A stretch of DNA of 64,000 bases from Karstenula rhodostoma CBS 690.94. Its lineage: Eukaryota > Ascomycota > Dothideomycetes > Pleosporales > Didymosphaeriaceae. Positions 1-64,000 of this stretch are shown here, piece after piece. The position numbers and the translations under genes are program-made. The notes beneath the pieces were generated by a model. That model did not search any database and had not been told where the DNA came from. It was given only the letters and a program-made list of their open reading frames with translations. Each line of letters opens with the position of its first letter. Position 1 is the first letter of the stretch. The DNA lies in assembly GCA_010093485.1 (NCBI GenBank), contig MU001494.1:188758-252757 (forward strand). The letters run 5' to 3'.

Positions 1-1
1 A

Positions 2-1204
2 CCGCACTCCCTCCATGGAGCCCACCGCACCAAATGGCGCCCAACCACCCTCCTCCACCGCCACACCAGCATCCTCCTAATGCTGCTCGCACAACTCTGC
101 TCCGCGATCCTAGCTACCATCGGCCGCGTCCTACGCACCGGCCACGGCGATGACTCAAACGAAGGGATGGGCACATCCGAAGTACCTACCCCCATCCCCA
201 TCCCCATCCATCCCAACCCCAAACCCCAAACTAACCCTCCCAAAAAGATCCTCCTCGCAATGAGCCTCACAACCACCCTCCTATCCTGGCCAACAGCCCG
301 CCTCCACTCTGTCCCCTCCCTCCCCCTGGGTCCCCCGTCCGCGCGCCCCCTCCTCGCCCTCCGCAGCATCGCCGGCGCAATCGCCATATGGACCTTCTAC
401 TACACCCTCCGCACCCTCCCCCTCTCCACAGCCTCGATCCTAAACTTCCTCGCCCCGACCCTCGCATCCCTCGTGCTCTCCCTCTTCCCTCCCTCCCCCC
501 ATGCGAACAGCGGGGGCATATCTCCACCCCAAATCGCCGCCGCCCTCGCCTCCCTCACAGGCGCAACCTGCGTCCTGCAGCCGTGGAACCCGTCCCCATC
601 CCCATCCCCCACCAGCACCACAACAGGCACCACCAGCACAACAACAACAAGCAGCTCGCAACTCGCACTCGCCCTCCTCGCCGCCCTCCTCAGCATCGTA
701 GCCAGCGCAACCTCCTACATCACCCTCGCCCACCTATCCCGCACCGTCCACCCCTCCCTCACCCTCGCCCACTTCTCCACCGCCACCCTAACCCTGAGCG
801 CCCTCCTCCTCCTCCTCGCGCACAGGGAACCCCTCCACCTCCCACCCACCCCGCTGCAGTGGGTGCTAGTCCTCGTGCTGGGCGTTTTGGGCTTTGGAAT
901 GCACTGGCTGATGACGGCGAGTCTGGCGCGCGAGGGAGACGCGAAGCGGCCCCTCAATTTCGTCTATACGCAGATTGTGTGGGTCGTGGTCGCGGATAAG
1001 GTCGTGTGGGGTGTGCAGCCCGATGCGTGGAAGTACCTCGGCGGTGCGCTGATTGTTGGGAGTGCCGTGTTTGTGGCGTCGACGCGGGAGGGGCACCAGT
1101 ATGCGCTCGTTGACGGCGACGGGGATGGTGGGGAGGAAGAGGACGAGTTGGAACTTGAGATGGGCAAGGAACGGGCCGAGGTAGCCAAGGATGTTGAGCC
1201 CTGA
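2..1204 (+). CDS. EamA-type drug/metabolite transporter, 5' end cut by the window
   Basis: Integral membrane transporter of the DMT superfamily (EamA repeats, SLC35G-like); substrate unknown. The frame is open to the left edge. The residues before the first in-window ATG (position 80) read as a continuing hydrophobic helix (HTSILLMLLAQLCSAIL), so the true start is probably upstream and the first EamA repeat is incomplete. Alternating hydrophobic segments follow, separated by a Pro/Ser/Thr-rich linker at about residues 165-195 counted from the ATG at 80. The last helix pair ends with WKYLGGALIVGSAVFVAS, the usual end of an EamA repeat. An acidic cytosolic tail precedes the TGA at 1202-1204. 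C-rich codon third positions are strong. The family call is fairly safe, the substrate is not known. Confidence 0.8.
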   Translation, partial: PHSLHGAHRTKWRPTTLLHRHTSILLMLLAQLCSAILATIGRVLRTGHGDDSNEGMGTSEVPTPIPIPIHPNPKPQTNPPKKILLAMSLTTTLLSWPTARLHSVPSLPLGPPSARPLLALRSIAGAIAIWTFYYTLRTLPLSTASILNFLAPTLASLVLSLFPPSPHANSGGISPPQIAAALASLTGATCVLQPWNPSPSPSPTSTTTGTTSTTTTSSSQLALALLAALLSIVASATSYITLAHLSRTVHPSLTLAHFSTATLTLSALLLLLAHREPLHLPPTPLQWVLVLVLGVLGFGMHWLMTASLAREGDAKRPLNFVYTQIVWVVVADKVVWGVQPDAWKYLGGALIVGSAVFVASTREGHQYALVDGDGDGGEEEDELELEMGKERAEVAKDVEP

Positions 1205-1697
1205 CGTGTATTGAAAATACAAGAAGTCGCGAGTTATATATAGAGAATAGTACTGTGGAGCTGGACGTGTGAAAGACATGAGTACGGTATCTGCGAAGTC
1301 AGCGATCACAATCAAGTCACCATACAAAAGGCAGGCTTTGAATAAGTCATGTATTGACGATCCCCAACACCTCATTACAGAGTACCGTCCGTTCCTCCCA
1401 TCCATACCGACCATTCCACATGCCATCCGTTCCTTATGCTCCGACCGGGAAACTCATTCAGTGAGACCCATAGGAAAGATGAAGAGGGAACAGATAGCAA
1501 CGCTAATAAGAGACGAACAAAAGCTTTTAAGAAAATATTGCATGACCTTCAGCATGCAGGTATACGCAAGTGCAATTTGCGGGGAGGTCGTGAGAGGGAA
1601 TCCGGGCATCGACTTCGTAGCACCACAATCATCGTAACGTTCATTGGCGTACGTTCAAGATATCCACCGCGCTGTCTTACTGCTCGCTATACACTGC
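1205..1697. other. Intergenic, convergent 3' ends
   Basis: Lies between the tail of the transporter gene and the tail of the reticulon gene on the opposite strand. I see no conserved coding frame, RNA gene or repeat. It probably holds the two 3' UTRs. Confidence 0.5.
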
Positions 1698-3346
1698 TTA
1701 CAAAGCAGGCTCAGCGACAGGCTTAGGGGCGATGGGCTCCTGTGTGGTGACACCCACGGGCTCGTCCCGCGGTGCGGTGGGGAAATCCTCACGCTTGACC
1801 TCCGGAGAAGAAGAGCGGCCACGGTACTGGTTAATCGTGTCCTGTGCCTTGGCGGTGTATTGCTGAGTCATTCCCTTGAGAGAAGCGGTCGCGTTTCCGG
1901 TAGTTTCAGCGGCAAGGTCACGAAGTTGGTTCGCCTGCTGGTTGGCACTACGTGTCCAGTCAGCTCCGGACTTTGTTTCAATTTCAGGATACAACTCACA
2001 GGTGGTAGCCCTTCTCGAGCTGAGCGTCAATGACCTCCTTGTTCTGGATGTAGATAAGAGGGCCGAGGAACGCAATGTTGGTGGCAATGAGGGCAAGACC
2101 CCAGACCGGCACGAACTTGATCAGGAAGTAGGTAATCAACGAGGCAAAGAAGGTCTGTGAGATGTTAGAAAACCCCTGGGATAGCATATTGGGCATAGAG
2201 CCAGCCGACTACTTACGGCGATAGTGGTGTACACGTTCTCGGCGAACACTATGCGCTGAGACTCGATGACGAAGAAGTTGATGAACTGCTCAATGTCCTC
2301 GGTGAAACGCTCGAGCGAGGCCTTTTGAACGGTGAAGTACTGGCGCGGGCGGAACTGGGAAGTAAAGCCCTTGCCGATGGTCACCTGTCCAGCAAGCTCT
2401 GCGGCGGCCGTGGTACCCAGAGTCACCCACACAGCCTTGAGAAGGTATCGGAAAACGTTGAGGTAGCGGGCGGCGAAGATGAAGAGCACGGCTGCGACGA
2501 AGGAAAGACCGGTCGCGCGAGGATTCCTCCACTAGAGCGGGGCAGTCAGTATCACACCGACTATACTGCAGATGGGGTACTCACGCTAAGAAGGCGGTAG
2601 AACAGGCTGTGGTAGTGGGTCAAGGGCTGGCCAGTAGCGGCGGGCTGGTCGGGCGTGGTGCGGGAGTTGGCAAGGTCCGCAAACTCGTTCTTTGTCGCTG
2701 ATGCCTCAGCCTTCGCTTTCTCTGCCACAGGGCCTAACATCGGTCAGCATTGCATGGACACAGAGAGTCCCTAGGGATCCGTCCGCAGGAAGGTGACGTT
2801 GGAGACCATGTTAGCCCGCATGGGCGGCACATGTTCAAGCGTTCAAATCTCGAACTCAGAGAGCTGCGGGAAGTGGGAATCGTGAGGAGATGTTGGCACT
2901 GTATCGTGAGACCACGTCAGCATCCTCGCGAGAGTCGGGTAGTACCAGCCTAACTTACCTCACCATTGGCAACTGTGTCCTTGAGGTTCTGCGTAGCGGC
3001 GTGGTTGTTGACGGCAGACATGGCGGATGTTGCTGCTGTGAGGTTGTTAGGGAGTGTTGCGGATTGCGTGCGAGGCCACAGTGCGATAAGACTGGTTTTG
3101 TTGGTTAGCTGCAGCTCGGCAAGCCCGGAGGGGTATCGAATTCCAAGATTCGGGCGTGTTACGTACCTTACATTCGAACAGGCTGTTCTTTGCGTTGACG
3201 GCGTGTTCGGACACGGTCGGTCCGCTGGCGGATCCGTTGCCGTATGTCTGCTCGACGTGGCCGTTACCGTTGCCGAAGTTGTTGCTGAAGTTACCCCCCT
3301 CGCTCAGCACGAGCGGGTCGGTGTTCAGATTGTTCGGGGCCGTCAT
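1698..3346 (-). CDS. rtn1: Reticulon-domain protein (Rtn1-like), six exons
   Basis: ER-membrane protein that shapes tubules and stabilises curvature. Exons that give one continuous frame of 371 aa: 3346-3172, 3035-2964, 2733-2585, 2531-2217, 2154-2000 and 1947-1698. Donors are GTAAGG, GTGAGG, GTGAGT, GTAAGT and GTGAGT. The last intron (52 nt) has a clear CTGAC branch site. The N-terminus is Gly/Asn-rich and disordered. The reticulon domain starts near residue 125 with FYRLLSWRNPRATG, followed by two long hydrophobic hairpins (about 139-180 and 245-280). The tail is hydrophilic and helical and contains KREDFPTAP, as in fungal Rtn1. The first exon is the least certain part: an internal Met (MSAVNNHAATQ, exon 2) could be an alternative start. 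Domain architecture and length fit the family. Confidence 0.88.
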
Positions 3347-5982
3347 GGTTCTGGCAGTACTTTCCGTGTCGGCGTGGGGTCTGTTTGTTATGAAAAATCG
3401 ATCAGAGGGCGGAGCTGGTGAAGTTGAGTGGTCTACAGGAGTGAGGGAGCAGGAGGCAGCAGTTTTGTGTGCGAAGGGAGCTCTTGCGCTGCTCGTGTGA
3501 GCTCCTCAAGCTAGGGCCGCAATGACGCAGCTGCTCGTCAAGCACAAACATTTCGCTGGAACCTGCGAGACGGCAGCCCCACCGAAGCCCGCTCACAATT
3601 ATGTCATGACCAACTTGCCAAACGCCATACAGAATGCGCTCAGCGGCGTTGGGCAGTGCGCAAAAGCAGTGCCTGTCTCTCCCTGTTCCCCGTGGGCAGA
3701 GGGGGTTTGCCAGTTTGGCGCTCCGTGCACCTCACCTTAAGCGAAGCATGTGAATATCGCACAGACGTCATCTGCTGGCTGGGTCACGCGAGCAGCCGTG
3801 AATCTGCTGGCAATCGCTACCTATATCAATGGCGGCCGTCCTGGACATTCACGATGAAATCTTTACCAGGGCGTGTGGGTAGTTGCAGGAGGGTTGCTGC
3901 GTGGACAAGGCAATGCTACACAATCCACTAGGCCGAAAAGCAATGCCTTGGTGGGAGAGTTTAGGGCACATCCATCACGCAACAGTCTAGATGCTTCTTT
4001 ATGATAAAATTCTGCATATATGTCCGGGACGGCCATGGTCTCTGGAGAAGGGTACTGAAGAAATTGGACCATTCCATGCTGCCCAAGCTTGTGTCATGTG
4101 AACCAGTCAAGATGCGTGTTTACCTCGTCCAGACAAGCCATCTGTTCTCTCGAGAACCCAGTCGTCAACGTGGATTGTCAAAATGTTGTCGTGAAGACGG
4201 TTGATGCACTCTTCATCGCAAGCCACTCGAGCTGTTGCACATGGAAAGGTGACTGCGTCCGTGTCATCTGCAATGCGGGTAGAGCCGCGGGATCGAACCA
4301 TGGGTTCTCTCCACGTGCGAGCCATGTGGTCGTGAGCGCGGCGAATACTCCTTGAAAGCCATAACGTGACTTTTGCCGTAGGTAGAGAGCGTTGGGCGCC
4401 TATCTGAAGACGTGCCATGGCCATCGCCTATTCAAACACTAGGCATTTCGTTTACTGCAGGGGACAGGGCATATTCTCTGCAAATAGACATCGTGTCCCA
4501 CCAACAGATGAGATACGGGAACTAGGATATTGGCAGGTATTGGCAGGCTCAGCGCGCAACGGGAAGAAGCAGATGATGAAACATGTCTTCCGCATCATCT
4601 GCTGCCTATCGTCGCCCCTTTGCCAAACGACGTTTGATAGCTTTTCGGGTGGAGTAAAGGGTGGGGGAGCTGGAGCTGTGCTGATACCTAATGCACCGAT
4701 CGGCAGCATACGTACCAGGAGCGCGGCTGGGATCGCCGCCAGGACAGGCTCATGACGCAGCACTCGGCGACGGCACTGTCCCGGCTCTGTTCACGATGGG
4801 CGGGGACTTGAAGGTTGCGAGGGATGTGGGAATGCAAATAGAGGACTGCGGCGTCGTGCGGGCTGGGAGGCGCGGGCATGTGGGATGCGTTATCAAAGCC
4901 AAAGGCGGCGGCCAGGAGGGAGTACGCAGTAGCGAGTGTTTCCGGCGCGGTGGGTGGATGGGTGGATGCGTGGATGGGTGGAATCGCTGTCGTGGGGGCG
5001 TGGGCACTGCGAAATGGCGCAAATGCAGGTGGCTGCCTCTGCGCGCGTAGCCGGCTGCATGCGTGATGGCGCGGGCAGGTAGCGACGGCTTGGGATTCAC
5101 ATTCGTGCGTGTTCGTGCCTGGCTAGACGACGTGGTGCGTATCATGTGCGACCAGGAAGCCGAGGGCTGGAGGAGCCGCCAGCTCTGCGAGGGTGCGCAC
5201 ACGGCGAGGCGGTCGGGCGGTCAGGTGGACGGCGAGGGACAAGACAGACAAGACGGTCAAGACCAGGCGGCCACTCAGCTGCTGCGGGACAGTGTTGGCA
5301 CGCCTCCGCCTCCGCGCGCCTTGTCGTGGAGCAAGTAGAGGACGCCCTGGGACGTCGCGAGGTACACCTGATACAGGCTGGCAGCTGTCATGCATCGCGC
5401 CCTGGTGGTGCTGGTGGTGCTGGAGTGCTGGTGACAAGGGGCCCGCTGGCGACACGCGAATCCATCCCCCCCATATCTACACCTACGCCCACCGCCACGC
5501 CTTGTCGACACTCGATAGTGCTGGTCGATATCTTTGTACATTCACCCTTGTTTCGAGTCATTCACCGCGGACGCACCTGCCCACCGGTGCCGCCCCTGCT
5601 TCGGGCGCCGGCCTTATCGCCGCCACGCCTGTTGCTCGCAATCGCCCGACCCGCTTCTTGCTCGCCGCCCGTCCTCTAGTAGCCACCATCGTCCACTCCA
5701 CGCCCGCAGTCCTTCCCGTCTGCACCGGCACCTTTCCTCTCGCTGCCATCCTCCGTCCGCTGTCCTCCAAGCTTCCTTCCGCCAGACGGACCACCAATGC
5801 TGCCAGTTATATTGCACGCCTGCACCCCGAAAACATAACCGCAAGCCACTCAATCCCGCGCCCTCGGTAGCAGACATGGTCAGAGCGCTCTCCGATCAGC
5901 ACCTGCGTACTGCCGTCATAGCATCAACCCGGACATCCTAAGGATCTCTTCGAGCAACTCACCCCTCTGCGGAGGCGGGAGT
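3347..5982. other. Long intergenic region (2.6 kb), no gene supported
   Basis: Separates the divergent reticulon and PTH11-like genes. Several open frames exist, the longest at 5193-5870, but they are Arg/Pro/Ser-rich by composition, overlap one another in all frames and show no domain. A C/T-rich stretch at about 5550-5870 precedes the PTH11-like start and could be its 5' leader. Short TGGA/GGTG iterations lie near 4945-4985. I see no RNA gene. Confidence 0.5.
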
Positions 5983-7689
5983 TTGTTTGCTTCTTCCTCC
6001 GCGACCATGATACTGCCACGTTCACTCTACAACGATGCCCCACCTGAGCGCCGCACACGCATCGCCAACAACCCCACGCTTCTCTACAGCTGGTGGTGCA
6101 CCGTCTTCTCCCTCGTCATCATAGGAACCCGACTTGCTGGCCGCTACATGCGGAACGACCGCCTCTTCCGCGAAGATAAGATCATGGCAGGAAGCATCGT
6201 TCCACTTCTGGCCCGCATGGCTCTCATCCACGTGGTCCTGATCTGGGGCACCAACAATGCCGACACCTCCCAGCTGACAGATCCTCTCAAAATCCAACAC
6301 CGTGAAATCGGCGCGAAACTGGTCATCGCAGCCAGGATCTTCTACACCATGTTGTATGTTCCATGTTTGCTCCTCGCCTACCTGAGCTAATCTGCCCGCA
6401 GCATCTGGATGGCCAAGTTTACTGTCTCTGAGTTCCTGAAGCGAATGACGGAACGATTCTGGAAGAAAGGCTATGAGCTTGGCTTGCGTGGCATCCGCAT
6501 ATTTCTGGTTGCCACATTTGTCGCCGTCTTGATCGCAACTTTGTCAGAGTGCCGCCCTTTCCAGGAAAACTGGCAGGTCGTTCCGGAAGCAAAACCCACC
6601 TGTCGCCAGGGATATGGCCACCTTCTTACCATGGGCACTACCGACATCGTTACCGACCTGCTGCTTGTCCTTTTCCCGATACCAATCATCCTCGGGTCGA
6701 CCATGTCCATCAAACGCAAGCTGCAGTTGGTCGCGCTCTTTTCCATGTCCATCGTTCTCGTCATCATCACTGCAGCCCGCATACCGCTGGTCATCGGGAA
6801 GAGTGGCTTGCAACAGTATCGTACTGTCTGGGCCTCCTCGGAGATCCTCGCGGCGACGGGCGTCTCGAATGCGATTATCCTAGGGTCCTTTCTCCGCGAC
6901 AGGGGAATCAAGAAAACAAAGTACAAGCCTGGATCAGCCACCGATAGCATGGACCGTCGATCTTCGACGCGGCGGACGTTACAGGATTGTGACAGCGACG
7001 AGGACCTTGCTCGATCGCTAGGCTATCGGACAAACCCCGAGCTGATGGACGAAAGAGCAAGCATCGCAAGACCTGCTCAGGTCGTTGATATCAATCTGCT
7101 CAACCCGCGACCCCCACGCGGACCACCACCTCCATTCTCGACGCCCAACTGGCAAGCCAGTAAGATCTCGGAGAAGTCTGACTATAGCGGCGACTCCGAT
7201 CTGAAAGACAGGGACAGCGAGGACCCGATCCCCAGCCCACGTGTAATGGGCGGCAGACGGGTGTCTTTCTTCGATGTAGGAGGGCTTTTGGAAAACGGGC
7301 CGGTCACAGCGCCGTCACCGACAGACTCGGTCGTTGCGCAAGACTTCGCGCCACAGCCGCGGCGGCCGTCAAGAAGCTCACTTGCTCCAAGCGGACGATC
7401 CTACATGCTTGGTCGACGAACATCGCGATTGTCTCAACAATCGGAGGAGTACGAGTTGGGCACACGTTCTGGACCTCAGCTGCAAGACACAGGAAATCTT
7501 TTGGCTGAAAAGGACGAACTAGACGCGCAGACGGAAACCGCTGCCCCATCAAACACCAGAGCACCAACCGCACAATCTACTCGACCACTCCTAGCCCGAG
7601 ACAACCCAACCCCTCTTCTCCGTACCCCGACTGCTACGAGCTACGCCAGCGTACCCAGCTTGCAGGACGCCGGCGGGCTTCTTTCTTAA
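5983..7689 (+). CDS. PTH11-like / rhodopsin-fold integral membrane protein
   Basis: Member of the large fungal family of seven-helix membrane proteins usually annotated 'rhodopsin domain' or PTH11/SAT4-like, thought to be receptor-like; ligand unknown. Two exons, 5983-6353 and 6402-7689, joined by a 48-nt intron (GTATGT, branch GCTAATC, CCGCAG) give 552 aa. Seven hydrophobic segments fill roughly residues 30-305. The conserved loop ECRPFQENW..P..K.TC precedes the later helices, and the core ends SNAIILGSFLRDRG, typical of the family. There is no CFEM domain. About 240 C-terminal residues are polar and Ser/Pro/Arg-rich, a likely cytosolic signalling tail. A downstream in-frame Met (position 6007) is an equally plausible start. 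Confidence 0.85.
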
Positions 7690-8347
7690 CATATGCGTGA
7701 TACCCATGGCTTTGACCAGCCACCTTCCTACTTATGTCTTTCACTCCTCATTCAGCGCGAGATATACCCGGCATCCGTTCACGGCGTTGGACGGCCATGA
7801 TTTATGCTTTACGAACTCTTTCTACCATAATGAGAGGGAATCCTCGGCGGTCTTGGGACCGTATACTGTGGCACTACCCAAGTGTTGGTTTGTTGGTACG
7901 TTGGTACGTTGGTATGTCTGTACCGAGGAGTGCAGTGGTGGCATACGGCGCTCGATGCGCCCGGTTCTTGGAACACTGTACGATATAGCACCTCGCCTTG
8001 CATGACATACGTCAAGCCGGCGCACGTAATGCAGTCTATATTACCATCGCGATCTATGACGTGCCTGTAAAGTGCTCTACATGAGCGTGCATCTGGTTCG
8101 GAGAATTTTCGTGGTGGGTTTGCTGGCAGGGATGGCTCGCTTGGGGGCCGTGCGAGCCGGTGGGCCCCAGGGTTGAGGTCCCTGCGGGCACTATGGGTAC
8201 AGTGGTGTGTTGCTGAACCGCGAACGGCAGGTTTTTCCACGTCGTGGTCTCGATGTTAACACTGGTGTTCATTCAAAATCGGTTGGCTGACCTGGTTGTT
8301 CAAATGCGCTAGCTTCATCGATACAACATCCACCTGCCTACCCTCAC
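7690..8347. other. Intergenic; 3' region and promoter of the JmjC gene
   Basis: No coding frame or RNA gene recognised. A short tandem run of about 9 bp units (GGTACGTT variants) sits near 7893-7915. Confidence 0.5.
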
Positions 8348-9841
8348 GTGCCCACCAGCCCACCACCTGACACTGCATCCATGCTCCCCCTTCACGACAT
8401 CTGCACATCAACCCGGCACCTCCTCACCTCCCCCTCTCCTTTCGAAGACTCTGCCCTCCTCCCCGCCGGCCGCGCAGCCCTCTCCCTCCTCCCCCGTGAT
8501 CCCCAAACATGCCTGCGCCTCGCCTACCAGCAGCTGCACGCCGTGCCGTATCGCGAGGTGAAGGCGTGCTGGCGGCGGCTGTACGTTGATGCTGCGCTGT
8601 GGGTGGTTGTTCACATTGTCGAAGAAGCAGCTGGAGAGGAGAAGGGAGACGAGTGGATCAGTAAGGTCGTCGAGGCCCTGGACATGGCGTTGATTCTGAC
8701 GGGGGCGGAAGGGAGGGAAGACGTCGTGGGGGCGTGGTTTGAAGTGTTGGAGGGGTGTGTAGATGGAGGCGCGGAAAACGACGCGGAAAGGCCGAGCAAG
8801 AGGCGGAAAGTCGATGATGATGATGAGCTTCCACTTTCCTTCCCGACCACCATGGAACGGACGCCGAAGCTCAAGTTCCCCATCCCGCGGTCGCGAGAGC
8901 CAAGTCTCTCCGCGTTCGAAGCAAAGGTCGCGCACCCGGAGACGCAAACACCGCTCCTCATCGAGGGCGCGATACAGCACTGGCCCGCATTCGAAGCAGA
9001 CCGCGCGTGGAAGAACCCACACTCTCTAATGCGCAAGACGCTCGGCGGACGGCGGCTGGTTCCAGTTGAGATAGGCCGCAGCTACACGGATGCAGGCTGG
9101 GCGCAGAAAATCCTCACCTTCCGGGCGTTCATGGAGGAGTACATGCTCGAGCACGATAGTCCACCCTCACCCCAACCCGCCTCCCCCATAGGCAAAAAGG
9201 ACGAGGGATCACCCCCCACACCGCAAAAGAAGCAAAAGCAAAAAGGCTACCTCGCCCAACACGACCTCTTCGCCCAAATCCCCTCCCTCCGCGCCGACAT
9301 CGCCATCCCAGACTACTGCTACACCTCCCCTGCCGCCGCGCCCTCCCCCACCAACTTAAACCCCACCAACATCCCCCCTGCCCCACCCCTCGACACCCCC
9401 CTGCTAAACGCCTGGTTCGGCCCCGCAAACACTATCTCCCCGCTCCACACGGACCCCTACCACAACATCCTCGCGCAGGTCGTAGGCTACAAATACGTAC
9501 GCCTGTATGCGCCGAGGGAGACGCCGCGTATGTATCCGCGCGGCGTCGGGGGTGATGGCGTCGATATGGGGAACACGAGTTGTGTGGATTTGGAGGGGGC
9601 GATGGGGGTCTGGGGGGAGATTTCTTGTTGGGGAGAGGGTGGGGGCGGGGCGGACGGGCGGGAAAATAGTGGTGAAGAAAAAGACAAGCAAGGGATAGCA
9701 GCTCTCTACCCCGACTTCCAAACCGCACGCTACGTGGAAGGCGTGCTGGGGCCTGGGGAATGCCTGTACGTGCCGCTGGGGTGGTGGCATTACGTGCGGA
9801 GTTTGACGCCGAGTTTTAGTGTTAGTTTTTGGTGGGATTGA
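8348..9841 (+). CDS. JmjC-domain protein (KDM8/JMJD5-like dioxygenase)
   Basis: Predicted Fe(II)/2-oxoglutarate dioxygenase of the JMJD5/KDM8 type, a protein hydroxylase or demethylase. Single exon, 497 aa. An N-terminal helical region (to about residue 155) is followed by the JmjC fold from about residue 185 (PLLIEGAIQHWPAF). The Fe ligands are visible: HTD at about residues 367-369 inside NTISPLHTDPYHNILAQV, and the second His in PLGWWHYVRSL at about 481. The protein ends shortly after with SFSVSFWWD, the usual end of this family. A Gly/acidic insertion (about residues 395-445) lies between the two metal-ligand strands, and a Lys/Gln-rich loop lies at about 285-305. Substrate cannot be inferred. 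Confidence 0.88.
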   Translation: MPTSPPPDTASMLPLHDICTSTRHLLTSPSPFEDSALLPAGRAALSLLPRDPQTCLRLAYQQLHAVPYREVKACWRRLYVDAALWVVVHIVEEAAGEEKGDEWISKVVEALDMALILTGAEGREDVVGAWFEVLEGCVDGGAENDAERPSKRRKVDDDDELPLSFPTTMERTPKLKFPIPRSREPSLSAFEAKVAHPETQTPLLIEGAIQHWPAFEADRAWKNPHSLMRKTLGGRRLVPVEIGRSYTDAGWAQKILTFRAFMEEYMLEHDSPPSPQPASPIGKKDEGSPPTPQKKQKQKGYLAQHDLFAQIPSLRADIAIPDYCYTSPAAAPSPTNLNPTNIPPAPPLDTPLLNAWFGPANTISPLHTDPYHNILAQVVGYKYVRLYAPRETPRMYPRGVGGDGVDMGNTSCVDLEGAMGVWGEISCWGEGGGGADGRENSGEEKDKQGIAALYPDFQTARYVEGVLGPGECLYVPLGWWHYVRSLTPSFSVSFWWD

Positions 9842-11869
9842 TTGGTCGTGCTGTGGGGGTGGACGGGGGCTGGGCTGGACTGTACTTGTCGAACCAACCT
9901 ATCTGGACGCGGTGGGTGGGCGTCTCCAACACTACTAGATATAAACACCGAAACTTGCTAGTGAGGAGTTACTATGGCAAACTATCAACCCCGCTCAGAC
10001 AAAAAAGCTGTGCGCGCTACTTTCCTTCATCCATCCCCTCCATAACCACCCAAGCAAACCCAAAAACGCCAAACCCCTATCCAACCTAAAAACCCAAGCC
10101 ACCACGCCGATGGACGCTGTTGTCGTGGAAACTACAAAACCTTTAATCCCACATAAAGACATCAACCCTTTACTATAATTCCTCTGCGCCCCTTTCCCTT
10201 TTCGCCTTCGCACACGCAGTGTTATTACCAGTATCTTAAGAATTGCCTCAAACGTCCTAGGAAACCTGCTTTTAGGGTTTCGAACCCCGGTGCATCCAAG
10301 AAAAAAAAGAAAGAAAAGGTGGAGTTAATTTAATGGATGGATGGATGGATGGTGATGTCTTTCTTGCGTGTTGTAGATGAGGCGTGGAAAAGGAGTGGGC
10401 TGCTGGGAGGGAGGAGGAAGGTTATTGTACAGGGTGGCTTGTCGTAGAGGGGTAGGTATCGGGCAGTGGAGATGGATTGAATAGTTTGGGGGGCGTGCTG
10501 GTCAGTTGGTTTTGGAGTATGAGGATGAGGATTTGGATGGTAGGTGGGCTTGGTCTGCGTGTGGACGGTTAGATGAGTGGGGAATGAGTGGGGAATGAGT
10601 GGGGAATGTGTAGGGGGGAAGTGTACGGCGGGTTTCGAGGGGATATTTGAAGGGCTGGAGCGTGGTAAGGGGTTAAGGTCGGCGGTGGGTTTTTGAGCCG
10701 AGGACTGTGTAGGGTGGGTGGTCTGGGTAGTGTTGGCGGGCGAGTTCGCGTTGATCGTTCAGGAGTTACTCGATATCAACGTTTCCTCCCAAGGCGATAG
10801 CGCGATTACGGGCATATATATATTTATCCGTATAGACGACGGGTACAACGCATAGGGGTTGCCGTATCACATTGTCGTATATCCTCGTACGGGGCTCTGT
10901 ATCTCGGCTTGAAGATATGGAGACTTGTATATCCGAGTCGTACGTCCGTAGAGGTGGAGTGTTATTCAGCGCAAAGAGCTGATAATCTGTCCAAGCCGCG
11001 TACATATCCCGTCTGGCAGATCTTGAACGGTCTCGATAAAGACACGGACACTTCGTCGCATTGGTCGGGTAACGGTTTCTCGTGATGGTGTAAAATATTA
11101 GGACGCACGAGTGTGCCATGGGTTTGATGTGAAAATCATCGTATGTGATAGACTGATACGGGTCTTGTCGTGAAGGTCATGGTCTTGAGGCTCCAGTGAA
11201 TCTTTTTGGAGAAGGAGTGTATTTGGATCGAGCGGGCTGGTTTAGATGTATGGTAAATTCAAAGAGCAGGCGAAGGTAAATACCAGGCAAAGGGAAGCAC
11301 CAGGCGAAGTTGCATACTTCGAGGCCTCGCGTGCGCAGCTATTTGTGCCACATACCACGATATAGATATCCGCACCGCTGCCAACAAAGAAGAAGTTTGC
11401 GGCTAGATGTTGTCATTGAATTACTTTGTTGATCTAACACCCAAAATCTAATAGTTAGGGAGCGAGCGTTGCACGCGAACTGAGAAAGCCATGCGGTACC
11501 ACCGACCACAATGTCTCGTTCGATGCGTGGGCCCGCAACTACTACCCGACAAGAACTCCAGAGTAACCAGGAAAGAAAATCGAACTCAACCCAATGCCGA
11601 GACACAAAATTATCGGACTAATCCATGCATACAGCAACAATTCAATTGAAGACCATGTTCCATGTCCCAAGCTGGACCAGATGTGGGCTGTTAACCAACA
11701 AGGAATCAATTCATCATGTCAATGGCTCAAGAGTGCAAAGATCTGTCAATTTTTAGAGTAATGGTAGCTGTTCGATTGACCAGTGGAACTACCGTCCAGC
11801 TATAGAGGCCTTAATTCTGAGAACTTTTTTGTCTCTACTATATTTTGTAATCGACACGAGCATATATTT
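9842..11869. other. Intergenic 2 kb with simple repeats
   Basis: Between convergent JmjC and GH16 genes. Contains a (GGAT)n run at about 10333-10352 and three 11-bp copies of GAGTGGGGAAT at 10575-10607. A 117-codon minus frame at 10766-11119 has no recognisable domain and is not called. Otherwise I see nothing. Confidence 0.5.
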
Positions 11870-13134
11870 CTACCCCCTTTGGAACAGCTTGATCGAGTTA
11901 AACTCAAAGTAAGTGTTCGTGAAATCGGTTGGATGACCAGCAACCCAAGACTTGCAGTCGCTGGTGCCCGTTTTCGCCTTGCACTGCCCAGCGTAGTTTG
12001 TGTTGCTGAAATCATCGCCAGCCCAACTGCCACAGAAAGTAATGTTGATAATCTGAAACTTGTTAGGTCTCCAAATATGCAGGGAACAGCAATGCAAACA
12101 GAGAAGGAGCGGTGGGCTTGAGAAATATGATTCGACTTACGATGTAAAAATGATTGAAGGCTTTGTGAAAGTCGCAGCTCTTGGGGGTAATGTGCACCGT
12201 CGGGGCTTTAGTCCATGCATCGGGGTTGGGGTTCGCCGAGCTGAGATCAGCAGGCACTTCGGTTTTCTTGAAATGCCAGATTCGGATGCGCTCGCTTTCG
12301 ACTTGCAGCGCGACGACTCTGTACTGGTCGTTGAAAGGCTGGTTGAAAGTTCCCTCCTCGGCGTTGAAACTGCAGCCTTGCGAAGAGGGACCATCGCTTT
12401 TCCAGGTACAGTCGGTGGTCTTCTCCGGTACCAAGTTGCCTTTCTGTACGTTGATCGTGCACTTCTCGGAGGTGTAGAAGGAGTGGGTGTTGGCTGTGTG
12501 CACGTTGACGTTTTCGAGGATGTCGATCTCGGCGTAGCTGCCTTGCTGCTGTTCGCCCTGGTAAACCCAACTATCTTCTGTTAGCACAATGTAAAGCGCA
12601 TGGCCACTCCACATAGTCTTATCGCAAGTTTGGTCGTAAGTCGCTTCGCAGAAGTAGACATCGAACAGGGAAGTTCCTTACAATGCGGGCCACATTCCAC
12701 ATCCGGCCACGGGGACATGGTTGAAGTCTGCCACAAGCAAGCCGTTATCGAACCAGCCATAGCTCTGAAGCCTCAGGCTCTTGCGCCCTGAGCTGGTCGT
12801 ACTATAGGTGTTCTTGGAATCGACACCTAGGCGGACCTTGCCGTTGTTGATCTTGGCCAGGCCAGACGAAAGTGCCTCATCGATGCCTACATATTGTGTA
12901 AATCCGTTGGTGAAAGTGTCAGGAGACTGCATCGATTGCAATCAGCATCAGGCAACCAAATGGTAAGGCCCGTTACCCTATTCTGGTAGCGATGTTGTTC
13001 TTGACATAACTTACATTGACGAATGTGAAATTATCAAAGAAATGCGACGCGTTGATGTCCCACACTGGCTGATACGCTGCCAGGCTTGGGATGGCAAGCG
13101 AAGCAAGCAAAATTAGGTTGGATGTATACATCAT
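11870..13134 (-). CDS. Secreted glycoside hydrolase family 16 (beta-glucanase type)
   Basis: Extracellular concanavalin-like hydrolase acting on beta-1,3(1,4)-type glucans by family membership. Exons 13134-13015, 12926-12682, 12570-12141 and 12052-11870 give 325 aa with all phases consistent. A signal peptide (residues about 1-20) is cut near SLAA|YQP. The core reads GCGMWPAFW, then the GH16 catalytic signature AEIDILENVN (E-x-D-x-x-E) at about residues 136-141. The C-terminal strand region contains NITFCGSWAGDDF. The third exon start was chosen at 12570 because a CTAAC branch site lies just upstream and the product keeps PAFW next to the catalytic strand; 12606 would also stay in frame but inserts 12 residues. 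No GPI signal or CBM is seen. A TATATA element lies about 105 bp upstream of the start (minus strand). Confidence 0.88.
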
Positions 13135-14931
13135 TTCCTAACGACACCACGTCGACAAGAGTATGGATGGAAGAGTGGCACCTCGTTGAGTGAAGACAAC
13201 TGCTGATGGAGTGCAAAACACCAGCAACTGCCAGAGGTTATATACACTAGGCATTGCAACAGGGAGATGTGTTTACGCTTCCGTCAATGGCTTGTACGAT
13301 GAAGGATCGTGGTGGCCCACGAAGAGTGCCGTAAGCATTCGCCCGTCCCCTGATGGCTGCAGGTGCTTCCAGTCTGAGCCATCGCTTACTGGATCTCAGG
13401 CGTATTATATGATATCTAGAGCCAATACCAAGCGACAATGGATGGCTTGGATGAAGGCGTGGCCTGAGGGGTATGTCTGGTAGGCTGAAAGGGTAGCATT
13501 GCGGACTGGCCGTTAGGCTAGGCGTGTATCTAACACGCCGAAGCTTTTGTATGCCAATCATCGTACGAGTAGCAATGCATATTGTTGCCTGTTTCTTACC
13601 GATCGATTTTTGCACGCATTTCAAAAGCACTATGACCCATATATCGACAGGCCTTTGCTTCTATCTAGCTTTTTAGAAGCACTTCACGGTCCAAAACTGT
13701 CGGTGCGCTACTAAACATGTGTCTCTCACGAAGCGGTTTAGGTCCGTCCTCGCAGATCGTGATGCAATGTCTCGTTCGCTTTGATGCAGCATCGTTTAGC
13801 CTTGTAGGGCGTAGGGCTAGCTCAGCCTTAATGTAAGATGTCGCAGTGAGCACGCACAGACCGATACGGGAGATGATGCAGGTTTTTCGAAGGATTCGGT
13901 AACTGTAAAATTAATACCTGCGATGAAACGTATAGGTAAAAACAATAGTTCCTGCCAAGCATCAAATGAACACCGACACATTCGATAGAGAAATCTCTTC
14001 CATACGAAGCATTTCTTGTTAATTAGTATCGTACGAGACCATACTAGCTCCTTGTCATTGACTGTTCAAGCGCTTAGAAAACCCGGGGTAAGCGAGGACG
14101 CAGGCCGTGAACTGAACCGTCCAGCCCTATGGATCATTTAGCCGGCATACATCCTGGAAGGTCCCTCGTCAGAGTGCCACTGTAACTATAGCATCCATTG
14201 TAACTATAGCATCCACTCCCATGCGAATTGGTCGTCACCTTCTACATTGCCTCATCGTGTGGCAAGTCGGTGAAATCGTCTTGGCCGCGTTTGCGCGAGT
14301 GCGTTTTAAATTTTCGTCGGGGAATCGTCAAGCTTTCGGAGAACGCAAGGCTGGGGAACGCATATAGGTACTTAGTCCGCGGAAAGTACTCATAGGCACG
14401 ATGTCAGCTTACCACCCCTCAGCGTAGTTTTCGAGTTCTGTGGGGTCGCCTGTTTGTATCTTCTCATCTTACCTAGATGGTATCTACGCATTTATAAGCC
14501 GCTGTTAGAGCGTTCTAGATTATTATTTGCATTTCACACGATGTAAGAACTGCAAGTATGACTATGTAGCCTGTCATGAACTAACATCCAATTGTCACAT
14601 TCTTTCGCGCAGATCAGCATTGTAATCAATGGTTGACTCTTCGCGCGCTGTTGCAAGCCGCGGAAAAAGGCAGTAAAGGAACTCGATGGAGTGCCAAAAC
14701 ACAAAGATTTCAAATAGCTCAAAATTCATAGGTATTCCCCCTCAGCGGGGTTTGCCTAGACACAACATCAAAACAAACTCCAGATGCCATACAGCAGGAC
14801 GCAAAGCCTTGCAAACGAATTGGGTGCAACTTGTTGATTCTCAGTCATATCAGTTCGCACCGTCTCCAGCAGCATCGGTTTCTACCACCATCTCACACCC
14901 AGGCAACCAGGTGACTAGAACCGTTCAGTTT
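13135..14931. other. Intergenic 1.8 kb
   Basis: GH16 promoter side and the 3' side of the fasciclin gene. A 17-bp direct repeat (TGTAACTATAGCATCCA) occurs at 14181-14197 and 14199-14215. No gene, RNA or other repeat recognised. Confidence 0.5.
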
Positions 14932-16349
14932 CTATAGCAGAGCCGCAGCCGCGCCGATCGCAACTGGCAAGGCCATGGCAGCGACAGGGAACAGTCCATT
15001 ACCGGCACCAGGGAATTCCTGCTGTTGTCCCGTTGGGGTTGGGGTTGGCTGGCCTGATCCCGTCCCAGTAGCAGCACCCGTAGTAGCAGCACCAGATGTG
15101 GGAGTAGGAACAGCAATCATAGTCTGAAGCAGCGTAGGCGTCCTCGTGTAGGCCTCCTGGTCGCCCTCGAACGCGATGCTCGTGAAGGGAAGCTCGGAAG
15201 GCGCAATCGCGGACGCGCTGGGGAAGGCGATGCGTTCAGATGCGGGTGCTGCAGGCTTCAAAGAGGCGCGGTCGAACCCCCCGGGGCTCAATACGCTGTG
15301 GAATGTTAGTGGGGAAGTTTAAAAATATGAGTAATGCCAGACTTACGCGTCGATCTCGTGGGCAATACCGTTGTACAGGATCGAGTTGGCGAATGTGATC
15401 TTCGCGTTGTTGACCCAGGCCGAACCGTCTGGCAGAACAGTGAAAGTCAAATTGTCGCCCTGCAGCGAAGGAACCGTGACGTTGCCCAGGGATGGCGAGA
15501 AGATGACGTTGTTGGGGATGACGTGGTACTTGAGCACCTCTCGTAAGGTTTTCTTGTTTGCGGTCTTGAGCACCGAGCCGATGGCGTAGAATGCTTCGTT
15601 TCTGGGAATGAAGATGGTGAAGTCAGAGACGTTCAGGCCTTTGTCATCCGCGCCGGTCAAGCCAATATCGATGCCGAGGTCCGCAGCTTCGAGAGCACCG
15701 TTCATGGCCACGTAGCCAGCTCGGTAGGTGTAGAGTTGGAGGGGCGGGCCGAATGAGAGTACTGTGTTGATCTTGTGGATGGTGATGCCATCGCCCAATT
15801 TGATATCCTATTCGACCAATCAGCAAACTGTATGAGATGAAATTTCACGGAAAAAGAATTAGTACTCACAGCTTGGGTAACCGTTGAGATGGTCTGCTCT
15901 CCGGACAGAATGCACACACTGTCTCCGTTCTTCACAAGTCCGTTATATTGGCCACCAGTGAAATTTGAAAATGGCTGTCGGGGAATGATGTACGAGCTGT
16001 TGAGTAGTGTCTGCGCAAACGTGGGAACGTCGGTGATAACATCTGAAGGATAGACGCCCTTGAAAACGTGGTTCGCGAGCAAAGCTCCAATAGCAATGGT
16101 GTCGTTTTTCTGCTCGATAGCCTCGCCTTCCGGGACATTCCGCGGTACTGCGTCGAAAGCTGCATTTGTTGGTGCCACGATCGTGATATTGGAAGCAGCG
16201 GCGAGTGTGTCCGCAAGTCCAGGCACAAGGCTAACCAGTTCAAGCAACGTGCTCAGGTCCTCTTGAGAAGCGAGAAGTCCGGCGAGATCTCCTTGAGCCA
16301 GGCAGGAGCCGGCGGCCATCAAGGCATAGGACCAAAGGGAGGATCGCAT
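14932..16349 (-). CDS. Fasciclin (FAS1) domain surface protein, GPI-type
   Basis: Cell-surface adhesion-type protein. Exons 16349-15870, 15807-15347 and 15295-14932 give 434 aa. A signal peptide (MRSSLWSYALMAAGSCLA) is followed by a first FAS1 domain (about residues 20-165; motif NITIVAPTNAAFDAV) and a second (about 175-320; motif FTIFIPRNEAFYAI, then LKYHVIPNNV). A Ser/Thr/Pro/Gly-rich stalk follows, ending in a hydrophobic tail (FPVAAMALPVAIGAAAALL) of the kind that directs GPI attachment. The frame extends upstream of the chosen Met to 16472, but the Met at 16349 begins the signal peptide. A TATA-like element lies about 130 bp upstream. Introns have standard GTGAGT/GTAAGT donors and CTGAT/CTAAC branch sites. 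Confidence 0.88.
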
Positions 16350-17092
16350 TTTGGAGATTTCTTGATGCGCTGGGACGGATGTGGAGAAAGAAAATGCCGA
16401 GGAAGCCTTGAGCGGATAGAGGGTGAAGCTGGTGGTGTGTTGTTGATGTATCTCATTGTTGAGTCCCGCCACGCTCTTTATACATTATCAGATACCTTCA
16501 GACCCAAGCGTACCATGGTCTCGGCCAGTCATTCACCCGTTCCCACTCATTCATGTCGCTCAAGATCGCGGCTCAAGATCGATGGTAGACCAACTGATCG
16601 TACATGCACAGCTAGAGCATGTTGCTCCGCCATGCTTACCGGTGAGCGGGATCCGCATGTTCAGGCTTCGCTTAGACAATGACTACGATATGAGTAAAAC
16701 GCTGGCTACTTTGGTACTTCGCCCCGGAGTAAGTTGGTGGACTATGACCCAAAACACCTTGTGTAGTGCTCGGATCGTCTACATCACTGTGCCCAGCCAT
16801 CGCCTAGTCGTGAACACCAATCAACTGCGCCCATTGATACGCGTGAGATACGGTGAAATCTGGCCGACCCCACTTCACTTTACGCACGACTCGGGAACGG
16901 CCAAAACTTACCGACAAGTTGTACGCGTTGCATGCGAGTTTGGCTGCATGACGAGTCTAATGTATGAGATTCAACATGTGCTCCGTTTCTTGTGTTCGCT
17001 TTCTTGTGTACGCGATGTTATTTAGCTTGCCATTTCCTGTTTTCCAGCCATGCCAACATTCCATGTTCAATACCAGCGTCCTTTCTACAATA
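16350..17092. other. Intergenic
   Basis: Promoter of the fasciclin gene and 3' flank of the Zn2Cys6 gene. No further feature recognised. Confidence 0.5.
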
Positions 17093-18733
17093 CTAACTCG
17101 CAATATTCGATTCATACCGCTGCAGAATGGCAGTGTAATCGCTGTACCACTGCTCGAGCCAGCTTGTCGCGTCTATCAGCCGAGTTGTATAGCAACTAAA
17201 TGTAGGATCCACCACCCTCATCGAAGCTGACAAATGCCGGAGCTTCAAGCCACACGCCTCAATATGGAAGGAATCTCTCGCAAGACATTGTCCATAGGTG
17301 TTTGCGGGATCAGTGGCTGAAACCATGGCAGTGACCAGCACGTAGAGCGAATAGAGCACCAAGGGTGTAAAAGAGAAGGACGGAAGGTTGACCACCAGCG
17401 AAGGATCCATTTCCGCGACTGTGTTAATCACGCCATGGCAGTTCTGTACAAGGGCTTCGAGCGCCAATTTGAGATGGAACGTAATGTTGGCGGGTTTCGG
17501 GAAGTCTTTGATGGAAATGCGTCCTGGGAGAAACGGTGCGACAAATGCGGCCTTGTTTGTGGGCGTGTGGAGTATGGGCTCAAATATGAAGATCAGGGCG
17601 ACATGGTACCATACTTTGAGCGTCTGAGATGAGGACAGACCGGGTGGTATCTGGGCTGCCCATGCATCTACTCTGTTTTTCAGAGTATCCATTGCAGCGT
17701 AAGTGGCATAATCGCTGCCGTCTAGAAACATAGCTATCTGGCATAGGAAAAGCTGATCGTGGATATCTTGAATCAACTGGACGATGCGGACGAGCTGGCA
17801 AAGAAAGACGTCGGACGGTTCTCCTATGCTCTCCAGGACTGCAAGACATTCTTGGTGGTGAGCATTCCAGGGAATTGTATTAGGTCGTCGGAGACTGAGG
17901 GAGCATGATGCAAGTGCCACAAAACAGGCTAGCCAGGTACGCCGTGCTCCAGATGATGTTGGATCCTCGTGTTGACCAAAGAACGCCACCGGAGAAGGTT
18001 GTAGCGAGGGTCCAGCGATTCCGATATCGATGGCCATATCGGCAGCCAGTTGTATGAGCTGATAGCAACTTCCCTGGTCCCCTTTCCGCGTGGTTTTGTT
18101 CCAGAACGCAGCGACTAGTAGCGCCTGCACGAGCTCGAGTGATCTCTGCCCTCTGCCAATGACCTCCTCGCCAAGAATGTGTACAGTGTGTCGCACAAGC
18201 TCATCATGCACCTCGAGCTCGGTGCCTTGAGCATTGTGCGTGACAGTATACACCAGCACCGAGAGCAGTAGAATCGGGGATTTTTGGCGTATCAGGTCTA
18301 GGTCCGTAGTTATGCGGATCACAGGCCACACTGTCCCTGCCCGTTGTGTGAAGAGCTGGAGTAAGTCTTGTTGTCTTCCAAGCGGAATGCGGACGTCCAG
18401 AAAGGACAAGATGTATCCATTGTGGTCTTCCAGTGGGCTTGCTGGTGAGCGACTTGGCGTCGTGTTGATGCTGTGGTCCCGCAGCGTCCTCGTGAGTTGC
18501 TCGACCTGCGCTTCAAGCTCACTGATGCGATCCCGTTGTAGACGTGGCGCCGACGGCACGCATTCTATGGCGTTGCGGCTGCACCGCTCGCATGCTGCTC
18601 CTGCAGGGGAGGTGCTTAGATCGCATTTGATCTTTAAACGATGGCATTCTTCACAAGCACGAGACCGCTTTTTCATCCTTACTCCTTCGCGCGTAGGAAA
18701 AGATGCTGTGGCAGACTGTTGTCTATGCAACAT
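17093..18733 (-). CDS. Zn2Cys6 transcription factor
   Basis: Nuclear DNA-binding regulator, target unknown. Single exon, 546 aa. The binuclear zinc cluster is complete: Cys 27, 30, 37, 48, 51 and 58 (CEECHRLKIKC, then CERCSRNAIEC), preceded by basic residues. A short coiled coil follows (ISELEAQVEQLTRTLRD, about residues 68-86), the usual dimerisation element. A helical middle region (about 110-480) has the character of the fungal regulatory domain (RRTWLACFVALASCSLSLRR). The 11-nt spacing inside the cluster and the length are ordinary. The neighbouring fasciclin and GH16 genes lie on the same strand, but nothing in the sequence proves co-regulation. Confidence 0.88.
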   Translation of the reverse strand: MLHRQQSATASFPTREGVRMKKRSRACEECHRLKIKCDLSTSPAGAACERCSRNAIECVPSAPRLQRDRISELEAQVEQLTRTLRDHSINTTPSRSPASPLEDHNGYILSFLDVRIPLGRQQDLLQLFTQRAGTVWPVIRITTDLDLIRQKSPILLLSVLVYTVTHNAQGTELEVHDELVRHTVHILGEEVIGRGQRSLELVQALLVAAFWNKTTRKGDQGSCYQLIQLAADMAIDIGIAGPSLQPSPVAFFGQHEDPTSSGARRTWLACFVALASCSLSLRRPNTIPWNAHHQECLAVLESIGEPSDVFLCQLVRIVQLIQDIHDQLFLCQIAMFLDGSDYATYAAMDTLKNRVDAWAAQIPPGLSSSQTLKVWYHVALIFIFEPILHTPTNKAAFVAPFLPGRISIKDFPKPANITFHLKLALEALVQNCHGVINTVAEMDPSLVVNLPSFSFTPLVLYSLYVLVTAMVSATDPANTYGQCLARDSFHIEACGLKLRHLSASMRVVDPTFSCYTTRLIDATSWLEQWYSDYTAILQRYESNIAS

Positions 18734-19389
18734 CTCTTTGATGTCGCGCGAAGAGTGCGCGCGTCGACGTCAAGACACGCTCGTTTAGGAAACAAACGAG
18801 GCTGTGCGGTTCCATGTCTGCAATGCATGGGTCGATACCTTGGAGACTTGGCAGATGCACGTCTCAGGCATGAACCGACACTGAGAGCGTGCTAGCTGTG
18901 CAAGCTATCGTCAAGTGTCTGGGGAATTCATCCGTGGGCGGAAGTTAACGGGACTGATCCCTAGTAGACGGATGCCCCTCCTCCTTGGCGTCATAGGGAG
19001 CAGGCTCGACTTACCATCAACACCATGCCTACCGGCAAGCACGCAATCGTCAATGTGTACCCGAACTTAGTGACCATTCCAAATTCATGCACTGAAACAT
19101 ACCTAGGGAGATTTTCCGGTCTACAGCGGTGAAGCATTGAGCGAAAAACCAACCCATACCAACCAGGAACGAGCATCCGAGCATCCACCTAAACGGCATA
19201 GAAAGTTGTGAGTCAGTTCTTACATTCCTGGGCCCTCCATCGACATCCCGACTCTTACATGACGAATAGAAAGAATCAACAAACCGTCGAAATCTCCTTC
19301 TATCCAGGAACGGCTTTCACATACCAATCCATTCGTCCTCATAACGCCGCAAAGAACCCCTACCACCCCCAGAAAAAGCACACCCCAAA
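18734..19389. other. Intergenic, divergent promoters
   Basis: Shared upstream region of the Zn2Cys6 and glyoxalase-like genes. Only short unsupported frames. Confidence 0.45.
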
Positions 19390-20403
19390 ATGCCACCAAA
19401 CGACCCCAAAAATGCCCTTGACCATCTCATCCTCTTCCTCCCCGCCGACCCAGCAACCAACCTACCCAAAGTCCCCTCCTTCATCAGCGATAACTTCACC
19501 CTCACACCCGGCGGAACCCATGCCGATGGCTTGACTTCGAGTACGCATTCTACCCACTTTCTTACGCATCATCTATAACCCACCCCCCACAGAGTGTGCC
19601 TTGCCCGAAAACAAATAAATGCCAGACCACTTTCCCACATATCAAACCACCTCCCCACCCCCCAAAAAGCCCCCCGGCCCCCACTAACACCCCCAGACAC
19701 CCTCCTCCTCCTCCCCGACGGCGCCTACATCGAACTAATCTCCTTCCTCCCCTCTGCCGCCCCCTCCTCCCTCTCCACCCACTGGTGGTCCCACCACGCC
19801 ACCACCCCAGGCTGGGCAGATTGGTGTCTAACCAACGCCCTGGCGCCCTCCACCTTCCACCCGCTCGTCCAAGCCACCCACTCGGAGCCCCGCCACGGCG
19901 GCAGAAAGAGAGCCGACGGCGTCGACGTGAAATGGGCCGTTACCTTCCCGCGAGGCCCCCGCGGAAAGACGCCCTTCTTCTGCCACGATGTTACGCCCCG
20001 CGAGGTGCGCGTGCCGCTGGGGGAGGCGCGGACCACACATCCTTCGGGCGTTGTGGGGGTCGTGTCGCTTACGGTTATGGTGGATTCGTCTGCTGCTCTG
20101 GATGCTACCCGCGCTGCCTATGCTACGCTTCTTACTGACCTCGCTCATGCCGATACCACGCACTCGTGCTTCGGCACGCAGCGCGTCGTTCCCGTCCCCG
20201 AGCTTTCCGAAGGCGCAAAGGTCAAATTGGTGCTCCCGAGGGACGACGCGGACAGGGAGAAAGTTCGCGAGCGCGGGTTCTGGTACGGGGACGTGGTGCT
20301 GGCGGCGCCGGCGCGGGAGGGGAAGCCGGCTGGGACAAAGGAGAGGCTTGATGGGGGCGGGGGTGGGGAGGATTTGCAGGGGCTGTGGATAGCGTATGTG
20401 TGA
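19390..20403 (+). CDS. Glyoxalase-like domain protein
   Basis: Cytosolic protein of the Glyoxalase_3 type (PF13468-like VOC fold); enzymatic activity not established. Exons 19390-19540 and 19697-20403 (intron 156 nt, donor GTACGC, branch CACTAACAC, acceptor CCCCAG) give 285 aa. The splice rebuilds the family motif GGTHADGLTSNTLLLLPDG followed by AYIELISF. The N-terminus NALDHLILFLP is the first VOC strand with its metal-site His. The centre contains HWWSHHATTPGWADWCL. Strong C-rich third positions support coding. A read-through frame from 19594 misses the first 50 residues, so the spliced model is preferred. Confidence 0.85.
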
Positions 20404-20961
20404 TGCAGAAGACGTCCGACTGGTAGTGTTAACGGGTGTGACACATACAATCACGGATGAGGCAGATATTCGAAATGGTTGATCAGCTTGTTCAGTGAAG
20501 CGTTCCTGGATAATCTAGGTATGTCATGTGCCAGATCCACCGCAGTGTCAGTGTGCCATTTCCTCTCTGTCCATGTGTGCATCCTCCGGGGGGAAACGCC
20601 CAAAAAAAGACTGAACCAATGGTCTTACCTTTGACGTATGTTGGTGAAGTTGGAGTGTGTAAAAACACTTGGGTATAATGCGCCGTTCCTATAGTGGAAG
20701 CGCAAGCTTAGTGGTGACGGCTCTTAGCGGAGGTTGAGCGTGAAAGCCATACCGATGCAATTCCATAACGCCGATATGCAAAATCGTGATGAGCCGACAG
20801 TGATGCAGTCAGTGAGAGTGCGGGCGAAGTGTGCAAGACTCTGGAAAAGATTAGTGCACGTCTATCGTCGGAGGCCGATACGGACCGCCTCAGTAACGGA
20901 AGGTTCTCTTTGAGCGAGGGGGCCTCTCTGGGTGAGAGGGCTTCGCAGCTGGGCGGGATGC
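20404..20961. other. Intergenic, convergent 3' ends
   Basis: Between the glyoxalase-like gene and the SPF30-like gene. Nothing recognised beyond short chance frames. Confidence 0.5.
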
Positions 20962-21998
20962 CTAATCCTGCTCTCTGTCCGCCTCCGCCGCAGCCTTGTT
21001 ATCGTATCGAACACGCTTGGAAGTTTCTGTCATGCCGCTGCCAGATCCCGTGAAGCCGACTTTCGCAAGTCAGTAGATATCAACAAAACCTTTGACCAAT
21101 GAACCTCACCTCTGCTGTTCACGTTGGTTCCAGTGCGGAACATGGAGTCCTTCTGCGAGATCTTCTTTCCGACGCCCTTGCTGTTCCAGTTCTTCCAGTT
21201 GTTTACTTTCTGCTCGAGCTGCTTTTTATTGGGTATCTTGCGCTTCTTGGGCTCGGCATCGTCGCCTGGCGTATCTTGCTTCGTCTTCTGCGTGTTGGGG
21301 TTGACACTGGCGGGGCCGGAGATGACATGCGGTGTAGACGTGACGGGAGAAGGAGCAGCAGCCAGAGCCGGAGCAGACCCAGGGTCAGGATCCCGCTTCC
21401 GCTTGCTCTGGATCGGGCGAATAGCATCGCGATCGACTGTTGCGTCCTCGTTGTACTCGACATAGTTAATTTTGTACTTGGGCGCAGATGAAGAGCCGAG
21501 AATGGTCATGATCTTAGCTTTGTACCAGAGGCCGTCGAAGAACCGCGCCTCAATTACATCACCGGTGCTGTACACCACAGCCTTTGCTGGCTCGACCTTC
21601 TCCAGGGTCTTCTTGAGGAGCGGATGCTGCTCGGGGTCGTACTTGCGCTCTGGGCCAGCACTGTCTTTGGGGAGCTGAGCCTCAAGTGCCTTCAGCTGCT
21701 CGCGAAGGGGCTCCAGTTTGGCCTCTTCTTGCGACATGGCCTCGCGGATTTCTGCAACCATGGCGGCAACATCTTCGTTGTTCGGGTCCGCCTCGAGGAT
21801 CTTCTGGACCTGGTCATACTGTTGCAGTGTTAGCAAGAGCGGAACAGCAGCATGTGACTAGATTGACTGCAAAGCACAGTAACAGAGTGGTATACAACAT
21901 ACCTGGGCTGCCCACTCGGCATGGCTTGCTTCCTGCTTCTCCAGAGCCTGCTTGGCGTACCAGATGTCATTCTTCAGTTTCTGCAAGTCTTGCGCCAT
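20962..21998 (-). CDS. spf30: SPF30/SMNDC1-like Tudor splicing factor
   Basis: Nuclear pre-mRNA splicing factor that binds symmetric dimethylarginine through a Tudor domain. Exons 21998-21903, 21818-21110 and 21059-20962 give 300 aa. The N-terminal coiled region starts MAQDLQKLKNDIWYAKQALE. The Tudor domain is at about residues 110-165 (GDVIEARFFDGLWYKAKI, then INYVEYNEDATV). A basic linker with a nuclear-localisation-like run (PKKRKIPNKK) follows, then the family C-terminal box DSMFRTGTNVNSR|VGFTGSGSG, which is restored only when the 50-nt last intron is removed. The intron has a CTGAC branch site. An alternative name such as SGF29 is less likely because there is one Tudor domain and the SPF30 C-terminal box. 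Confidence 0.85.
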
Positions 21999-23360
21999 GG
22001 CGATGTGATGCCTTCAGTGCGGCAGGCGAGCGGCGGGGGAGATGGAAGATTGAGCGCGTTCAGACGTTGTAGCGTACCTCGCGACTCGGCAGGCAATGAC
22101 GCCGGCGTGGAGGCGGCAAGGGCAGGCGCTAGCAAGGTCACGTGGATCTCTGGCGCCACGGGCACGGGCACCTCTTTGAAGTCTCCACTCTGGACGTGTT
22201 GACCGGCGATACAGCATTAAGTTGATTAAACTTGTATAGTAGCCTGAGTTACTCTAGGACTAACTGTTTTATATCTATCAGCGAAGGCCTCGGCTTATAT
22301 CCGGTCTTCGTGTACATATTGAAAGTAGTCCTACTCTGTCGATCGGTCGGAGTCTGGCGACGGGCTATCGCGCTGAGGCTCTGCCATCCCACGTCCCCGC
22401 GGTGGGCCGCCGTGGAGCAATGAGCGGCATGGCCTGGCGACTGCCGCGCTTCCCATCAGGCGACCGAGGCAGCACCCGGTGCCTGGTGGGAGTTCTGGGC
22501 AGTGCCTGATCTTCGAACATGGGGTTTGCGGTTTCTACGTGATTCTTACGGGTGCTCTCCTACTCCAGGCGCATCTTACTACCCCGCCATGCCTCTTTCG
22601 GGCACTCGCCGCTTTTGCGCCTTGATTGATAAGCCATGCAAAGAAAGAGTCACTGCGACCATCCGCCTCACCAGCGCGTTTTGCCCGCGCTTTGCCCCTC
22701 GGACTGCTCCCCGGCTGCAGCACCATCCTATCACCACCCTGCCACTCCGCCCTTTTGCCCGCCGCTGCTTTTGCGTCTTGCGTGCACCCCGGCCTGGACG
22801 CCTACGTCTGTCCCAGATCCGCAGGTCACCTGTTAGCCCGGATACCCAAGCAGGCTACGTATGGGCATTTTGCACGCCCTCTGATCGTGCCTCCTACAAC
22901 TGCCTGCCTGAGACCGGTGACTTTTTGTGTCTACGTCAGAGAAGAGTCGAGAATTGCCCGCTCCGCGCACGCGGTCTCGCTTGCACGCAGCACCAGGTAC
23001 GCTCAGCCCTACACTCACCAGACCGCCTGCTCGTCCGCTTTGATCCGGCTCGACACTTTGCGCCTCGCTGTTCCTTCCCTCGTCGCGCAGCCCGTCATAA
23101 CCACCGCACCACTCGATCCTTGCTGTATGCGCCCAAACTCCACCGGCAGGTGGCGATTTCGGCGGCTGGTAGTCAGATTGCCGTCTGCTAATCGCACATC
23201 CAGACCTCCCTCGCCCCTCCCCGCACCCCCCAAGACCGCGCCGACCCTGACATCCTTCACAAGGCGGCCGTTGACAAGCTCACCCGTCGCGTGTCCCCAC
23301 TGACCGCAATCGCCACAATCTGTCTTTGTCCTGGAACGTTGACCCCGCCTCGACATCGCC
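21999..23360. other. Divergent promoter region of spf30 and yap1
   Basis: 1.36 kb between two divergent start codons. The half next to yap1 (about 22640-23350) is C-rich with many CGC/CCC runs, consistent with a long 5' leader that contains several upstream ATGs. Long frames here (for example 22502-23303) overlap in different phases and show no domain, so they are not called. Confidence 0.45.
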
Positions 23361-25306
23361 ATGGCTGGGACATCGAGAAACGATTTCCAGAGCGCGGGCC
23401 AGTTCTATCTGGACCCGAACCAACAGGACCTGCTTCTGGCCGCGCTTGCTTCGAATACCCAGAATCCCAACGATATCTTCGCGACTGGCCTGGACCCAAA
23501 ACAAGCCTTGAGCGGCCTACCCAACGGCCAGCAGTTCAACTTCCCCGTCGACAACATCGACCAGACCTTCTTCGCCTCTCCACAACAGAGCACGCCGGCA
23601 TCCGCTCTCAACAACATCGGCGGTATCGAAGAGAGTCCCTTCGGCGATTACCTCGACGGCGACACCAACTTCGACTTCGACAATGCCGACAACGGTGATC
23701 TCATGATTGGCGAGCTTCCCGGTGACAGCCCGACCAGGGATGGAGATGCTTCGGAGAAGCGCAAGAGTCCCGGCGACGACGCTGAGGACGTAGAGGGTGG
23801 CGGCAAGAGGAGAGAAGGAGAGGACAAGCAGGCGAAGAAGCCTGGTAGAAAGCCACTGACATCGGAGCCGACTACCGTACGTGCGACCAGAAGCAGCAGT
23901 GGTACGATTACTAACCAATACAACAGAAGCGCAAGGCGCAGAACCGAGCAGCACAGCGAGCTTTCCGAGAGCGAAAGGAAAAACATCTGAAAGACCTCGA
24001 GACCAAGGTGGCGGAGCTCGAGAAGGCGTCTGATTCCGCCAACCACGAGAACGGCCTTCTCCGCGCTCAGGTCCAACGTTTGCAGATGGAGCTACGTGAG
24101 TATAGGAAGCGCTTGTCGCTCAATAGCAGCGGCGTCAGCAGCCGCTCCCCGCCCATCATGGGCGGATTCAGCTCGATGCTGAATAACGGTGCCTCCACCA
24201 ACAGCAGCTTTCAATTCGAATTCCCTCGCTTCGGCGGACTCCCCGGAGCGCATATCCTGGATAATGGACCTCTGTCCAAGAACAAAACATCCTCAGTCCC
24301 CTCGGTTGCTGGGGCGCGTCAAGACAGCACAGGAAGCAGTATCAGCCCTAAGACACAAAATGGGGATGCGGCCACACCCGACAGGAATGATACCAGCCCT
24401 TCAACAAACGTGAACTCACGTGCTGGAAGCATCAATGGCATGTTTGGTTTGAACAACAGCTCAAATGCCACAGATGTCTCTAACCCGTCGACTCGTGTGT
24501 TCCAGTTCAACAGTAACTCGTCGACGCATTCAGACTCACCCTCGTCCTCGTCAATCTCGGCCACTGGGCAAAATTCGTCCTGCGACACGTCGCCCGAGCC
24601 GAGCCACAACTCGCCCAAGAATTTGGATACGATTGCTGATGGATATGTGTGCCATGGAAATTCGGAAGGTGAGGTTACCTTCTGCGAGAAGCTCAATATG
24701 GCCTGCGGAAACACTCGCAACCCCATCCCCCGCGCCAAATCACAATCTGACGCGAGACCCCCTGCAGGTGCGACACAGAGCCCTGCCACCGCTCCCGATG
24801 CCGTCGGCTTCGATTTCTTCGCCAACCAAAACGGCGGAAACTTCGACCCAACGCTATTTGGAGACTACCGAGAGTCCCAGAGCGCTATCGTTGGCGACGG
24901 GGATTTCACCAACGGCTTCTTCAACGACGCCTTCCCTCTTGCCGACTATGGCAACAGCCCGTTCCACTTTGGAGACACTCCAGCTGTGCAGAAGTCGAAT
25001 CCGCTTGAGGAGATTGAGCGCATACAAGATGGTGACGACGAAGTGGTGCCTGGTGACGACCCGGCACAGCTGCTCAACTGCCACAAGATCTGGTTAGTAT
25101 CTCGCCCACTCACCGTCAATGCTCGACTGATCCCTAGCAGGGACAAACTGTCAAGTCGCTCCGACTTCAAAGACGGCACCATTGACATCGACAATCTCTG
25201 CTCAGAGCTTCGTGCCAAGGCGCGCTGTTCTGAGAGCGGCGTTGTCGTCGACCACAAGGACGTCGAAGCCGCGCTCAAGCGGCTGCCGAAAGAGCAGCGA
25301 GCGTAA
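23361..25306 (+). CDS. yap1: Yap1/AP-1-type bZIP oxidative-stress regulator
   Basis: Redox-sensing transcription factor that accumulates in the nucleus when its cysteines are oxidised. Exons 23361-23876, 23927-25092 and 25141-25306 give 615 aa. The first splice (50 nt, ACTAAC branch) creates the bZIP basic region KRKAQNRAAQRAFRERKEKH at residue 173, followed by a zipper to about 235. The n-CRD (about residues 389-440) has Cys in SSCDTS, YVCHGN, TFCEKL and MACGN. The c-CRD (about 556-605) has Cys in NCHKIW, NLCSEL and ARCSES. The N-terminus (MAGTSRNDFQ..FYLDPNQQDLLLAAL) matches filamentous-fungal homologues. Intron 2 (48 nt) lies inside the c-CRD, is a multiple of three and contains no stop, so its retention would add 16 residues there. 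Confidence 0.93.
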
Positions 25307-25740
25307 TGATGAACCGAGACCTGACTGTATGAATTGCATAGATAGCGGGCACGGCGTACCGGACGGAGACCCCTCTGCTTTGCGCACTCTTTACCTTCTT
25401 TCATGGCGTCGAGCGCATATCGCGTTCCGCCTCCATCACTCGCTCGCCTCTGGCAGTTTCCCGGCACTATGATGCGGTTTGATCTGGTTCGATGTGTGCG
25501 AGTTCACGGAGTTTGTGGGGAAATGGATAACCAGGGTAAATCAACCGAGTCACTGCACTCTTGGATGGGCGGGTGGGCGAATGATGGACACCAACGAGTG
25601 GATCTCTTATTAGCTTGATAGCTACCTTCAATGTCATGTTGCATGTTGGATACCAGGCTGTCTTCTCCACGCAGTGAGTTAGCGCAACCACAAACCGTAA
25701 CTTACTTGGACTAGCCCACGTCTATGGTAGACAGCCGTCA
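25307..25740. other. Intergenic, yap1 3' flank
   Basis: Nothing recognised apart from the likely yap1 3' UTR. Confidence 0.5.
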
Positions 25741-26066
25741 ACGCAGCAGACACTTGCGCAGACCATGATGGGTTATAAGGGGGAGAAGGAGGCGTGCTTG
25801 GGCCGTGGGGGGTTGAGCTTGGGGAGGTGAGGGGTGCCGGGCCGGTGAGGTTGTGGACTGGCAGAGTGGATGCGAATGCGCCTGTGCATGCGGCAAGGTG
25901 GGTGCAGGAGAGGATGTCGGATGCTGAGTTGGTCGTGTTGGAGGGGGAGACTTATTTTGGGGTGCCAGTGAAATATGCGCAGGGGATTCTGCAGGTGTTG
26001 ATGGGGTTGGGGAGGCAGCGGGGGACGGAGGGCACCGGCGCCTGTATGGTTAACGTACGCGAGTGA
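25741..26066 (+). pseudogene. Remnant of an alpha/beta-hydrolase C-terminus
   Basis: The frame read from about 25806 gives PWGVELGEVRGAG, then VRLWTGRVDANAPVHAARW and ELVVLEGETYFGV. This resembles the C-terminal third of fungal alpha/beta hydrolases, with the catalytic Asp region (VDANAPV) but Tyr where the catalytic His of 'GETHF' is expected. Just upstream the similarity appears to continue in another frame (MMGYKGEKEACLG, from about 25765), and the downstream frame has a TAA there, so a frameshift is likely. No upstream nucleophile Ser motif is present. I read it as a decayed, 5'-truncated gene copy; a short functional ORF is unlikely. Confidence 0.5.
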
Positions 26067-26341
26067 TGTCTGCTCCAGGGGCAATTCTCCGATGAGGAGA
26101 TTGAGATGTATTGTTCTCGAGGGCCATTCGTGCCACGTTCACGAATGTGTATGCAATGGACGTGTCCTAGTTTAAGTAAGCATGCGATTTGTAGTATCTA
26201 AAGTGCCGCATTTGTGTATCGTCGTTATCCCAAGTCAACGCCGTTTCCGCTCCCGAGGACGGTTTCCAACGCTGAAATCCAACTGGCCATGCAAAATGGA
26301 ATCTTCAACTCTTTCGTCACGACCCAAGGTCGTAGCACCCC

Positions 26342-27382
26342 CTATGACGACGCCTCTGTAACCGCGTTGTCGGCATCTGCAGCAGCGTCGGGCGTCTCCT
26401 TCAGCTCTCCAATGACATTGCTCAATATCTCAGGCAAAATCCGTGCCGCATCGCCCTGGAAGAACCAGTCTCTCTTGTCGAGTCCGCTCGCAGGCACGTC
26501 GTTCTTGTCCATGTTGATGATGGCAACCCGCGCGCCTTTTGCCCTCGCACGGTCGACGAATCCTGCCGCGGGATACACCTTCGCGCTTGTCCCGATGACC
26601 ATGATCAGATCGATTTTGTTCTCCTTTTGTATCCACTCTTCAATGTCATCCAGCACCTTCTCGGGAAGCATCTCCCCAAACCATACTACGCCGGGGCGCA
26701 GCAGGCCTCGCTTGCACTTTGGGCATTTGGGCAGGTGTTTATAGCTCAGCTCGGGGATAGGCACGTTCTCGTCGGCAATGTCGAGCTCGCGCGACGCGAG
26801 GGCGGACGTGGTGGTGGGGTCCTCCTCTGACGTAGGAATGGCGAGTGCAGGTACAATCGGGTCGGTATAGTTGTTCTTCTCGAGGTAGTTGCAGAAGAAG
26901 TCGGAGCACTTGACGTCAAACAACGACCCATGTAGCAGCTTCAGCGACTCCTCGGGGTGGTTTGCGCGCGGGGAGAGGCCTGTTGCGCGGCCAGGTCAGC
27001 ATGCATTGCGGGGCAAAGGTGGGGGTGCTGGGTCACCGTCTACGTTCTGGGAAAGCGTGAGGAAGGTCTCCTTCTTCTTCGCCAGCTCGGCGAGGGCGTA
27101 GTGCGCGGGATTTGGTTTCGCCTTGAGGGCCATGTGTCGTCGGTAGCTGTAGAACTGCCATACCAGGCCCGGGTCCGCTGAGAATGCTCCTGGGGTGGCT
27201 AACTGCGTGGCATCATGGGTCCTCCACAGTCCCCCTGCACCCCTAAACGTGGGGAGGCCCGAAGAGGCGGATAGACCTGCGCCGAGGAGGGCAAGAATGC
27301 GTGTGGACTTGTTCAGGTGGTCTTGGAACGACTCGAGGTCCTGTTGCGGCACTACGCTGGGTCGGTTAGACGAGGAAGTCAT
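26342..27382 (-). CDS. Sirtuin, class III (SIRT5-like) NAD-dependent deacylase
   Basis: NAD+-dependent lysine deacylase; SIRT5 relatives remove succinyl/malonyl groups, usually in mitochondria. Exons 27382-27037 and 26979-26342 (57-nt intron) give 327 aa. The NAD site is GAGLSASSGLPTFRG. The splice restores QNVDGLSPRA, and the catalytic His follows in LLHGSLFDVKC. Zinc ligands appear as VKCSDFFC and PKCPKC. The Tyr-x-x-Arg pair that marks class III acyl pockets is present in FYSYRRHMA. The frame extends upstream to 27481 with an Arg/Ser-rich stretch that could be a mitochondrial presequence if the earlier Met is used; I set the start at MTSSSNRPSV. It is divergently arranged with ICP55. Confidence 0.88.
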
Positions 27383-27804
27383 TCTGTTCAATATGCGATT
27401 GAATGATAGAGAGCCGGCACGAGGGGTGCGTGAGTGGGGTCTGGAAGCATGAACATATATGCGTGTTTGCCAGGCAGACATGAGTTGGTAAGGCAGCTGC
27501 AGCGCAACGGGGGTCCGCAGGTGGCTCGGAACACCACTCTTGCTGGTGGTCCAGTCCAGGTAGAACCACAGAGTCCATCAACTAGGGTGCTACTTATGGA
27601 ATGGCAAAGAATCCGACATGGCATTGCCGTCGCGCAACGATAGCAAAGATGAGCGCGTGCCGGGCGCATGTACGATGGATCACTGATGGTCGTCTCCAGT
27701 GACGGTTACGGCGTGCCGTCGTCACTTGCTATCGATAACGACGGATCCTCTTCGCGCGCATTGGCTGGAGCTCTTCTTTCTCGCTCTTCGTCGCATGTCT
27801 GAAT
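27383..27804. promoter_or_regulatory. Bidirectional promoter, sirtuin / icp55
   Basis: About 420 bp separates the divergent starts of two probable mitochondrial protein genes. No TATA box is obvious on either side. Shared regulation is an inference from layout only. Confidence 0.4.
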
Positions 27805-29325
27805 ATGAATTGCTCTTTTCGAATACTACGGCCTGTGTTGCGGTCAAGAGGGCGATGCGCGTCTCTGAGGAGGCCGTTGAGTGTGTCGGCGGCCGAGTTG
27901 CGCTTTGGGCAGCCGTTGCATGAGACGCACCCGCACCTGCTGAAGCCTGGGGAAAGTACGACCGTGGAGCCCTTTTCTGCGCGAGCTGGGACTAACAAGC
28001 ATGCAGTCACCCCTGGAATCACTGCACAAGAGTACTACGATAGACGGGCGAAGCTTGCCAAGGCACTCCCTACGGGCTCCATTGCCGTGCTCGCCGCCTC
28101 CGATGTCAAGTACCGCTCGGGCGCCGTCTTCTACAAGTTTCACCAAGACCCCGACTTCTTATACCTGACTGGCTTCAACGAACCAGACGCTCTCGCAATC
28201 ATAGAAAAGATCGACGACGACGAGCACAACTTCCACCTCTATGTCCGTCCCAAAGACGCCAAACTCGAGCAATGGGAGGGGTCACGATCTGGCGTACAAG
28301 CCGCCGAAGACGTCTTTAACGCGGACACGACGGGCGACATCAACAACCTGCCCAGGATCCTGCCCGAGGTGCTGAAGCGCGCGGAGCAGGTATACACAGA
28401 CCTACCGAACAGCCGGATAAACAGGAACCTGCTATCGAGATACCTGTCCGGTGCGGAGCCCTCGCGGACTGGAGGCATTGTGACTGTGTTCAGGGAGTCG
28501 GAAAAGAAAATCAAACCGCTCAGGTCATATTTGAATGAGTTGCGGGTCATCAAGAGCGAGGCCGAGCTCAAGAACATGCGAAAAGCGGGACAGCATTCCG
28601 GACGTGCCATTACAGACGCGATGCGGCAGACGTGGACTGCAGAGAAAGACCTCGATTCCTTCTTGGACTACTGGTTCAAGCAAGACGGCTGTGATGGCCC
28701 GGCGTATGTGCCCGTGGTTGCAGGCGGCATCAACGCGAACACGATTCACTACGTCACCAACGACATGCCGCTCAAGCCTGACGAGCTCGTGCTGGTGGAT
28801 GCTGGCGCCGAGTACGGAGGCTACATCACAGACATCTCACGGACATGGCCTGTCAATGGAAAATTCAGTCCCGCGCAAAAAGACCTCTACCAGCTGCTCT
28901 TGAACGTTCAGAGGAGCTGCGTGTCGTTGTGCACTGTTTCATCCCAGCTCACACTGGACCGCCTCCACAGGATCGCATCACGGACGTTGGCCGATGGACT
29001 CAAGGACCTCGGCTTCGACATGTCCAACGACGCCATTGAGAAGATATTTCCGCATCACGTAGGCCACTATGTTGGCCTGGATGTGCATGATAGTCCGGGC
29101 TTGACGAGGGGAAAAGCTTTTGAGAAAGGCATGTGTGTCACAGTCGAGCCTGGCATCTACGTACCAGACGACGAGCGATGGCCAGCGTGGGCGCGGGGCA
29201 TAGGCATGAGGATCGAAGATAGCGTCTGCGTGGATGCCGATTCCCCTTACATCTTGACCACGGAAGCGGTCAAGGAAATCGATGATATCGAAGCACTGAA
29301 GGGAACCGAGAGCCGGCTGCATTGA
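27805..29325 (+). CDS. icp55: Intermediate-cleaving peptidase / Xaa-Pro aminopeptidase 3 (Icp55)
   Basis: Mitochondrial metalloaminopeptidase that trims one residue from precursor N-termini after MPP cleavage. Single exon, 506 aa. A basic, Arg/Ser-rich presequence (residues 1-30) is followed by the family box FGQPLHETHPHLLKPGE and the aminopeptidase-P N domain (PGITAQEYYDRRAKLA to about residue 215). The M24 catalytic domain shows its metal ligands: two Asp in DAGAEYGGYITDISRTW (about residues 332 and 343), His in HHVGHYVGLDVHD, and Glu in TVEPGIYVP and MRIEDSVCV. Length and order match XPNPEP3/Icp55. Confidence 0.92.
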   Translation: MNCSFRILRPVLRSRGRCASLRRPLSVSAAELRFGQPLHETHPHLLKPGESTTVEPFSARAGTNKHAVTPGITAQEYYDRRAKLAKALPTGSIAVLAASDVKYRSGAVFYKFHQDPDFLYLTGFNEPDALAIIEKIDDDEHNFHLYVRPKDAKLEQWEGSRSGVQAAEDVFNADTTGDINNLPRILPEVLKRAEQVYTDLPNSRINRNLLSRYLSGAEPSRTGGIVTVFRESEKKIKPLRSYLNELRVIKSEAELKNMRKAGQHSGRAITDAMRQTWTAEKDLDSFLDYWFKQDGCDGPAYVPVVAGGINANTIHYVTNDMPLKPDELVLVDAGAEYGGYITDISRTWPVNGKFSPAQKDLYQLLLNVQRSCVSLCTVSSQLTLDRLHRIASRTLADGLKDLGFDMSNDAIEKIFPHHVGHYVGLDVHDSPGLTRGKAFEKGMCVTVEPGIYVPDDERWPAWARGIGMRIEDSVCVDADSPYILTTEAVKEIDDIEALKGTESRLH

Positions 29326-29740
29326 TTCTCGACGCTTGTAGTTGTGGTGTACTGTACTTTAGTTGTTTCCATGTATGATAGTGCACTACTCCCACAGAGT
29401 TCCTGTATTGCGTTTTGCCGCGGCTTGCAGAAGCTCGCGAAGAGCCAAAAATCGATACTGCACTACTCTTCACAGAGGCAGAAGCTTCATCAGCCTAGTA
29501 TCAACCGCTTGTGTTGCAGTGTCGCATCTTTTGAAGCAAGGCGACGTCTGCACGCTTCTGCAAGTAGGCGGAGCTTTGTCTGCCCCACCAATCACGGGCA
29601 ACCCACTCCGCGTGTCTGAGCTCCGGCAACGCGGCGCTTTCACCAACACCACCCCCACGCGCGACGAGCTATGACGCGTTTGGGCGAGGCATGCTGGAGC
29701 CGCGCAGTGCGACTAGAAAGCCGGTGAACGCGCTGTCACC
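29326..29740. other. Intergenic, pan2 promoter
   Basis: No other gene or repeat recognised between icp55 and the pan2 start. Confidence 0.5.
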
Positions 29741-32700
29741 ATGGAGGCCGATTGGGACGAGGTGAGGGCCTGCAACCCTCCCGGAGCCTTGGCCGGCTCG
29801 CCTCTCTCCAGAAACATGCAGCAGCTAACACAGCACAGCTCGCCATCGTCCAGCTGCCTCCGCACGGCGCGCACCAGCCTGCGACGCCTGTCTCCACCTT
29901 TGCCTTCGATACGGTGACCCTCCCACACCAGCGCATCCCGAGGACTATGCTTATCGTACGCGGCGCAGTTGCAAGAACTGCTGTGGACTGGGAACAACTA
30001 CGTGAGCTGCCTACCCACCACCACCAAAAGCACTGGCTGATGCACCAAAGGGCCGCATTACTTCCTTCTTCGGTGCCACCCTCGAACGCTACACTTCGTA
30101 CCGCGGCCATGCGTCCGCCGAAGGCACCGTCGGTGCCGTCAAGCAACTGCTCTTTACCGACAAAGGCCTGCTCTCCGTCTCCAAGCATAGTCTGCACTAT
30201 GCCACTCGGCGGGGCCTCACGCAATGGCATTTGACGTATGTGCGGGGACGTGCTGCTGCAAGGGCCGGTCGTTAACATAATGTTTTTAGGAGCCCCGACT
30301 TCACTGAGCTCCGATGCATGAACTTCACCTCCAAGGGCACGAGGGAGATATTGGTGGCCGGATGTCAGGACAAGATGTTCAAGGTGGACGTGGAGAAGGG
30401 GACCATCGTCGACACTGTAAAGCCGACACTCCGGCGTGTTGGGCATCCTGCTGATACTCGCAGCTCGTCGCCGACGCTCAATACACCATCATGAAACGCG
30501 CAGGCGGGTATATATGCGCTGCCACCAACAGTGGCGGCATACATGTTTTGGACTCTGGCTCGCTCTCCGTCGTCAAGGTATTCGAGGGACACACCGGCAG
30601 CATCAGCGATATGGACGCTAAGGGCGACTTTCTTGCTACATGCGGCTGGTCACCGAGACAGCAGTTCGGCTTCATGCTCGATCCCTTCACTCATGTCTTC
30701 TCCCTCAAGACGCTCAAGCAGCTTCCTCCCATTCCGTTCCACACCGGTGCCGCTTTCGTGCGCATGCACCCGCGCATGTCGACCACGGCCATTATTGCTT
30801 CACAAGCCGGCCAGATGCAGGTCATCGACCTCATGAATCCGGACTCTGCCAACTTGCGGCAGCTCAACTTGTACGAGGGGTACCTCACAGGCTTGGAGAT
30901 GGCGCCCTCGAGCGAGGCCTTCGTACTTTCCGACTCCAATGCTCATCTACATCTGTGGGGGTCGCCCTCCAAGGTCCACTTCCCAGAGTACAGTAATCCA
31001 ACTGAATTCGCGGATGCAGCTGTACCGCCACCGGCCATGGATTGGTCGTTAGAAACGTAGGTAACCAATGCACGCGGCGGGGACCCAGCTGACCATAACA
31101 GACCCCTGAACACAGTCGGTATGCCGTACTACAAAGAACACCTTCTATCTGGCTGGCCAAGCCACATGCTATTCGAGGTCGGCGCACCACCACCCAAGAT
31201 CGACCCGGCGATTATCAATAGCATGACACGAACAGAGGTGGGCTACTTCGCAAAGAACCCGAAAACGAAGCGGAGGTATCAAGTGGAGGATACCCGGCAA
31301 TCTGATAGGGGACCCGAGTCCTTGACGGCGCCTAAGTTCTTGAGTGAAAAGGCGCGCGCTGCGCAATCGTTGGGCGAGATGGAGGCGAGGACGGTAGAGA
31401 CCATGGAGACACTGACCGATATGCACCTTGACGATGTGACACGGAAGGATGTGCCAGCAATGTACGGCAACGTAGAGATCAAGTACAGCAGATTCGGTGT
31501 CGATGATTTCGACTTTGCGTCAGTAAGCCATCGCCTGACATCGAATTTCGCTAATGGCATCGACAGGTACTACAACCAAACGCCCTACTCTGGGTTAGAG
31601 ACCCACATCACGAACTCGTATGCTAACCCCCTGTTGCAATTATTACGGTTTACCCCATTGATACGAAATCTGGCTTTACGCCACACTGCTTCCCCTTGTC
31701 TGTACGAATCATGTCTGCTTTGTGAGTTGGGCTTCCTCATTGATATGCTCGAGAAGGCCGCGGGTTTGAACTGCCAAGCATCGAACTTTCTCAAGACATT
31801 CAGTGGGTTGTCGAACGCAGTGTCGCTGAATCTACTGGAGGAGTTTGCTCCGAATGTCGCCCTCACAAGCATGATCCAGGCCTTCAATCGCTTCATTTTG
31901 GACAAATTCTCTGAAGAATTCCGCCAGATGCTAGGAGGTGCTGCCGGACCATCGCTCATGGACCAGGTGCTAGAAACACAGGCACGTGCGAGTATGCGAT
32001 GCGCGCAATGCAGCAACGAGACCATCAGAGGTGGCAGGACCTTTGTCAATGAGCTCGTGTACCCGGCAAAGCACGTCATGAAGAACGCTCGCGGACCACG
32101 GCCTACTTTCTCCCAGATCTTGAAGAGCAGCGTGGAACGACAGGATCAGATGAAGGGGTGGTGCACAAAGTGCAACCGTTACCAGCAGATGGTACAGCGA
32201 AAGACCATTCAGTCCATACCCGGTGTGCTTATGCTTAACGCGGCCATCCAAAGCCACGAAGCGAAGCTCCTCTGGTCAATACCCAACTGGCTTCCGCAGG
32301 AAATTGGGATCATAGTAGATCAAGGCCAGTTCTACTGCTTCGAAGGCCAGGATCTGAAGCTGCACCTCCAGCGCGGGGTCTTTGACATCCTGGTGTACGA
32401 GCTCGTTGGTGTGGTGGCGGACATCAACAGCGGCGAGCACCAGAAGCCCCATCTTGTAGCGACCATCAACACCACGCCCGCCAGTCGCGAAGCCACCGAC
32501 ACCACAGAAGACAAGTGGCACCTCTTCAACGACTTCCTAGTCCGTCCAATCCCGAAAGAAGAAGCTCTGCGCTTCGAACCAAGCTGGAAACTACCCAGCG
32601 TTCTCACGTACCAGCTGAAAACCGCACGCGGCAAGATTGATGACGGCTGGAAAGACATCCTCGACACCTCGATCCTATACCGCTGGTGGTCCGCTAATCC

Positions 32701-33550
32701 AGCTCCCCCGCCCTCCGAATTCAAACTCCTCGACCCCTCCAGCGAAACCCCGAAACCATCCTTCCCTGTCGCCATCGACGCCGAATTCATCCGCCTCCAA
32801 TCCGAAGAAATCGAAATGAAAGCCGACGGCACGCGCGAAACCATCCGCCCCGACCGCAAGGGCCTCGCGCGCGTCTCCGTCTGCCGCGGCGAAGGCGAGT
32901 ACGCAGGCCTCCCCTTCATCGACGACTACATCGCCGTGACCGAGCCCGTCGTCGACTACCTGACGGCATGGTCCGGCATCTCGCCCGGCGACCTCAACCG
33001 CGAGACCTCGCCGCACGCCCTCGTCTCCCTCAAACACGCGTACAAGAAACTATGGATTCTGCTGAACATGGGCTGCACCTTCATCGGGCACTCCCTCGCC
33101 AACGACTTCCGCACCATCAACATCCACGTCCCCCGCGCACAGACCATCGACACGGTAGACCTCTTCTTCAAACCGGCGCTGCACCGCAAACTCAACCTCA
33201 AGTTCCTCGCGTGGTGCGTCCTGCGCGAGGACATCCAGGGCGGCATGCACGACTCTGTCGAGGACGCCGTCACGGCGCTCAAGCTGTGGCGCAAGTACGA
33301 GGAGTTTGTCGATGCGGGTGTGCTGGAGAACATGCTGAATGATATCTACTCCACCGGGAGGGAGGTCGGGTTTCGCGCGCCCGGGGGCGCCATGGGTATG
33401 TATGGTGGGCAGGGGCATGCGAAGAAGGGGAGTGGGAGTGCGGGGGGTGGGGAGGAGGCTGGCGGTGGGGGTGGACTGACGACGCCGAAGAAGGGGGGCG
33501 CGTTTGGGAGGGTGGGGTTTAGGAGTCCGATGCGGGCGCCGGGGAGTTAG
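29741..33550 (+). CDS. pan2: PAN2, catalytic subunit of the Pan2-Pan3 deadenylase
   Basis: Cytoplasmic 3'-5' poly(A) exonuclease that starts mRNA deadenylation with PAN3. Exons 29741-29761, 29839-29913, 29969-30001, 30051-30235, 30290-30416, 30464-31056 and 31102-33550 give 1160 aa; all phases close. It begins MEADWDE, as in fungal PAN2. WD40-type propeller to about residue 340; linker; pseudo-UCH domain from about 500 (YYNQTPYSGLETHITNSYAN) with Cys pairs CAQCSNET and CTKCNRYQ; exonuclease from about 895. DEDDh residues are visible in VAIDAEFI, in HSLANDF and in HDSVEDAV. The C-terminus is a Gly/Lys-rich tail. The gene has several very short 5' exons. The repeat-spacer array begins about 110 bp beyond its stop. 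Confidence 0.95.
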
Positions 33551-33585
33551 GTTTTGTATTTAGTGAGGTGGAGTGGTGCGGGGTG

Positions 33586-33634
33586 GGTAGGCAGGCAGGC
33601 AGGTAGGTAGGTAGGTAGGTAGGTAGGTAGGTAG
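33586..33634. repeat. (AGGC)n/(AGGT)n microsatellite
   Basis: Four-base tandem repeat in the pan2 3' flank, beginning with AGGC units and continuing as AGGT units, immediately before the first array module. Confidence 0.9.
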
Positions 33635-33701
33635 GGGAATTTTATTCATAAACGAGATGGTTGGTGGTGGGTAACGTTGGTTGATGTCGGACGAGGAGGG
33701 G

Positions 33702-33778
33702 TATAAATTCCCTCCTTTCCCTGTCTATATACGTTTTCTCCCTACACTCACTTTGTCGTCGGGCTTGCTTGACTAAAA
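33702..33778 (+). promoter_or_regulatory. Leader module 1
   Basis: TATAAATT at 33702, CTACACTCA about 40 nt downstream, then GGGCTTGCTTGACTAAAA ending at 33778. The first spacer follows at once (33779-33796). Confidence 0.65.
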
Positions 33779-34005
33779 TGGACCGCAACGCCCACTCATG
33801 GACTTGTCCTGTGCTTGAAAAATACAGGGGACACCAACATATGGGAGACTCTCTGCTTGTGTCTAAAACTCGTGTGCTGCCAAGCTATGGTGGTGGCGTG
33901 GTTTCTTGGTCCAGACTTGGAGAGTGTCTGGGTGTGTGGTGGTGAGTATCGTTGCAATGTGATGAGGGGGGAGAGGGGAGGTAGGAGGGATGGAAGGGGA
34001 GGAGG

Positions 34006-34077
34006 TATAAATACTACGTGTCAGGGTGATACGTTTTCTTCACACTTTATCGCCGGGCTTGCGTTGCGTGACTAAAA
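34006..34077 (+). promoter_or_regulatory. Leader module 2
   Basis: TATAAATA at 34006, CTTCACACT at 34038, GTGACTAAAA ending 34077. A purine-rich G/A tract of about 45 nt precedes the TATA element. Confidence 0.7.
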
Positions 34078-34297
34078 CCTACTAAGTGCCTAGCTATAGG
34101 GTTCTCCTGTGCTCCAAAAACTTGAAGAATAAGGACACATGGGAGGCTGTCTGCCTGCCTGCGTGTGTCTAAGAGTGAGAATATTCGCTTCATGGCGGTG
34201 GCGTGGTTCCTTGGTCTTATGGTGTCTACTATTGAGAGCGTCTGGGTGTGTGATGGTGAGTATCACTGCCACAATATTGATGTTGGACGAGGAGGTG

Positions 34298-34368
34298 TAT
34301 AAATACACCCTACTTCTCGCGTTTAATATTTCTCTTCACACTACGTTTGGAGGGGTGGTGGACTAAAA
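34298..34368 (+). promoter_or_regulatory. Leader module 3
   Basis: TATAAATA at 34298, CTTCACACTA at 34334 (36 nt downstream), GGACTAAAA ending 34368. Confidence 0.7.
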
Positions 34369-34619
34369 GCCAATATAATAATTATTATAGGATTGTCCTG
34401 TTCTCTAAAACTTTGATGGGTAGGGCGCATGGGAGACTGTTTGTATGTGTGTGTGTGTGTTCAAAAGGCGTGGGCTTGCAGTGATATGGCGGTGGTGTGG
34501 GCTCTTGTTCCTTACTATCAGGAGCGTGCCTGGGTGTGTACTGGTGATGAGTATCGCCGTGGCTCGTCAGTGCTGGTGCGGCTCCGTCGGTACTGGTGCG
34601 GCGGGAGCAGAGGGAGGTG

Positions 34620-34689
34620 TATAAATACACCCCTTTCTCTCTTTCTGCATTTTCTTCACACTATGTCGAAGAGGGGCGGCTGACTAAAA
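34620..34689 (+). promoter_or_regulatory. Leader module 4
   Basis: TATAAATA at 34620, CTTCACACTA at 34654 (34 nt downstream), TGACTAAAA ending 34689. Confidence 0.7.
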
Positions 34690-34908
34690 TCGCGTGCAAA
34701 AGTACCCATGGGCTTTTCCTGTGCTCTAAAAATTCAAAGAACAAGCCGGCATGGGAAACTGTCCGCCTGTGTGTCTGAAAGTCTATATTCGTCCTATGTA
34801 CGGCGGTGTCCTGCTCCCTGGAATCGGATTCTCGCACTATGAGCCGGAGGCAGTGATGGTGATGGTGATACGCAGTACTATATATAGTAGGAGGGAGAGG
34901 AAAAAAGG

Positions 34909-34977
34909 TATAAATACACCCCGCTTCTCCCCTTCTACGTTTTCTTCACATTTCGTTCACGGGGTGGTTGATTAAAA
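34909..34977 (+). promoter_or_regulatory. Leader module 5
   Basis: TATAAATA at 34909, CTTCACATTTC at 34944 (35 nt downstream), TTGATTAAAA ending 34977. Confidence 0.65.
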
Positions 34978-35177
34978 GAAAATCCCGACACGGCGCATGT
35001 GCATGTCACGTGTTCTTCAAAAAGCGATGCGAGTGCTTCTTCTTTGTCTAAAAGCTGGTATTAATCCTTGTTATGGCGGAGTCGTGGTCTCGGTCTCCTG
35101 TTCCGTTCCCTCGACATCGAAAACATCGCGCGCGTGTGTGATAGTCATTGGCACCATCGTTTGAGCTTGCTTGCTTG

Positions 35178-35418
35178 ACTGAAAGCTGGTCGTGAATCGG
35201 TTAATGGGGGTTTTCTGCTGCTTCTAAAGATGCATTGCGCAATGTCCGAGGCTGGGGCTGGGGGTGCTTTTTGGTTGAAATGCTACTCGCGCAGCTCCTC
35301 GGTAGGGGGTTGGTTCGTTTCTCCAAAACTCAGTCATGGATCGTGTATGTGGGAGGGCTTGCGGGTGTGTGACAACCGAAGCCGCTTGGTGTTATTGGAC
35401 GGGGAGAGAGGGTTGGGG
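35178..35418 (+). repeat. Sub-array 6
   Basis: Starts with a TATA-less leader (GCTTGCTTGACTGAAA ending 35184). Spacers at 35185-35202, 35230-35247, 35281-35298, 35329-35345 and 35376-35393, i.e. 18, 18, 18, 17 and 18 nt. Repeats are more degenerate than in modules 1-4 but keep the AAAA/ACAA 3' edge. Confidence 0.65.
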
Positions 35419-35491
35419 TATATATACTGTTTACTTGCTGTGGAAATCTTGTTCTTTACACTACACATCGAGCTGGGCTTGCTCAACAAAA
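35419..35491 (+). promoter_or_regulatory. Leader module 7
   Basis: TATATATA at 35419, CTTTACACTA about 35 nt downstream, then GCTTGCTCAACAAAA ending 35491. Confidence 0.6.
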
Positions 35492-35812
35492 AAGTAGAGA
35501 CGATCAAACCATGTGCTGTTTTGCTGTGTCTTCTGAAAACGTCAGTAAATCATTACATGTGGGGGAGTGCTTGTGTGCTTGAAAATGCAGAAAATGAGTC
35601 ACTATGGGGGATTTCTCGTTTCTCCACAAGTCAATTTGGAACTGCTCATTGGGGAGTAGGCGAGTATCTAAAACAGCAGAGCTTGGTGCTCATGGGGAGG
35701 TGTGCGATGTTTTCTGAAATTTGGACTAGAGAGGCTGTACGAGGGAGTAAGCGCGGGTGTCCAAAATCCCATCGTTCAGGTATTGGTGGGAAGTGTACCT
35801 GTGTGTCCAACA
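35492..35812 (+). repeat. Sub-array 7, seven units
   Basis: Spacers 35492-35509, 35540-35555, 35586-35602, 35630-35646, 35674-35690 and 35720-35737 (18, 16, 17, 17, 17, 18 nt), plus one less sharp after 35766. Repeats keep (C/T)ATGGGG or CATGTG at the 5' edge and TCTAAAA, CTGAAA or TCCAAAA at the 3' edge. The run leads straight into the next TATA element. Confidence 0.7.
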
Positions 35813-35877
35813 ATATAAAGCTCGCCCGACGAAGTGAACTCTTCACACTACTTTTAAGCCTGCTTGTGCAACTAAAA
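35813..35877 (+). promoter_or_regulatory. Leader module 8
   Basis: TATAAAG at 35813, CTTCACACTA at 35841 (28 nt downstream), TGCTTGTGCAACTAAAA ending 35877. Confidence 0.6.
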
Positions 35878-36480
35878 TGGCAGCTCTCAGACCTAATGGG
35901 CTTGTCTTGTAGGCTCTGAAAACATCAGTGACGCCCTCCGATGGGGGGATCTTCGCGAGGTCCAAAATGCAGTTTCAGCTCCTGCTATGGAGGGAGTCTG
36001 CTCGTTAGGTTAAAATTAGTACACATCGCTACATGTGGGAGTGGGTGCAGGTGTCTTAAAACGCATAGAAGACCTTTCGATGAAGAGGAGTGACTCTTTG
36101 TCCCCAACTCCGAAACTCAGTCTACGGGGCGAATTTCTTACGAGGAATCTGAGAGGAGCGGTTGACTAAAAGCCGTCCGGGTTACGGCCCATGGGCTTGT
36201 CCTGGATTCAGAAAGACCACCAGAGTTTGCACATGGGCTTTCCCTGTGTCTTGTAAAAGGCAAAAAGATGCCAGAATATGGGATACTGTTTGTGTGGTGT
36301 AAGATTTGCCGTTTTGCTCTTACTATGGAGGGAGTCTGGCCGTGTGCTTGAGGTTTGCATGGGGAAGTAGACACAGATGTCTGAGGACAGTACCGCTCAG
36401 GGTCATGGAAGTTTCTGCGTGGTTGCTCAAAATGGATGAATTCAAGATGATGGGGGATGTCTCCCTTTCCCTCTGATATC
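35878..36480 (+). repeat. Sub-arrays 8-9
   Basis: Spacers 35878-35895, 35923-35940, 35968-35985, 36016-36031 and 36062-36079. A TATA-less GTTGACTAAAA leader ends at 36171, then come spacers 36172-36189, 36215-36231, 36259-36276, 36305-36323, 36387-36403 and 36433-36449. ATGG-to-ATGG distances in the second part are 42, 45 and 46 bp. One unit near 36350 is shortened, showing local slippage. Confidence 0.7.
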
Positions 36481-36540
36481 CACCTCATCATGATCTTGGC
36501 GGTTTGGTTCGCTGTCTCTGCCTGTGCAGGGGGAGAGTGA

Positions 36541-36613
36541 TATAAAACACCGCTCCTATTTGCCTTCGAACTCTTCTCTTTGCAAGATGGCTAAGAGTAA
36601 TGGGTGACTAAAA
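36541..36613 (+). promoter_or_regulatory. Leader module 10
   Basis: TATAAAA at 36541, CTCTTCTCTTTGC about 30 nt downstream, GGGTGACTAAAA ending 36613. Confidence 0.6.
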
Positions 36614-36950
36614 GGTGCTTCCAGACGAAATAATGGGCTTTTCCGGTGCTCTAAAAGTACCAGATATCACAATCAATGACGGAGAATGGCCGCGCATTGT
36701 TTGAAATCCATAGCTCATATGTTCATGGCAGTCTGCCTTCGTCTCCAAAAACCGGACCCGTCTTTGTCATGGGCTGGTCCTGGGCTCTAGGATGCCATTC
36801 ACCTGCCAGCACGGAGGGGTGCGCTTGTGCCACCACATGTTGGTCTGCTTTCCTCTCCAAAACTCCGATTCACCTCTATTGTGGGTGGTCTTGAGTCCCA
36901 AAATCCCTACTGTCGAGACATGGAAGAGTGTGCTTTGAGGCTCAGAATCT
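36614..36950 (+). repeat. Sub-array 10
   Basis: Spacers 36614-36631, 36657-36674, 36707-36723, 36751-36767, 36793-36810 and 36863-36880, with a shortened one at 36904-36918. One unit (about 36835-36862) directly abuts its neighbour without a spacer. The first repeat again carries the R1 form. Confidence 0.65.
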
Positions 36951-38714
36951 CGAACATTGTAGCCTTGCCATCGTAATTGGATATCGCCCAACATGGCGCT
37001 GCCGTATAGGGGGGATTATAAAAACACTCATTAGTGCTGTGGCAGCTCCCATTTTGGCGTACTGTAGGTAGTTGAAATTTTGGACACACAGGCTCACCCT
37101 TCCATTAACCCGCCTTGTTTCCACAGCAGTTTTAGGAGGAAAGGGCAGCTCCCCATCGTGCGTCTCTCATAATGCTATTCGTTCGCCCAACCATAAGACA
37201 CACGCAATGATCTTACTCGTTACAGGACACACGCATGAGACCTGCTCCTGTAGTGTTTTTGGTATCAAAACCTACTCACAAGTGTCCAATATATCGTGCA
37301 TCTTTCTGAACCACGCAGTCACATCCTCCATAGCGAGTACGATAATCGGATTATAGATAACAGAAGGAGCGCGCCATGGTGTTTTCTTCTTTCCTCCCAA
37401 AGTTACTCAACCCGCCCCACATGGGAGTCTCCTCCCTCCTGTTTCCAAACCAGGAGTCTGATTATTGTTGTTGTGGATATACAATCTTTCTTAGCACCGA
37501 TAGAAGAATACAGCCAGCGAGTTGGAGCTGTCAGCCTTGTTCAGCACGCTTTTTTCGGGTGGACATGACCAAAAGATCTCGCAGCCAGCGCCATGTGCTC
37601 CTCCTGCATTCTCCAAAATCAAGTAGATTTCAAGTGACGAATAAGTCTACTTGCTTTATTATAACTGCACCAAGGTTATAATACGAGAGACTCCTCGTTC
37701 CTTTAAAATTTATTTACTCGGAAATATGATGGTGCGATTTGCGCGTGTGTCCAAAACCCTATGAGCTATAAGGCATGCTAGAGATTTGTTCGTTAAAGCT
37801 CAACGCGAAAACCATGCATTGAATCGTCCCTTTTTAGGGTTCGAAAAGCTGGCATACCATTATGGAATGGTGGACTCCTCGTTATTGTGGAAAGCGTCCA
37901 CTGAAACGGTATGGGATTCTCCTCCCTTTATCCCAAGAAAATTCGTCATGTAGATGCTTAGCTCTATGTCTTCCAGGGAAAGTATCACGAAAATAACGAG
38001 CGGAATAAATGTCACTCATTAGGGTGGCGTGTGTTCATGCCTATCCTTCAACCATGCCTGACTAAAACCTCAATACCTACATGCTTATGGACGCGTTCTG
38101 AGTCTGTTGAGATTAACATATTGAGTTTTGATGGAGGACTGCTTGCGGGGCTTAAATTCTCTACACTTACTGCTATGGAAGATGGTGCTCCTGTATCCGA
38201 CAATATTTTCTGCCGCACATATAGCAACGTTTCTGTGGTCCATAAAATGGTAGCGATTGGAACGATATGCACTGCGCGCTGTTTTAATCTTTATATAGCC
38301 TTTGCTATGCTGGTATGTATAAATATTTGTCCAAAAGTTTTTGCAGCATGCCGCATCGAGGTACTGTTTTTGCTCGACTAAAAGAGAGAAGGAAGGAGAC
38401 ATGGGAGCGTCTGTAGTCTACAATTTTTCGACTAGGAGTTTCTTGGAAGCCTTTTTCCTGTTCTGTCCTACAAACACTAATCAGTGACCCGCACAGAAGA
38501 GTGTTCTTGGTCATTCCGCAAACACCGGCAGTTGGATATGAACCCATCGATGGGCCTGTCCTGTGCTCCAAAAGCATACGACGTGGATGGAATAGGCTGG
38601 GGGATTGGGATAATGCGTTTCGCTAGAAGAGATCGAATATCTCTATCATGGTGTACGCTATGCCAGGGGAAGAGCATGTTAGAATATAGGATTGTGGCGT
38701 CGATCGTGATACGC
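36951..38714 (+). repeat. Degenerate part of the array
   Basis: Unit structure is patchy but still detectable. Clear spacers: 37402-37419, 37575-37591, 37757-37773, 38068-38085 (after a GACTAAAA leader at about 38060), 38113-38129 and 38157-38173. TATA-like elements lie at about 37018 and 38318; the latter is followed by GCTCGACTAAAA ending 38383. Many repeats have lost the AAAA edge. I read this as the oldest or most mutated stretch. Confidence 0.5.
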
Positions 38715-38895
38715 GAGAGACTATAGCACCTCCCTCTATTTATATACTATGTCTATAACTTATCTTACTCTATTAGCCCTTAAATTTATCCTATTCTATA
38801 GTATTTAAGTAGTATTAAGATAGTTAAAGTAATAATAATTCTAGAGCTATAGTTATATATAACTTACCTTACTAATTACTTTAATACTCCCTTCT
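38715..38895. repeat. AT-rich island inside the array
   Basis: About 180 bp made almost entirely of A/T with many TA steps (for example TCTATTTATATACTATG), sharply different from the flanking sequence and similar in texture to the right-edge AT-rich block. It probably represents a small RIP-mutated insertion that interrupts the array. Confidence 0.6.
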
Positions 38896-40479
38896 CTTCG
38901 CGCGCCTTCCTATTGTCTTCCACAACTCTAGGATCCCCACATGGTATACGCTAAGTGTCTAAATACATAACTGGTGAACAAGTATAGAGTCCTGTGCTTG
39001 GACGAAACCTGACTGCGCATAGGATGATATTTCTGGCGTTTGCAAACGAACGCGTAAGTCTCTTGGTGAGACGCCGCTTGTTGTAGCAAAGCAGATGGAT
39101 GTGCAAACCATGGGATGGTGTGCCTGTGGGTTTTAAAGTGTGCAAGATTTGCAATGATGCGGTGTCCCGCGCTCGAGGAAAAATAGGAATTAGGGAGTGT
39201 ATAGAGCTGCTCCTCACTCCAAAAGACGCGAATCCAGCCCATGAGAAGGTTGTGTTTGGGCCGAGACGTGTGGAAATATCTAATTGATGCGGACGTTTGT
39301 AATCTATAGAGTAGGACATATGTATGGGAAATTTTATTGAAGTTTGATGGCGTTGTGCTTGTTTGCTTCGAATATAAGACTTCCTGGGATCATGCTGATT
39401 TCATGTGCTTCAAAAACGTCTCCGAAGAGTTGATGTGGCTGAGTGCGCGTTGCACCGAGAATCGAATGTTCACAAACGTGGTGGCGTGCGCCGGTGTCTG
39501 AGATCTGAGACTGAATAAGGCTGTGGGGATATCTCGTGCTTTCAATGTGTCATTACATGTATGATGGAGAGTCAATGGTAGCTCTAAGCTTCGGTATCGG
39601 TGCACGTATTTCTCCTCAAATCACATACCTGTAGCTTACTCCCTCCCATGGAATCTGAGCCTAGCTCGACTAAAAGGTTTCGTGTGACATACCATGGCCC
39701 AGCGAGGCGTGTCTTGAAATCACAGCTTTCCCTAAATATAGGAAGGATATTGCTCGGTGTCTAAAAGTATCACTCAACTTTGGACAACTATGAGGCCGTA
39801 TGGAGTCCTACCGTGCGTCAAGGATCCGAACACCAGATATTTGATAGATGAGTGTTCTTGCCGGCCAAAAGAACCACGGGGCTACCACATGGGTAGAAGT
39901 GCGCTGGGAAATTCTCTTCTGTCGACAAAGAACATAAATACTGGCCCTTTGGCCCTAAATTTCTTTCTCCACAGTTTCCCTGGTATCGAAAAAACGTTGG
40001 GCATACAGGAATCCATGAGATCTTTTTTAAGCGCCTAGAACACATAGGCATGTGTTTCATGGAAGTTTGCTTGCGACCTTGGATTCCTACATCTACCACA
40101 TGGGTGGGGGTGCACTCGAAGATTACCCTGGTGATGCAAATCATCATCACAACGTGAACGTCCTGGTCTTCTCTTCTCCAGTAACCCGTAAAGGCATGCA
40201 TTACCTTTTCCTGTCCCGTTTCCTCTACATATTGACCTCGCCACTCCCAAAAAACGAAAATAACAGATATCGCTCGCGCATGTGGTCCGTTCAAAATTCC
40301 TCTGGCTCCAGTGAATAGTGGGACTGCTCCGCGAACCTGCAAAAGTAAGAAGACCCATTATGGGTAATCTTTCCATCGCTTGGCCGTTCTCACTAGCCGA
40401 TATGCGTGCTGGGCGGCCATCTATCCATATCATGATTATCGCCACCTTTATTAGCCGCTGCGCACACAAAGAAAGAGCT
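38896..40479 (+). repeat. Array remnants after the AT-rich island
   Basis: Mostly degenerate. Convincing pieces: leader AGCTCGACTAAAA ending 39675 with spacers 39676-39692 and 39720-39736, and spacer 39871-39887 before a CATGGG repeat. Between these the sequence has scattered CATGG and CAAAA edges without regular spacing. No protein gene is recognised. Confidence 0.45.
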
Positions 40480-40540
40480 TATAAACCACCGCCTTCCCGC
40501 CCTGGTGATTCTTCACACCGACTCCAAAGCTTCACTAAAA
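40480..40540 (+). promoter_or_regulatory. Leader module 15
   Basis: TATAAAC at 40480, CTTCACACC at 40511 (31 nt downstream), TTCACTAAAA ending 40540. Confidence 0.6.
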
Positions 40541-41247
40541 AAGGGAGAAAAGGTGGATGATGGTCTTTCTTGGCTTGTCCAAAGGTCCTTGATCTCCGAC
40601 CCATGAGTGGGCTCTCTGTGTCTCTAAAAGGAGCGAAGTAAGATGCTTTTGAGCATCTAGAGCCGACCTGGCCAGATCGCGCTGTACGGAGAAGAGTTGC
40701 GGTATCGCGATGCCCACCATCATCATCATCATCATCATCATCATCACTGTTTTTGAAGGATGTGCTGAAAGGGATTAGAACTATAGAACCTGTTTCCGCC
40801 TCTCCTATTCTGTCCACTACAGTTTCCAGTGCGCTTGACTAAAAGATGGGTGCAATCATATTATGGGCTTCCTTGGAAGCCCTGGAGTTTAAAACATCTA
40901 ACTACTCAGAAAAATGTGCGTGCGTCTAACGCTTGCCAATATATCCTCTATGTACTGCTTATTGTCATCATCATCATCATTATCGACATCGTTAGTCTCC
41001 CTGCTGGAAGGATCAAGTATCTATAAGTACCACTCGCACCTGCGTTTCGCTATTCCCCACAGTACATTTTCCAGCGTGTTTGGATAAAAACCGTATCTTT
41101 CTTGTACCATGTCTTCCTAAACTCCAAAAGCAAAAACACATGTGCGGAGCTGTGCTGTGGCTCCAAAACCCGACCAATCTCAAGTCATGGAAGGTTGACC
41201 TTCATCACTACCATCATCAATCTGCATAACAGAACGAGTCAAAAGCT
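40541..41247 (+). repeat. Sub-arrays 15-17 with ATC/CAT microsatellites
   Basis: Spacers 40541-40558, 40585-40601, 40845-40861 (after TTGACTAAAA at about 40836-40844), 40895-40912 and 41169-41185. A (CAT)n/(ATC)n run at about 40719-40747 and another at 40968-40985 lie upstream of the next leader. A TATAAG-type element at about 41022 precedes a GGATAAAA leader. Confidence 0.6.
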
Positions 41248-41314
41248 ATAAAAACCCCTCCTACCAGACCTATACTGCCCTTTCCACTGCACTTGTGAAT
41301 TTGCTCGACTAAAA
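41248..41314 (+). promoter_or_regulatory. Leader module 18
   Basis: TATAAAAA at 41248, CTTTCCACTGC about 32 nt downstream, TTTGCTCGACTAAAA ending 41314. Preceded by CAT/ATC-rich sequence (about 41198-41220). Confidence 0.65.
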
Positions 41315-41742
41315 CAGAACGAAAGCTTTCTGTATATGCCTCCCAGGGTTTTTACAAAGATATTCAACCCAATCAATTCTCATGGGTGGAGCTGTGCTGT
41401 GTGTCTGAAATCGCGAGCTGCGAGTTCCCATGGAAGGGGGTACCAACAATATCATGATGAAGCTCATCACCGTCATCATCCTGCTGCTCAAAGTTCAAGC
41501 AGGCTATGATACTCCTCCTACCAGACCTATACTGCTCTTCACACCACCCTCGAGTTGCTCGACTAAATGTACAAACACTACAAGTGATGTGTGTCTGAGT
41601 GGTTAAAAGAGTTAATCGCATCTACGAATGGGGAGATCTGTGCTGTACATCTAAAATTCCTACCCATACTGGTATGTACAAGCATCATCATCATCACCAC
41701 CACCATCCCCCCACCCAGCCCATACCCTAAACCATACATAAG
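41315..41742 (+). repeat. Sub-arrays 18-19
   Basis: Spacers 41315-41332, 41361-41380, 41411-41428, then leader 19 (TATGATA at 41505, CTTCACACC at 41537, GCTCGACTAAA ending 41567), spacers 41609-41626 and 41657-41672. ATC/CAC triplet runs lie at about 41450-41482 and 41680-41707, each upstream of the following TATA-like element. Confidence 0.6.
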
Positions 41743-41811
41743 GTATAAATTCCCTATCATTTATACTCCTCCACCATCCACACCGCCCTCGGGTTGGTTG
41801 CTCGACTAAAA
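41743..41811 (+). promoter_or_regulatory. Leader module 20
   Basis: TATAAATT at 41743, CATCCACACC about 32 nt downstream, GGTTGCTCGACTAAAA ending 41811. Confidence 0.65.
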
Positions 41812-42012
41812 GAAAACAACAATGGAACACATGTCCCTCCCTCCCTGGGTGTCTAAGAACAGCGAAGCATTCATCCCATGAGTGGATCCGTCCCGCAGAT
41901 CCTAAACCAATCGTAATCGCTCTCCAAGGCTGGACGAATGTATAAAATAGTGATGGTTGTTATTATCACCACCCTCCCCCCTCCCAACCCACACCCCAAA
42001 TCGAACACAAAG
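41812..42012 (+). repeat. Sub-array 20
   Basis: Spacers 41812-41829, 41859-41876 and 41907-41924, all 18 nt. The first repeat begins CATGTCCCTCCC and ends GGGTGTCTAAGA, a variant that recurs as CATGTGCC.. at 42100 and 42241. Confidence 0.7.
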
Positions 42013-42081
42013 TATAAATACCGCCTCCTCACCCACGCCTGTTATGTTCTTCACACTACCTTTCAAGTTACTCAACTAAAA
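42013..42081 (+). promoter_or_regulatory. Leader module 21
   Basis: TATAAATA at 42013, CTTCACACTA at 42049 (36 nt downstream), TTACTCAACTAAAA ending 42081. An ATTATCACCACC stretch lies about 50 nt upstream. Confidence 0.7.
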
Positions 42082-42340
42082 GATCAAGAAGCTGAATTCC
42101 ATGTGCCTCCCTCCCTGGGTGTCTAAAAACAGACCCAGCTAAGTTACATGGGTGGACTTGGGTCGTGCGTCTAAAACCATCCTGCCAAGCATAATAGCAG
42201 GATTCGGGTCGTGCGTCTAAAACCGGCACTCACCTGAAATCATGTGCCTCCCGTCCTGGGTGTCTAAAATGATTGGATACCAAGCAATATGGCTGGAGTC
42301 GGATTGCGCGTCTAAAACGAGATTAGGGTTAGGGTTAGGG
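42082..42340 (+). repeat. Terminal sub-array: six consecutive 18-nt spacers
   Basis: The cleanest run. Spacers 42082-42099 (GATCAAGAAGCTGAATTC), 42129-42146 (ACAGACCCAGCTAAGTTA), 42177-42194 (CCATCCTGCCAAGCATAA), 42223-42240 (CCGGCACTCACCTGAAAT), 42270-42287 (TGATTGGATACCAAGCAA) and 42318-42335 (CGAGATTAGGGTTAGGGT). Intervening repeats are 28-30 nt and all end GTCTAAAA. Two repeat flavours mix: one ending CTGGGTGTCTAAAA, the other ending TGCGTCTAAAA. The last spacer slot is telomere-like, and no repeat follows it. Confidence 0.85.
42323..42340 (+). repeat. Interstitial telomeric repeat (TTAGGG)3
   Basis: Three perfect TTAGGG units followed by extra G. They fill the last spacer position of the array and mark its right end. 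TTAGGG is the usual telomere repeat of filamentous ascomycetes. Confidence 0.9.
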
Positions 42341-42590
42341 GGGTTTTTGTTTGTTGTGTACGAATCCGCACTTTCTAGCCAAATGGGATCTGTGGGAGGT
42401 TTGGCGGTGCGGGTTTGGGGATGGATTAATCAGTGTGCTTGTCATCGAAATATACTCGAGTGTTTTCCAGGACGATACATGCGTCTCCCGCACCGTCTAT
42501 ATCTAAACTAAATCCATCACCCCAGGAACCCCAGTCCTGCATATTCTAACCTACCATCACCTCTACATCTTCCACCCCCTCGCCACCCCA
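42341..42590. other. Junction between array and MFS gene
   Basis: Ordinary sequence without array units; it probably includes the MFS 3' UTR, with C-rich sequence from about 42540. Confidence 0.45.
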
Positions 42591-44378
42591 TCAATGCTTC
42601 CCCCCCACCTTCCCCGCCCCCCGAAACACCACCCCCACAACCCCCAACGCACACACCCCCATCCCAAAATCAAACCACGCCACACTCCGAATTCCCCTCT
42701 TCAACGCCCCATCCCAAACCCCCATCCCCCCGACCCCACCCCCAATCTCATCCACATCCACGCCCCGCGCCCGCGCCATAACCCCCGTCTGCAACGCCGT
42801 CGCAACCGCCAGCCCAAACGCCCGGCCAAACTGCCCCACCATATTCACCAGCCCGCCGCCTAGCGCTTGGTCCTCGGCCGGCAGCGACTTCGCCACGAAG
42901 AGCGTGAGCGTCGGGAATAGCGTGTCTGCGCCGCAGACGGAGAGGACCATCGCCGGGAAGCCGTACGCCCAGTAGGTGGTGTGGGGGGAGAGGGGGAGCG
43001 CGAAGAGGAGCGAGGCGAGCGCGACGCACGAGGTGCCGAAGGCGAGGATGAAGTCGCCGCGGACGCGGGAGAGGAGTTGGGAGGTTACGATCGCTACGAG
43101 GACTGGTTTTAAGCATTAGCGTCGAGCGCAGCTAGATATGGAAACGGGGAGGCTTACTGCCGGTCACGCCCATGGGGACGAAGCGCAGGGTCGTCTGGAT
43201 GATGGAGAGGCCCTGGTAGTCCTGGAACCAGTACGTCGCGTAGATGAGGAAGTTGTTGAAAGACGTGAAGAACAGGAGCATGATGATGTTTGCGGCGGCG
43301 AAGCGGGTGTTTTTGAAAATGGACATCTTCATCAGCGGTCTGCGGTCCGTCCTTGTTTCGAGATGGTGCTGCCAGAAGCCGAAGGCGATGAGGAGGAGCA
43401 TGGATACCCCGATGAGCGTGCCGACCCACGGCGTGTCCCAGCCTACCACGTTGCCCTCGGAGAGAGCGAAAAGCAGGATGATCAGGCCGACGGTGACTAT
43501 TGTCCCGCCGATCCAGTCGACCATGTTGGTGAGCTTGGGTTCGCGCTGCACGGGTGGTGGCGGGATGACGAAGATGGCGGTGACGGTGACCATGGCGGTG
43601 AGGATGCCAAAGATCCAGAAGACCCATTTCCATTCTAGGTACTGTCCCAGTACACCGCCGAAGATGTTGCCGAAGACACCCCCAAGCGGTGCACCGCCTC
43701 CATAGCACGAGAAGGCGTAGTTTTTCGCTTTTCCAGGCGGAAACGTCGTCCCCAGGATACCTATTGCTGTGGGCACCATGGCCGCGGCGCCGAGGCCCTG
43801 GAGGCCCCGGAAGATATCGAAGCCGATTTCATTGGGGATGAAGGGCACGAGGATGGACGTTATCGTAACCCATATGCAACCCCATACGAAGATGATTTTC
43901 TTACCATACACGTCTGCGAGGCGTCCCCAGAGCAACTGAGTCTTGTTAGAACACCATCTATAGCCTTGAAGCTGGATGCAGTGACCTCACCAGAAAACAA
44001 CTAAAAGTCAGATTATACGCCGACACAATCCACTGCTGCCTTGAATCGGGGATGTTGAGCGCCTTGCTGATAGTTGGCAGAATGATAACTGAGCTCTGCA
44101 CGCCCAAAGTCTGTCCCACGTCAGCATCCCACCCCCCACCCTCCTCACTCCATACGAACATTCAAGAATGATGCAGCCGTCACCGTAATAACAAGCGCAA
44201 TCGCCCTCGCCTTTGAAAATGGCAACCCCGGCTTCACCTCCTCTTGCGCTATTACCCCCTCGTCTTTTTGGTCCAGCACACTGGGCGGCTGCTGTGCTTG
44301 CACTATCTCCGCCTCCCGTTCTATCGCCGACGGATGGCTGTCCTTTGTCTCCACGGCGGAGGCATCGTGAGATGCCAT
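42591..44378 (-). CDS. MFS transporter, DHA2-type (drug:H+ antiporter, 14-helix)
   Basis: Plasma-membrane type exporter by family; substrate unknown. Exons 44378-44160, 44110-43991, 43935-43158 and 43102-42591 give 542 aa. Splicing joins ASFLN|TLGVQSSVIILPTIS, CFL|LLWGRLADVYGKK (MFS motif A), and VTG|ILVAIVTSQLLSRVRG. The helix containing PTAIGILGTTFPPGKAKN is typical of DHA2 members. The N-terminus (to about residue 55) is acidic and cytosolic. The first donor (GTTCGT) is weak but keeps the conserved ASFLN-TL join. Total length and helix content fit the family. It lies downstream of another transporter on the same strand; no biosynthetic enzyme is adjacent. Confidence 0.88.
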
Positions 44379-44907
44379 TGCAATACCGCCGACCTGGATC
44401 GCAGCCAAGAGCGAGCAGGTCTCCGGGTGACGGGGTGGCGGGGCGCGCATTTTAACCTGGGGATGGGCGCAGGATCTAGCTCCATCCGTGGATTGCATCT
44501 TATGGCGTGTGGGGCCGAATATCGCCGCTTCGGTTCGCGAGACGGCAGAACAACTAGTACATCACGGTTGGTCAGCAAAAGCGGATATAAGATACAGTTG
44601 CAGATGCGCTGGTTGACCGATGCTTGTACGCTTCGCATTTGGGTAGTAGGAGAATGCTTGTACGAGGCTAGCGGATGTGAACATCGGCAGGTAGATCTAG
44701 CGTCATTCCGAGGCGCCGGAAAGATATTATCGTGCTACCCAATTCAAAGAAACATGTTGCAATCGCCCACTGAGACGCAAGGACGTCTAATTTAAAACAG
44801 GACTGCAGCACTAAGCGAGAAGAAGAGAGAAACAGCCGAGGTGGCCTGGTCCCGTCAGGATGGGCGCAGGCGTCAAAGATGAAATCCAAAATTATCCATC
44901 GACAACC
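44379..44907. other. Intergenic, promoter of the DHA2-type MFS gene
   Basis: No other feature recognised. Confidence 0.45.
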
Positions 44908-46395
44908 TCATATGACAACATACTTGGTTGGATATTTCAACCACCGGCCGACAGCCATACAGCATCCGCCCAGGAGCATGACCACCCCTGATACCGTCAA
45001 TGCAACCGAGCCACTACCCAGATCCTGTATCATCAATCCTGCAACGCTGACACCACCAAAAACAACGATCCCCAATCCGAATGGGAAAAGCCTCGTCTTC
45101 GTCCAATACTTGCAAAGCAGGTCGAAAACCTTCATATGCAGCGCGAGGAGAGGACCTAGACATAAACCGTACAGAACGCTGATGATGCCCCAGACCCAAA
45201 AGTTGGCCACCCAGGCGGCAATGATCAGTAGAGATCCTGCAAGAATGGCCGCTGCGGTGAAGGTATTGACGACTCCCAGTCCACGGCGTGGCCATGGGCG
45301 GGCGAAGAACGCTGCAGTGAGGGCCCCAGCCCCAAATGTGCCCAGCAGCCAGTAGGCAGCGAAGTCAGGATATTCGTACAGCGGTCGGCTGGATAGGAGG
45401 AGCGGAAAGAAGATCGGCCATACGACCACGTGGGCAAAGACGAGGAGAAGGCCAATAAGGAGGAAGCAATCATCAATGATGTCGAGCGAGGTGTTCCTCT
45501 GCATACCGAATTTGCCGGGCAATGACTGCGTCGCCCGTGTGGACTTCCTATGCATCAGTCTCGGAATCTGACGGTCGCGTTTTGGGGTATCGCCATCGGT
45601 GCTCTCTTGCTCTCGGGCCGGGAACAAGCCCCCAAGAGTGGGCACAAGTGTGAACAACACGACGTAGAAGTTAGCCCAAGCCAATCCCTTGTAGTTGTCC
45701 ATGCGAAGAAAGGTCCATGCCACGAGTGAATGCACGAGAGCGCCCAAAAGGCCCGCAGCACCACCTTGCATTGAAACCTCTGCCGCGTTGTCGTTGTAGT
45801 GTGACGCAAGGCATCGCAGGGTCATGCTCCGTAGGAAGCCTAGGCAAAAGCCGGTAAGCGCGCGCATAACCAGTGAAAGGCCCCATGGCTTTGCATCTCG
45901 CGCTATGATTCCATGACACAGCACGAGTACAAGGCTGACTGCCATGTAGGTCCATCGCCAATGCTTCCACCTATAGGCACGCCATGCCAGGTCCTCCAAC
46001 GCAAATATCCCAAGCCATTGTATACCAACAATCAAAGAAATTTGACTGAGCCGTGTCTCGAGGAACAGTGAGTTGTGGTAGTACTCGAGGGTCAACCCAG
46101 CCGACAAAGGAATTCCAAAGGTATGGAACGTAACGACGGCGTGTGTGTAGTACGCAAGAACTCGGCGCGTTCTATCCTTGTTGGGTTGCTCATCTCCAGC
46201 AGTTGCCGTGCCTCTTCGCCTCCTGTTGAGTTCTGTGGAAGTCCTTGAACGCCCTACTTGAGAGTTTGAGCTGGAGAAGCCTGCAGCGGTTCGGATATGA
46301 TTTCTCCGGGAGCCGTAAGAGCCTGAGCTGGGCATGCTAGACGTGGTGTTCACCGCCTCAGGACAGTGGATTGTTGGAATATCAGGCGCGGGCAA
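44908..46395 (-). CDS. MFS transporter, 12-helix, unknown substrate
   Basis: Single exon, 495 aa. A polar N-terminus of about 80 residues is rich in Ser/Arg/Asn. About 12 hydrophobic segments follow, with a long charged loop in the middle (about residues 262-305; AREQESTDGDTPKRDRQ), the normal MFS 6+6 plan. The segment RALTGFCLGFLRSMTLRCLA resembles the TM4-5 region of fungal monocarboxylate-type MFS proteins. Motif A is weak (GIQWLGIFALEDLAWRAYRW). The start is the first Met of the frame; an internal Met near residue 21 is also possible. The family is reasonably clear, the function is not. Confidence 0.75.
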   Translation of the reverse strand: MPAPDIPTIHCPEAVNTTSSMPSSGSYGSRRNHIRTAAGFSSSNSQVGRSRTSTELNRRRRGTATAGDEQPNKDRTRRVLAYYTHAVVTFHTFGIPLSAGLTLEYYHNSLFLETRLSQISLIVGIQWLGIFALEDLAWRAYRWKHWRWTYMAVSLVLVLCHGIIARDAKPWGLSLVMRALTGFCLGFLRSMTLRCLASHYNDNAAEVSMQGGAAGLLGALVHSLVAWTFLRMDNYKGLAWANFYVVLFTLVPTLGGLFPAREQESTDGDTPKRDRQIPRLMHRKSTRATQSLPGKFGMQRNTSLDIIDDCFLLIGLLLVFAHVVVWPIFFPLLLSSRPLYEYPDFAAYWLLGTFGAGALTAAFFARPWPRRGLGVVNTFTAAAILAGSLLIIAAWVANFWVWGIISVLYGLCLGPLLALHMKVFDLLCKYWTKTRLFPFGLGIVVFGGVSVAGLMIQDLGSGSVALTVSGVVMLLGGCCMAVGRWLKYPTKYVVI

Positions 46396-47131
46396 GAGCG
46401 AAAATGTTGTATTGCAGCGAGGAGGAAGGTCGGCGCGGGCATTTTCCAGAAGCAGGTCATCGGATACATCTGTGTTAGCTTATGATTGCGTTGGTGGTGT
46501 AAACAGCTTGGAGGAGAACGCCATTCAATGGGCCGACGTGAAGAGTCTGCCTGGGTGATCAGTCGGTTACTTGGCAGGCTACGCCGCGTACGATGGACGC
46601 ATGCCGTCCTACAAACGATTTTTTTGAAATGCGAGATGCTGGGGCGCACGCTGTGTCGCTTCGTGAAGAGTTCGTTTAAGGCGAGATCCCACGTCGGTAT
46701 GGGAAGCTGCGATGGTGCGCGACACTGTAAGCGCCTAAAAGTACAAGCAAAGAGATGAACGAGATTCTATCTGGGTCACAGAAAGACCAGCGAAGGCGTG
46801 CATGCGGAGGTGGGAGAAGTGGTGGTCTGCGTTGGGAAGCTGCACTCACGCAACTAGGGCAGGACCCTACGACCCTGGGAAGGCGCGACGCACTCGCATG
46901 GGAACATATCCAGTCCGCAACAGACCACGGGGTCATGCTGAAATTTTAGGAAAAGAATAAGAGAAATTAATACGACGAGCCTGATCATCCTTGGCTGAGC
47001 CTAGCCTTCCCTGATACCATCCGTCAAAGGAAATCGTGCCGCCCTGAACGCCGGTACATTTCGAGGGGTAACATGAGCCAAGTACCAAATGCCAATACTA
47101 ACACACCCAGCCCGCACCCGCACCCGCACTC
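46396..47131. other. Intergenic 0.7 kb
   Basis: Upstream of the MFS gene and downstream of lsb1. Nothing recognised. Confidence 0.45.
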
Positions 47132-47945
47132 TTAGAAAATGCTGTTCACAATGTTGCTTCCAATCGTCGCACCTGCAAAAAACTTAGAATATACCGTTCA
47201 CAATCTTGCTTCCGATTGTCGCACCTGCTCCGAAGACGGCCGCGTTGCCCAGCTTCTTGCCAAACTTCTTGCCGCCCTGCTCGAACTTGCTGGGCTCCTG
47301 GGGCGTGCCCTGCTGAGCGACGGCGCCATTCGAGCCGTTGGACACATCCAGCGGCATGTTGCCGTAGTTGCTCGGCTGCACGGCAGCGGGCACAACGGCT
47401 TTCTCTTCGCGGTGCACGTAGCTGGCGGGGAAGATGCCCTCCTGGCCAGTGCGCTCGTTGCGCCCTTTCCACCACTCGTTGTTCATGTACTCTGTGACGA
47501 CAATCTTGTCGTTGGGCATGAGGGCAAGATCGCCGGCGTCTTGGGCGTTGTACTGGTACATGGCCGTCGCATGGCAGAGAGCGGGCGGGCCAAGGGGAGC
47601 GGCGGGCGGGGTGGGATATGCGGGTGGAGGCGGGTTCGCGGCGTTGTTGGAGTAGTAGCCGACGCCGTTGGTGCTCTTCTTCTCGGGCTCGGGCGTGTTG
47701 ACGGAGAGAGAGGACAGCTGCTGAGCAGGAGCAGCGGGTGTGGCGCGCGCAGCGTTGGCGCTTGCGGGGAGCTGGTTGATCATGGTGTCGTACTGCGACT
47801 GGCTGATGACATTCGAGTCGACGAGGAATTCGAGCTCCTGCCGTGCTGATTAGTGCGCGCGCGCTCGTTGCTTCGGCGGGCCTCTTACCGTCTTGATCGC
47901 CCGCAGCGACCGGTTGATCATGGCGTTGTTGAACCCGTCGGCCAT
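47132..47945 (-). CDS. lsb1: LSB1/PIN3-like SH3 protein with duplicated terminal exon
   Basis: Cortical-actin adaptor; yeast Lsb1 and Pin3/Lsb2 bind Las17/WASP through their SH3 domain and influence prion formation. Exon 1 is 47945-47889, exon 2 starts at 47837. Two endings are possible. Read-through stops at 47184 (exon 2 47837-47184). Splicing 47225 to 47172 uses a second 41-nt terminal exon ending at 47132. Both give 236 aa. The N-terminus MINRSLRAIKT|ELEFLVDSN matches the family. The SH3 domain lies at about residues 105-160 (YQYNAQDAGDLALMPNDKI, WWKGRNERTGQEGIFPASYV). The conserved tail is KKFGKKLGNAAVFGAGATIG, then SKIVNGIF (proximal) or SNIVNSIF (distal); the distal form looks closer to the yeast tail. 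Confidence 0.9.
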
Positions 47946-48534
47946 GTTTGTTGTTGAGCCTTGCAGGATTATGGCAGCAGGTGCAAAGAAGGGTATATGC
48001 GCGCGAAAACTACAACACGGCCAGGGTGGGAGCCGGTGAACGCGAGCGGTTGTTTGTGCGGGGATAGCGAGCGGCGCGGTTGGGTTGTCGGAGGACAGCT
48101 CGAGGTGATCCTTCGCTGTTGCGGACTTTCTTTGGTAGAGCAGGGGCTCAGCTGCTAGGCCGCTTCTTTCGTTGGGGCTGTGCTACGCCCCTTGCACCCG
48201 ACCCGACACCTGCGCGCCGTGTTCCCGTCCGACGCCCAACACCAACGCCAATCGTGCCATCGTCAAACATATCGCTTCATTTAGTCTTCGACACCATCTC
48301 TACCTGCACTCCTTCTAATTCCATGCGTGGGTGCCCCGTATCTTTCCTGGTGCTTCGTGGCCGGACCCAATCAAACAGCATGGAACACGCCCGTCTAAGC
48401 ACAAAGATGTTACCCACGACACTCCAGTGTGGGAGAAATAGCTTCCGAGATGCCTATTTCGGTAACGTTTAAATCTGTAGTGACATTGCCAGGTGAAGTG
48501 CCGCAGCGCGTCTCTTACTTCCACACAGCACCAC
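47946..48534. other. Intergenic 0.6 kb
   Basis: Promoter side of lsb1 and 3' flank of the SDR gene. No other feature seen. Confidence 0.45.
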
Positions 48535-49329
48535 TCAATGCCCCCCCTCCCGCACCTGCTTCGTCATAAACCCAAAAACCTCCTGTCTCCTGTTCTCAAA
48601 CTTGTCAAACGCCCCCTCGGAAAATCCCACCGGAATCTGCTCCTCCCCTTTAACCAGCCTCGCCCACGACTTCTCGGTAAACTCGTCCAGCGGCATCCCG
48701 AACTGCCGCCCATTCTTGATATCTGGCTGGTGCTTCTCGTCATGCAATTCCGTCTGCACCGCCGGTGGGAAGATCTCCACCACCTTAATCTGCCCGGGGC
48801 CGTCCTTGAGCTGCTCGCGAAGCGACAGCACGAAGTGGTGCAGTGCGGCCTTGGTGGCCGAGTAGTTGGGCCGCGTCATCAGGGGGACGAGGGCAAGGCC
48901 GGAGGACATGAAGGCTAGCGCCGTCTCTTTGTCTTGCTTTTGCAGGAAGGGCAGGAACGCTTTGGTCAGGTGGACGTAGGAGACGTAGTTGGTGGTGAAC
49001 TCGAGCTCGAGCACGGACAAGTCGACTGTTTCGGGCTTCGCGAAGTTGAAGCCGCGCTGGATGCCAGAGTTGATGATCACGCAGTCTAGTTCCGGGTGCT
49101 GCTTTGTCACGTCATCTGCGAATTTCGGGATGGATGAGAGGTCGGTGATGTCGAAGACGATGGGGAACGCTTTGTCGCTGCCGTGCTTGGAGACAAATTC
49201 GTCGAGGTTTTCCTTTCTCCTCCCGACAATGATGGCTTGTTTCCCATCCTGAATGACTTTCTCGGCGTAGGCGAGGCCGATGCCAGAGGTGGCGCCGATG
49301 ATGAGGACTTTGTTGTACTTAAGGGACAT
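48535..49329 (-). CDS. Short-chain dehydrogenase/reductase (DltE-like)
   Basis: NAD(P)-dependent oxidoreductase, substrate unknown. Single exon, 264 aa, a normal classical-SDR length. Rossmann motif GATSGIGLAYAEK at residues about 12-24, basic residues GRRKENL after strand 2 (favouring NADP), catalytic Ser in AFMSSGLALVP and the Tyr-x-x-x-Lys motif YSATKAALHHFVLSLREQL. The Asn motif region is INSGIQRGFNF. No membrane segment. It is divergent from a Zn2Cys6 gene 412 bp away, a layout often seen for regulator-target pairs; that link is inference. Confidence 0.88.
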   Translation of the reverse strand: MSLKYNKVLIIGATSGIGLAYAEKVIQDGKQAIIVGRRKENLDEFVSKHGSDKAFPIVFDITDLSSIPKFADDVTKQHPELDCVIINSGIQRGFNFAKPETVDLSVLELEFTTNYVSYVHLTKAFLPFLQKQDKETALAFMSSGLALVPLMTRPNYSATKAALHHFVLSLREQLKDGPGQIKVVEIFPPAVQTELHDEKHQPDIKNGRQFGMPLDEFTEKSWARLVKGEEQIPVGFSEGAFDKFENRRQEVFGFMTKQVREGGH

Positions 49330-49741
49330 TTTGAAATCTCGAGGGAATTCTTGAGGTGTTGTTCTGTGGGCGAAGATGTCCGCATCTTTATACGCGTAAC
49401 CTCCCCTCTAACACTATTTTGTCATCTCATACCAGGTCATGAAGCACCTCCGGCGTTGAAAGCATCGACAGCTCCGGTGGTGATTCCGATGTGGAATTTA
49501 CAATGACGTATACGGTTTAGACCCCGGCAATTACGTTCGGACTTAAGCAGCGGACAATCTAGGAAGTGGAGCAAATGGCAGAACGTTACTACACTTGTGC
49601 GCTCCAGTATTAAGACTGCGGACTGGTACGATCAGCAGCGCATACCCAGTAAAGTACGATGTCCAGATGCGGTTTGGGCTGTAAGACTGCGGGGCTGACA
49701 TCCAGCTGTTAAACTCAATTCCACGTGCCTCCTCCCTGGCA
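49330..49741. promoter_or_regulatory. Divergent promoter, SDR / Zn2Cys6 factor
   Basis: 412 bp between two divergent starts. Contains TTTATACG on the SDR side (about 49388 on the plus strand). No clear palindromic Zn2Cys6 site was identified by eye. Confidence 0.4.
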
Positions 49742-51609
49742 ATGAACGGCACCAACGGCGTCAACCACGGCAGCCCCCAGTCGTTGGCCCAGCGAACGTG
49801 TGCGCAATGCAAGTCGAGCAAGAAGAAATGCGACAAGGTGCTCCCGAAGTGCGGTCGCTGCGTGCGGTAGGCACCACCGTGTTCAAGCCCGCATCCCTAC
49901 TAACAACCGCTGATAGGCTCGCCATAGGCTGCTTGTATCCTGATCTTGAGAAATTGACTGATTCTGAACCTGGAAACGAAGGCAACGATAGCCGATTTGA
50001 AGAGGTGTTCGAACGGCTAAGGAGAATCGAAGCCCAGGTGTTTTCACCCCAACCCGCCGCACATGATGGCACCGAACCACAAAGATCGCTCGTTGAGCTT
50101 GCGAGATCTCACGGCATCGAAAGCCCCAACCCGATCAATTGGACGCTCGAACCCGGAACGCTCAAACCACAGTACATGTCCTTGATATTGTGGCAGAGCA
50201 TACTAGCCACGCTAGACGAGCACAAGGCCACCATCCATGGCGTAACGCGGGTCTACCTCTCGCAAACCGAGCAATGGCTTCCTATGATATCCAGCATTAA
50301 GTTCGAAAAGGAACTCGCTTTATTCCCGCAACTGATATCGTCCGACAGTTTTGTGCTTCTGGCCCTGGCAATACATCTGGTTACTTCGCCACCAGTTGAT
50401 CACCCTCCTGCTGCTTCGCTTGCCGAGTCCCCCTGGTATCGGAAGTGCAAATATCTTTTCCAATACTATGTGGGTTTCAAGCAGCCGAACATCGAGCTGG
50501 TGCAGGCCGGGATGCTGATCGCGCTGTTTGAGTTCAACCAAGACATCGAGGATCGAGCGTTGACAACCTTGGGGATTTGTTGTCGGCTAGCATACTTACT
50601 TGAATTTGATGAAGTAATGATGAAACACTCATCGCAAGACTTGGGGAAGCTGAGCGCGGACGATGAAGAGGTCAGTCATGTATCTTTTGCAGATGCCGGA
50701 ACTCTCGCTCACCACGTATCGTGCACAGATCATACTAACATGGATGGGTCTTACCCGACTTGAAAGGTAAACCCCACAGCCGATCTACCTCCAGTCCTTT
50801 GCTGAACCTCATAAGATATTTCAACATGCCCCCAACGGTTGTACCAAAAGCCCAATGCATGCCTCTCCACTTTGACAGCAACCCATCCTCCGAGTCTGTC
50901 AGCCCATACGAAGGGCCAGGTCTGTCTAATTTCTCTACCATTACCATCGGAAAACTCGCGCCGTGCGTATACGAATACGACGCCGCACAGCGCAACGGCC
51001 GGGTGCAAAAGTTCCTTCGCGACCATCGCTACGCACCGATGTCGCCGGAATTCACCGAAAGGATACGCGTGATATTACAAGATCTTGAGGAGTATTTAGC
51101 CATGAGGAGAGCACAGATGAGAGTAGACGGCTCATGGTCGGGGATACACGTTGTGCTGGGGTAACAGCATTCCTCTCCAACATCCCATGCTCTGCTAAAC
51201 TTCGCCAGCGCCGCCATACACATCCAATGGTTCTTCGTCGCTGGGCAAGGCAGCCTTGACCCTGCCACCATGCGCTCCCTCCACTCCTACATCGATCAAC
51301 TTCGAGAGGTCATATATCGCTGCCGCTCGTTCTTTGGGTTCGAAGAGGGCTACCTGGATGGGATTCAACCGACCTGGTGTAGCCTGCCGTATGTGGCGAT
51401 TCGGTCGTATAGGTTGATCGAGGAAGCAGATACAAAAGGAGAGCTGCCGCCCATCGACATGACGCTTTTTGTGGAGGTGCTGCAGACGATGGCGCTGAAG
51501 TATAAGATTGCTGGTACGTATGCACAGTGTTGCTGGAGGGTGTGATGCTGACACGGCGACAGAAAGGAGCTTAGCGCTCTTGGAGCTGCCAGTGGCCATG
51601 TCGACGTAA
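49742..51609 (+). CDS. Zn2Cys6 transcription factor (six exons, one doubtful junction)
   Basis: Nuclear regulator with a complete zinc cluster: Cys 20, 23, 30, 37, 40 and 47; the cluster is split by intron 1, and splicing restores CGRCVR|LAIGC. Exons 49742-49866, 49917-50670, 50693-50766, 50816-51160, 51209-51513 and 51563-51609 close to 549 aa. Introns 1, 3, 4 and 5 are 46-50 nt; intron 4 has a GCTAAAC branch site. The junction at 50671-50692 is unusual: the intervening 22 nt look like a tiny intron (GTCAGT..TTTTGCAG) and their removal restores frame. Using the upstream donor GTAATG gives a 79-nt intron and a 530-aa protein. A real frameshift is also possible. The middle region (RAQIILTWMGLTRLERYFN) fits the fungal regulatory domain. 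Confidence 0.8.
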
Positions 51610-52639
51610 TACCGGTCTTTGAGGCCACCGCCTTGCGCTCAGCATACTTGTAGGCAAAGCAAACGATTTCGGACTGAACTACTGTATTACCACATCACTA
51701 CCTCAAACGCTTTGTGCAGGTCTAAAATGCAAACCCTAATAATTCACGACTGTGAAGTCCGCCACATCCACATCCCCTTCAACTTCAATTCAGCATGTGC
51801 ACCACCACCTCCCAGCCCTGCACCATCTGCGACCGCACCATCTCCTGTCCACTCACACTGTGCGCGGCTGCTGAGACGATGGCTGGGGGAGGGATGATGG
51901 CTTTAGATGCTGGAAGACGGATGGACATTTTCGTCAATGCTGATGTTCTTGCTGGCCGGGATGAGAGTTAACGGGTACCGGCGAAACACGTGATACCGGA
52001 AGACGCTGGAGGGCGGATGGACATTTTCGCACGGACCAGCTGCCTGGCTCTTTCGGGGTGAATGTTGCTGTTCTTGCCGCCCGAGCTGAAAGTCCATCAG
52101 TCCACGGGTACGGGTAAGTCACGTGACTCCGGAAGATGCTGGTGGACTGACCGGATAGTCGATAGTGTCTAATATCTGTTCCAACCAATCTCAACCTCAC
52201 ACGACTACCGCCAGACAATCTTGCAGGTTTATTTTTGGAACGGCGACGATCAGACTCAGACGTGCGTTTCTCGCCCGCAATACCCGCGGGCATGGATGAC
52301 GCCTGCTCCCCTGACGCCTGCTCCCCTGACGCCTGCTCCCCTGACGCCGTGCCCGTTCAGCTCCACGCTAGGGCCTTCTCCCGCCCACTTCTCCCGCTAG
52401 CAAAGCCTGACCTCAACCACGCGTACATCCGATCTTCGAATCAAAACGCCTGCGCCACCCCGGATGTCCATTCTAGATGCCGTGTCTCCCCAGCGCAAAC
52501 CCACAAATGACGAACGTCGGGCCCCTGGCGGCTCATTCGTCGGCACAGACGGTTTTTCCAATTCCGCATAAGAAGGTGGTGCTCGCTGTTTACCCTTGAT
52601 TTCTGCTCAGTCTGTCGCTTCTCCATTCTTTAGACCAGC
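51610..52639. other. Intergenic with imperfect direct repeats and a 15-bp minisatellite
   Basis: Two imperfect copies of a block of about 100-130 bp at roughly 51905-52010 and 52003-52150. Shared pieces are GGCGGATGGACATTTTCG-type (51914 and 52012) and CACGTGA followed by CCGGAAGA (CACGTG at 51987-51992 and 52120-52125). At 52297-52348 a 15-bp unit (TGACGCCTGCTCCCC) is repeated three times plus a partial copy. This is upstream of the GH17 gene; CACGTG is an E-box-type site but no regulator is implied. Confidence 0.6.
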
Positions 52640-53581
52640 ATGCAGTTTTTCACAGCCGCATTGGCTACCGCAGCCACCTTCGCAGTCGCAGAGGCCGGCT
52701 ACAAGGGTTTCAACTCTGGCAGCACCTTCAGCACCGGCGCAAACAAGCAGCAGGTCGACTTCGCCTATGAGATGAAGGCCGCCCAGCAGCTCCCCGGCAC
52801 CAACGGTGCCTGGACGAGCATGCGGTTATACACCATGATCCAGGGCGGGACCAAGGACTCTCCCATCTCCGCCATCCCGGCCGCGATCGAGACAAAGTCG
52901 ACCCTCCTCCTCGGCCTCTGGGCATCCGAGACACCCGACGTCTTCCAGAACGAGCTCAACGCTTTGAAGAAGGCAATCTCCCAGTACGGCAAGGCCTTCA
53001 CCGACCTCGTCACCGGCATCTCTGTCGGCAGCGAGGACCTCTACCGCAAGTCCACCGGAGAAGTCGGCGCTACGCCCGCGCAGATCGTCGATTACATCTC
53101 AAAGACCCGCGCCGTCATCAAGGGCACGTCCCTCCAGGGCAAGCCCGTCGGCCACGTCGACACCTGGGACGCCTTCGTCAACGGCGGCAACCGCGCCGTC
53201 ATCGCCGCCGCCGACTTCCTCGGCATGGACGCCTACCCGTACTACCAGGCCTCGACCGTCGGTGGAAACGGCATCGGCAACGCGAACGCCACCTTCTGGA
53301 AGGCGTACACCGACACCGTCGCCGTCGCCCAGCGCAAGCCGGTTTGGATCACTGAGACCGGCTGGCCTATCGTCGGCGACACCATCGGCCAGGCGGTGCC
53401 CGGCGCCAAGGACGCCCGCACCTTCTGGCAGGAGACCGTCTGCCATGCTTTGGCCACCGGCGTCAACATGTACTACTTCCAGCTGCAGACCTCGCAGGGC
53501 AAGGCCGTCAACCCGGACTGGGGCATCAAGGGTGCCGGCGATCTCCTCAACATCCCCGTGCGCTACGACGTGTCGTGCTAG
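52640..53581 (+). CDS. Secreted GH17 beta-1,3-glucanase
   Basis: Cell-wall glucan hydrolase or transglycosylase (Scw/Bgl2-type GH17). Single exon, 313 aa, with strongly C-biased codons that suggest high expression. A signal peptide (MQFFTAALATAATFAVAEA) is followed directly by the TIM-barrel start GYKGFNSGSTF. The acid/base Glu lies in ISVGSEDLYRKS (about residue 134) and the nucleophile Glu in VWITETGWPIVG (about 237). FLGMDAYPYYQ is the family's strand-6 motif. The protein ends soon after the barrel (PVRYDVSC), with no Ser/Thr stalk or GPI tail, so it is probably a freely secreted or wall-bound enzyme. Confidence 0.92.
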   Translation: MQFFTAALATAATFAVAEAGYKGFNSGSTFSTGANKQQVDFAYEMKAAQQLPGTNGAWTSMRLYTMIQGGTKDSPISAIPAAIETKSTLLLGLWASETPDVFQNELNALKKAISQYGKAFTDLVTGISVGSEDLYRKSTGEVGATPAQIVDYISKTRAVIKGTSLQGKPVGHVDTWDAFVNGGNRAVIAAADFLGMDAYPYYQASTVGGNGIGNANATFWKAYTDTVAVAQRKPVWITETGWPIVGDTIGQAVPGAKDARTFWQETVCHALATGVNMYYFQLQTSQGKAVNPDWGIKGAGDLLNIPVRYDVSC

Positions 53582-53726
53582 GGTCTTCTTGTATAGATAG
53601 CTACACTTTCCGCAGGACATGCACATAAACCATAATCTAGGGACGTTGGAGTAGATTAGATGTACCAACAAATAATAGATAACGAATTCTAATACTTGTT
53701 ACCCGCATCCTGCTCAATACAACTGA

Positions 53727-54410
53727 CTAAAGAAACATCACATCCACCGCACTAGGCCTCCACCGTCCTCTCCTCCCACCCCTTCGACTCCCCTCAGCCT
53801 CGGGCGACACCTCCCTTCCCGACCCCCGCGGCCCCCTCCGCCTCCCCAACGTGCTCTCTACATCCCAAGGACTCACCCCAACCTCGCGCCTCCCCGCCCT
53901 TCGCGGAGGCGGAGGCACCTCACCCACTCCCAGCGGCGGCATCTCCGCCCTCACCACATCCTCATCCACATCCTCATCCTCATCCAACCGCACCCTCCCC
54001 ACCGCACCACCCCGCCGTCTCGACCCCAACCGCCCCATACGCGCCAACACCATAGCATCAACCATCTCCGCCCTCCCCACCATTCCATCGCCATCACGCC
54101 GACGTGCCGGCGCTCCAAAAAGGACAGCCCGACACGCCGGACACGTGTTCTGCCTGTCGAGCCACCGCGAGAGACAGGCTGCGTGGTAGGCGTGGGTGCA
54201 GGCGCGGATGCGGATGGCGGGGGGCCGGGGGTCGAGGGGGTCGAGGCAGATGGGGCAGAGGGGCGTGGGAGGTGGGGTGGCTGCGTCTGGTGGGGTGGGG
54301 TTTTGGGTGGTGAAGAGAGGGCCCGAGGTGGGCGGGGGAGATGGGCGTGGTGCGGCGTAGGGCTCGAGGCCGGTGGCGAGGAAGGTGGATCTGGGGGTGT
54401 AGGGGGGCAT
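53727..54410 (-). CDS. RING-H2 finger protein, probable E3 ubiquitin ligase
   Basis: Single exon, 227 aa. A Pro-rich N-terminus (about 50 residues) is followed by a complete RING-H2 finger: CPICLDPLDP, then ACTHAYHAACLSRWL and NTCPAC (C-x2-C..C-x-H-x2-H-x2-C..C-x2-C), residues about 52-95. The rest is Arg/Gly/Pro-rich with an acidic patch (DEDEDVDEDV) and no further domain. No membrane segment is seen, so it is probably soluble. The two 3' thirds are low-complexity, which makes the exact gene ends less certain than the finger itself. Confidence 0.75.
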   Translation of the reverse strand: MPPYTPRSTFLATGLEPYAAPRPSPPPTSGPLFTTQNPTPPDAATPPPTPLCPICLDPLDPRPPAIRIRACTHAYHAACLSRWLDRQNTCPACRAVLFGAPARRRDGDGMVGRAEMVDAMVLARMGRLGSRRRGGAVGRVRLDEDEDVDEDVVRAEMPPLGVGEVPPPPRRAGRREVGVSPWDVESTLGRRRGPRGSGREVSPEAEGSRRGGRRGRWRPSAVDVMFL

Positions 54411-54725
54411 GGTTTGTGGGTTGCTTTGCTTTGGGTGGTTGGAGAGAGGAATTTGGAGGGTCTGGATAAAGGTGTTGGTGGTGAGTTTTGAATAGACGAG
54501 GGAGTGGTTGCTTGGAGGGAAGGTCGCGTTTGGGGGGGATTTGCGGACACAATAATTTGCGTGTGCGTGCGGTGAATTTTGAATGGAAACAAATATTATC
54601 GCTGACCCGTCCCCAACGCTGTACTATGCATGAATGCAGAATGTGCAAAACCGTAAACGCGTCAACATTCGTACCTGGACCTCACCGCTCCAGGCTTTCC
54701 CCCTCCTTTTCGAGTGTCCCTTCCT
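54411..54725. other. Intergenic
   Basis: Promoter of the RING gene and 3' end of the transporter gene. Nothing else seen. Confidence 0.45.
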
Positions 54726-56471
54726 CTAGGACTCAGACCACCGCACAATAGTGATGGACGCGGTGTACACCATGGCGACCACACCAACGACCATCATCGC
54801 AATGTCACCGGCCTTCGCGAGGTTGCTCTCCGCGACGCCGTGCAAGTGAAGGTATGCGGGGTAGATGTACACCAGCGGCACGCAGGCCACGCTTCCGATG
54901 AGCGCGACAAACTTGTCCAGGTTGCTCGAACCGATGACGGCAATCACACCCGTCAGCAGCACGATGCACGTGCGGAAAGCATTCTTCTTCCACTTTGTAA
55001 GCGCATCCTTCTTGCCCGAGCTCTGCCCGAAAATCTTCTGTTCGAGGATACGGATAGCGGGGAACAGCTGCACTGGCTCGCCAACCATGACCGCGACAGC
55101 ATACAGGAACTGGATGGCGTTGACCAACTTGCTGGTCTGCGGGAAGTTGGTGATGACCTCTACGCTGACGTTTTCTCCGAATGTACCGTAGCATAGGACG
55201 CCGACAGAGGTGAAGATGATGGTGATGATGAGCATAACGATTCCGAGAAGCTTGTTGAAGTTCTCCGGATGCTTCATGCTCGATTGGATGGGCAGAATAA
55301 GACCAATGCCTTCGAACGTGAAAATGGCCGAGCCGACGGTGAGCGTAAAGTCCCGCGGATTGAAGAGCTCGATCGAGGGGTGGAAGCCGTGCATTTCGGA
55401 GATGCTGGAGATGTCGTACCAGTAGATGTACACCAAACCCATGCCGATGAAGAGATCAGCCAAAATTGCCAGCGGACCGAGCTTCGAGATGTTGCGGATG
55501 TAGGACATCGGGATGAGTATGATGACCTGAATACCAATGAGTGCGCTCGTGGATAGTGGCACATTGTCTTTGGGCGTCACCGCGGTGAGGAAGGAGGATA
55601 TATTGTCCGCCGTGAAGATGAGACCAGCGCAAACGAAACAGATCTGCGACAACATAATGGAGGAGAGGATGATGTTTCGTAGTCGTGGTCCACCGACAGC
55701 CTGGCCTAATTCTCCGTAACCACCGCCGTATCTTGCTCGGCATTGCAGTAGGAGCTGGAAGCAGAGCATTGTGACCGCGGCCACAGTGAGAAGAGTGATG
55801 GACGAGAACAGCATGCCACCGTTCTTGAACGCCTTGGGCAAGAACATAATACCAGTTCCAACGAAAGCCTTCAGTAGGGTGAAGAAAGACTTCATGTTGG
55901 AAGCGTCGCCTTGGGTTCTGATCCTCTTCGAGCTCTTCCTTCTCCCGAGCAACGGCCGGCGCTCATCTGCTGGTGATGATGTCTCTTCGTCCTCAATAGC
56001 TGATTCATCGTCTGACTCTTCGAGGTCTTCACCGGCGAAGTTCCCGTACAGCTCGAGAAATGAGATGAAGTTCCTCGTCACAGGAGCAGCAATGAAGCTC
56101 ACGCTCCTGGCCTGTTTCGCCAGAAATGCTCGCCTGAACCCTCCAGGAGCAAGCTGCTCATGAACAGGCACGAATTCGTCATTGTCGGCCTCGGAAGTCG
56201 CAAACTCGGTGGGATGAGAAAACGTTGCCGCTCGCTGGTGCAATTTTGCGCGTTTGGATTTGGCCTGGATGTGGTAGAGATCTCTGTGCATGTCTCCTCC
56301 CGGAAGGCGCAACGATGACTCTGCCTCATCTTCGGGGTCCTGGAGTTTAGTTGCAGTGCTGGCTCCTACGCCGTCGAAGTCGGCGGTGTAGCTGGGGTCT
56401 AGATGCGGTGAGAGAACCTTGCCGTGGTCGACAAGGTCTTGTTCAGATGGCCTAGAAGGAAGGTCCGCCAT
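54726..56471 (-). CDS. Vacuolar amino acid transporter, AAAP family (Avt3/Avt4-like)
   Basis: Vacuolar-membrane transporter by similarity, exporting amino acids from the vacuole. Single exon, 581 aa. A long acidic N-terminal cytosolic region (about 185 residues, including EDLEESDDESAIEDEETS) precedes the AAAP core, which starts MKSFFTLLKAFVGTGIMFLP at about residue 193, the hallmark first helix. About 11 helices follow; conserved pieces include AIFTFEGIGLILPIQSSMKH and LCYGTFGENVSVEVI. The protein ends ASITIVRWSES. The long N-terminal extension and core motif match Avt3/4 rather than Avt1/2/5-7, but the exact paralogue is uncertain. Confidence 0.88.
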   Translation of the reverse strand: MADLPSRPSEQDLVDHGKVLSPHLDPSYTADFDGVGASTATKLQDPEDEAESSLRLPGGDMHRDLYHIQAKSKRAKLHQRAATFSHPTEFATSEADNDEFVPVHEQLAPGGFRRAFLAKQARSVSFIAAPVTRNFISFLELYGNFAGEDLEESDDESAIEDEETSSPADERRPLLGRRKSSKRIRTQGDASNMKSFFTLLKAFVGTGIMFLPKAFKNGGMLFSSITLLTVAAVTMLCFQLLLQCRARYGGGYGELGQAVGGPRLRNIILSSIMLSQICFVCAGLIFTADNISSFLTAVTPKDNVPLSTSALIGIQVIILIPMSYIRNISKLGPLAILADLFIGMGLVYIYWYDISSISEMHGFHPSIELFNPRDFTLTVGSAIFTFEGIGLILPIQSSMKHPENFNKLLGIVMLIITIIFTSVGVLCYGTFGENVSVEVITNFPQTSKLVNAIQFLYAVAVMVGEPVQLFPAIRILEQKIFGQSSGKKDALTKWKKNAFRTCIVLLTGVIAVIGSSNLDKFVALIGSVACVPLVYIYPAYLHLHGVAESNLAKAGDIAMMVVGVVAMVYTASITIVRWSES

Positions 56472-57044
56472 TGTGTTTGTCGATTATGCTGAGGTACCAG
56501 TTACAGCTGAACGTTGCAAAGAGGGAGCGCTGGTGCTATTGCTATGCGCGAGTTTTGGTGGCCAATCGTGGGTTTCAGGAAGAAAAGTCAATTGTGGTCC
56601 GTGACCCTGACATCACCGTGCGCTCAGCGTGTCAATTGAAGAGTTGTTCAGTCAAGGATGTCACAAGGACGGTGGGCGAAGCTCAGAGCACAGAATGAGG
56701 AGTGTTGCGAAGCAAGGGAGGATGTTCAACAAGGTTGTTGCGAGGAAGAAGCCTGGAGTGTGTGCTGCTGGAGTCTTCGAGATCGGCAGGTCCAGCACTT
56801 GTGGAGATAGGCTAGCCGAATCAAACAAGAAGCGCGCACGTGATGACACCACGTAGCCGGATCTGTCGCATTGATTTGATTGGCTGTCTGATGCCATGCA
56901 GGAGATTCCGGCTCTAATAAACCACTTTATTCGGCTCTGTAAACATAGCCGTTTGCCCGCATTGAACACGTATCGTCTGGGATCGCATTCATTCTTAAGG
57001 CTGACATGTAATCTCACGGCGCACAACTCTGTCACGTCGTCGCA
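56472..57044. promoter_or_regulatory. Divergent promoter, amino acid transporter / membrane protein
   Basis: 573 bp shared upstream region. No motif recognised with confidence. Confidence 0.4.
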
Positions 57045-58274
57045 ATGGCACCTCCCGGTTATGTCCCGCCCAGTTACGCTCACAACAACATTCCTGAGCG
57101 TTATATGCACAAGGATCCTCCCCCTCCAGAAGCAGATACCAATACGCGTGCCTACTTAGTGTTCTTTTCCTACATTGGCCTTTGCTTCTTGCTAAGCGTC
57201 TTCATCATCTCCAGGCTTGTTAAAAACTTCAATGTGCTATCCAAATCCACCACTGCCCGCCTTCCAGCAAAAGCACATATAGGAGCCTTCGCTACACTAG
57301 CAGTGCTTAGTCTCTTTACGACTTGGTACTACATGTCCAACTACTTTCGTGTTTCGTACCAGGCATGGGCCATGTGGCGGTCTCGCTACGACATTAGTCA
57401 AGATACGATGCATTGGGGCCTGTGGTTGGCCGAAACCTCGCTATTCAGAGAGTTTTGGGAGACTGTTGTTGTTGGAAATGCGCGCTACTGGTGGTCGCAC
57501 CAGATATTTTTCTTCGCATCCGGCCTGGGATTAAGTTTGGAAGAAAAGGGCATGTATCACGCGTGGAGCTATAGGACGATGGCTGACTAAATCCCAGGAT
57601 TCCGCCGTGGCATCAAGTACACGTGGTCATTTATGCTTCTTGGTCAGATCATCTCAATCAGCTTTGCGACGAATCTGTATCTTCTCACGCTACTTTTGAC
57701 TCCTCCACCGCCACACTCTCCTTCCTCGACCGGAATCTATCGAAGAAGGTGGCTCGGTCCCTGGCTGTTCAACCTCCTCTCTATTATCCTGACCATCTGG
57801 CCAGCATATCAACTCGCCGACGAGCACTACTGGTACCACCAGACAGAGTTTATGCCAATGCTGCTGACGCCGCATGTCGCACTCCTTGTCATGCCACTGC
57901 TTCGCGCAGTCGTCCCTCGAAAGTATCTGTCGGATTCGAACGTTGAATTCGCAGGCACAGTCTACAAGTTTCTCTGGGCTGCAAACAACTTTGGTGGTGG
58001 TCTACTGTTCACGAGGGTGACCGCTGTGGCCTACAAGTTCAGTGGCCCACGCGGTATTTGGCAACAGTTGTGGGAACACCCAGCCGTCAGCAGCATAGCA
58101 TTCGATGTCATTCTCTGTTGGATCACATGGGGTACATGGTGGGCTATCCAGACACGCACCGTCAGCGCTACGCCAGCCATCGAGGATGACAAGAAAGAAG
58201 ACGAGTTGGCGGGCGCTGGGTCAGGGAGAGCTGATGCGGTTCCGGAGAACGACGGCACGATGCGACGGCGGTGA
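57045..58274 (+). CDS. Conserved fungal multi-pass membrane protein, function unknown
   Basis: Exons 57045-57549 and 57598-58274 give 393 aa. The 48-nt intron begins GCATGT instead of GT and ends CCCAG with a GGCTGACTAA branch region. Only this GC-AG splice joins SLEEKG|FRRGIKYTWSFMLLGQ in frame; no GT donor in the right phase is present. About eight hydrophobic segments are spread over the length (for example YLVFFSYIGLCFLLSVFII and YTWSFMLLGQIISISFATNL). Trp/Tyr-rich loops (TTWYYMSNYFRVSYQAWAMW) recall other uncharacterised ascomycete membrane proteins. The C-terminal 45 residues are charged. No catalytic or transport motif is recognised. Confidence 0.8.
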
Positions 58275-59181
58275 ACTAATGTTGCAGTTGGATATTGGTG
58301 GACGAGGCTGGACAGGGGCCGTGCGAAGTCGCCGGAAGTCGCTCACGTGCGCGATTTGTATTTGTCTAAACGAAATGATGTTAGTTGCGCAGGAAAGCTT
58401 GCGCCAGGAACATGTAGACGAGTGGTACAAAGGTAGTCTGTGAGGCTGAGGGTCACGCGTTTCGAACGATGTCATCCCGGACTGCTAATCGAAAGAGGTT
58501 AGGTTCTCACACAGAAATCACAAACCTCCTGCAGTTCGCTCTTTGTTGAATCATGTCATCATGCGATCAGGCCATTCCGTTTACAAAGTTCACGACGCTA
58601 CCCGGAGTACGCGAAGTGCAGTTATCGAACATCTAAATCTGTCGCTTCGTAAGCATACCCATGTAACCATCCTTACGTTTCAATACTCCCCGATATTGCA
58701 TTGCACCTGTACCATACATTGAAGCACTCCTCAGCTGCTGACGGCTGCTATCGATAATGGCACGACCGCATCGACTTGCCCAGAGGGAAAAGACGATGAT
58801 GGCGCAGTGTTGAAAGTTTGACTACAAACGAGCAGCGATCCACAAAGCTTGGTGAGCTACTGCATCGCAATGATCTACATGCCTATTTTAAGCGGGGTCT
58901 GGCCTCTTTGGGGTTCTTTAGGTCCCAAGAACACGAAGGGCTACTGTACGGGCCACTAGCAAGTCAAGATCCCGACGTCATGCAGCGGCTTGATCAGCAG
59001 TGAGCGTGTGACTCTCCGGCCTAGCGAGGCGAAGCTATCAGCAGCCGTACAGAGAGCATCGCGGCGCGGTGGATATATAAGATGTAGAGCCGCCCCTCAA
59101 GAATTGTGTCACATCACTGTAATAACCCTCCAATACATCAATTGCACCTTCCGCTTCACTCGCTCAAAGACTAGTAGCACC
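58275..59181. other. Intergenic; promoter of the small secreted protein
   Basis: TATATAA at about 59074-59080 lies 102 bp before the next start codon. Nothing else is recognised in the 0.9 kb. Confidence 0.5.
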
Positions 59182-59799
59182 ATGAAGCTCATACTCCCAA
59201 CTATCACTTTGGCTCTTTCAGCTCTTACCAGCGCCCAATACGACATCGAATCCAAATCCTTCCGCCTCGTCCTCTCATCAAAAGACACCAAAGTCAACGG
59301 CCAGACGCTCTCTGCCTGCCACACCGGTGCAGCAATCGAGTCACTTTGCCTCTCCGGCACACCGTCTACCTCCAAACCGGACCCCATCGCCGCCGCAACC
59401 TTCCGCTTCAACACCTCCTCCAACGCCGAAACACCCGCAGATGGCGGCGTCCCCGGCATCCTCACCTACAAGCTAAACGCCACCCCGCCGATCCCCTCGT
59501 CGCTGCAATTCTTCTACGACCCTACAACCAACTTTGCGCTCCCGCTGCTGTTCCCGGGACAAGGCGCAGATACACAAACGTTGGCATTCGACAAGAAGAA
59601 CCTGTTGAATGTGCAGGGATATGTGGACTACAAGACAAGTCCGCCTACCGCGGGGAACACCACCGCGTACTACAGATGGTACGCTTGCTCGACGTACTTC
59701 TCTGGATATCAGTACGTGAATCTTGTGTGGGCTCTGGGCGATGCAAAGCCGGAGACGCCTGGCTGCGCAAAGGTCAACGTCAAGAGGGTCTTTATCTAG
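59182..59799 (+). CDS. Small secreted protein, uncharacterised
   Basis: 205 aa with a clear signal peptide (MKLILPTITLALSALTSA, cut before QYDIESK). The start at 59182 is chosen over the in-frame upstream extension to 58990 because it begins the signal peptide and follows a TATA element by about 100 bp. The mature part is beta-rich (FRLVLSSKDTKVNGQTLSAC, AYYRWYACSTYFSGYQYVNL) with four Cys, two in the N-terminal half (ACHTG, ESLCLSG) and two in the C-terminal half. It resembles a group of ascomycete secreted proteins of unknown function (DUF7907-like, from memory). No catalytic motif. A cell-surface or effector role cannot be judged from sequence. Confidence 0.8.
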   Translation: MKLILPTITLALSALTSAQYDIESKSFRLVLSSKDTKVNGQTLSACHTGAAIESLCLSGTPSTSKPDPIAAATFRFNTSSNAETPADGGVPGILTYKLNATPPIPSSLQFFYDPTTNFALPLLFPGQGADTQTLAFDKKNLLNVQGYVDYKTSPPTAGNTTAYYRWYACSTYFSGYQYVNLVWALGDAKPETPGCAKVNVKRVFI

Positions 59800-60108
59800 G
59801 CGCTGGTGCTACAGCGACGAGCGAGGGTAGTATGTTGTCTCGCAGGACCTGGGCCGATTGGATATGTCTTACGCGTAATGAAGTAAAGTAGAAATAATGT
59901 AATAATCGTAATGCAGATTCTAACATATCCCTTTAAAGCCGCTGTGTCATCTCGTCCACGCCCACGCTGACCGAGGTTCAAAAAATCGCGGGGTCGTTAG
60001 TGTGGGGCAGTCTGCCACACTCGCACTCAACAAAAGAGCCTCTGATCGCCTCCCGGCACCACCTTCAACACTCAGAGCGCAAAAGATGGCGAAAATAATC
60101 AAAAAGAT
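59800..60108. other. Intergenic
   Basis: 3' flank of the secreted-protein gene and downstream flank of the tRNA; a short run of T on the tRNA's minus strand (near 60101-60105) is a plausible Pol III terminator. Confidence 0.5.
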
Positions 60109-60215
60109 AGCCCGACGTGGGGGTCGAACCCACAACCTTGAGATGCCAAGTCATCGAGTTGATTAGACCGTGAATACTTAAGAGTCTCACGCTCTACCGA
60201 TTGAGCTAGCCGGGC
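60109..60215 (-). tRNA. tRNA-Lys(CUU) with intron
   Basis: The minus strand begins GCCCGGCTAGCTCAATCGG (acceptor and D arm), continues TAGAGCGTGAGACTCTTA with anticodon CTT, and ends GGTTGTGGGTTCGACCCC followed by the pairing acceptor strand GTCGGGC. An intron of about 34 nt sits one base 3' of the anticodon, the canonical place; removing it restores the TGAGA/TCTCA anticodon stem. The T arm GTGGG-TTCGACC-CCCAC is perfect. An A-box and B-box are both present, so it is probably functional. Confidence 0.93.
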
Positions 60216-61012
60216 GTTTGCCTTATTTGATGATATTCTTGGCTCGACATCAAATATATTGCAAACAATAAATGGAAGCGAAGGGGGCCGTGGTGCTGTA
60301 TTGTTGAACGATGTGTTTGTTGGAAGCGATGTGGGGTGGAAACCAAAATTTTCGTACGGCAGAGGAGAAATTTTTCACTAGGCGACCGGGAGCCGTAGCG
60401 ACTTATGCTACATAGAACCCGGAGACTGCACGATCATAAACAGTATCATGAAATGTTCAAAGTAAGAGGAATAGGAATATCAGTAATGTCTGTATAGTAC
60501 AAGGTGAACTACTATTTTTTAAGGTTAATATGATTCACATGATGCTCTAGCACAGCAGCACGCGCCCCGTGTCTACCTAACCTCAGACTTCCAGGATTCG
60601 ATGCTGCCTATTCAACTATGGTTCTAAATGACCCAGGTACGCAAGATATCGCGTTTCATCTTTCCTTCTCTTCTTTTGGTTAAAATCTCATATAGATGCG
60701 ATTCGACTTGGAAGCGACAGGAGGGTTCGTAGCAGTGAGCAGGTAAGTATAGAACCTCCTGCACTGATTAGCGAGGTTGAACCGCATTTATGGTACGCGA
60801 TGACTGGTAGCGAGGGTGTACACTGATGCGGAGTTGCTATAGCCCTGGCCAATACGCACACGTTTAATTCATTCTCGAACTGGCGGATATGATACCTCCT
60901 CTAGCGACTATCCACCCCTTGATCAGTCCCCCTAGATCGATCCCCAGAGGATACGCGCAGAATTCTTGAAAAGTGTACGTATAGATGGTTTCATGTCGTT
61001 TCTGACAATGAA
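60216..61012. other. Intergenic
   Basis: Upstream of the tRNA and before the F-box-like remnant. No feature recognised. Confidence 0.4.
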
Positions 61013-61540
61013 GTGATTAGCCCGTGCTTCGAAGCGCTCGCCAAAGCTACACAATACCTGCCGGCGTTGAAAGAAGCGGCAATATCGTGTCTTCTTGTGC
61101 TTAATTTCAACTCCAGGGATTTGGACGGGAACTATCGACTTTACGGAAGAGGACTGGATATAGGCGATCTTCAACGTGTAGATCCTGATCTCCTAGATTC
61201 CAAATGACCACATTACTGCGGTCATCCAGATCTAGCTTGAGCAGCGCCAAGTGAGAAATAAATAGCTGCAGATGCGGAAGGGAGTGGCAGTGTGTGTAAA
61301 CAGCTTTGGTGGGTGTTAGGCCATAAGTGGCTACCGTCTCCGCATCTGGGTAAGCTATTCCGTGGTATCGGAAATGCCCAGCATGGTAAAGAGATATTGG
61401 ACCACTGGAATCACAAGCTTGTCAGCTGGTTTCTGTTTGCGCAGTATGGACGGTGGTTATACCCGGAAATTCAGGACGAAAATTTGACTTTAATGGCGAG
61501 AGGCTCGTCTCAGAGGACGATGAGCTCGAGGCAGGCATAG
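61013..61540 (+). pseudogene. Remnant of an F-box-like protein C-terminus
   Basis: Two same-frame segments, 61013-61207 and 61292-61540. The first reads PCFEALAKATQYLPALKEAA, the second PHLGKLFRGIGNAQHG and HWNHKLVSWFLFAQYGRWLY. Together they resemble the C-terminal part of a large group of uncharacterised ascomycete F-box-type proteins (a 'MPALKEA' helix, then a 'W.P...LRELFR.IGR..HG' segment). The bases between hold several stops (TGA at 61205, further TGA and TAA), which could be an intron but look more like decay. No F-box N-terminus is found upstream. The assignment is from memory of family texture and is tentative. Confidence 0.4.
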
Positions 61541-61882
61541 AATACGCGTTCTGAGTTCTGGCTGTACAAGTGCAGACGGGAATTCTCACTGACACGGATG
61601 TATTCACAACCGGCTAGAGCGAGCCTAATGGAGGAAATAGACTTCATCAGCATGCGATCACCGATCTCCATCATGGTTGATTTATTCATGCATTCATTGA
61701 GCTTTTCATGTATCTCATTACTAAGCCAGTAGCTTTCCAACACCGACAGCACGATAGCAAGTCAGACAGACCTCTCGATTGACCTGAACTTCCATCATGC
61801 AGCAGATGCTTGTCGGCTTGCTCGCTTCTTAGTCTGCAAGAGAGTATCAGAATTGGTTCTCAAGCATGATAAAACAGGGTCA
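61541..61882. other. Intergenic
   Basis: 3' flank of the CVNH gene. Nothing recognised. Confidence 0.4.
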
Positions 61883-62298
61883 TCACTCACTGAAGGCGAA
61901 TGTGCCATCGTAGTTGGTGATGCGCTCGGAAAGGTTGAGATCGCGCTGGATGCCCTCACCGTCCCCGTTGAGCAGAGTAGCGCGGAGCACCGGGACCTCG
62001 CCGCCGCCCTCGATGGCGAAGTGGACGTCCTGGGCGGAGTCGGAGAAGTTCTCACCGTCCCAGAAGAAAGAACCTAGCTCGGTATCAGCAACACTCTTAT
62101 GGGGTAGAACAAAGTTGGGTAAGAGAAGAAGGCAAGGTATTGCTATGGGCTGGACATACCGTTGTCGTTGCCGATGTGGTGGTTGAGATCGATCTCAGCA
62201 TCCTGCCATTCTCCGTCGGCACGCTGGAGACGAGCGCGGAGGATGTGGTTGTCGTCGACACGGATGGAACCCTCCTCGGCAGTGTAGTGGAAAGACAT
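61883..62298 (-). CDS. Cyanovirin-N homology (CVNH) lectin
   Basis: Single-domain carbohydrate-binding protein; fungal CVNH proteins bind mannose-type glycans. Exons 62298-62160 and 62073-61883 (86-nt intron, GTATGT..GAGCTAG) give 109 aa, the normal size for one CVNH domain. N half: [20 protein letters not shown], ending [11 protein letters not shown] half: [18 protein letters not shown], then [18 protein letters not shown]. Both halves show the internal repeat of the fold (L.A.L...DG.....LDLN..I.N..G.F). There is no signal peptide, as is common for fungal CVNH proteins. Cysteines are absent, so the disulfides of cyanobacterial cyanovirin are missing. A TATATAA element lies about 125 bp upstream of the start. 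Confidence 0.9.
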
Positions 62299-63050
62299 GA
62301 TGTTGGGTTGGGGGTGACTTGAGACGGGTAGTTGAAATGCAAAGAAGTGCTCAAAAATCGACTGTAATGAGGAGGGAGAGTGGCTTCAGTTACGGCAGAG
62401 CCTATGGCGGATATTTGGCTTTATATAGTGATGAAGAGAACGTTTACCGGTGTTTACACTGTCCACAGGGTCCGCGGGTGTGCCCGCATTGAGCGGAATA
62501 AAGTGGGTCTTATCCACCGCGTAGATTGCGCCATTGTACTTCGTTTACACCTACGCGATTTCACTGCGGCCACTCGTGTAACGGAGTGCTTCGATGTTGT
62601 GGCTGTGCCACATCTACATGTGCCGCTTTTCCGGCTTGACGATGCTTAATCGCGACATTTCAGCTCTCGTCGACACTTCTGAAGTGGCACGGAAGCCGGT
62701 GTCTGAAGGCCATTTGGTGGACGAGATGTTTTGGTCCACTTACTGCACGCTGCCCCATATGGTGGCGCCATTCTTTGTATACGTGGCTCAACTCGAGGCT
62801 TCCATTGTGGGGTTCGGTGTCTCGGCACCCCGCTTTCACGATCACTGGCATGAAGAACGTGCCTGAACACTCCTACAGATGCGCGTCATATGTGGATAGT
62901 ACTTCCACGGAGGGGTGAGGCTCGACGTCAGTTGCAAGCCATGGCGGTAAGAGACCCGCTCGCACGATACGGTGTGGTAGTGGCGAATTGTGGGTACGCC
63001 AGGACTAGTCGCCGATATTATCGGTGATTTGCAAAAGACCTTTGATTCGC
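62299..63050. other. Intergenic, CVNH promoter side
   Basis: Includes the TATATAA element (plus strand about 62420-62427). A 90-codon plus frame at 62594-62866 is the only long frame and shows no domain. Confidence 0.45.
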
Positions 63051-64000
63051 TTACCTTAGGTAGGATAAGCCCAATCCTATATGAATATTAGTATAATTAG
63101 CGTATAAACTATACCTCAGCTCTTTTTAATATTTATAAAAAGAGCTATAAAACTAGAATAAATAGAAAAAGAAATAGATAAAGAAAAAGTAAATACTATA
63201 CCTTTAGTAGTAAGCTAAAATATAGAATCCTACTATTATAATTATAGGGAGTACACTAGAAAGTAATATAATAAAGGACGGTACTAACTATAGGAAATAA
63301 AAGGTTAGTTATTATAATTATAATAGAACTAGACTAGAAGAAAAGAAAGAATTATATATAAAATATTAGTAATAGAGATAAAACTAATAGGTACTTATAT
63401 ATAAACTTATAAGATAGCTTATATTATAAATTATATAACTATAATTCTACTAAAAATATAAAATTCTAAAAATACTAAATTTTAGTAAAAGTAGAGTAAA
63501 TATTTTTACTAAAAGAATAGAATCTATAGAAGTAGATTAGAAAATTCTAAAATAGTAAGAATTAGAATAATTAATATATAATTTAAAAGAATTTCTATAT
63601 AATTCCTATTCTTTATAGTTAATTTAAAATATTATTTAGAAATAGCTTACTTTTATACTTTAATTAAAGCTATTTATATATATATAAATATTTAGTTTTC
63701 TCTTAATATTATTATATTATATTTTATTATAATATAGAATTATTATTTAACTTTATATTTACTTTTATTATATCTTATTCTTTAAATAATCCTTAAGATA
63801 TAAATTTAAATTAAATATATAAAAAATCTCTTATAATATTTTAACTACTTAAAGATTTAAGTTAATATAGTATTATTAAATATATCTATTAGCTTAAGGG
63901 GCTTTAAAATAAATACTATTTTAGATCTAGCTAGTAACTTAATAACTCTCTTAGTAGTATAAACTAAGAAGGTAGAATAATTTAAAATATAGCTAGCTAT
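63051..64000. repeat. AT-rich, RIP-like block running off the window
   Basis: From about 63050 the composition switches abruptly to A/T in most positions, with dense TA steps and hardly any CG or CA/TG context, and no open frame. This texture is typical of repeats mutated by repeat-induced point mutation in ascomycetes. No terminal repeat or transposon domain can be read through the mutations. It continues past the right edge. Confidence 0.75.

Follow-up and report, generated by a model that had tools for sequence, protein, structure and literature searches.

As judged from its sequence, the genome of Karstenula rhodostoma CBS 690.94 (GCA_010093485.1) almost certainly contains a genome-wide family of tandem arrays sharing one grammar: a TATA box, ~35 nt (a distance bounded by the chosen TATA search window), a TTCACAC-like element, a G/T-rich leader of ~25–30 nt, and then at least one unit, with runs of up to 8. 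Each unit consists of [AT]CTAAAA, a variable segment (spacer) of 18/19 nt, ATG[TG]G, and an A-poor linker. The arrays are noncoding. One of them spans 33.70–42.32 kb on the + strand of the window, which is the whole analysed stretch of 64,000 nt (contig MU001494.1, positions 188,758–252,757, forward), with the constant signals [AT]CTAAAA and ATG[TG]G placed 18–19 nt apart. A sequence-only reading had treated this array as a single curious locus built on a degenerate 25–30-nt repeat, overlooking the TATA-type promoters inside it and its dozens of sister loci elsewhere in the genome. The linkers are in fact locus-specific and variable in length; the fixed parts are the two short signals and the spacer that they frame, and the so-called repeat is the A-poor linker, mostly ~19–40 nt long. 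The features of the window array are as follows.

33702..42318, + strand: whole array, with 63 scored spacer units that include degenerate ones and perhaps a few chance cases, single or in runs, and interspersed TATA-type promoters
33702..33778, + strand: first promoter-like stretch and leader, with TATAAAT, the element CTACACTCAC, and GCTTGACTAAAA
33779..33945, + strand: first run, with spacers at 33779–33797, 33822–33840, and 33869–33886, and linkers ATGGACTTGTCCTGTGCTTGAAAA and ATGGGAGACTCTCTGCTTGTGTCTAAAA
34006..34259, + strand: second composite unit, a paralogue of the first by alignment and linker pairs, with similar linkers and 3/3 spacers different
34298..34560, + strand: third composite unit, with TATAAATACACCC and leader CTTCACACTACG
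34620..34880, + strand: fourth composite unit
34909..35160, + strand: fifth composite unit
35814..36032, + strand: four-unit run with a TATAAAG promoter at 35814 and spacers at 35878–35895, 35922–35940, 35968–35986, and 36016–36032
38661..38943, + strand: dispersed repeat of ~280 bp with dozens of genome copies, inserted in the array and outside the system
42013..42081, + strand: last promoter, with TATAAATACCG, TTCTTCACACTACC, and a leader ending in CAACTAAAA
42082..42318, + strand: best-kept run, with spacers at 42082–42100, 42129–42147, 42223–42241, and 42270–42288, and a unit at 42177 with a degenerate downstream signal, ATAG
42323..42340, + strand: three TTAGGG telomere repeats at the array end, immediately behind the last CTAAAA

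The six successive 18-nt segments previously counted at 42082–42335 thus include four clean ones, whereas one carries the degenerate ATAG and the last (42318) enters the TTAGGG repeats. The neighbouring genes, pan2 and an MFS gene, are ordinary, as already noted from the sequence.

Periodicity and segment length

The existence of a repeating array was borne out by autocorrelation over 33.55–42.36 kb, in which lags 43–49 were elevated above 100 dinucleotide shuffles (z, 3.7–4.5). The period of about 46 bp proposed earlier is recovered as a broad hump rather than one sharp period, because the linker length varies; units of one run are spaced by ~46 nt. Lags 2, 3, and 6, reflecting short simple repeats, outscore lags 43–49. 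Of 29 exact CTAAAA words on the + strand of the window, 21 are followed by ATG[TG] at 17–19 nt (2, 7, and 12 cases, respectively), against a background mean of 0.42 per distance at 0–9 and 30–69 nt. When 148 units from outside the window served as the training set and the length prior was flat (8–32), the models found 37 units in the window, 31 of them at 18/19 nt, as compared with a mean of 0.29 units at 18/19 nt (maximum, 2) in 100 shuffles and two units, neither at 18/19 nt, on the reverse strand.

With the full model, 64 units were scored in the window, with spacers of 19 nt (33 units), 18 nt (26), 17 nt (4), and 20 nt (1); the 64th is a telomere repeat. The near-constant length described before is thus retained, but the preferred values of 18 and then 17 nt become 19 and 18 nt by the present boundaries, since the pyrimidine preceding ATG had been assigned to the repeat. 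Also in agreement with the earlier description, there is no identical spacer pair among the 64; the C4 locus contains one. Across 17 stretches, two of which (C3s and C3s2) partly overlap, 538/649 units have spacers of 18/19 nt under a model with a learned length preference, whose control scans (78 and 95 units) likewise lean to 18/19. As this model and the density models were trained on their own loci, the former also with learned lengths, the leave-window-out scan with its flat prior is the fair test.

The genome-wide family and its promoter-like signals

A pattern combining promoter and unit gave 61 matches in the 44.3-Mb genome, none in the reversed control, and 7 when the spacer was set to 23–26 nt as a control. 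These matches define 31 loci on 11 contigs, or 38 loci on 13 contigs once arrays confirmed by unit density are added. The density at array loci is 2.6–9.6 units per kb on the main strand, with no more than 0.6 on the opposite strand; 29 control loci of ~3.2 kb each contained 7 units altogether. A genome total of ~2,000 units was extrapolated by hand from 551 units in stretches holding 16 of the 61 pattern matches, and is a rough figure because the 23 sampled stretches were chosen partly by pattern match. By a hand count, a contig end is no more than 300 kb away for about one-third of the 38 loci, which is about chance, and enrichment at contig ends was rejected. Searches with the right end and the whole window array as queries (40 of 154 candidates scored for the latter) returned nothing beyond this array and the dispersed repeat inserted in it. 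The loci are alike in grammar and not in sequence, and these searches find no sister array, which argues against recent spread by copying.

Within the arrays, TATA-led leaders recur and are not confined to one end. A TATA box 40–69 nt upstream occurs 65 times for 281 first-in-run units, that is, before part of them only, versus 3 times for 309 later units.

Spacers have a near-even base composition in nearly all stretches, and the linkers, which differ in length and sequence between loci, contain 3–15% A and 5–37% C (52% C in one 29-nt sample). In 58 paralogous linker pairs, which are not mutually independent, the core identity is 0.81, and the neighbouring spacers are at the level of unrelated sequences in 53/58 and 54/58 pairs. 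Paralogues keep linkers and mostly replace spacers, and the earlier argument that the array is not an evenly decaying minisatellite is upheld. Among overlapping, hence non-independent, windows with both flanks at least 70% alike, the identity of the middle is 0.96 outside spacers (659 windows) and 0.48 in spacers (30 windows); in three same-length pairs with both flanks at least 80% alike, the spacer identity is 0.61. Turnover is not universal, in that some spacers of the L063 array are better kept than their own flanks. Spacer likeness across loci (69 versus 49–50 in three shuffles) shows a weak excess, with 20 versus 5–6 within the same locus.

The spacers fold no better than shuffles, no pairing of hairpin arms was found unit by unit, and the spacers show no preference for pairing with their own linkers, the own upstream linker pairing slightly less than others (z, 2.3). 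Rfam models gave no match to the window array up to an E-value of 1. High-scoring spacers (17 nt or longer), compared with 247 kb of the own genome including arrays, had 7 matches outside arrays with at most two mismatches, versus 17 in one shuffle; one of the 7 is a single place counted twice (L019, L050). Same-strand matches in other arrays at two mismatches numbered 3 versus 0 for shuffled spacers, with 1/3 in register, and one spacer searched genome-wide found itself alone within two mismatches. A search with concatenated spacers missed even its source locus and, being without power, shows nothing. In viral contigs, a search for such arrays gave ten matches; the density there, with 22 units in 94 kb over both strands, is that of chance.

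Possible roles and relation to known systems

The proposal that the array is a source of short RNAs is retained as a likely role on the sequence evidence. In the best reading, for which we see about an even chance, the arrays would encode noncoding precursors of RNA polymerase II type, whose exchangeable, guide-like segments may serve RNAi. Transcription of the runs by RNA polymerase II would start from the TATA box and yield short noncoding precursors, in which the two signals flanking each segment, together with the A-poor, G/U-rich linkers, may mark where it is cut out or loaded. The segments would then act as exchangeable guides, most likely in Argonaute-type silencing and possibly after copying by an RNA-dependent RNA polymerase (RdRP), whose antisense product would read U-N18/19-UU (21–22 nt). 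Units could be duplicated and their segments then rapidly replaced or diversified, with the linkers retained, which would give rise to new segments. The genome has four places that strongly match the Piwi domain, one of which is fragmented and contains stops (either broken or intron-split), as well as two weak ones and three RdRP places, one with internal stops; it is the presence of these genes that would connect the arrays with Argonaute. Among candidate partners, an SNF2-like gene was rejected as a scrap inside the C4 array with a Pfam match below the cut-off. A Fanzor/TnpB/Cas12f-like nuclease was likewise rejected because the genome has no match to PF07282; the family matches 6/14 control genomes (eukaryote, 0/6), and since these include no eukaryote, a divergent Fanzor may still exist.

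The protein-binding ruler suggested earlier is still a live rival, although we consider it rather unlikely. It takes CTAAAA and ATG[TG]G as half-sites bound by a protein or RNP that recognizes DNA or RNA, with the 18–19 nt setting a distance and their sequence meaningless, and it accommodates well the fixed length, the near-random content, the lack of excess spacer matches elsewhere, and the weak cross-locus excess. A meaningless spacer should not outpace neutral linkers, yet paralogues keep linkers and lose spacers; moreover, the linkers are A-poor whereas the spacers are not, and some L063 spacers are kept where their flanks are not. It is improbable that every unit, or every run, forms a very short small-RNA gene of its own, with the signals serving as transcription start and stop rather than in processing, in the style of nematode 21U-RNAs (type I piRNAs). 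The 21U loci likewise consist of very many clustered, hypervariable short segments, each beside a fixed motif and without a hairpin, and about half of the present runs (162/317) are single units. A Ruby motif lies upstream of each 21U-RNA, whereas here the TATA box precedes runs, often of several segments, and hardly occurs before later units, for which the ~46-nt spacing leaves no room for separate TATA promoters. The 21U-RNAs are Piwi-bound; the present arrays are known from DNA, in a genome with Piwi-domain genes.

Similarly improbable is a selfish, satellite-like family of promoter-bearing noncoding repeats spreading between loci without guide function, as the ~38 loci, decayed copies, and telomere repeat at one end might suggest; the loci share grammar and not sequence, copying has not been recent, and the grammar is kept. 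Minisatellites and satellite DNA are also tandem and fast-evolving, but here the grammar alone is kept, the parts of the unit turn over unequally rather than decaying evenly, and promoters are positioned. A relic of protein-coding or of splicing, such as small exons or micro-ORFs, to which the spacers ending at ATG and the L063 family could point, is refuted in the main and very improbable: open reading frames from unit ATGs have a median of 19 codons versus 22 from other ATGs, ATG–ATG spacings modulo 3 are 77/78/97, a 5′ splice-site-like word occurs in 13/266 linkers, no three-base pattern extends across loci, and the kept open frames of protein-coding gene families were not found in the arrays. 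The L063 spacers differ mainly at every third base and are readable as T-P-M-E-Q-M; a degenerate search found 7 places, of which 4 belong to the L063 array; the remaining 3 compare with ~1.3 expected by our own estimate, and the reversed control gave none. Among these three, C14 is situated within another array, in an open frame that was rejected as a partner (no Pfam match, one genome copy, PDB matches at chance level). As neither a three-base pattern nor a transition bias was seen across loci, the idea of spacers as coding targets was dropped, and the L063 pattern remains an oddity.

The arrays resemble CRISPR arrays in their unique segments of near-constant length, recurring signals, orientation on one strand, and exchange of content while the rest is kept; TATA-led, promoter-like leaders exist as well, but they recur inside the arrays. 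They differ in that no near-identical direct repeats are present (the linkers vary), the 18–19-nt spacers are shorter, the loci are many and spread over many contigs, promoters stand inside the arrays, and the genome is a fungal nuclear one with no cas-type neighbour within the window. On present evidence the arrays are not CRISPR by descent, and acquisition of such an array by the fungal genome is highly improbable, also given the absent PF07282 match. Fungal milRNA and siRNA loci likewise occur in organisms with Argonaute and RdRP genes, but the present arrays show no hairpin precursor and have tandem, fixed 18–19-nt segments with a grammar of their own. Box C/D and H/ACA snoRNA clusters share the tandem guide-bearing units (the guide role being putative here) and differ in spacing and motifs, the window array giving no C/D or H/ACA match with the Rfam models.

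No prior description of such arrays was found in the part of the literature covered, which included a minority of subscription papers and preprints, and we know of no other eukaryote with such a layout. It is conceivable, though doubtful, that they form a heritable, updatable library of ~2,000 short guides at ~38 promoter-bearing loci with cassette exchange, that is, a fungal RNA-guided memory or immunity of an origin independent of CRISPR and animal piRNAs. To our knowledge, coded exchangeable guide repertoires are so far known from prokaryotic CRISPR and, in different form, from animal piRNA loci. If the segments are guides, fungi would own such a coded, exchangeable repertoire, and fungal RNAi would gain a dedicated library; even if they are a ruler only, a grammar kept at ~38 loci with such fast turnover of letters would represent a new kind of noncoding element.

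Unit organization and segment length

The window array is built of tandem units, each consisting of the signal [AT]CTAAAA, a variable segment, ATG[TG]G, and an A-poor linker. Splitting at CTAAAA-like words gave the order [AT]CTAAAA, a non-repeating 18–19 nt, ATGG or ATGT, a G/T-rich stretch, and the next CTAAAA. The features of the window are as follows.

33.70–42.32 kb, forward strand: the array
33.68–35.16 kb: five composite units (promoter-like stretch plus its run of consecutive units)
38661–38943: dispersed repeat of ~280 bp within the array
40716–40754, 40970–40990, and 41678–41707: within the array's right half, short CAT microsatellites that recur ahead of promoters
42323–42340: three TTAGGG telomere repeats, immediately following the last CTAAAA
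63001–64000: strongly AT-rich stretch (GC 0.19), in abrupt contrast to the remaining window

The period of about 46 bp proposed in the sequence-only reading was recovered as a raised autocorrelation over lags 43–49. Using signal models trained solely on other loci and permitting lengths of 8 to 32, the segment measured 18 or 19 nt in 31 of 37 window units (mean, 0.29; maximum, 2, in 100 dinucleotide shuffles), bearing out the length control claimed in that reading, and its statement that no two segments are alike held for the 64 window units with the full model (identical pairs, 0), one of which is a telomere repeat. At least two consecutive TTAGGG were absent from all other array stretches fetched. 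Of 154 candidate matches to the dispersed repeat, 40 were scored; they gave 39 places besides the window copy, with main matches 71–91% identical. The adjoining PAN2 protein shows 85% identity to Bimuria novae-zelandiae and Kalmusia proteins, which places the fungus in the Pleosporales, close to Didymosphaeriaceae.

A plain tandem repeat was ruled out because the window array is far too degenerate, with just three short arrays detected in or near it by Tandem Repeats Finder (33582–33635, 34561–34602, and 40718–40746). Neither reading frames nor frame-keeping distances (coding), nor splice signals (splicing), nor hairpins or arm pairing (hairpin precursor) were found in the units, and no Rfam family matched the window array; these readings were also rejected.

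Among 649 units from 17 stretches, two of them partly overlapping, the segment was 18 nt in 248, 19 nt in 290, 17 nt in 56, 20 nt in 41, and 14–16 or 21–23 nt in the other 14. Control scans with the same model yielded 78 units (reverse complement) and 95 units (reversed), which also favor 18/19 nt because the model had learned the segment length. The first letter was A in 80% of 35 segments of 20 nt, so that part of the length spread may be slippage in the A run. Segment composition is near-even in nearly all stretches. The linkers contain 3–15% A across the 17 stretches and 5 to 37% C (52% in one 29-nt sample), and their sequence is locus-dependent and unlike between loci. The A-poor zone extends ~20 nt on either side of the segment and stops behind the last unit. 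Single units make up 162 of the 317 runs, and the longest run has 8 units. TATA[AT]A was located 40–69 nt upstream of the signal 65 times for 281 first-in-run units and 3 times for 309 later units; a recognizable TATA box is thus in place for part of the first units only. Examples read TATAAATAC, ~35 nt, TTCTTCACACTAC, ~25 nt, GACTAAAA, and then the segment.

The unit grammar recurs across the genome

The same grammar is found in many places of the 44.3-Mb genome (29 contigs), in which the window occupies C3:188758–252757. A two-unit pattern gave 47 clustered matches versus 23 when reversed. With these matches grouped at 25 kb, 18 places were examined, 17 of which carry 2.6–9.6 units per kb on the main strand; the remaining one, L060, has no units. 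Control stretches around an unrelated repeat (29 of ~3.2 kb) contained 7 units in total. Searching for a TATA box followed by a leader and a first unit gave 61 matches versus 0 reversed, and 7 when the segment was set to 23–26 nt; six of these seven are exactly 95 bp (contigs C4, C11, C12, C16, and C18) and may be one separate dispersed repeat, and the seventh lies inside an array. The 61 matches, grouped at 25 kb, correspond to 31 loci on 11 contigs, and to 38 loci on 13 contigs with the density-confirmed arrays. By rough extrapolation from 551 units in 23 stretches containing 16 of the 61 matches, the genome would hold ~2,000 units. No sequence similarity between the window array and the others was found (40 of 154 candidates scored in one search), the likeness being in grammar alone.

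Stretches L063 and L064 contain adjacent arrays in both orientations, and a spacer-family search revealed an additional array on C14 (stretch L073). The latter includes an unassigned 139-codon frame (1218–1637) containing a match to a C13 spacer family. A protein-coding-like scrap (SNF2-like DESH...TATP, under the Pfam cut-off) lies inside an array on C4 (L046, ~1860–1990).

Segment turnover and linker retention

In the five composite units, the promoter and linkers are largely alignable and the segments are not. In a C2 unit pair, the linkers are alike and the second segments unalike, with the first segment pair still having 11 of 19 letters in common. All stretches together yielded 58 linker pairs whose cores, with the signals excluded, agree to at least 75% (mean, 0.81); the segments beside them were at the level of unrelated pairs in 53 on the 5' side and 54 on the 3' side. 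Most compared segments therefore turn over fast. Exceptions are several segments in L063 kept better than their own flanks, segments common to a few duplicates, and a segment identity of 0.61 in the three pairs of equal length whose two flanks each agree to at least 80%.

The main rival to a guide role of the segments is a binding-site ruler, in which the segment only sets the distance between the signals. Such a ruler accounts for the fixed segment length, but leaves the contrast between retained linkers and lost segments unexplained; the retention of locus-variable linker letters in copies whose segment is lost favors replacement or diversification of the segments.

Across loci, segment likeness slightly exceeded that of shuffles (69 versus 49–50). 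The C2 spacer AATGGCTTAACGAGGATGT (L034/L035) and a decayed C4 unit (L048, ~361) lie in the same register between unrelated flanks and agree at 17 of 19 positions, which may be chance. On the reverse strand of L063, near 7107–7957 of the reverse complement, five related spacers are readable as T-P-[MLI]-E-Q and differ mainly at positions 2, 5, 11, and 14.

Possible mode of action and relation to known systems

From this organization, we infer that RNA polymerase II would transcribe the arrays from the TATA box, with the TTCACAC element as the start region, that the flanking signals would mark where the segments are released, and that the released segments would serve as guides. Piwi-domain genes (four strong places, one fragmented and with stops that are possibly introns, two weak ones) and RdRP genes (three places, one with internal stops that are possibly introns) are present in the genome, with no connection to the arrays seen. 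Two divergent Piwi-domain proteins with weak Pfam scores are encoded on C20 (L079, 579–2912, from C20:639700–642700; and C20:344958–345401) in long frames of 1109 and 1086 codons, respectively. Matching tests of little power found no segment targets.

No published description of such arrays was found in the literature searched, whose coverage is partial, so that an earlier mention is possible. The nearest systems in way of working are CRISPR arrays and nematode 21U-RNA clusters, but by the tested features the fungal arrays are members of neither. With the reserve set by the partial literature coverage, we regard these fungal arrays as new in kind.
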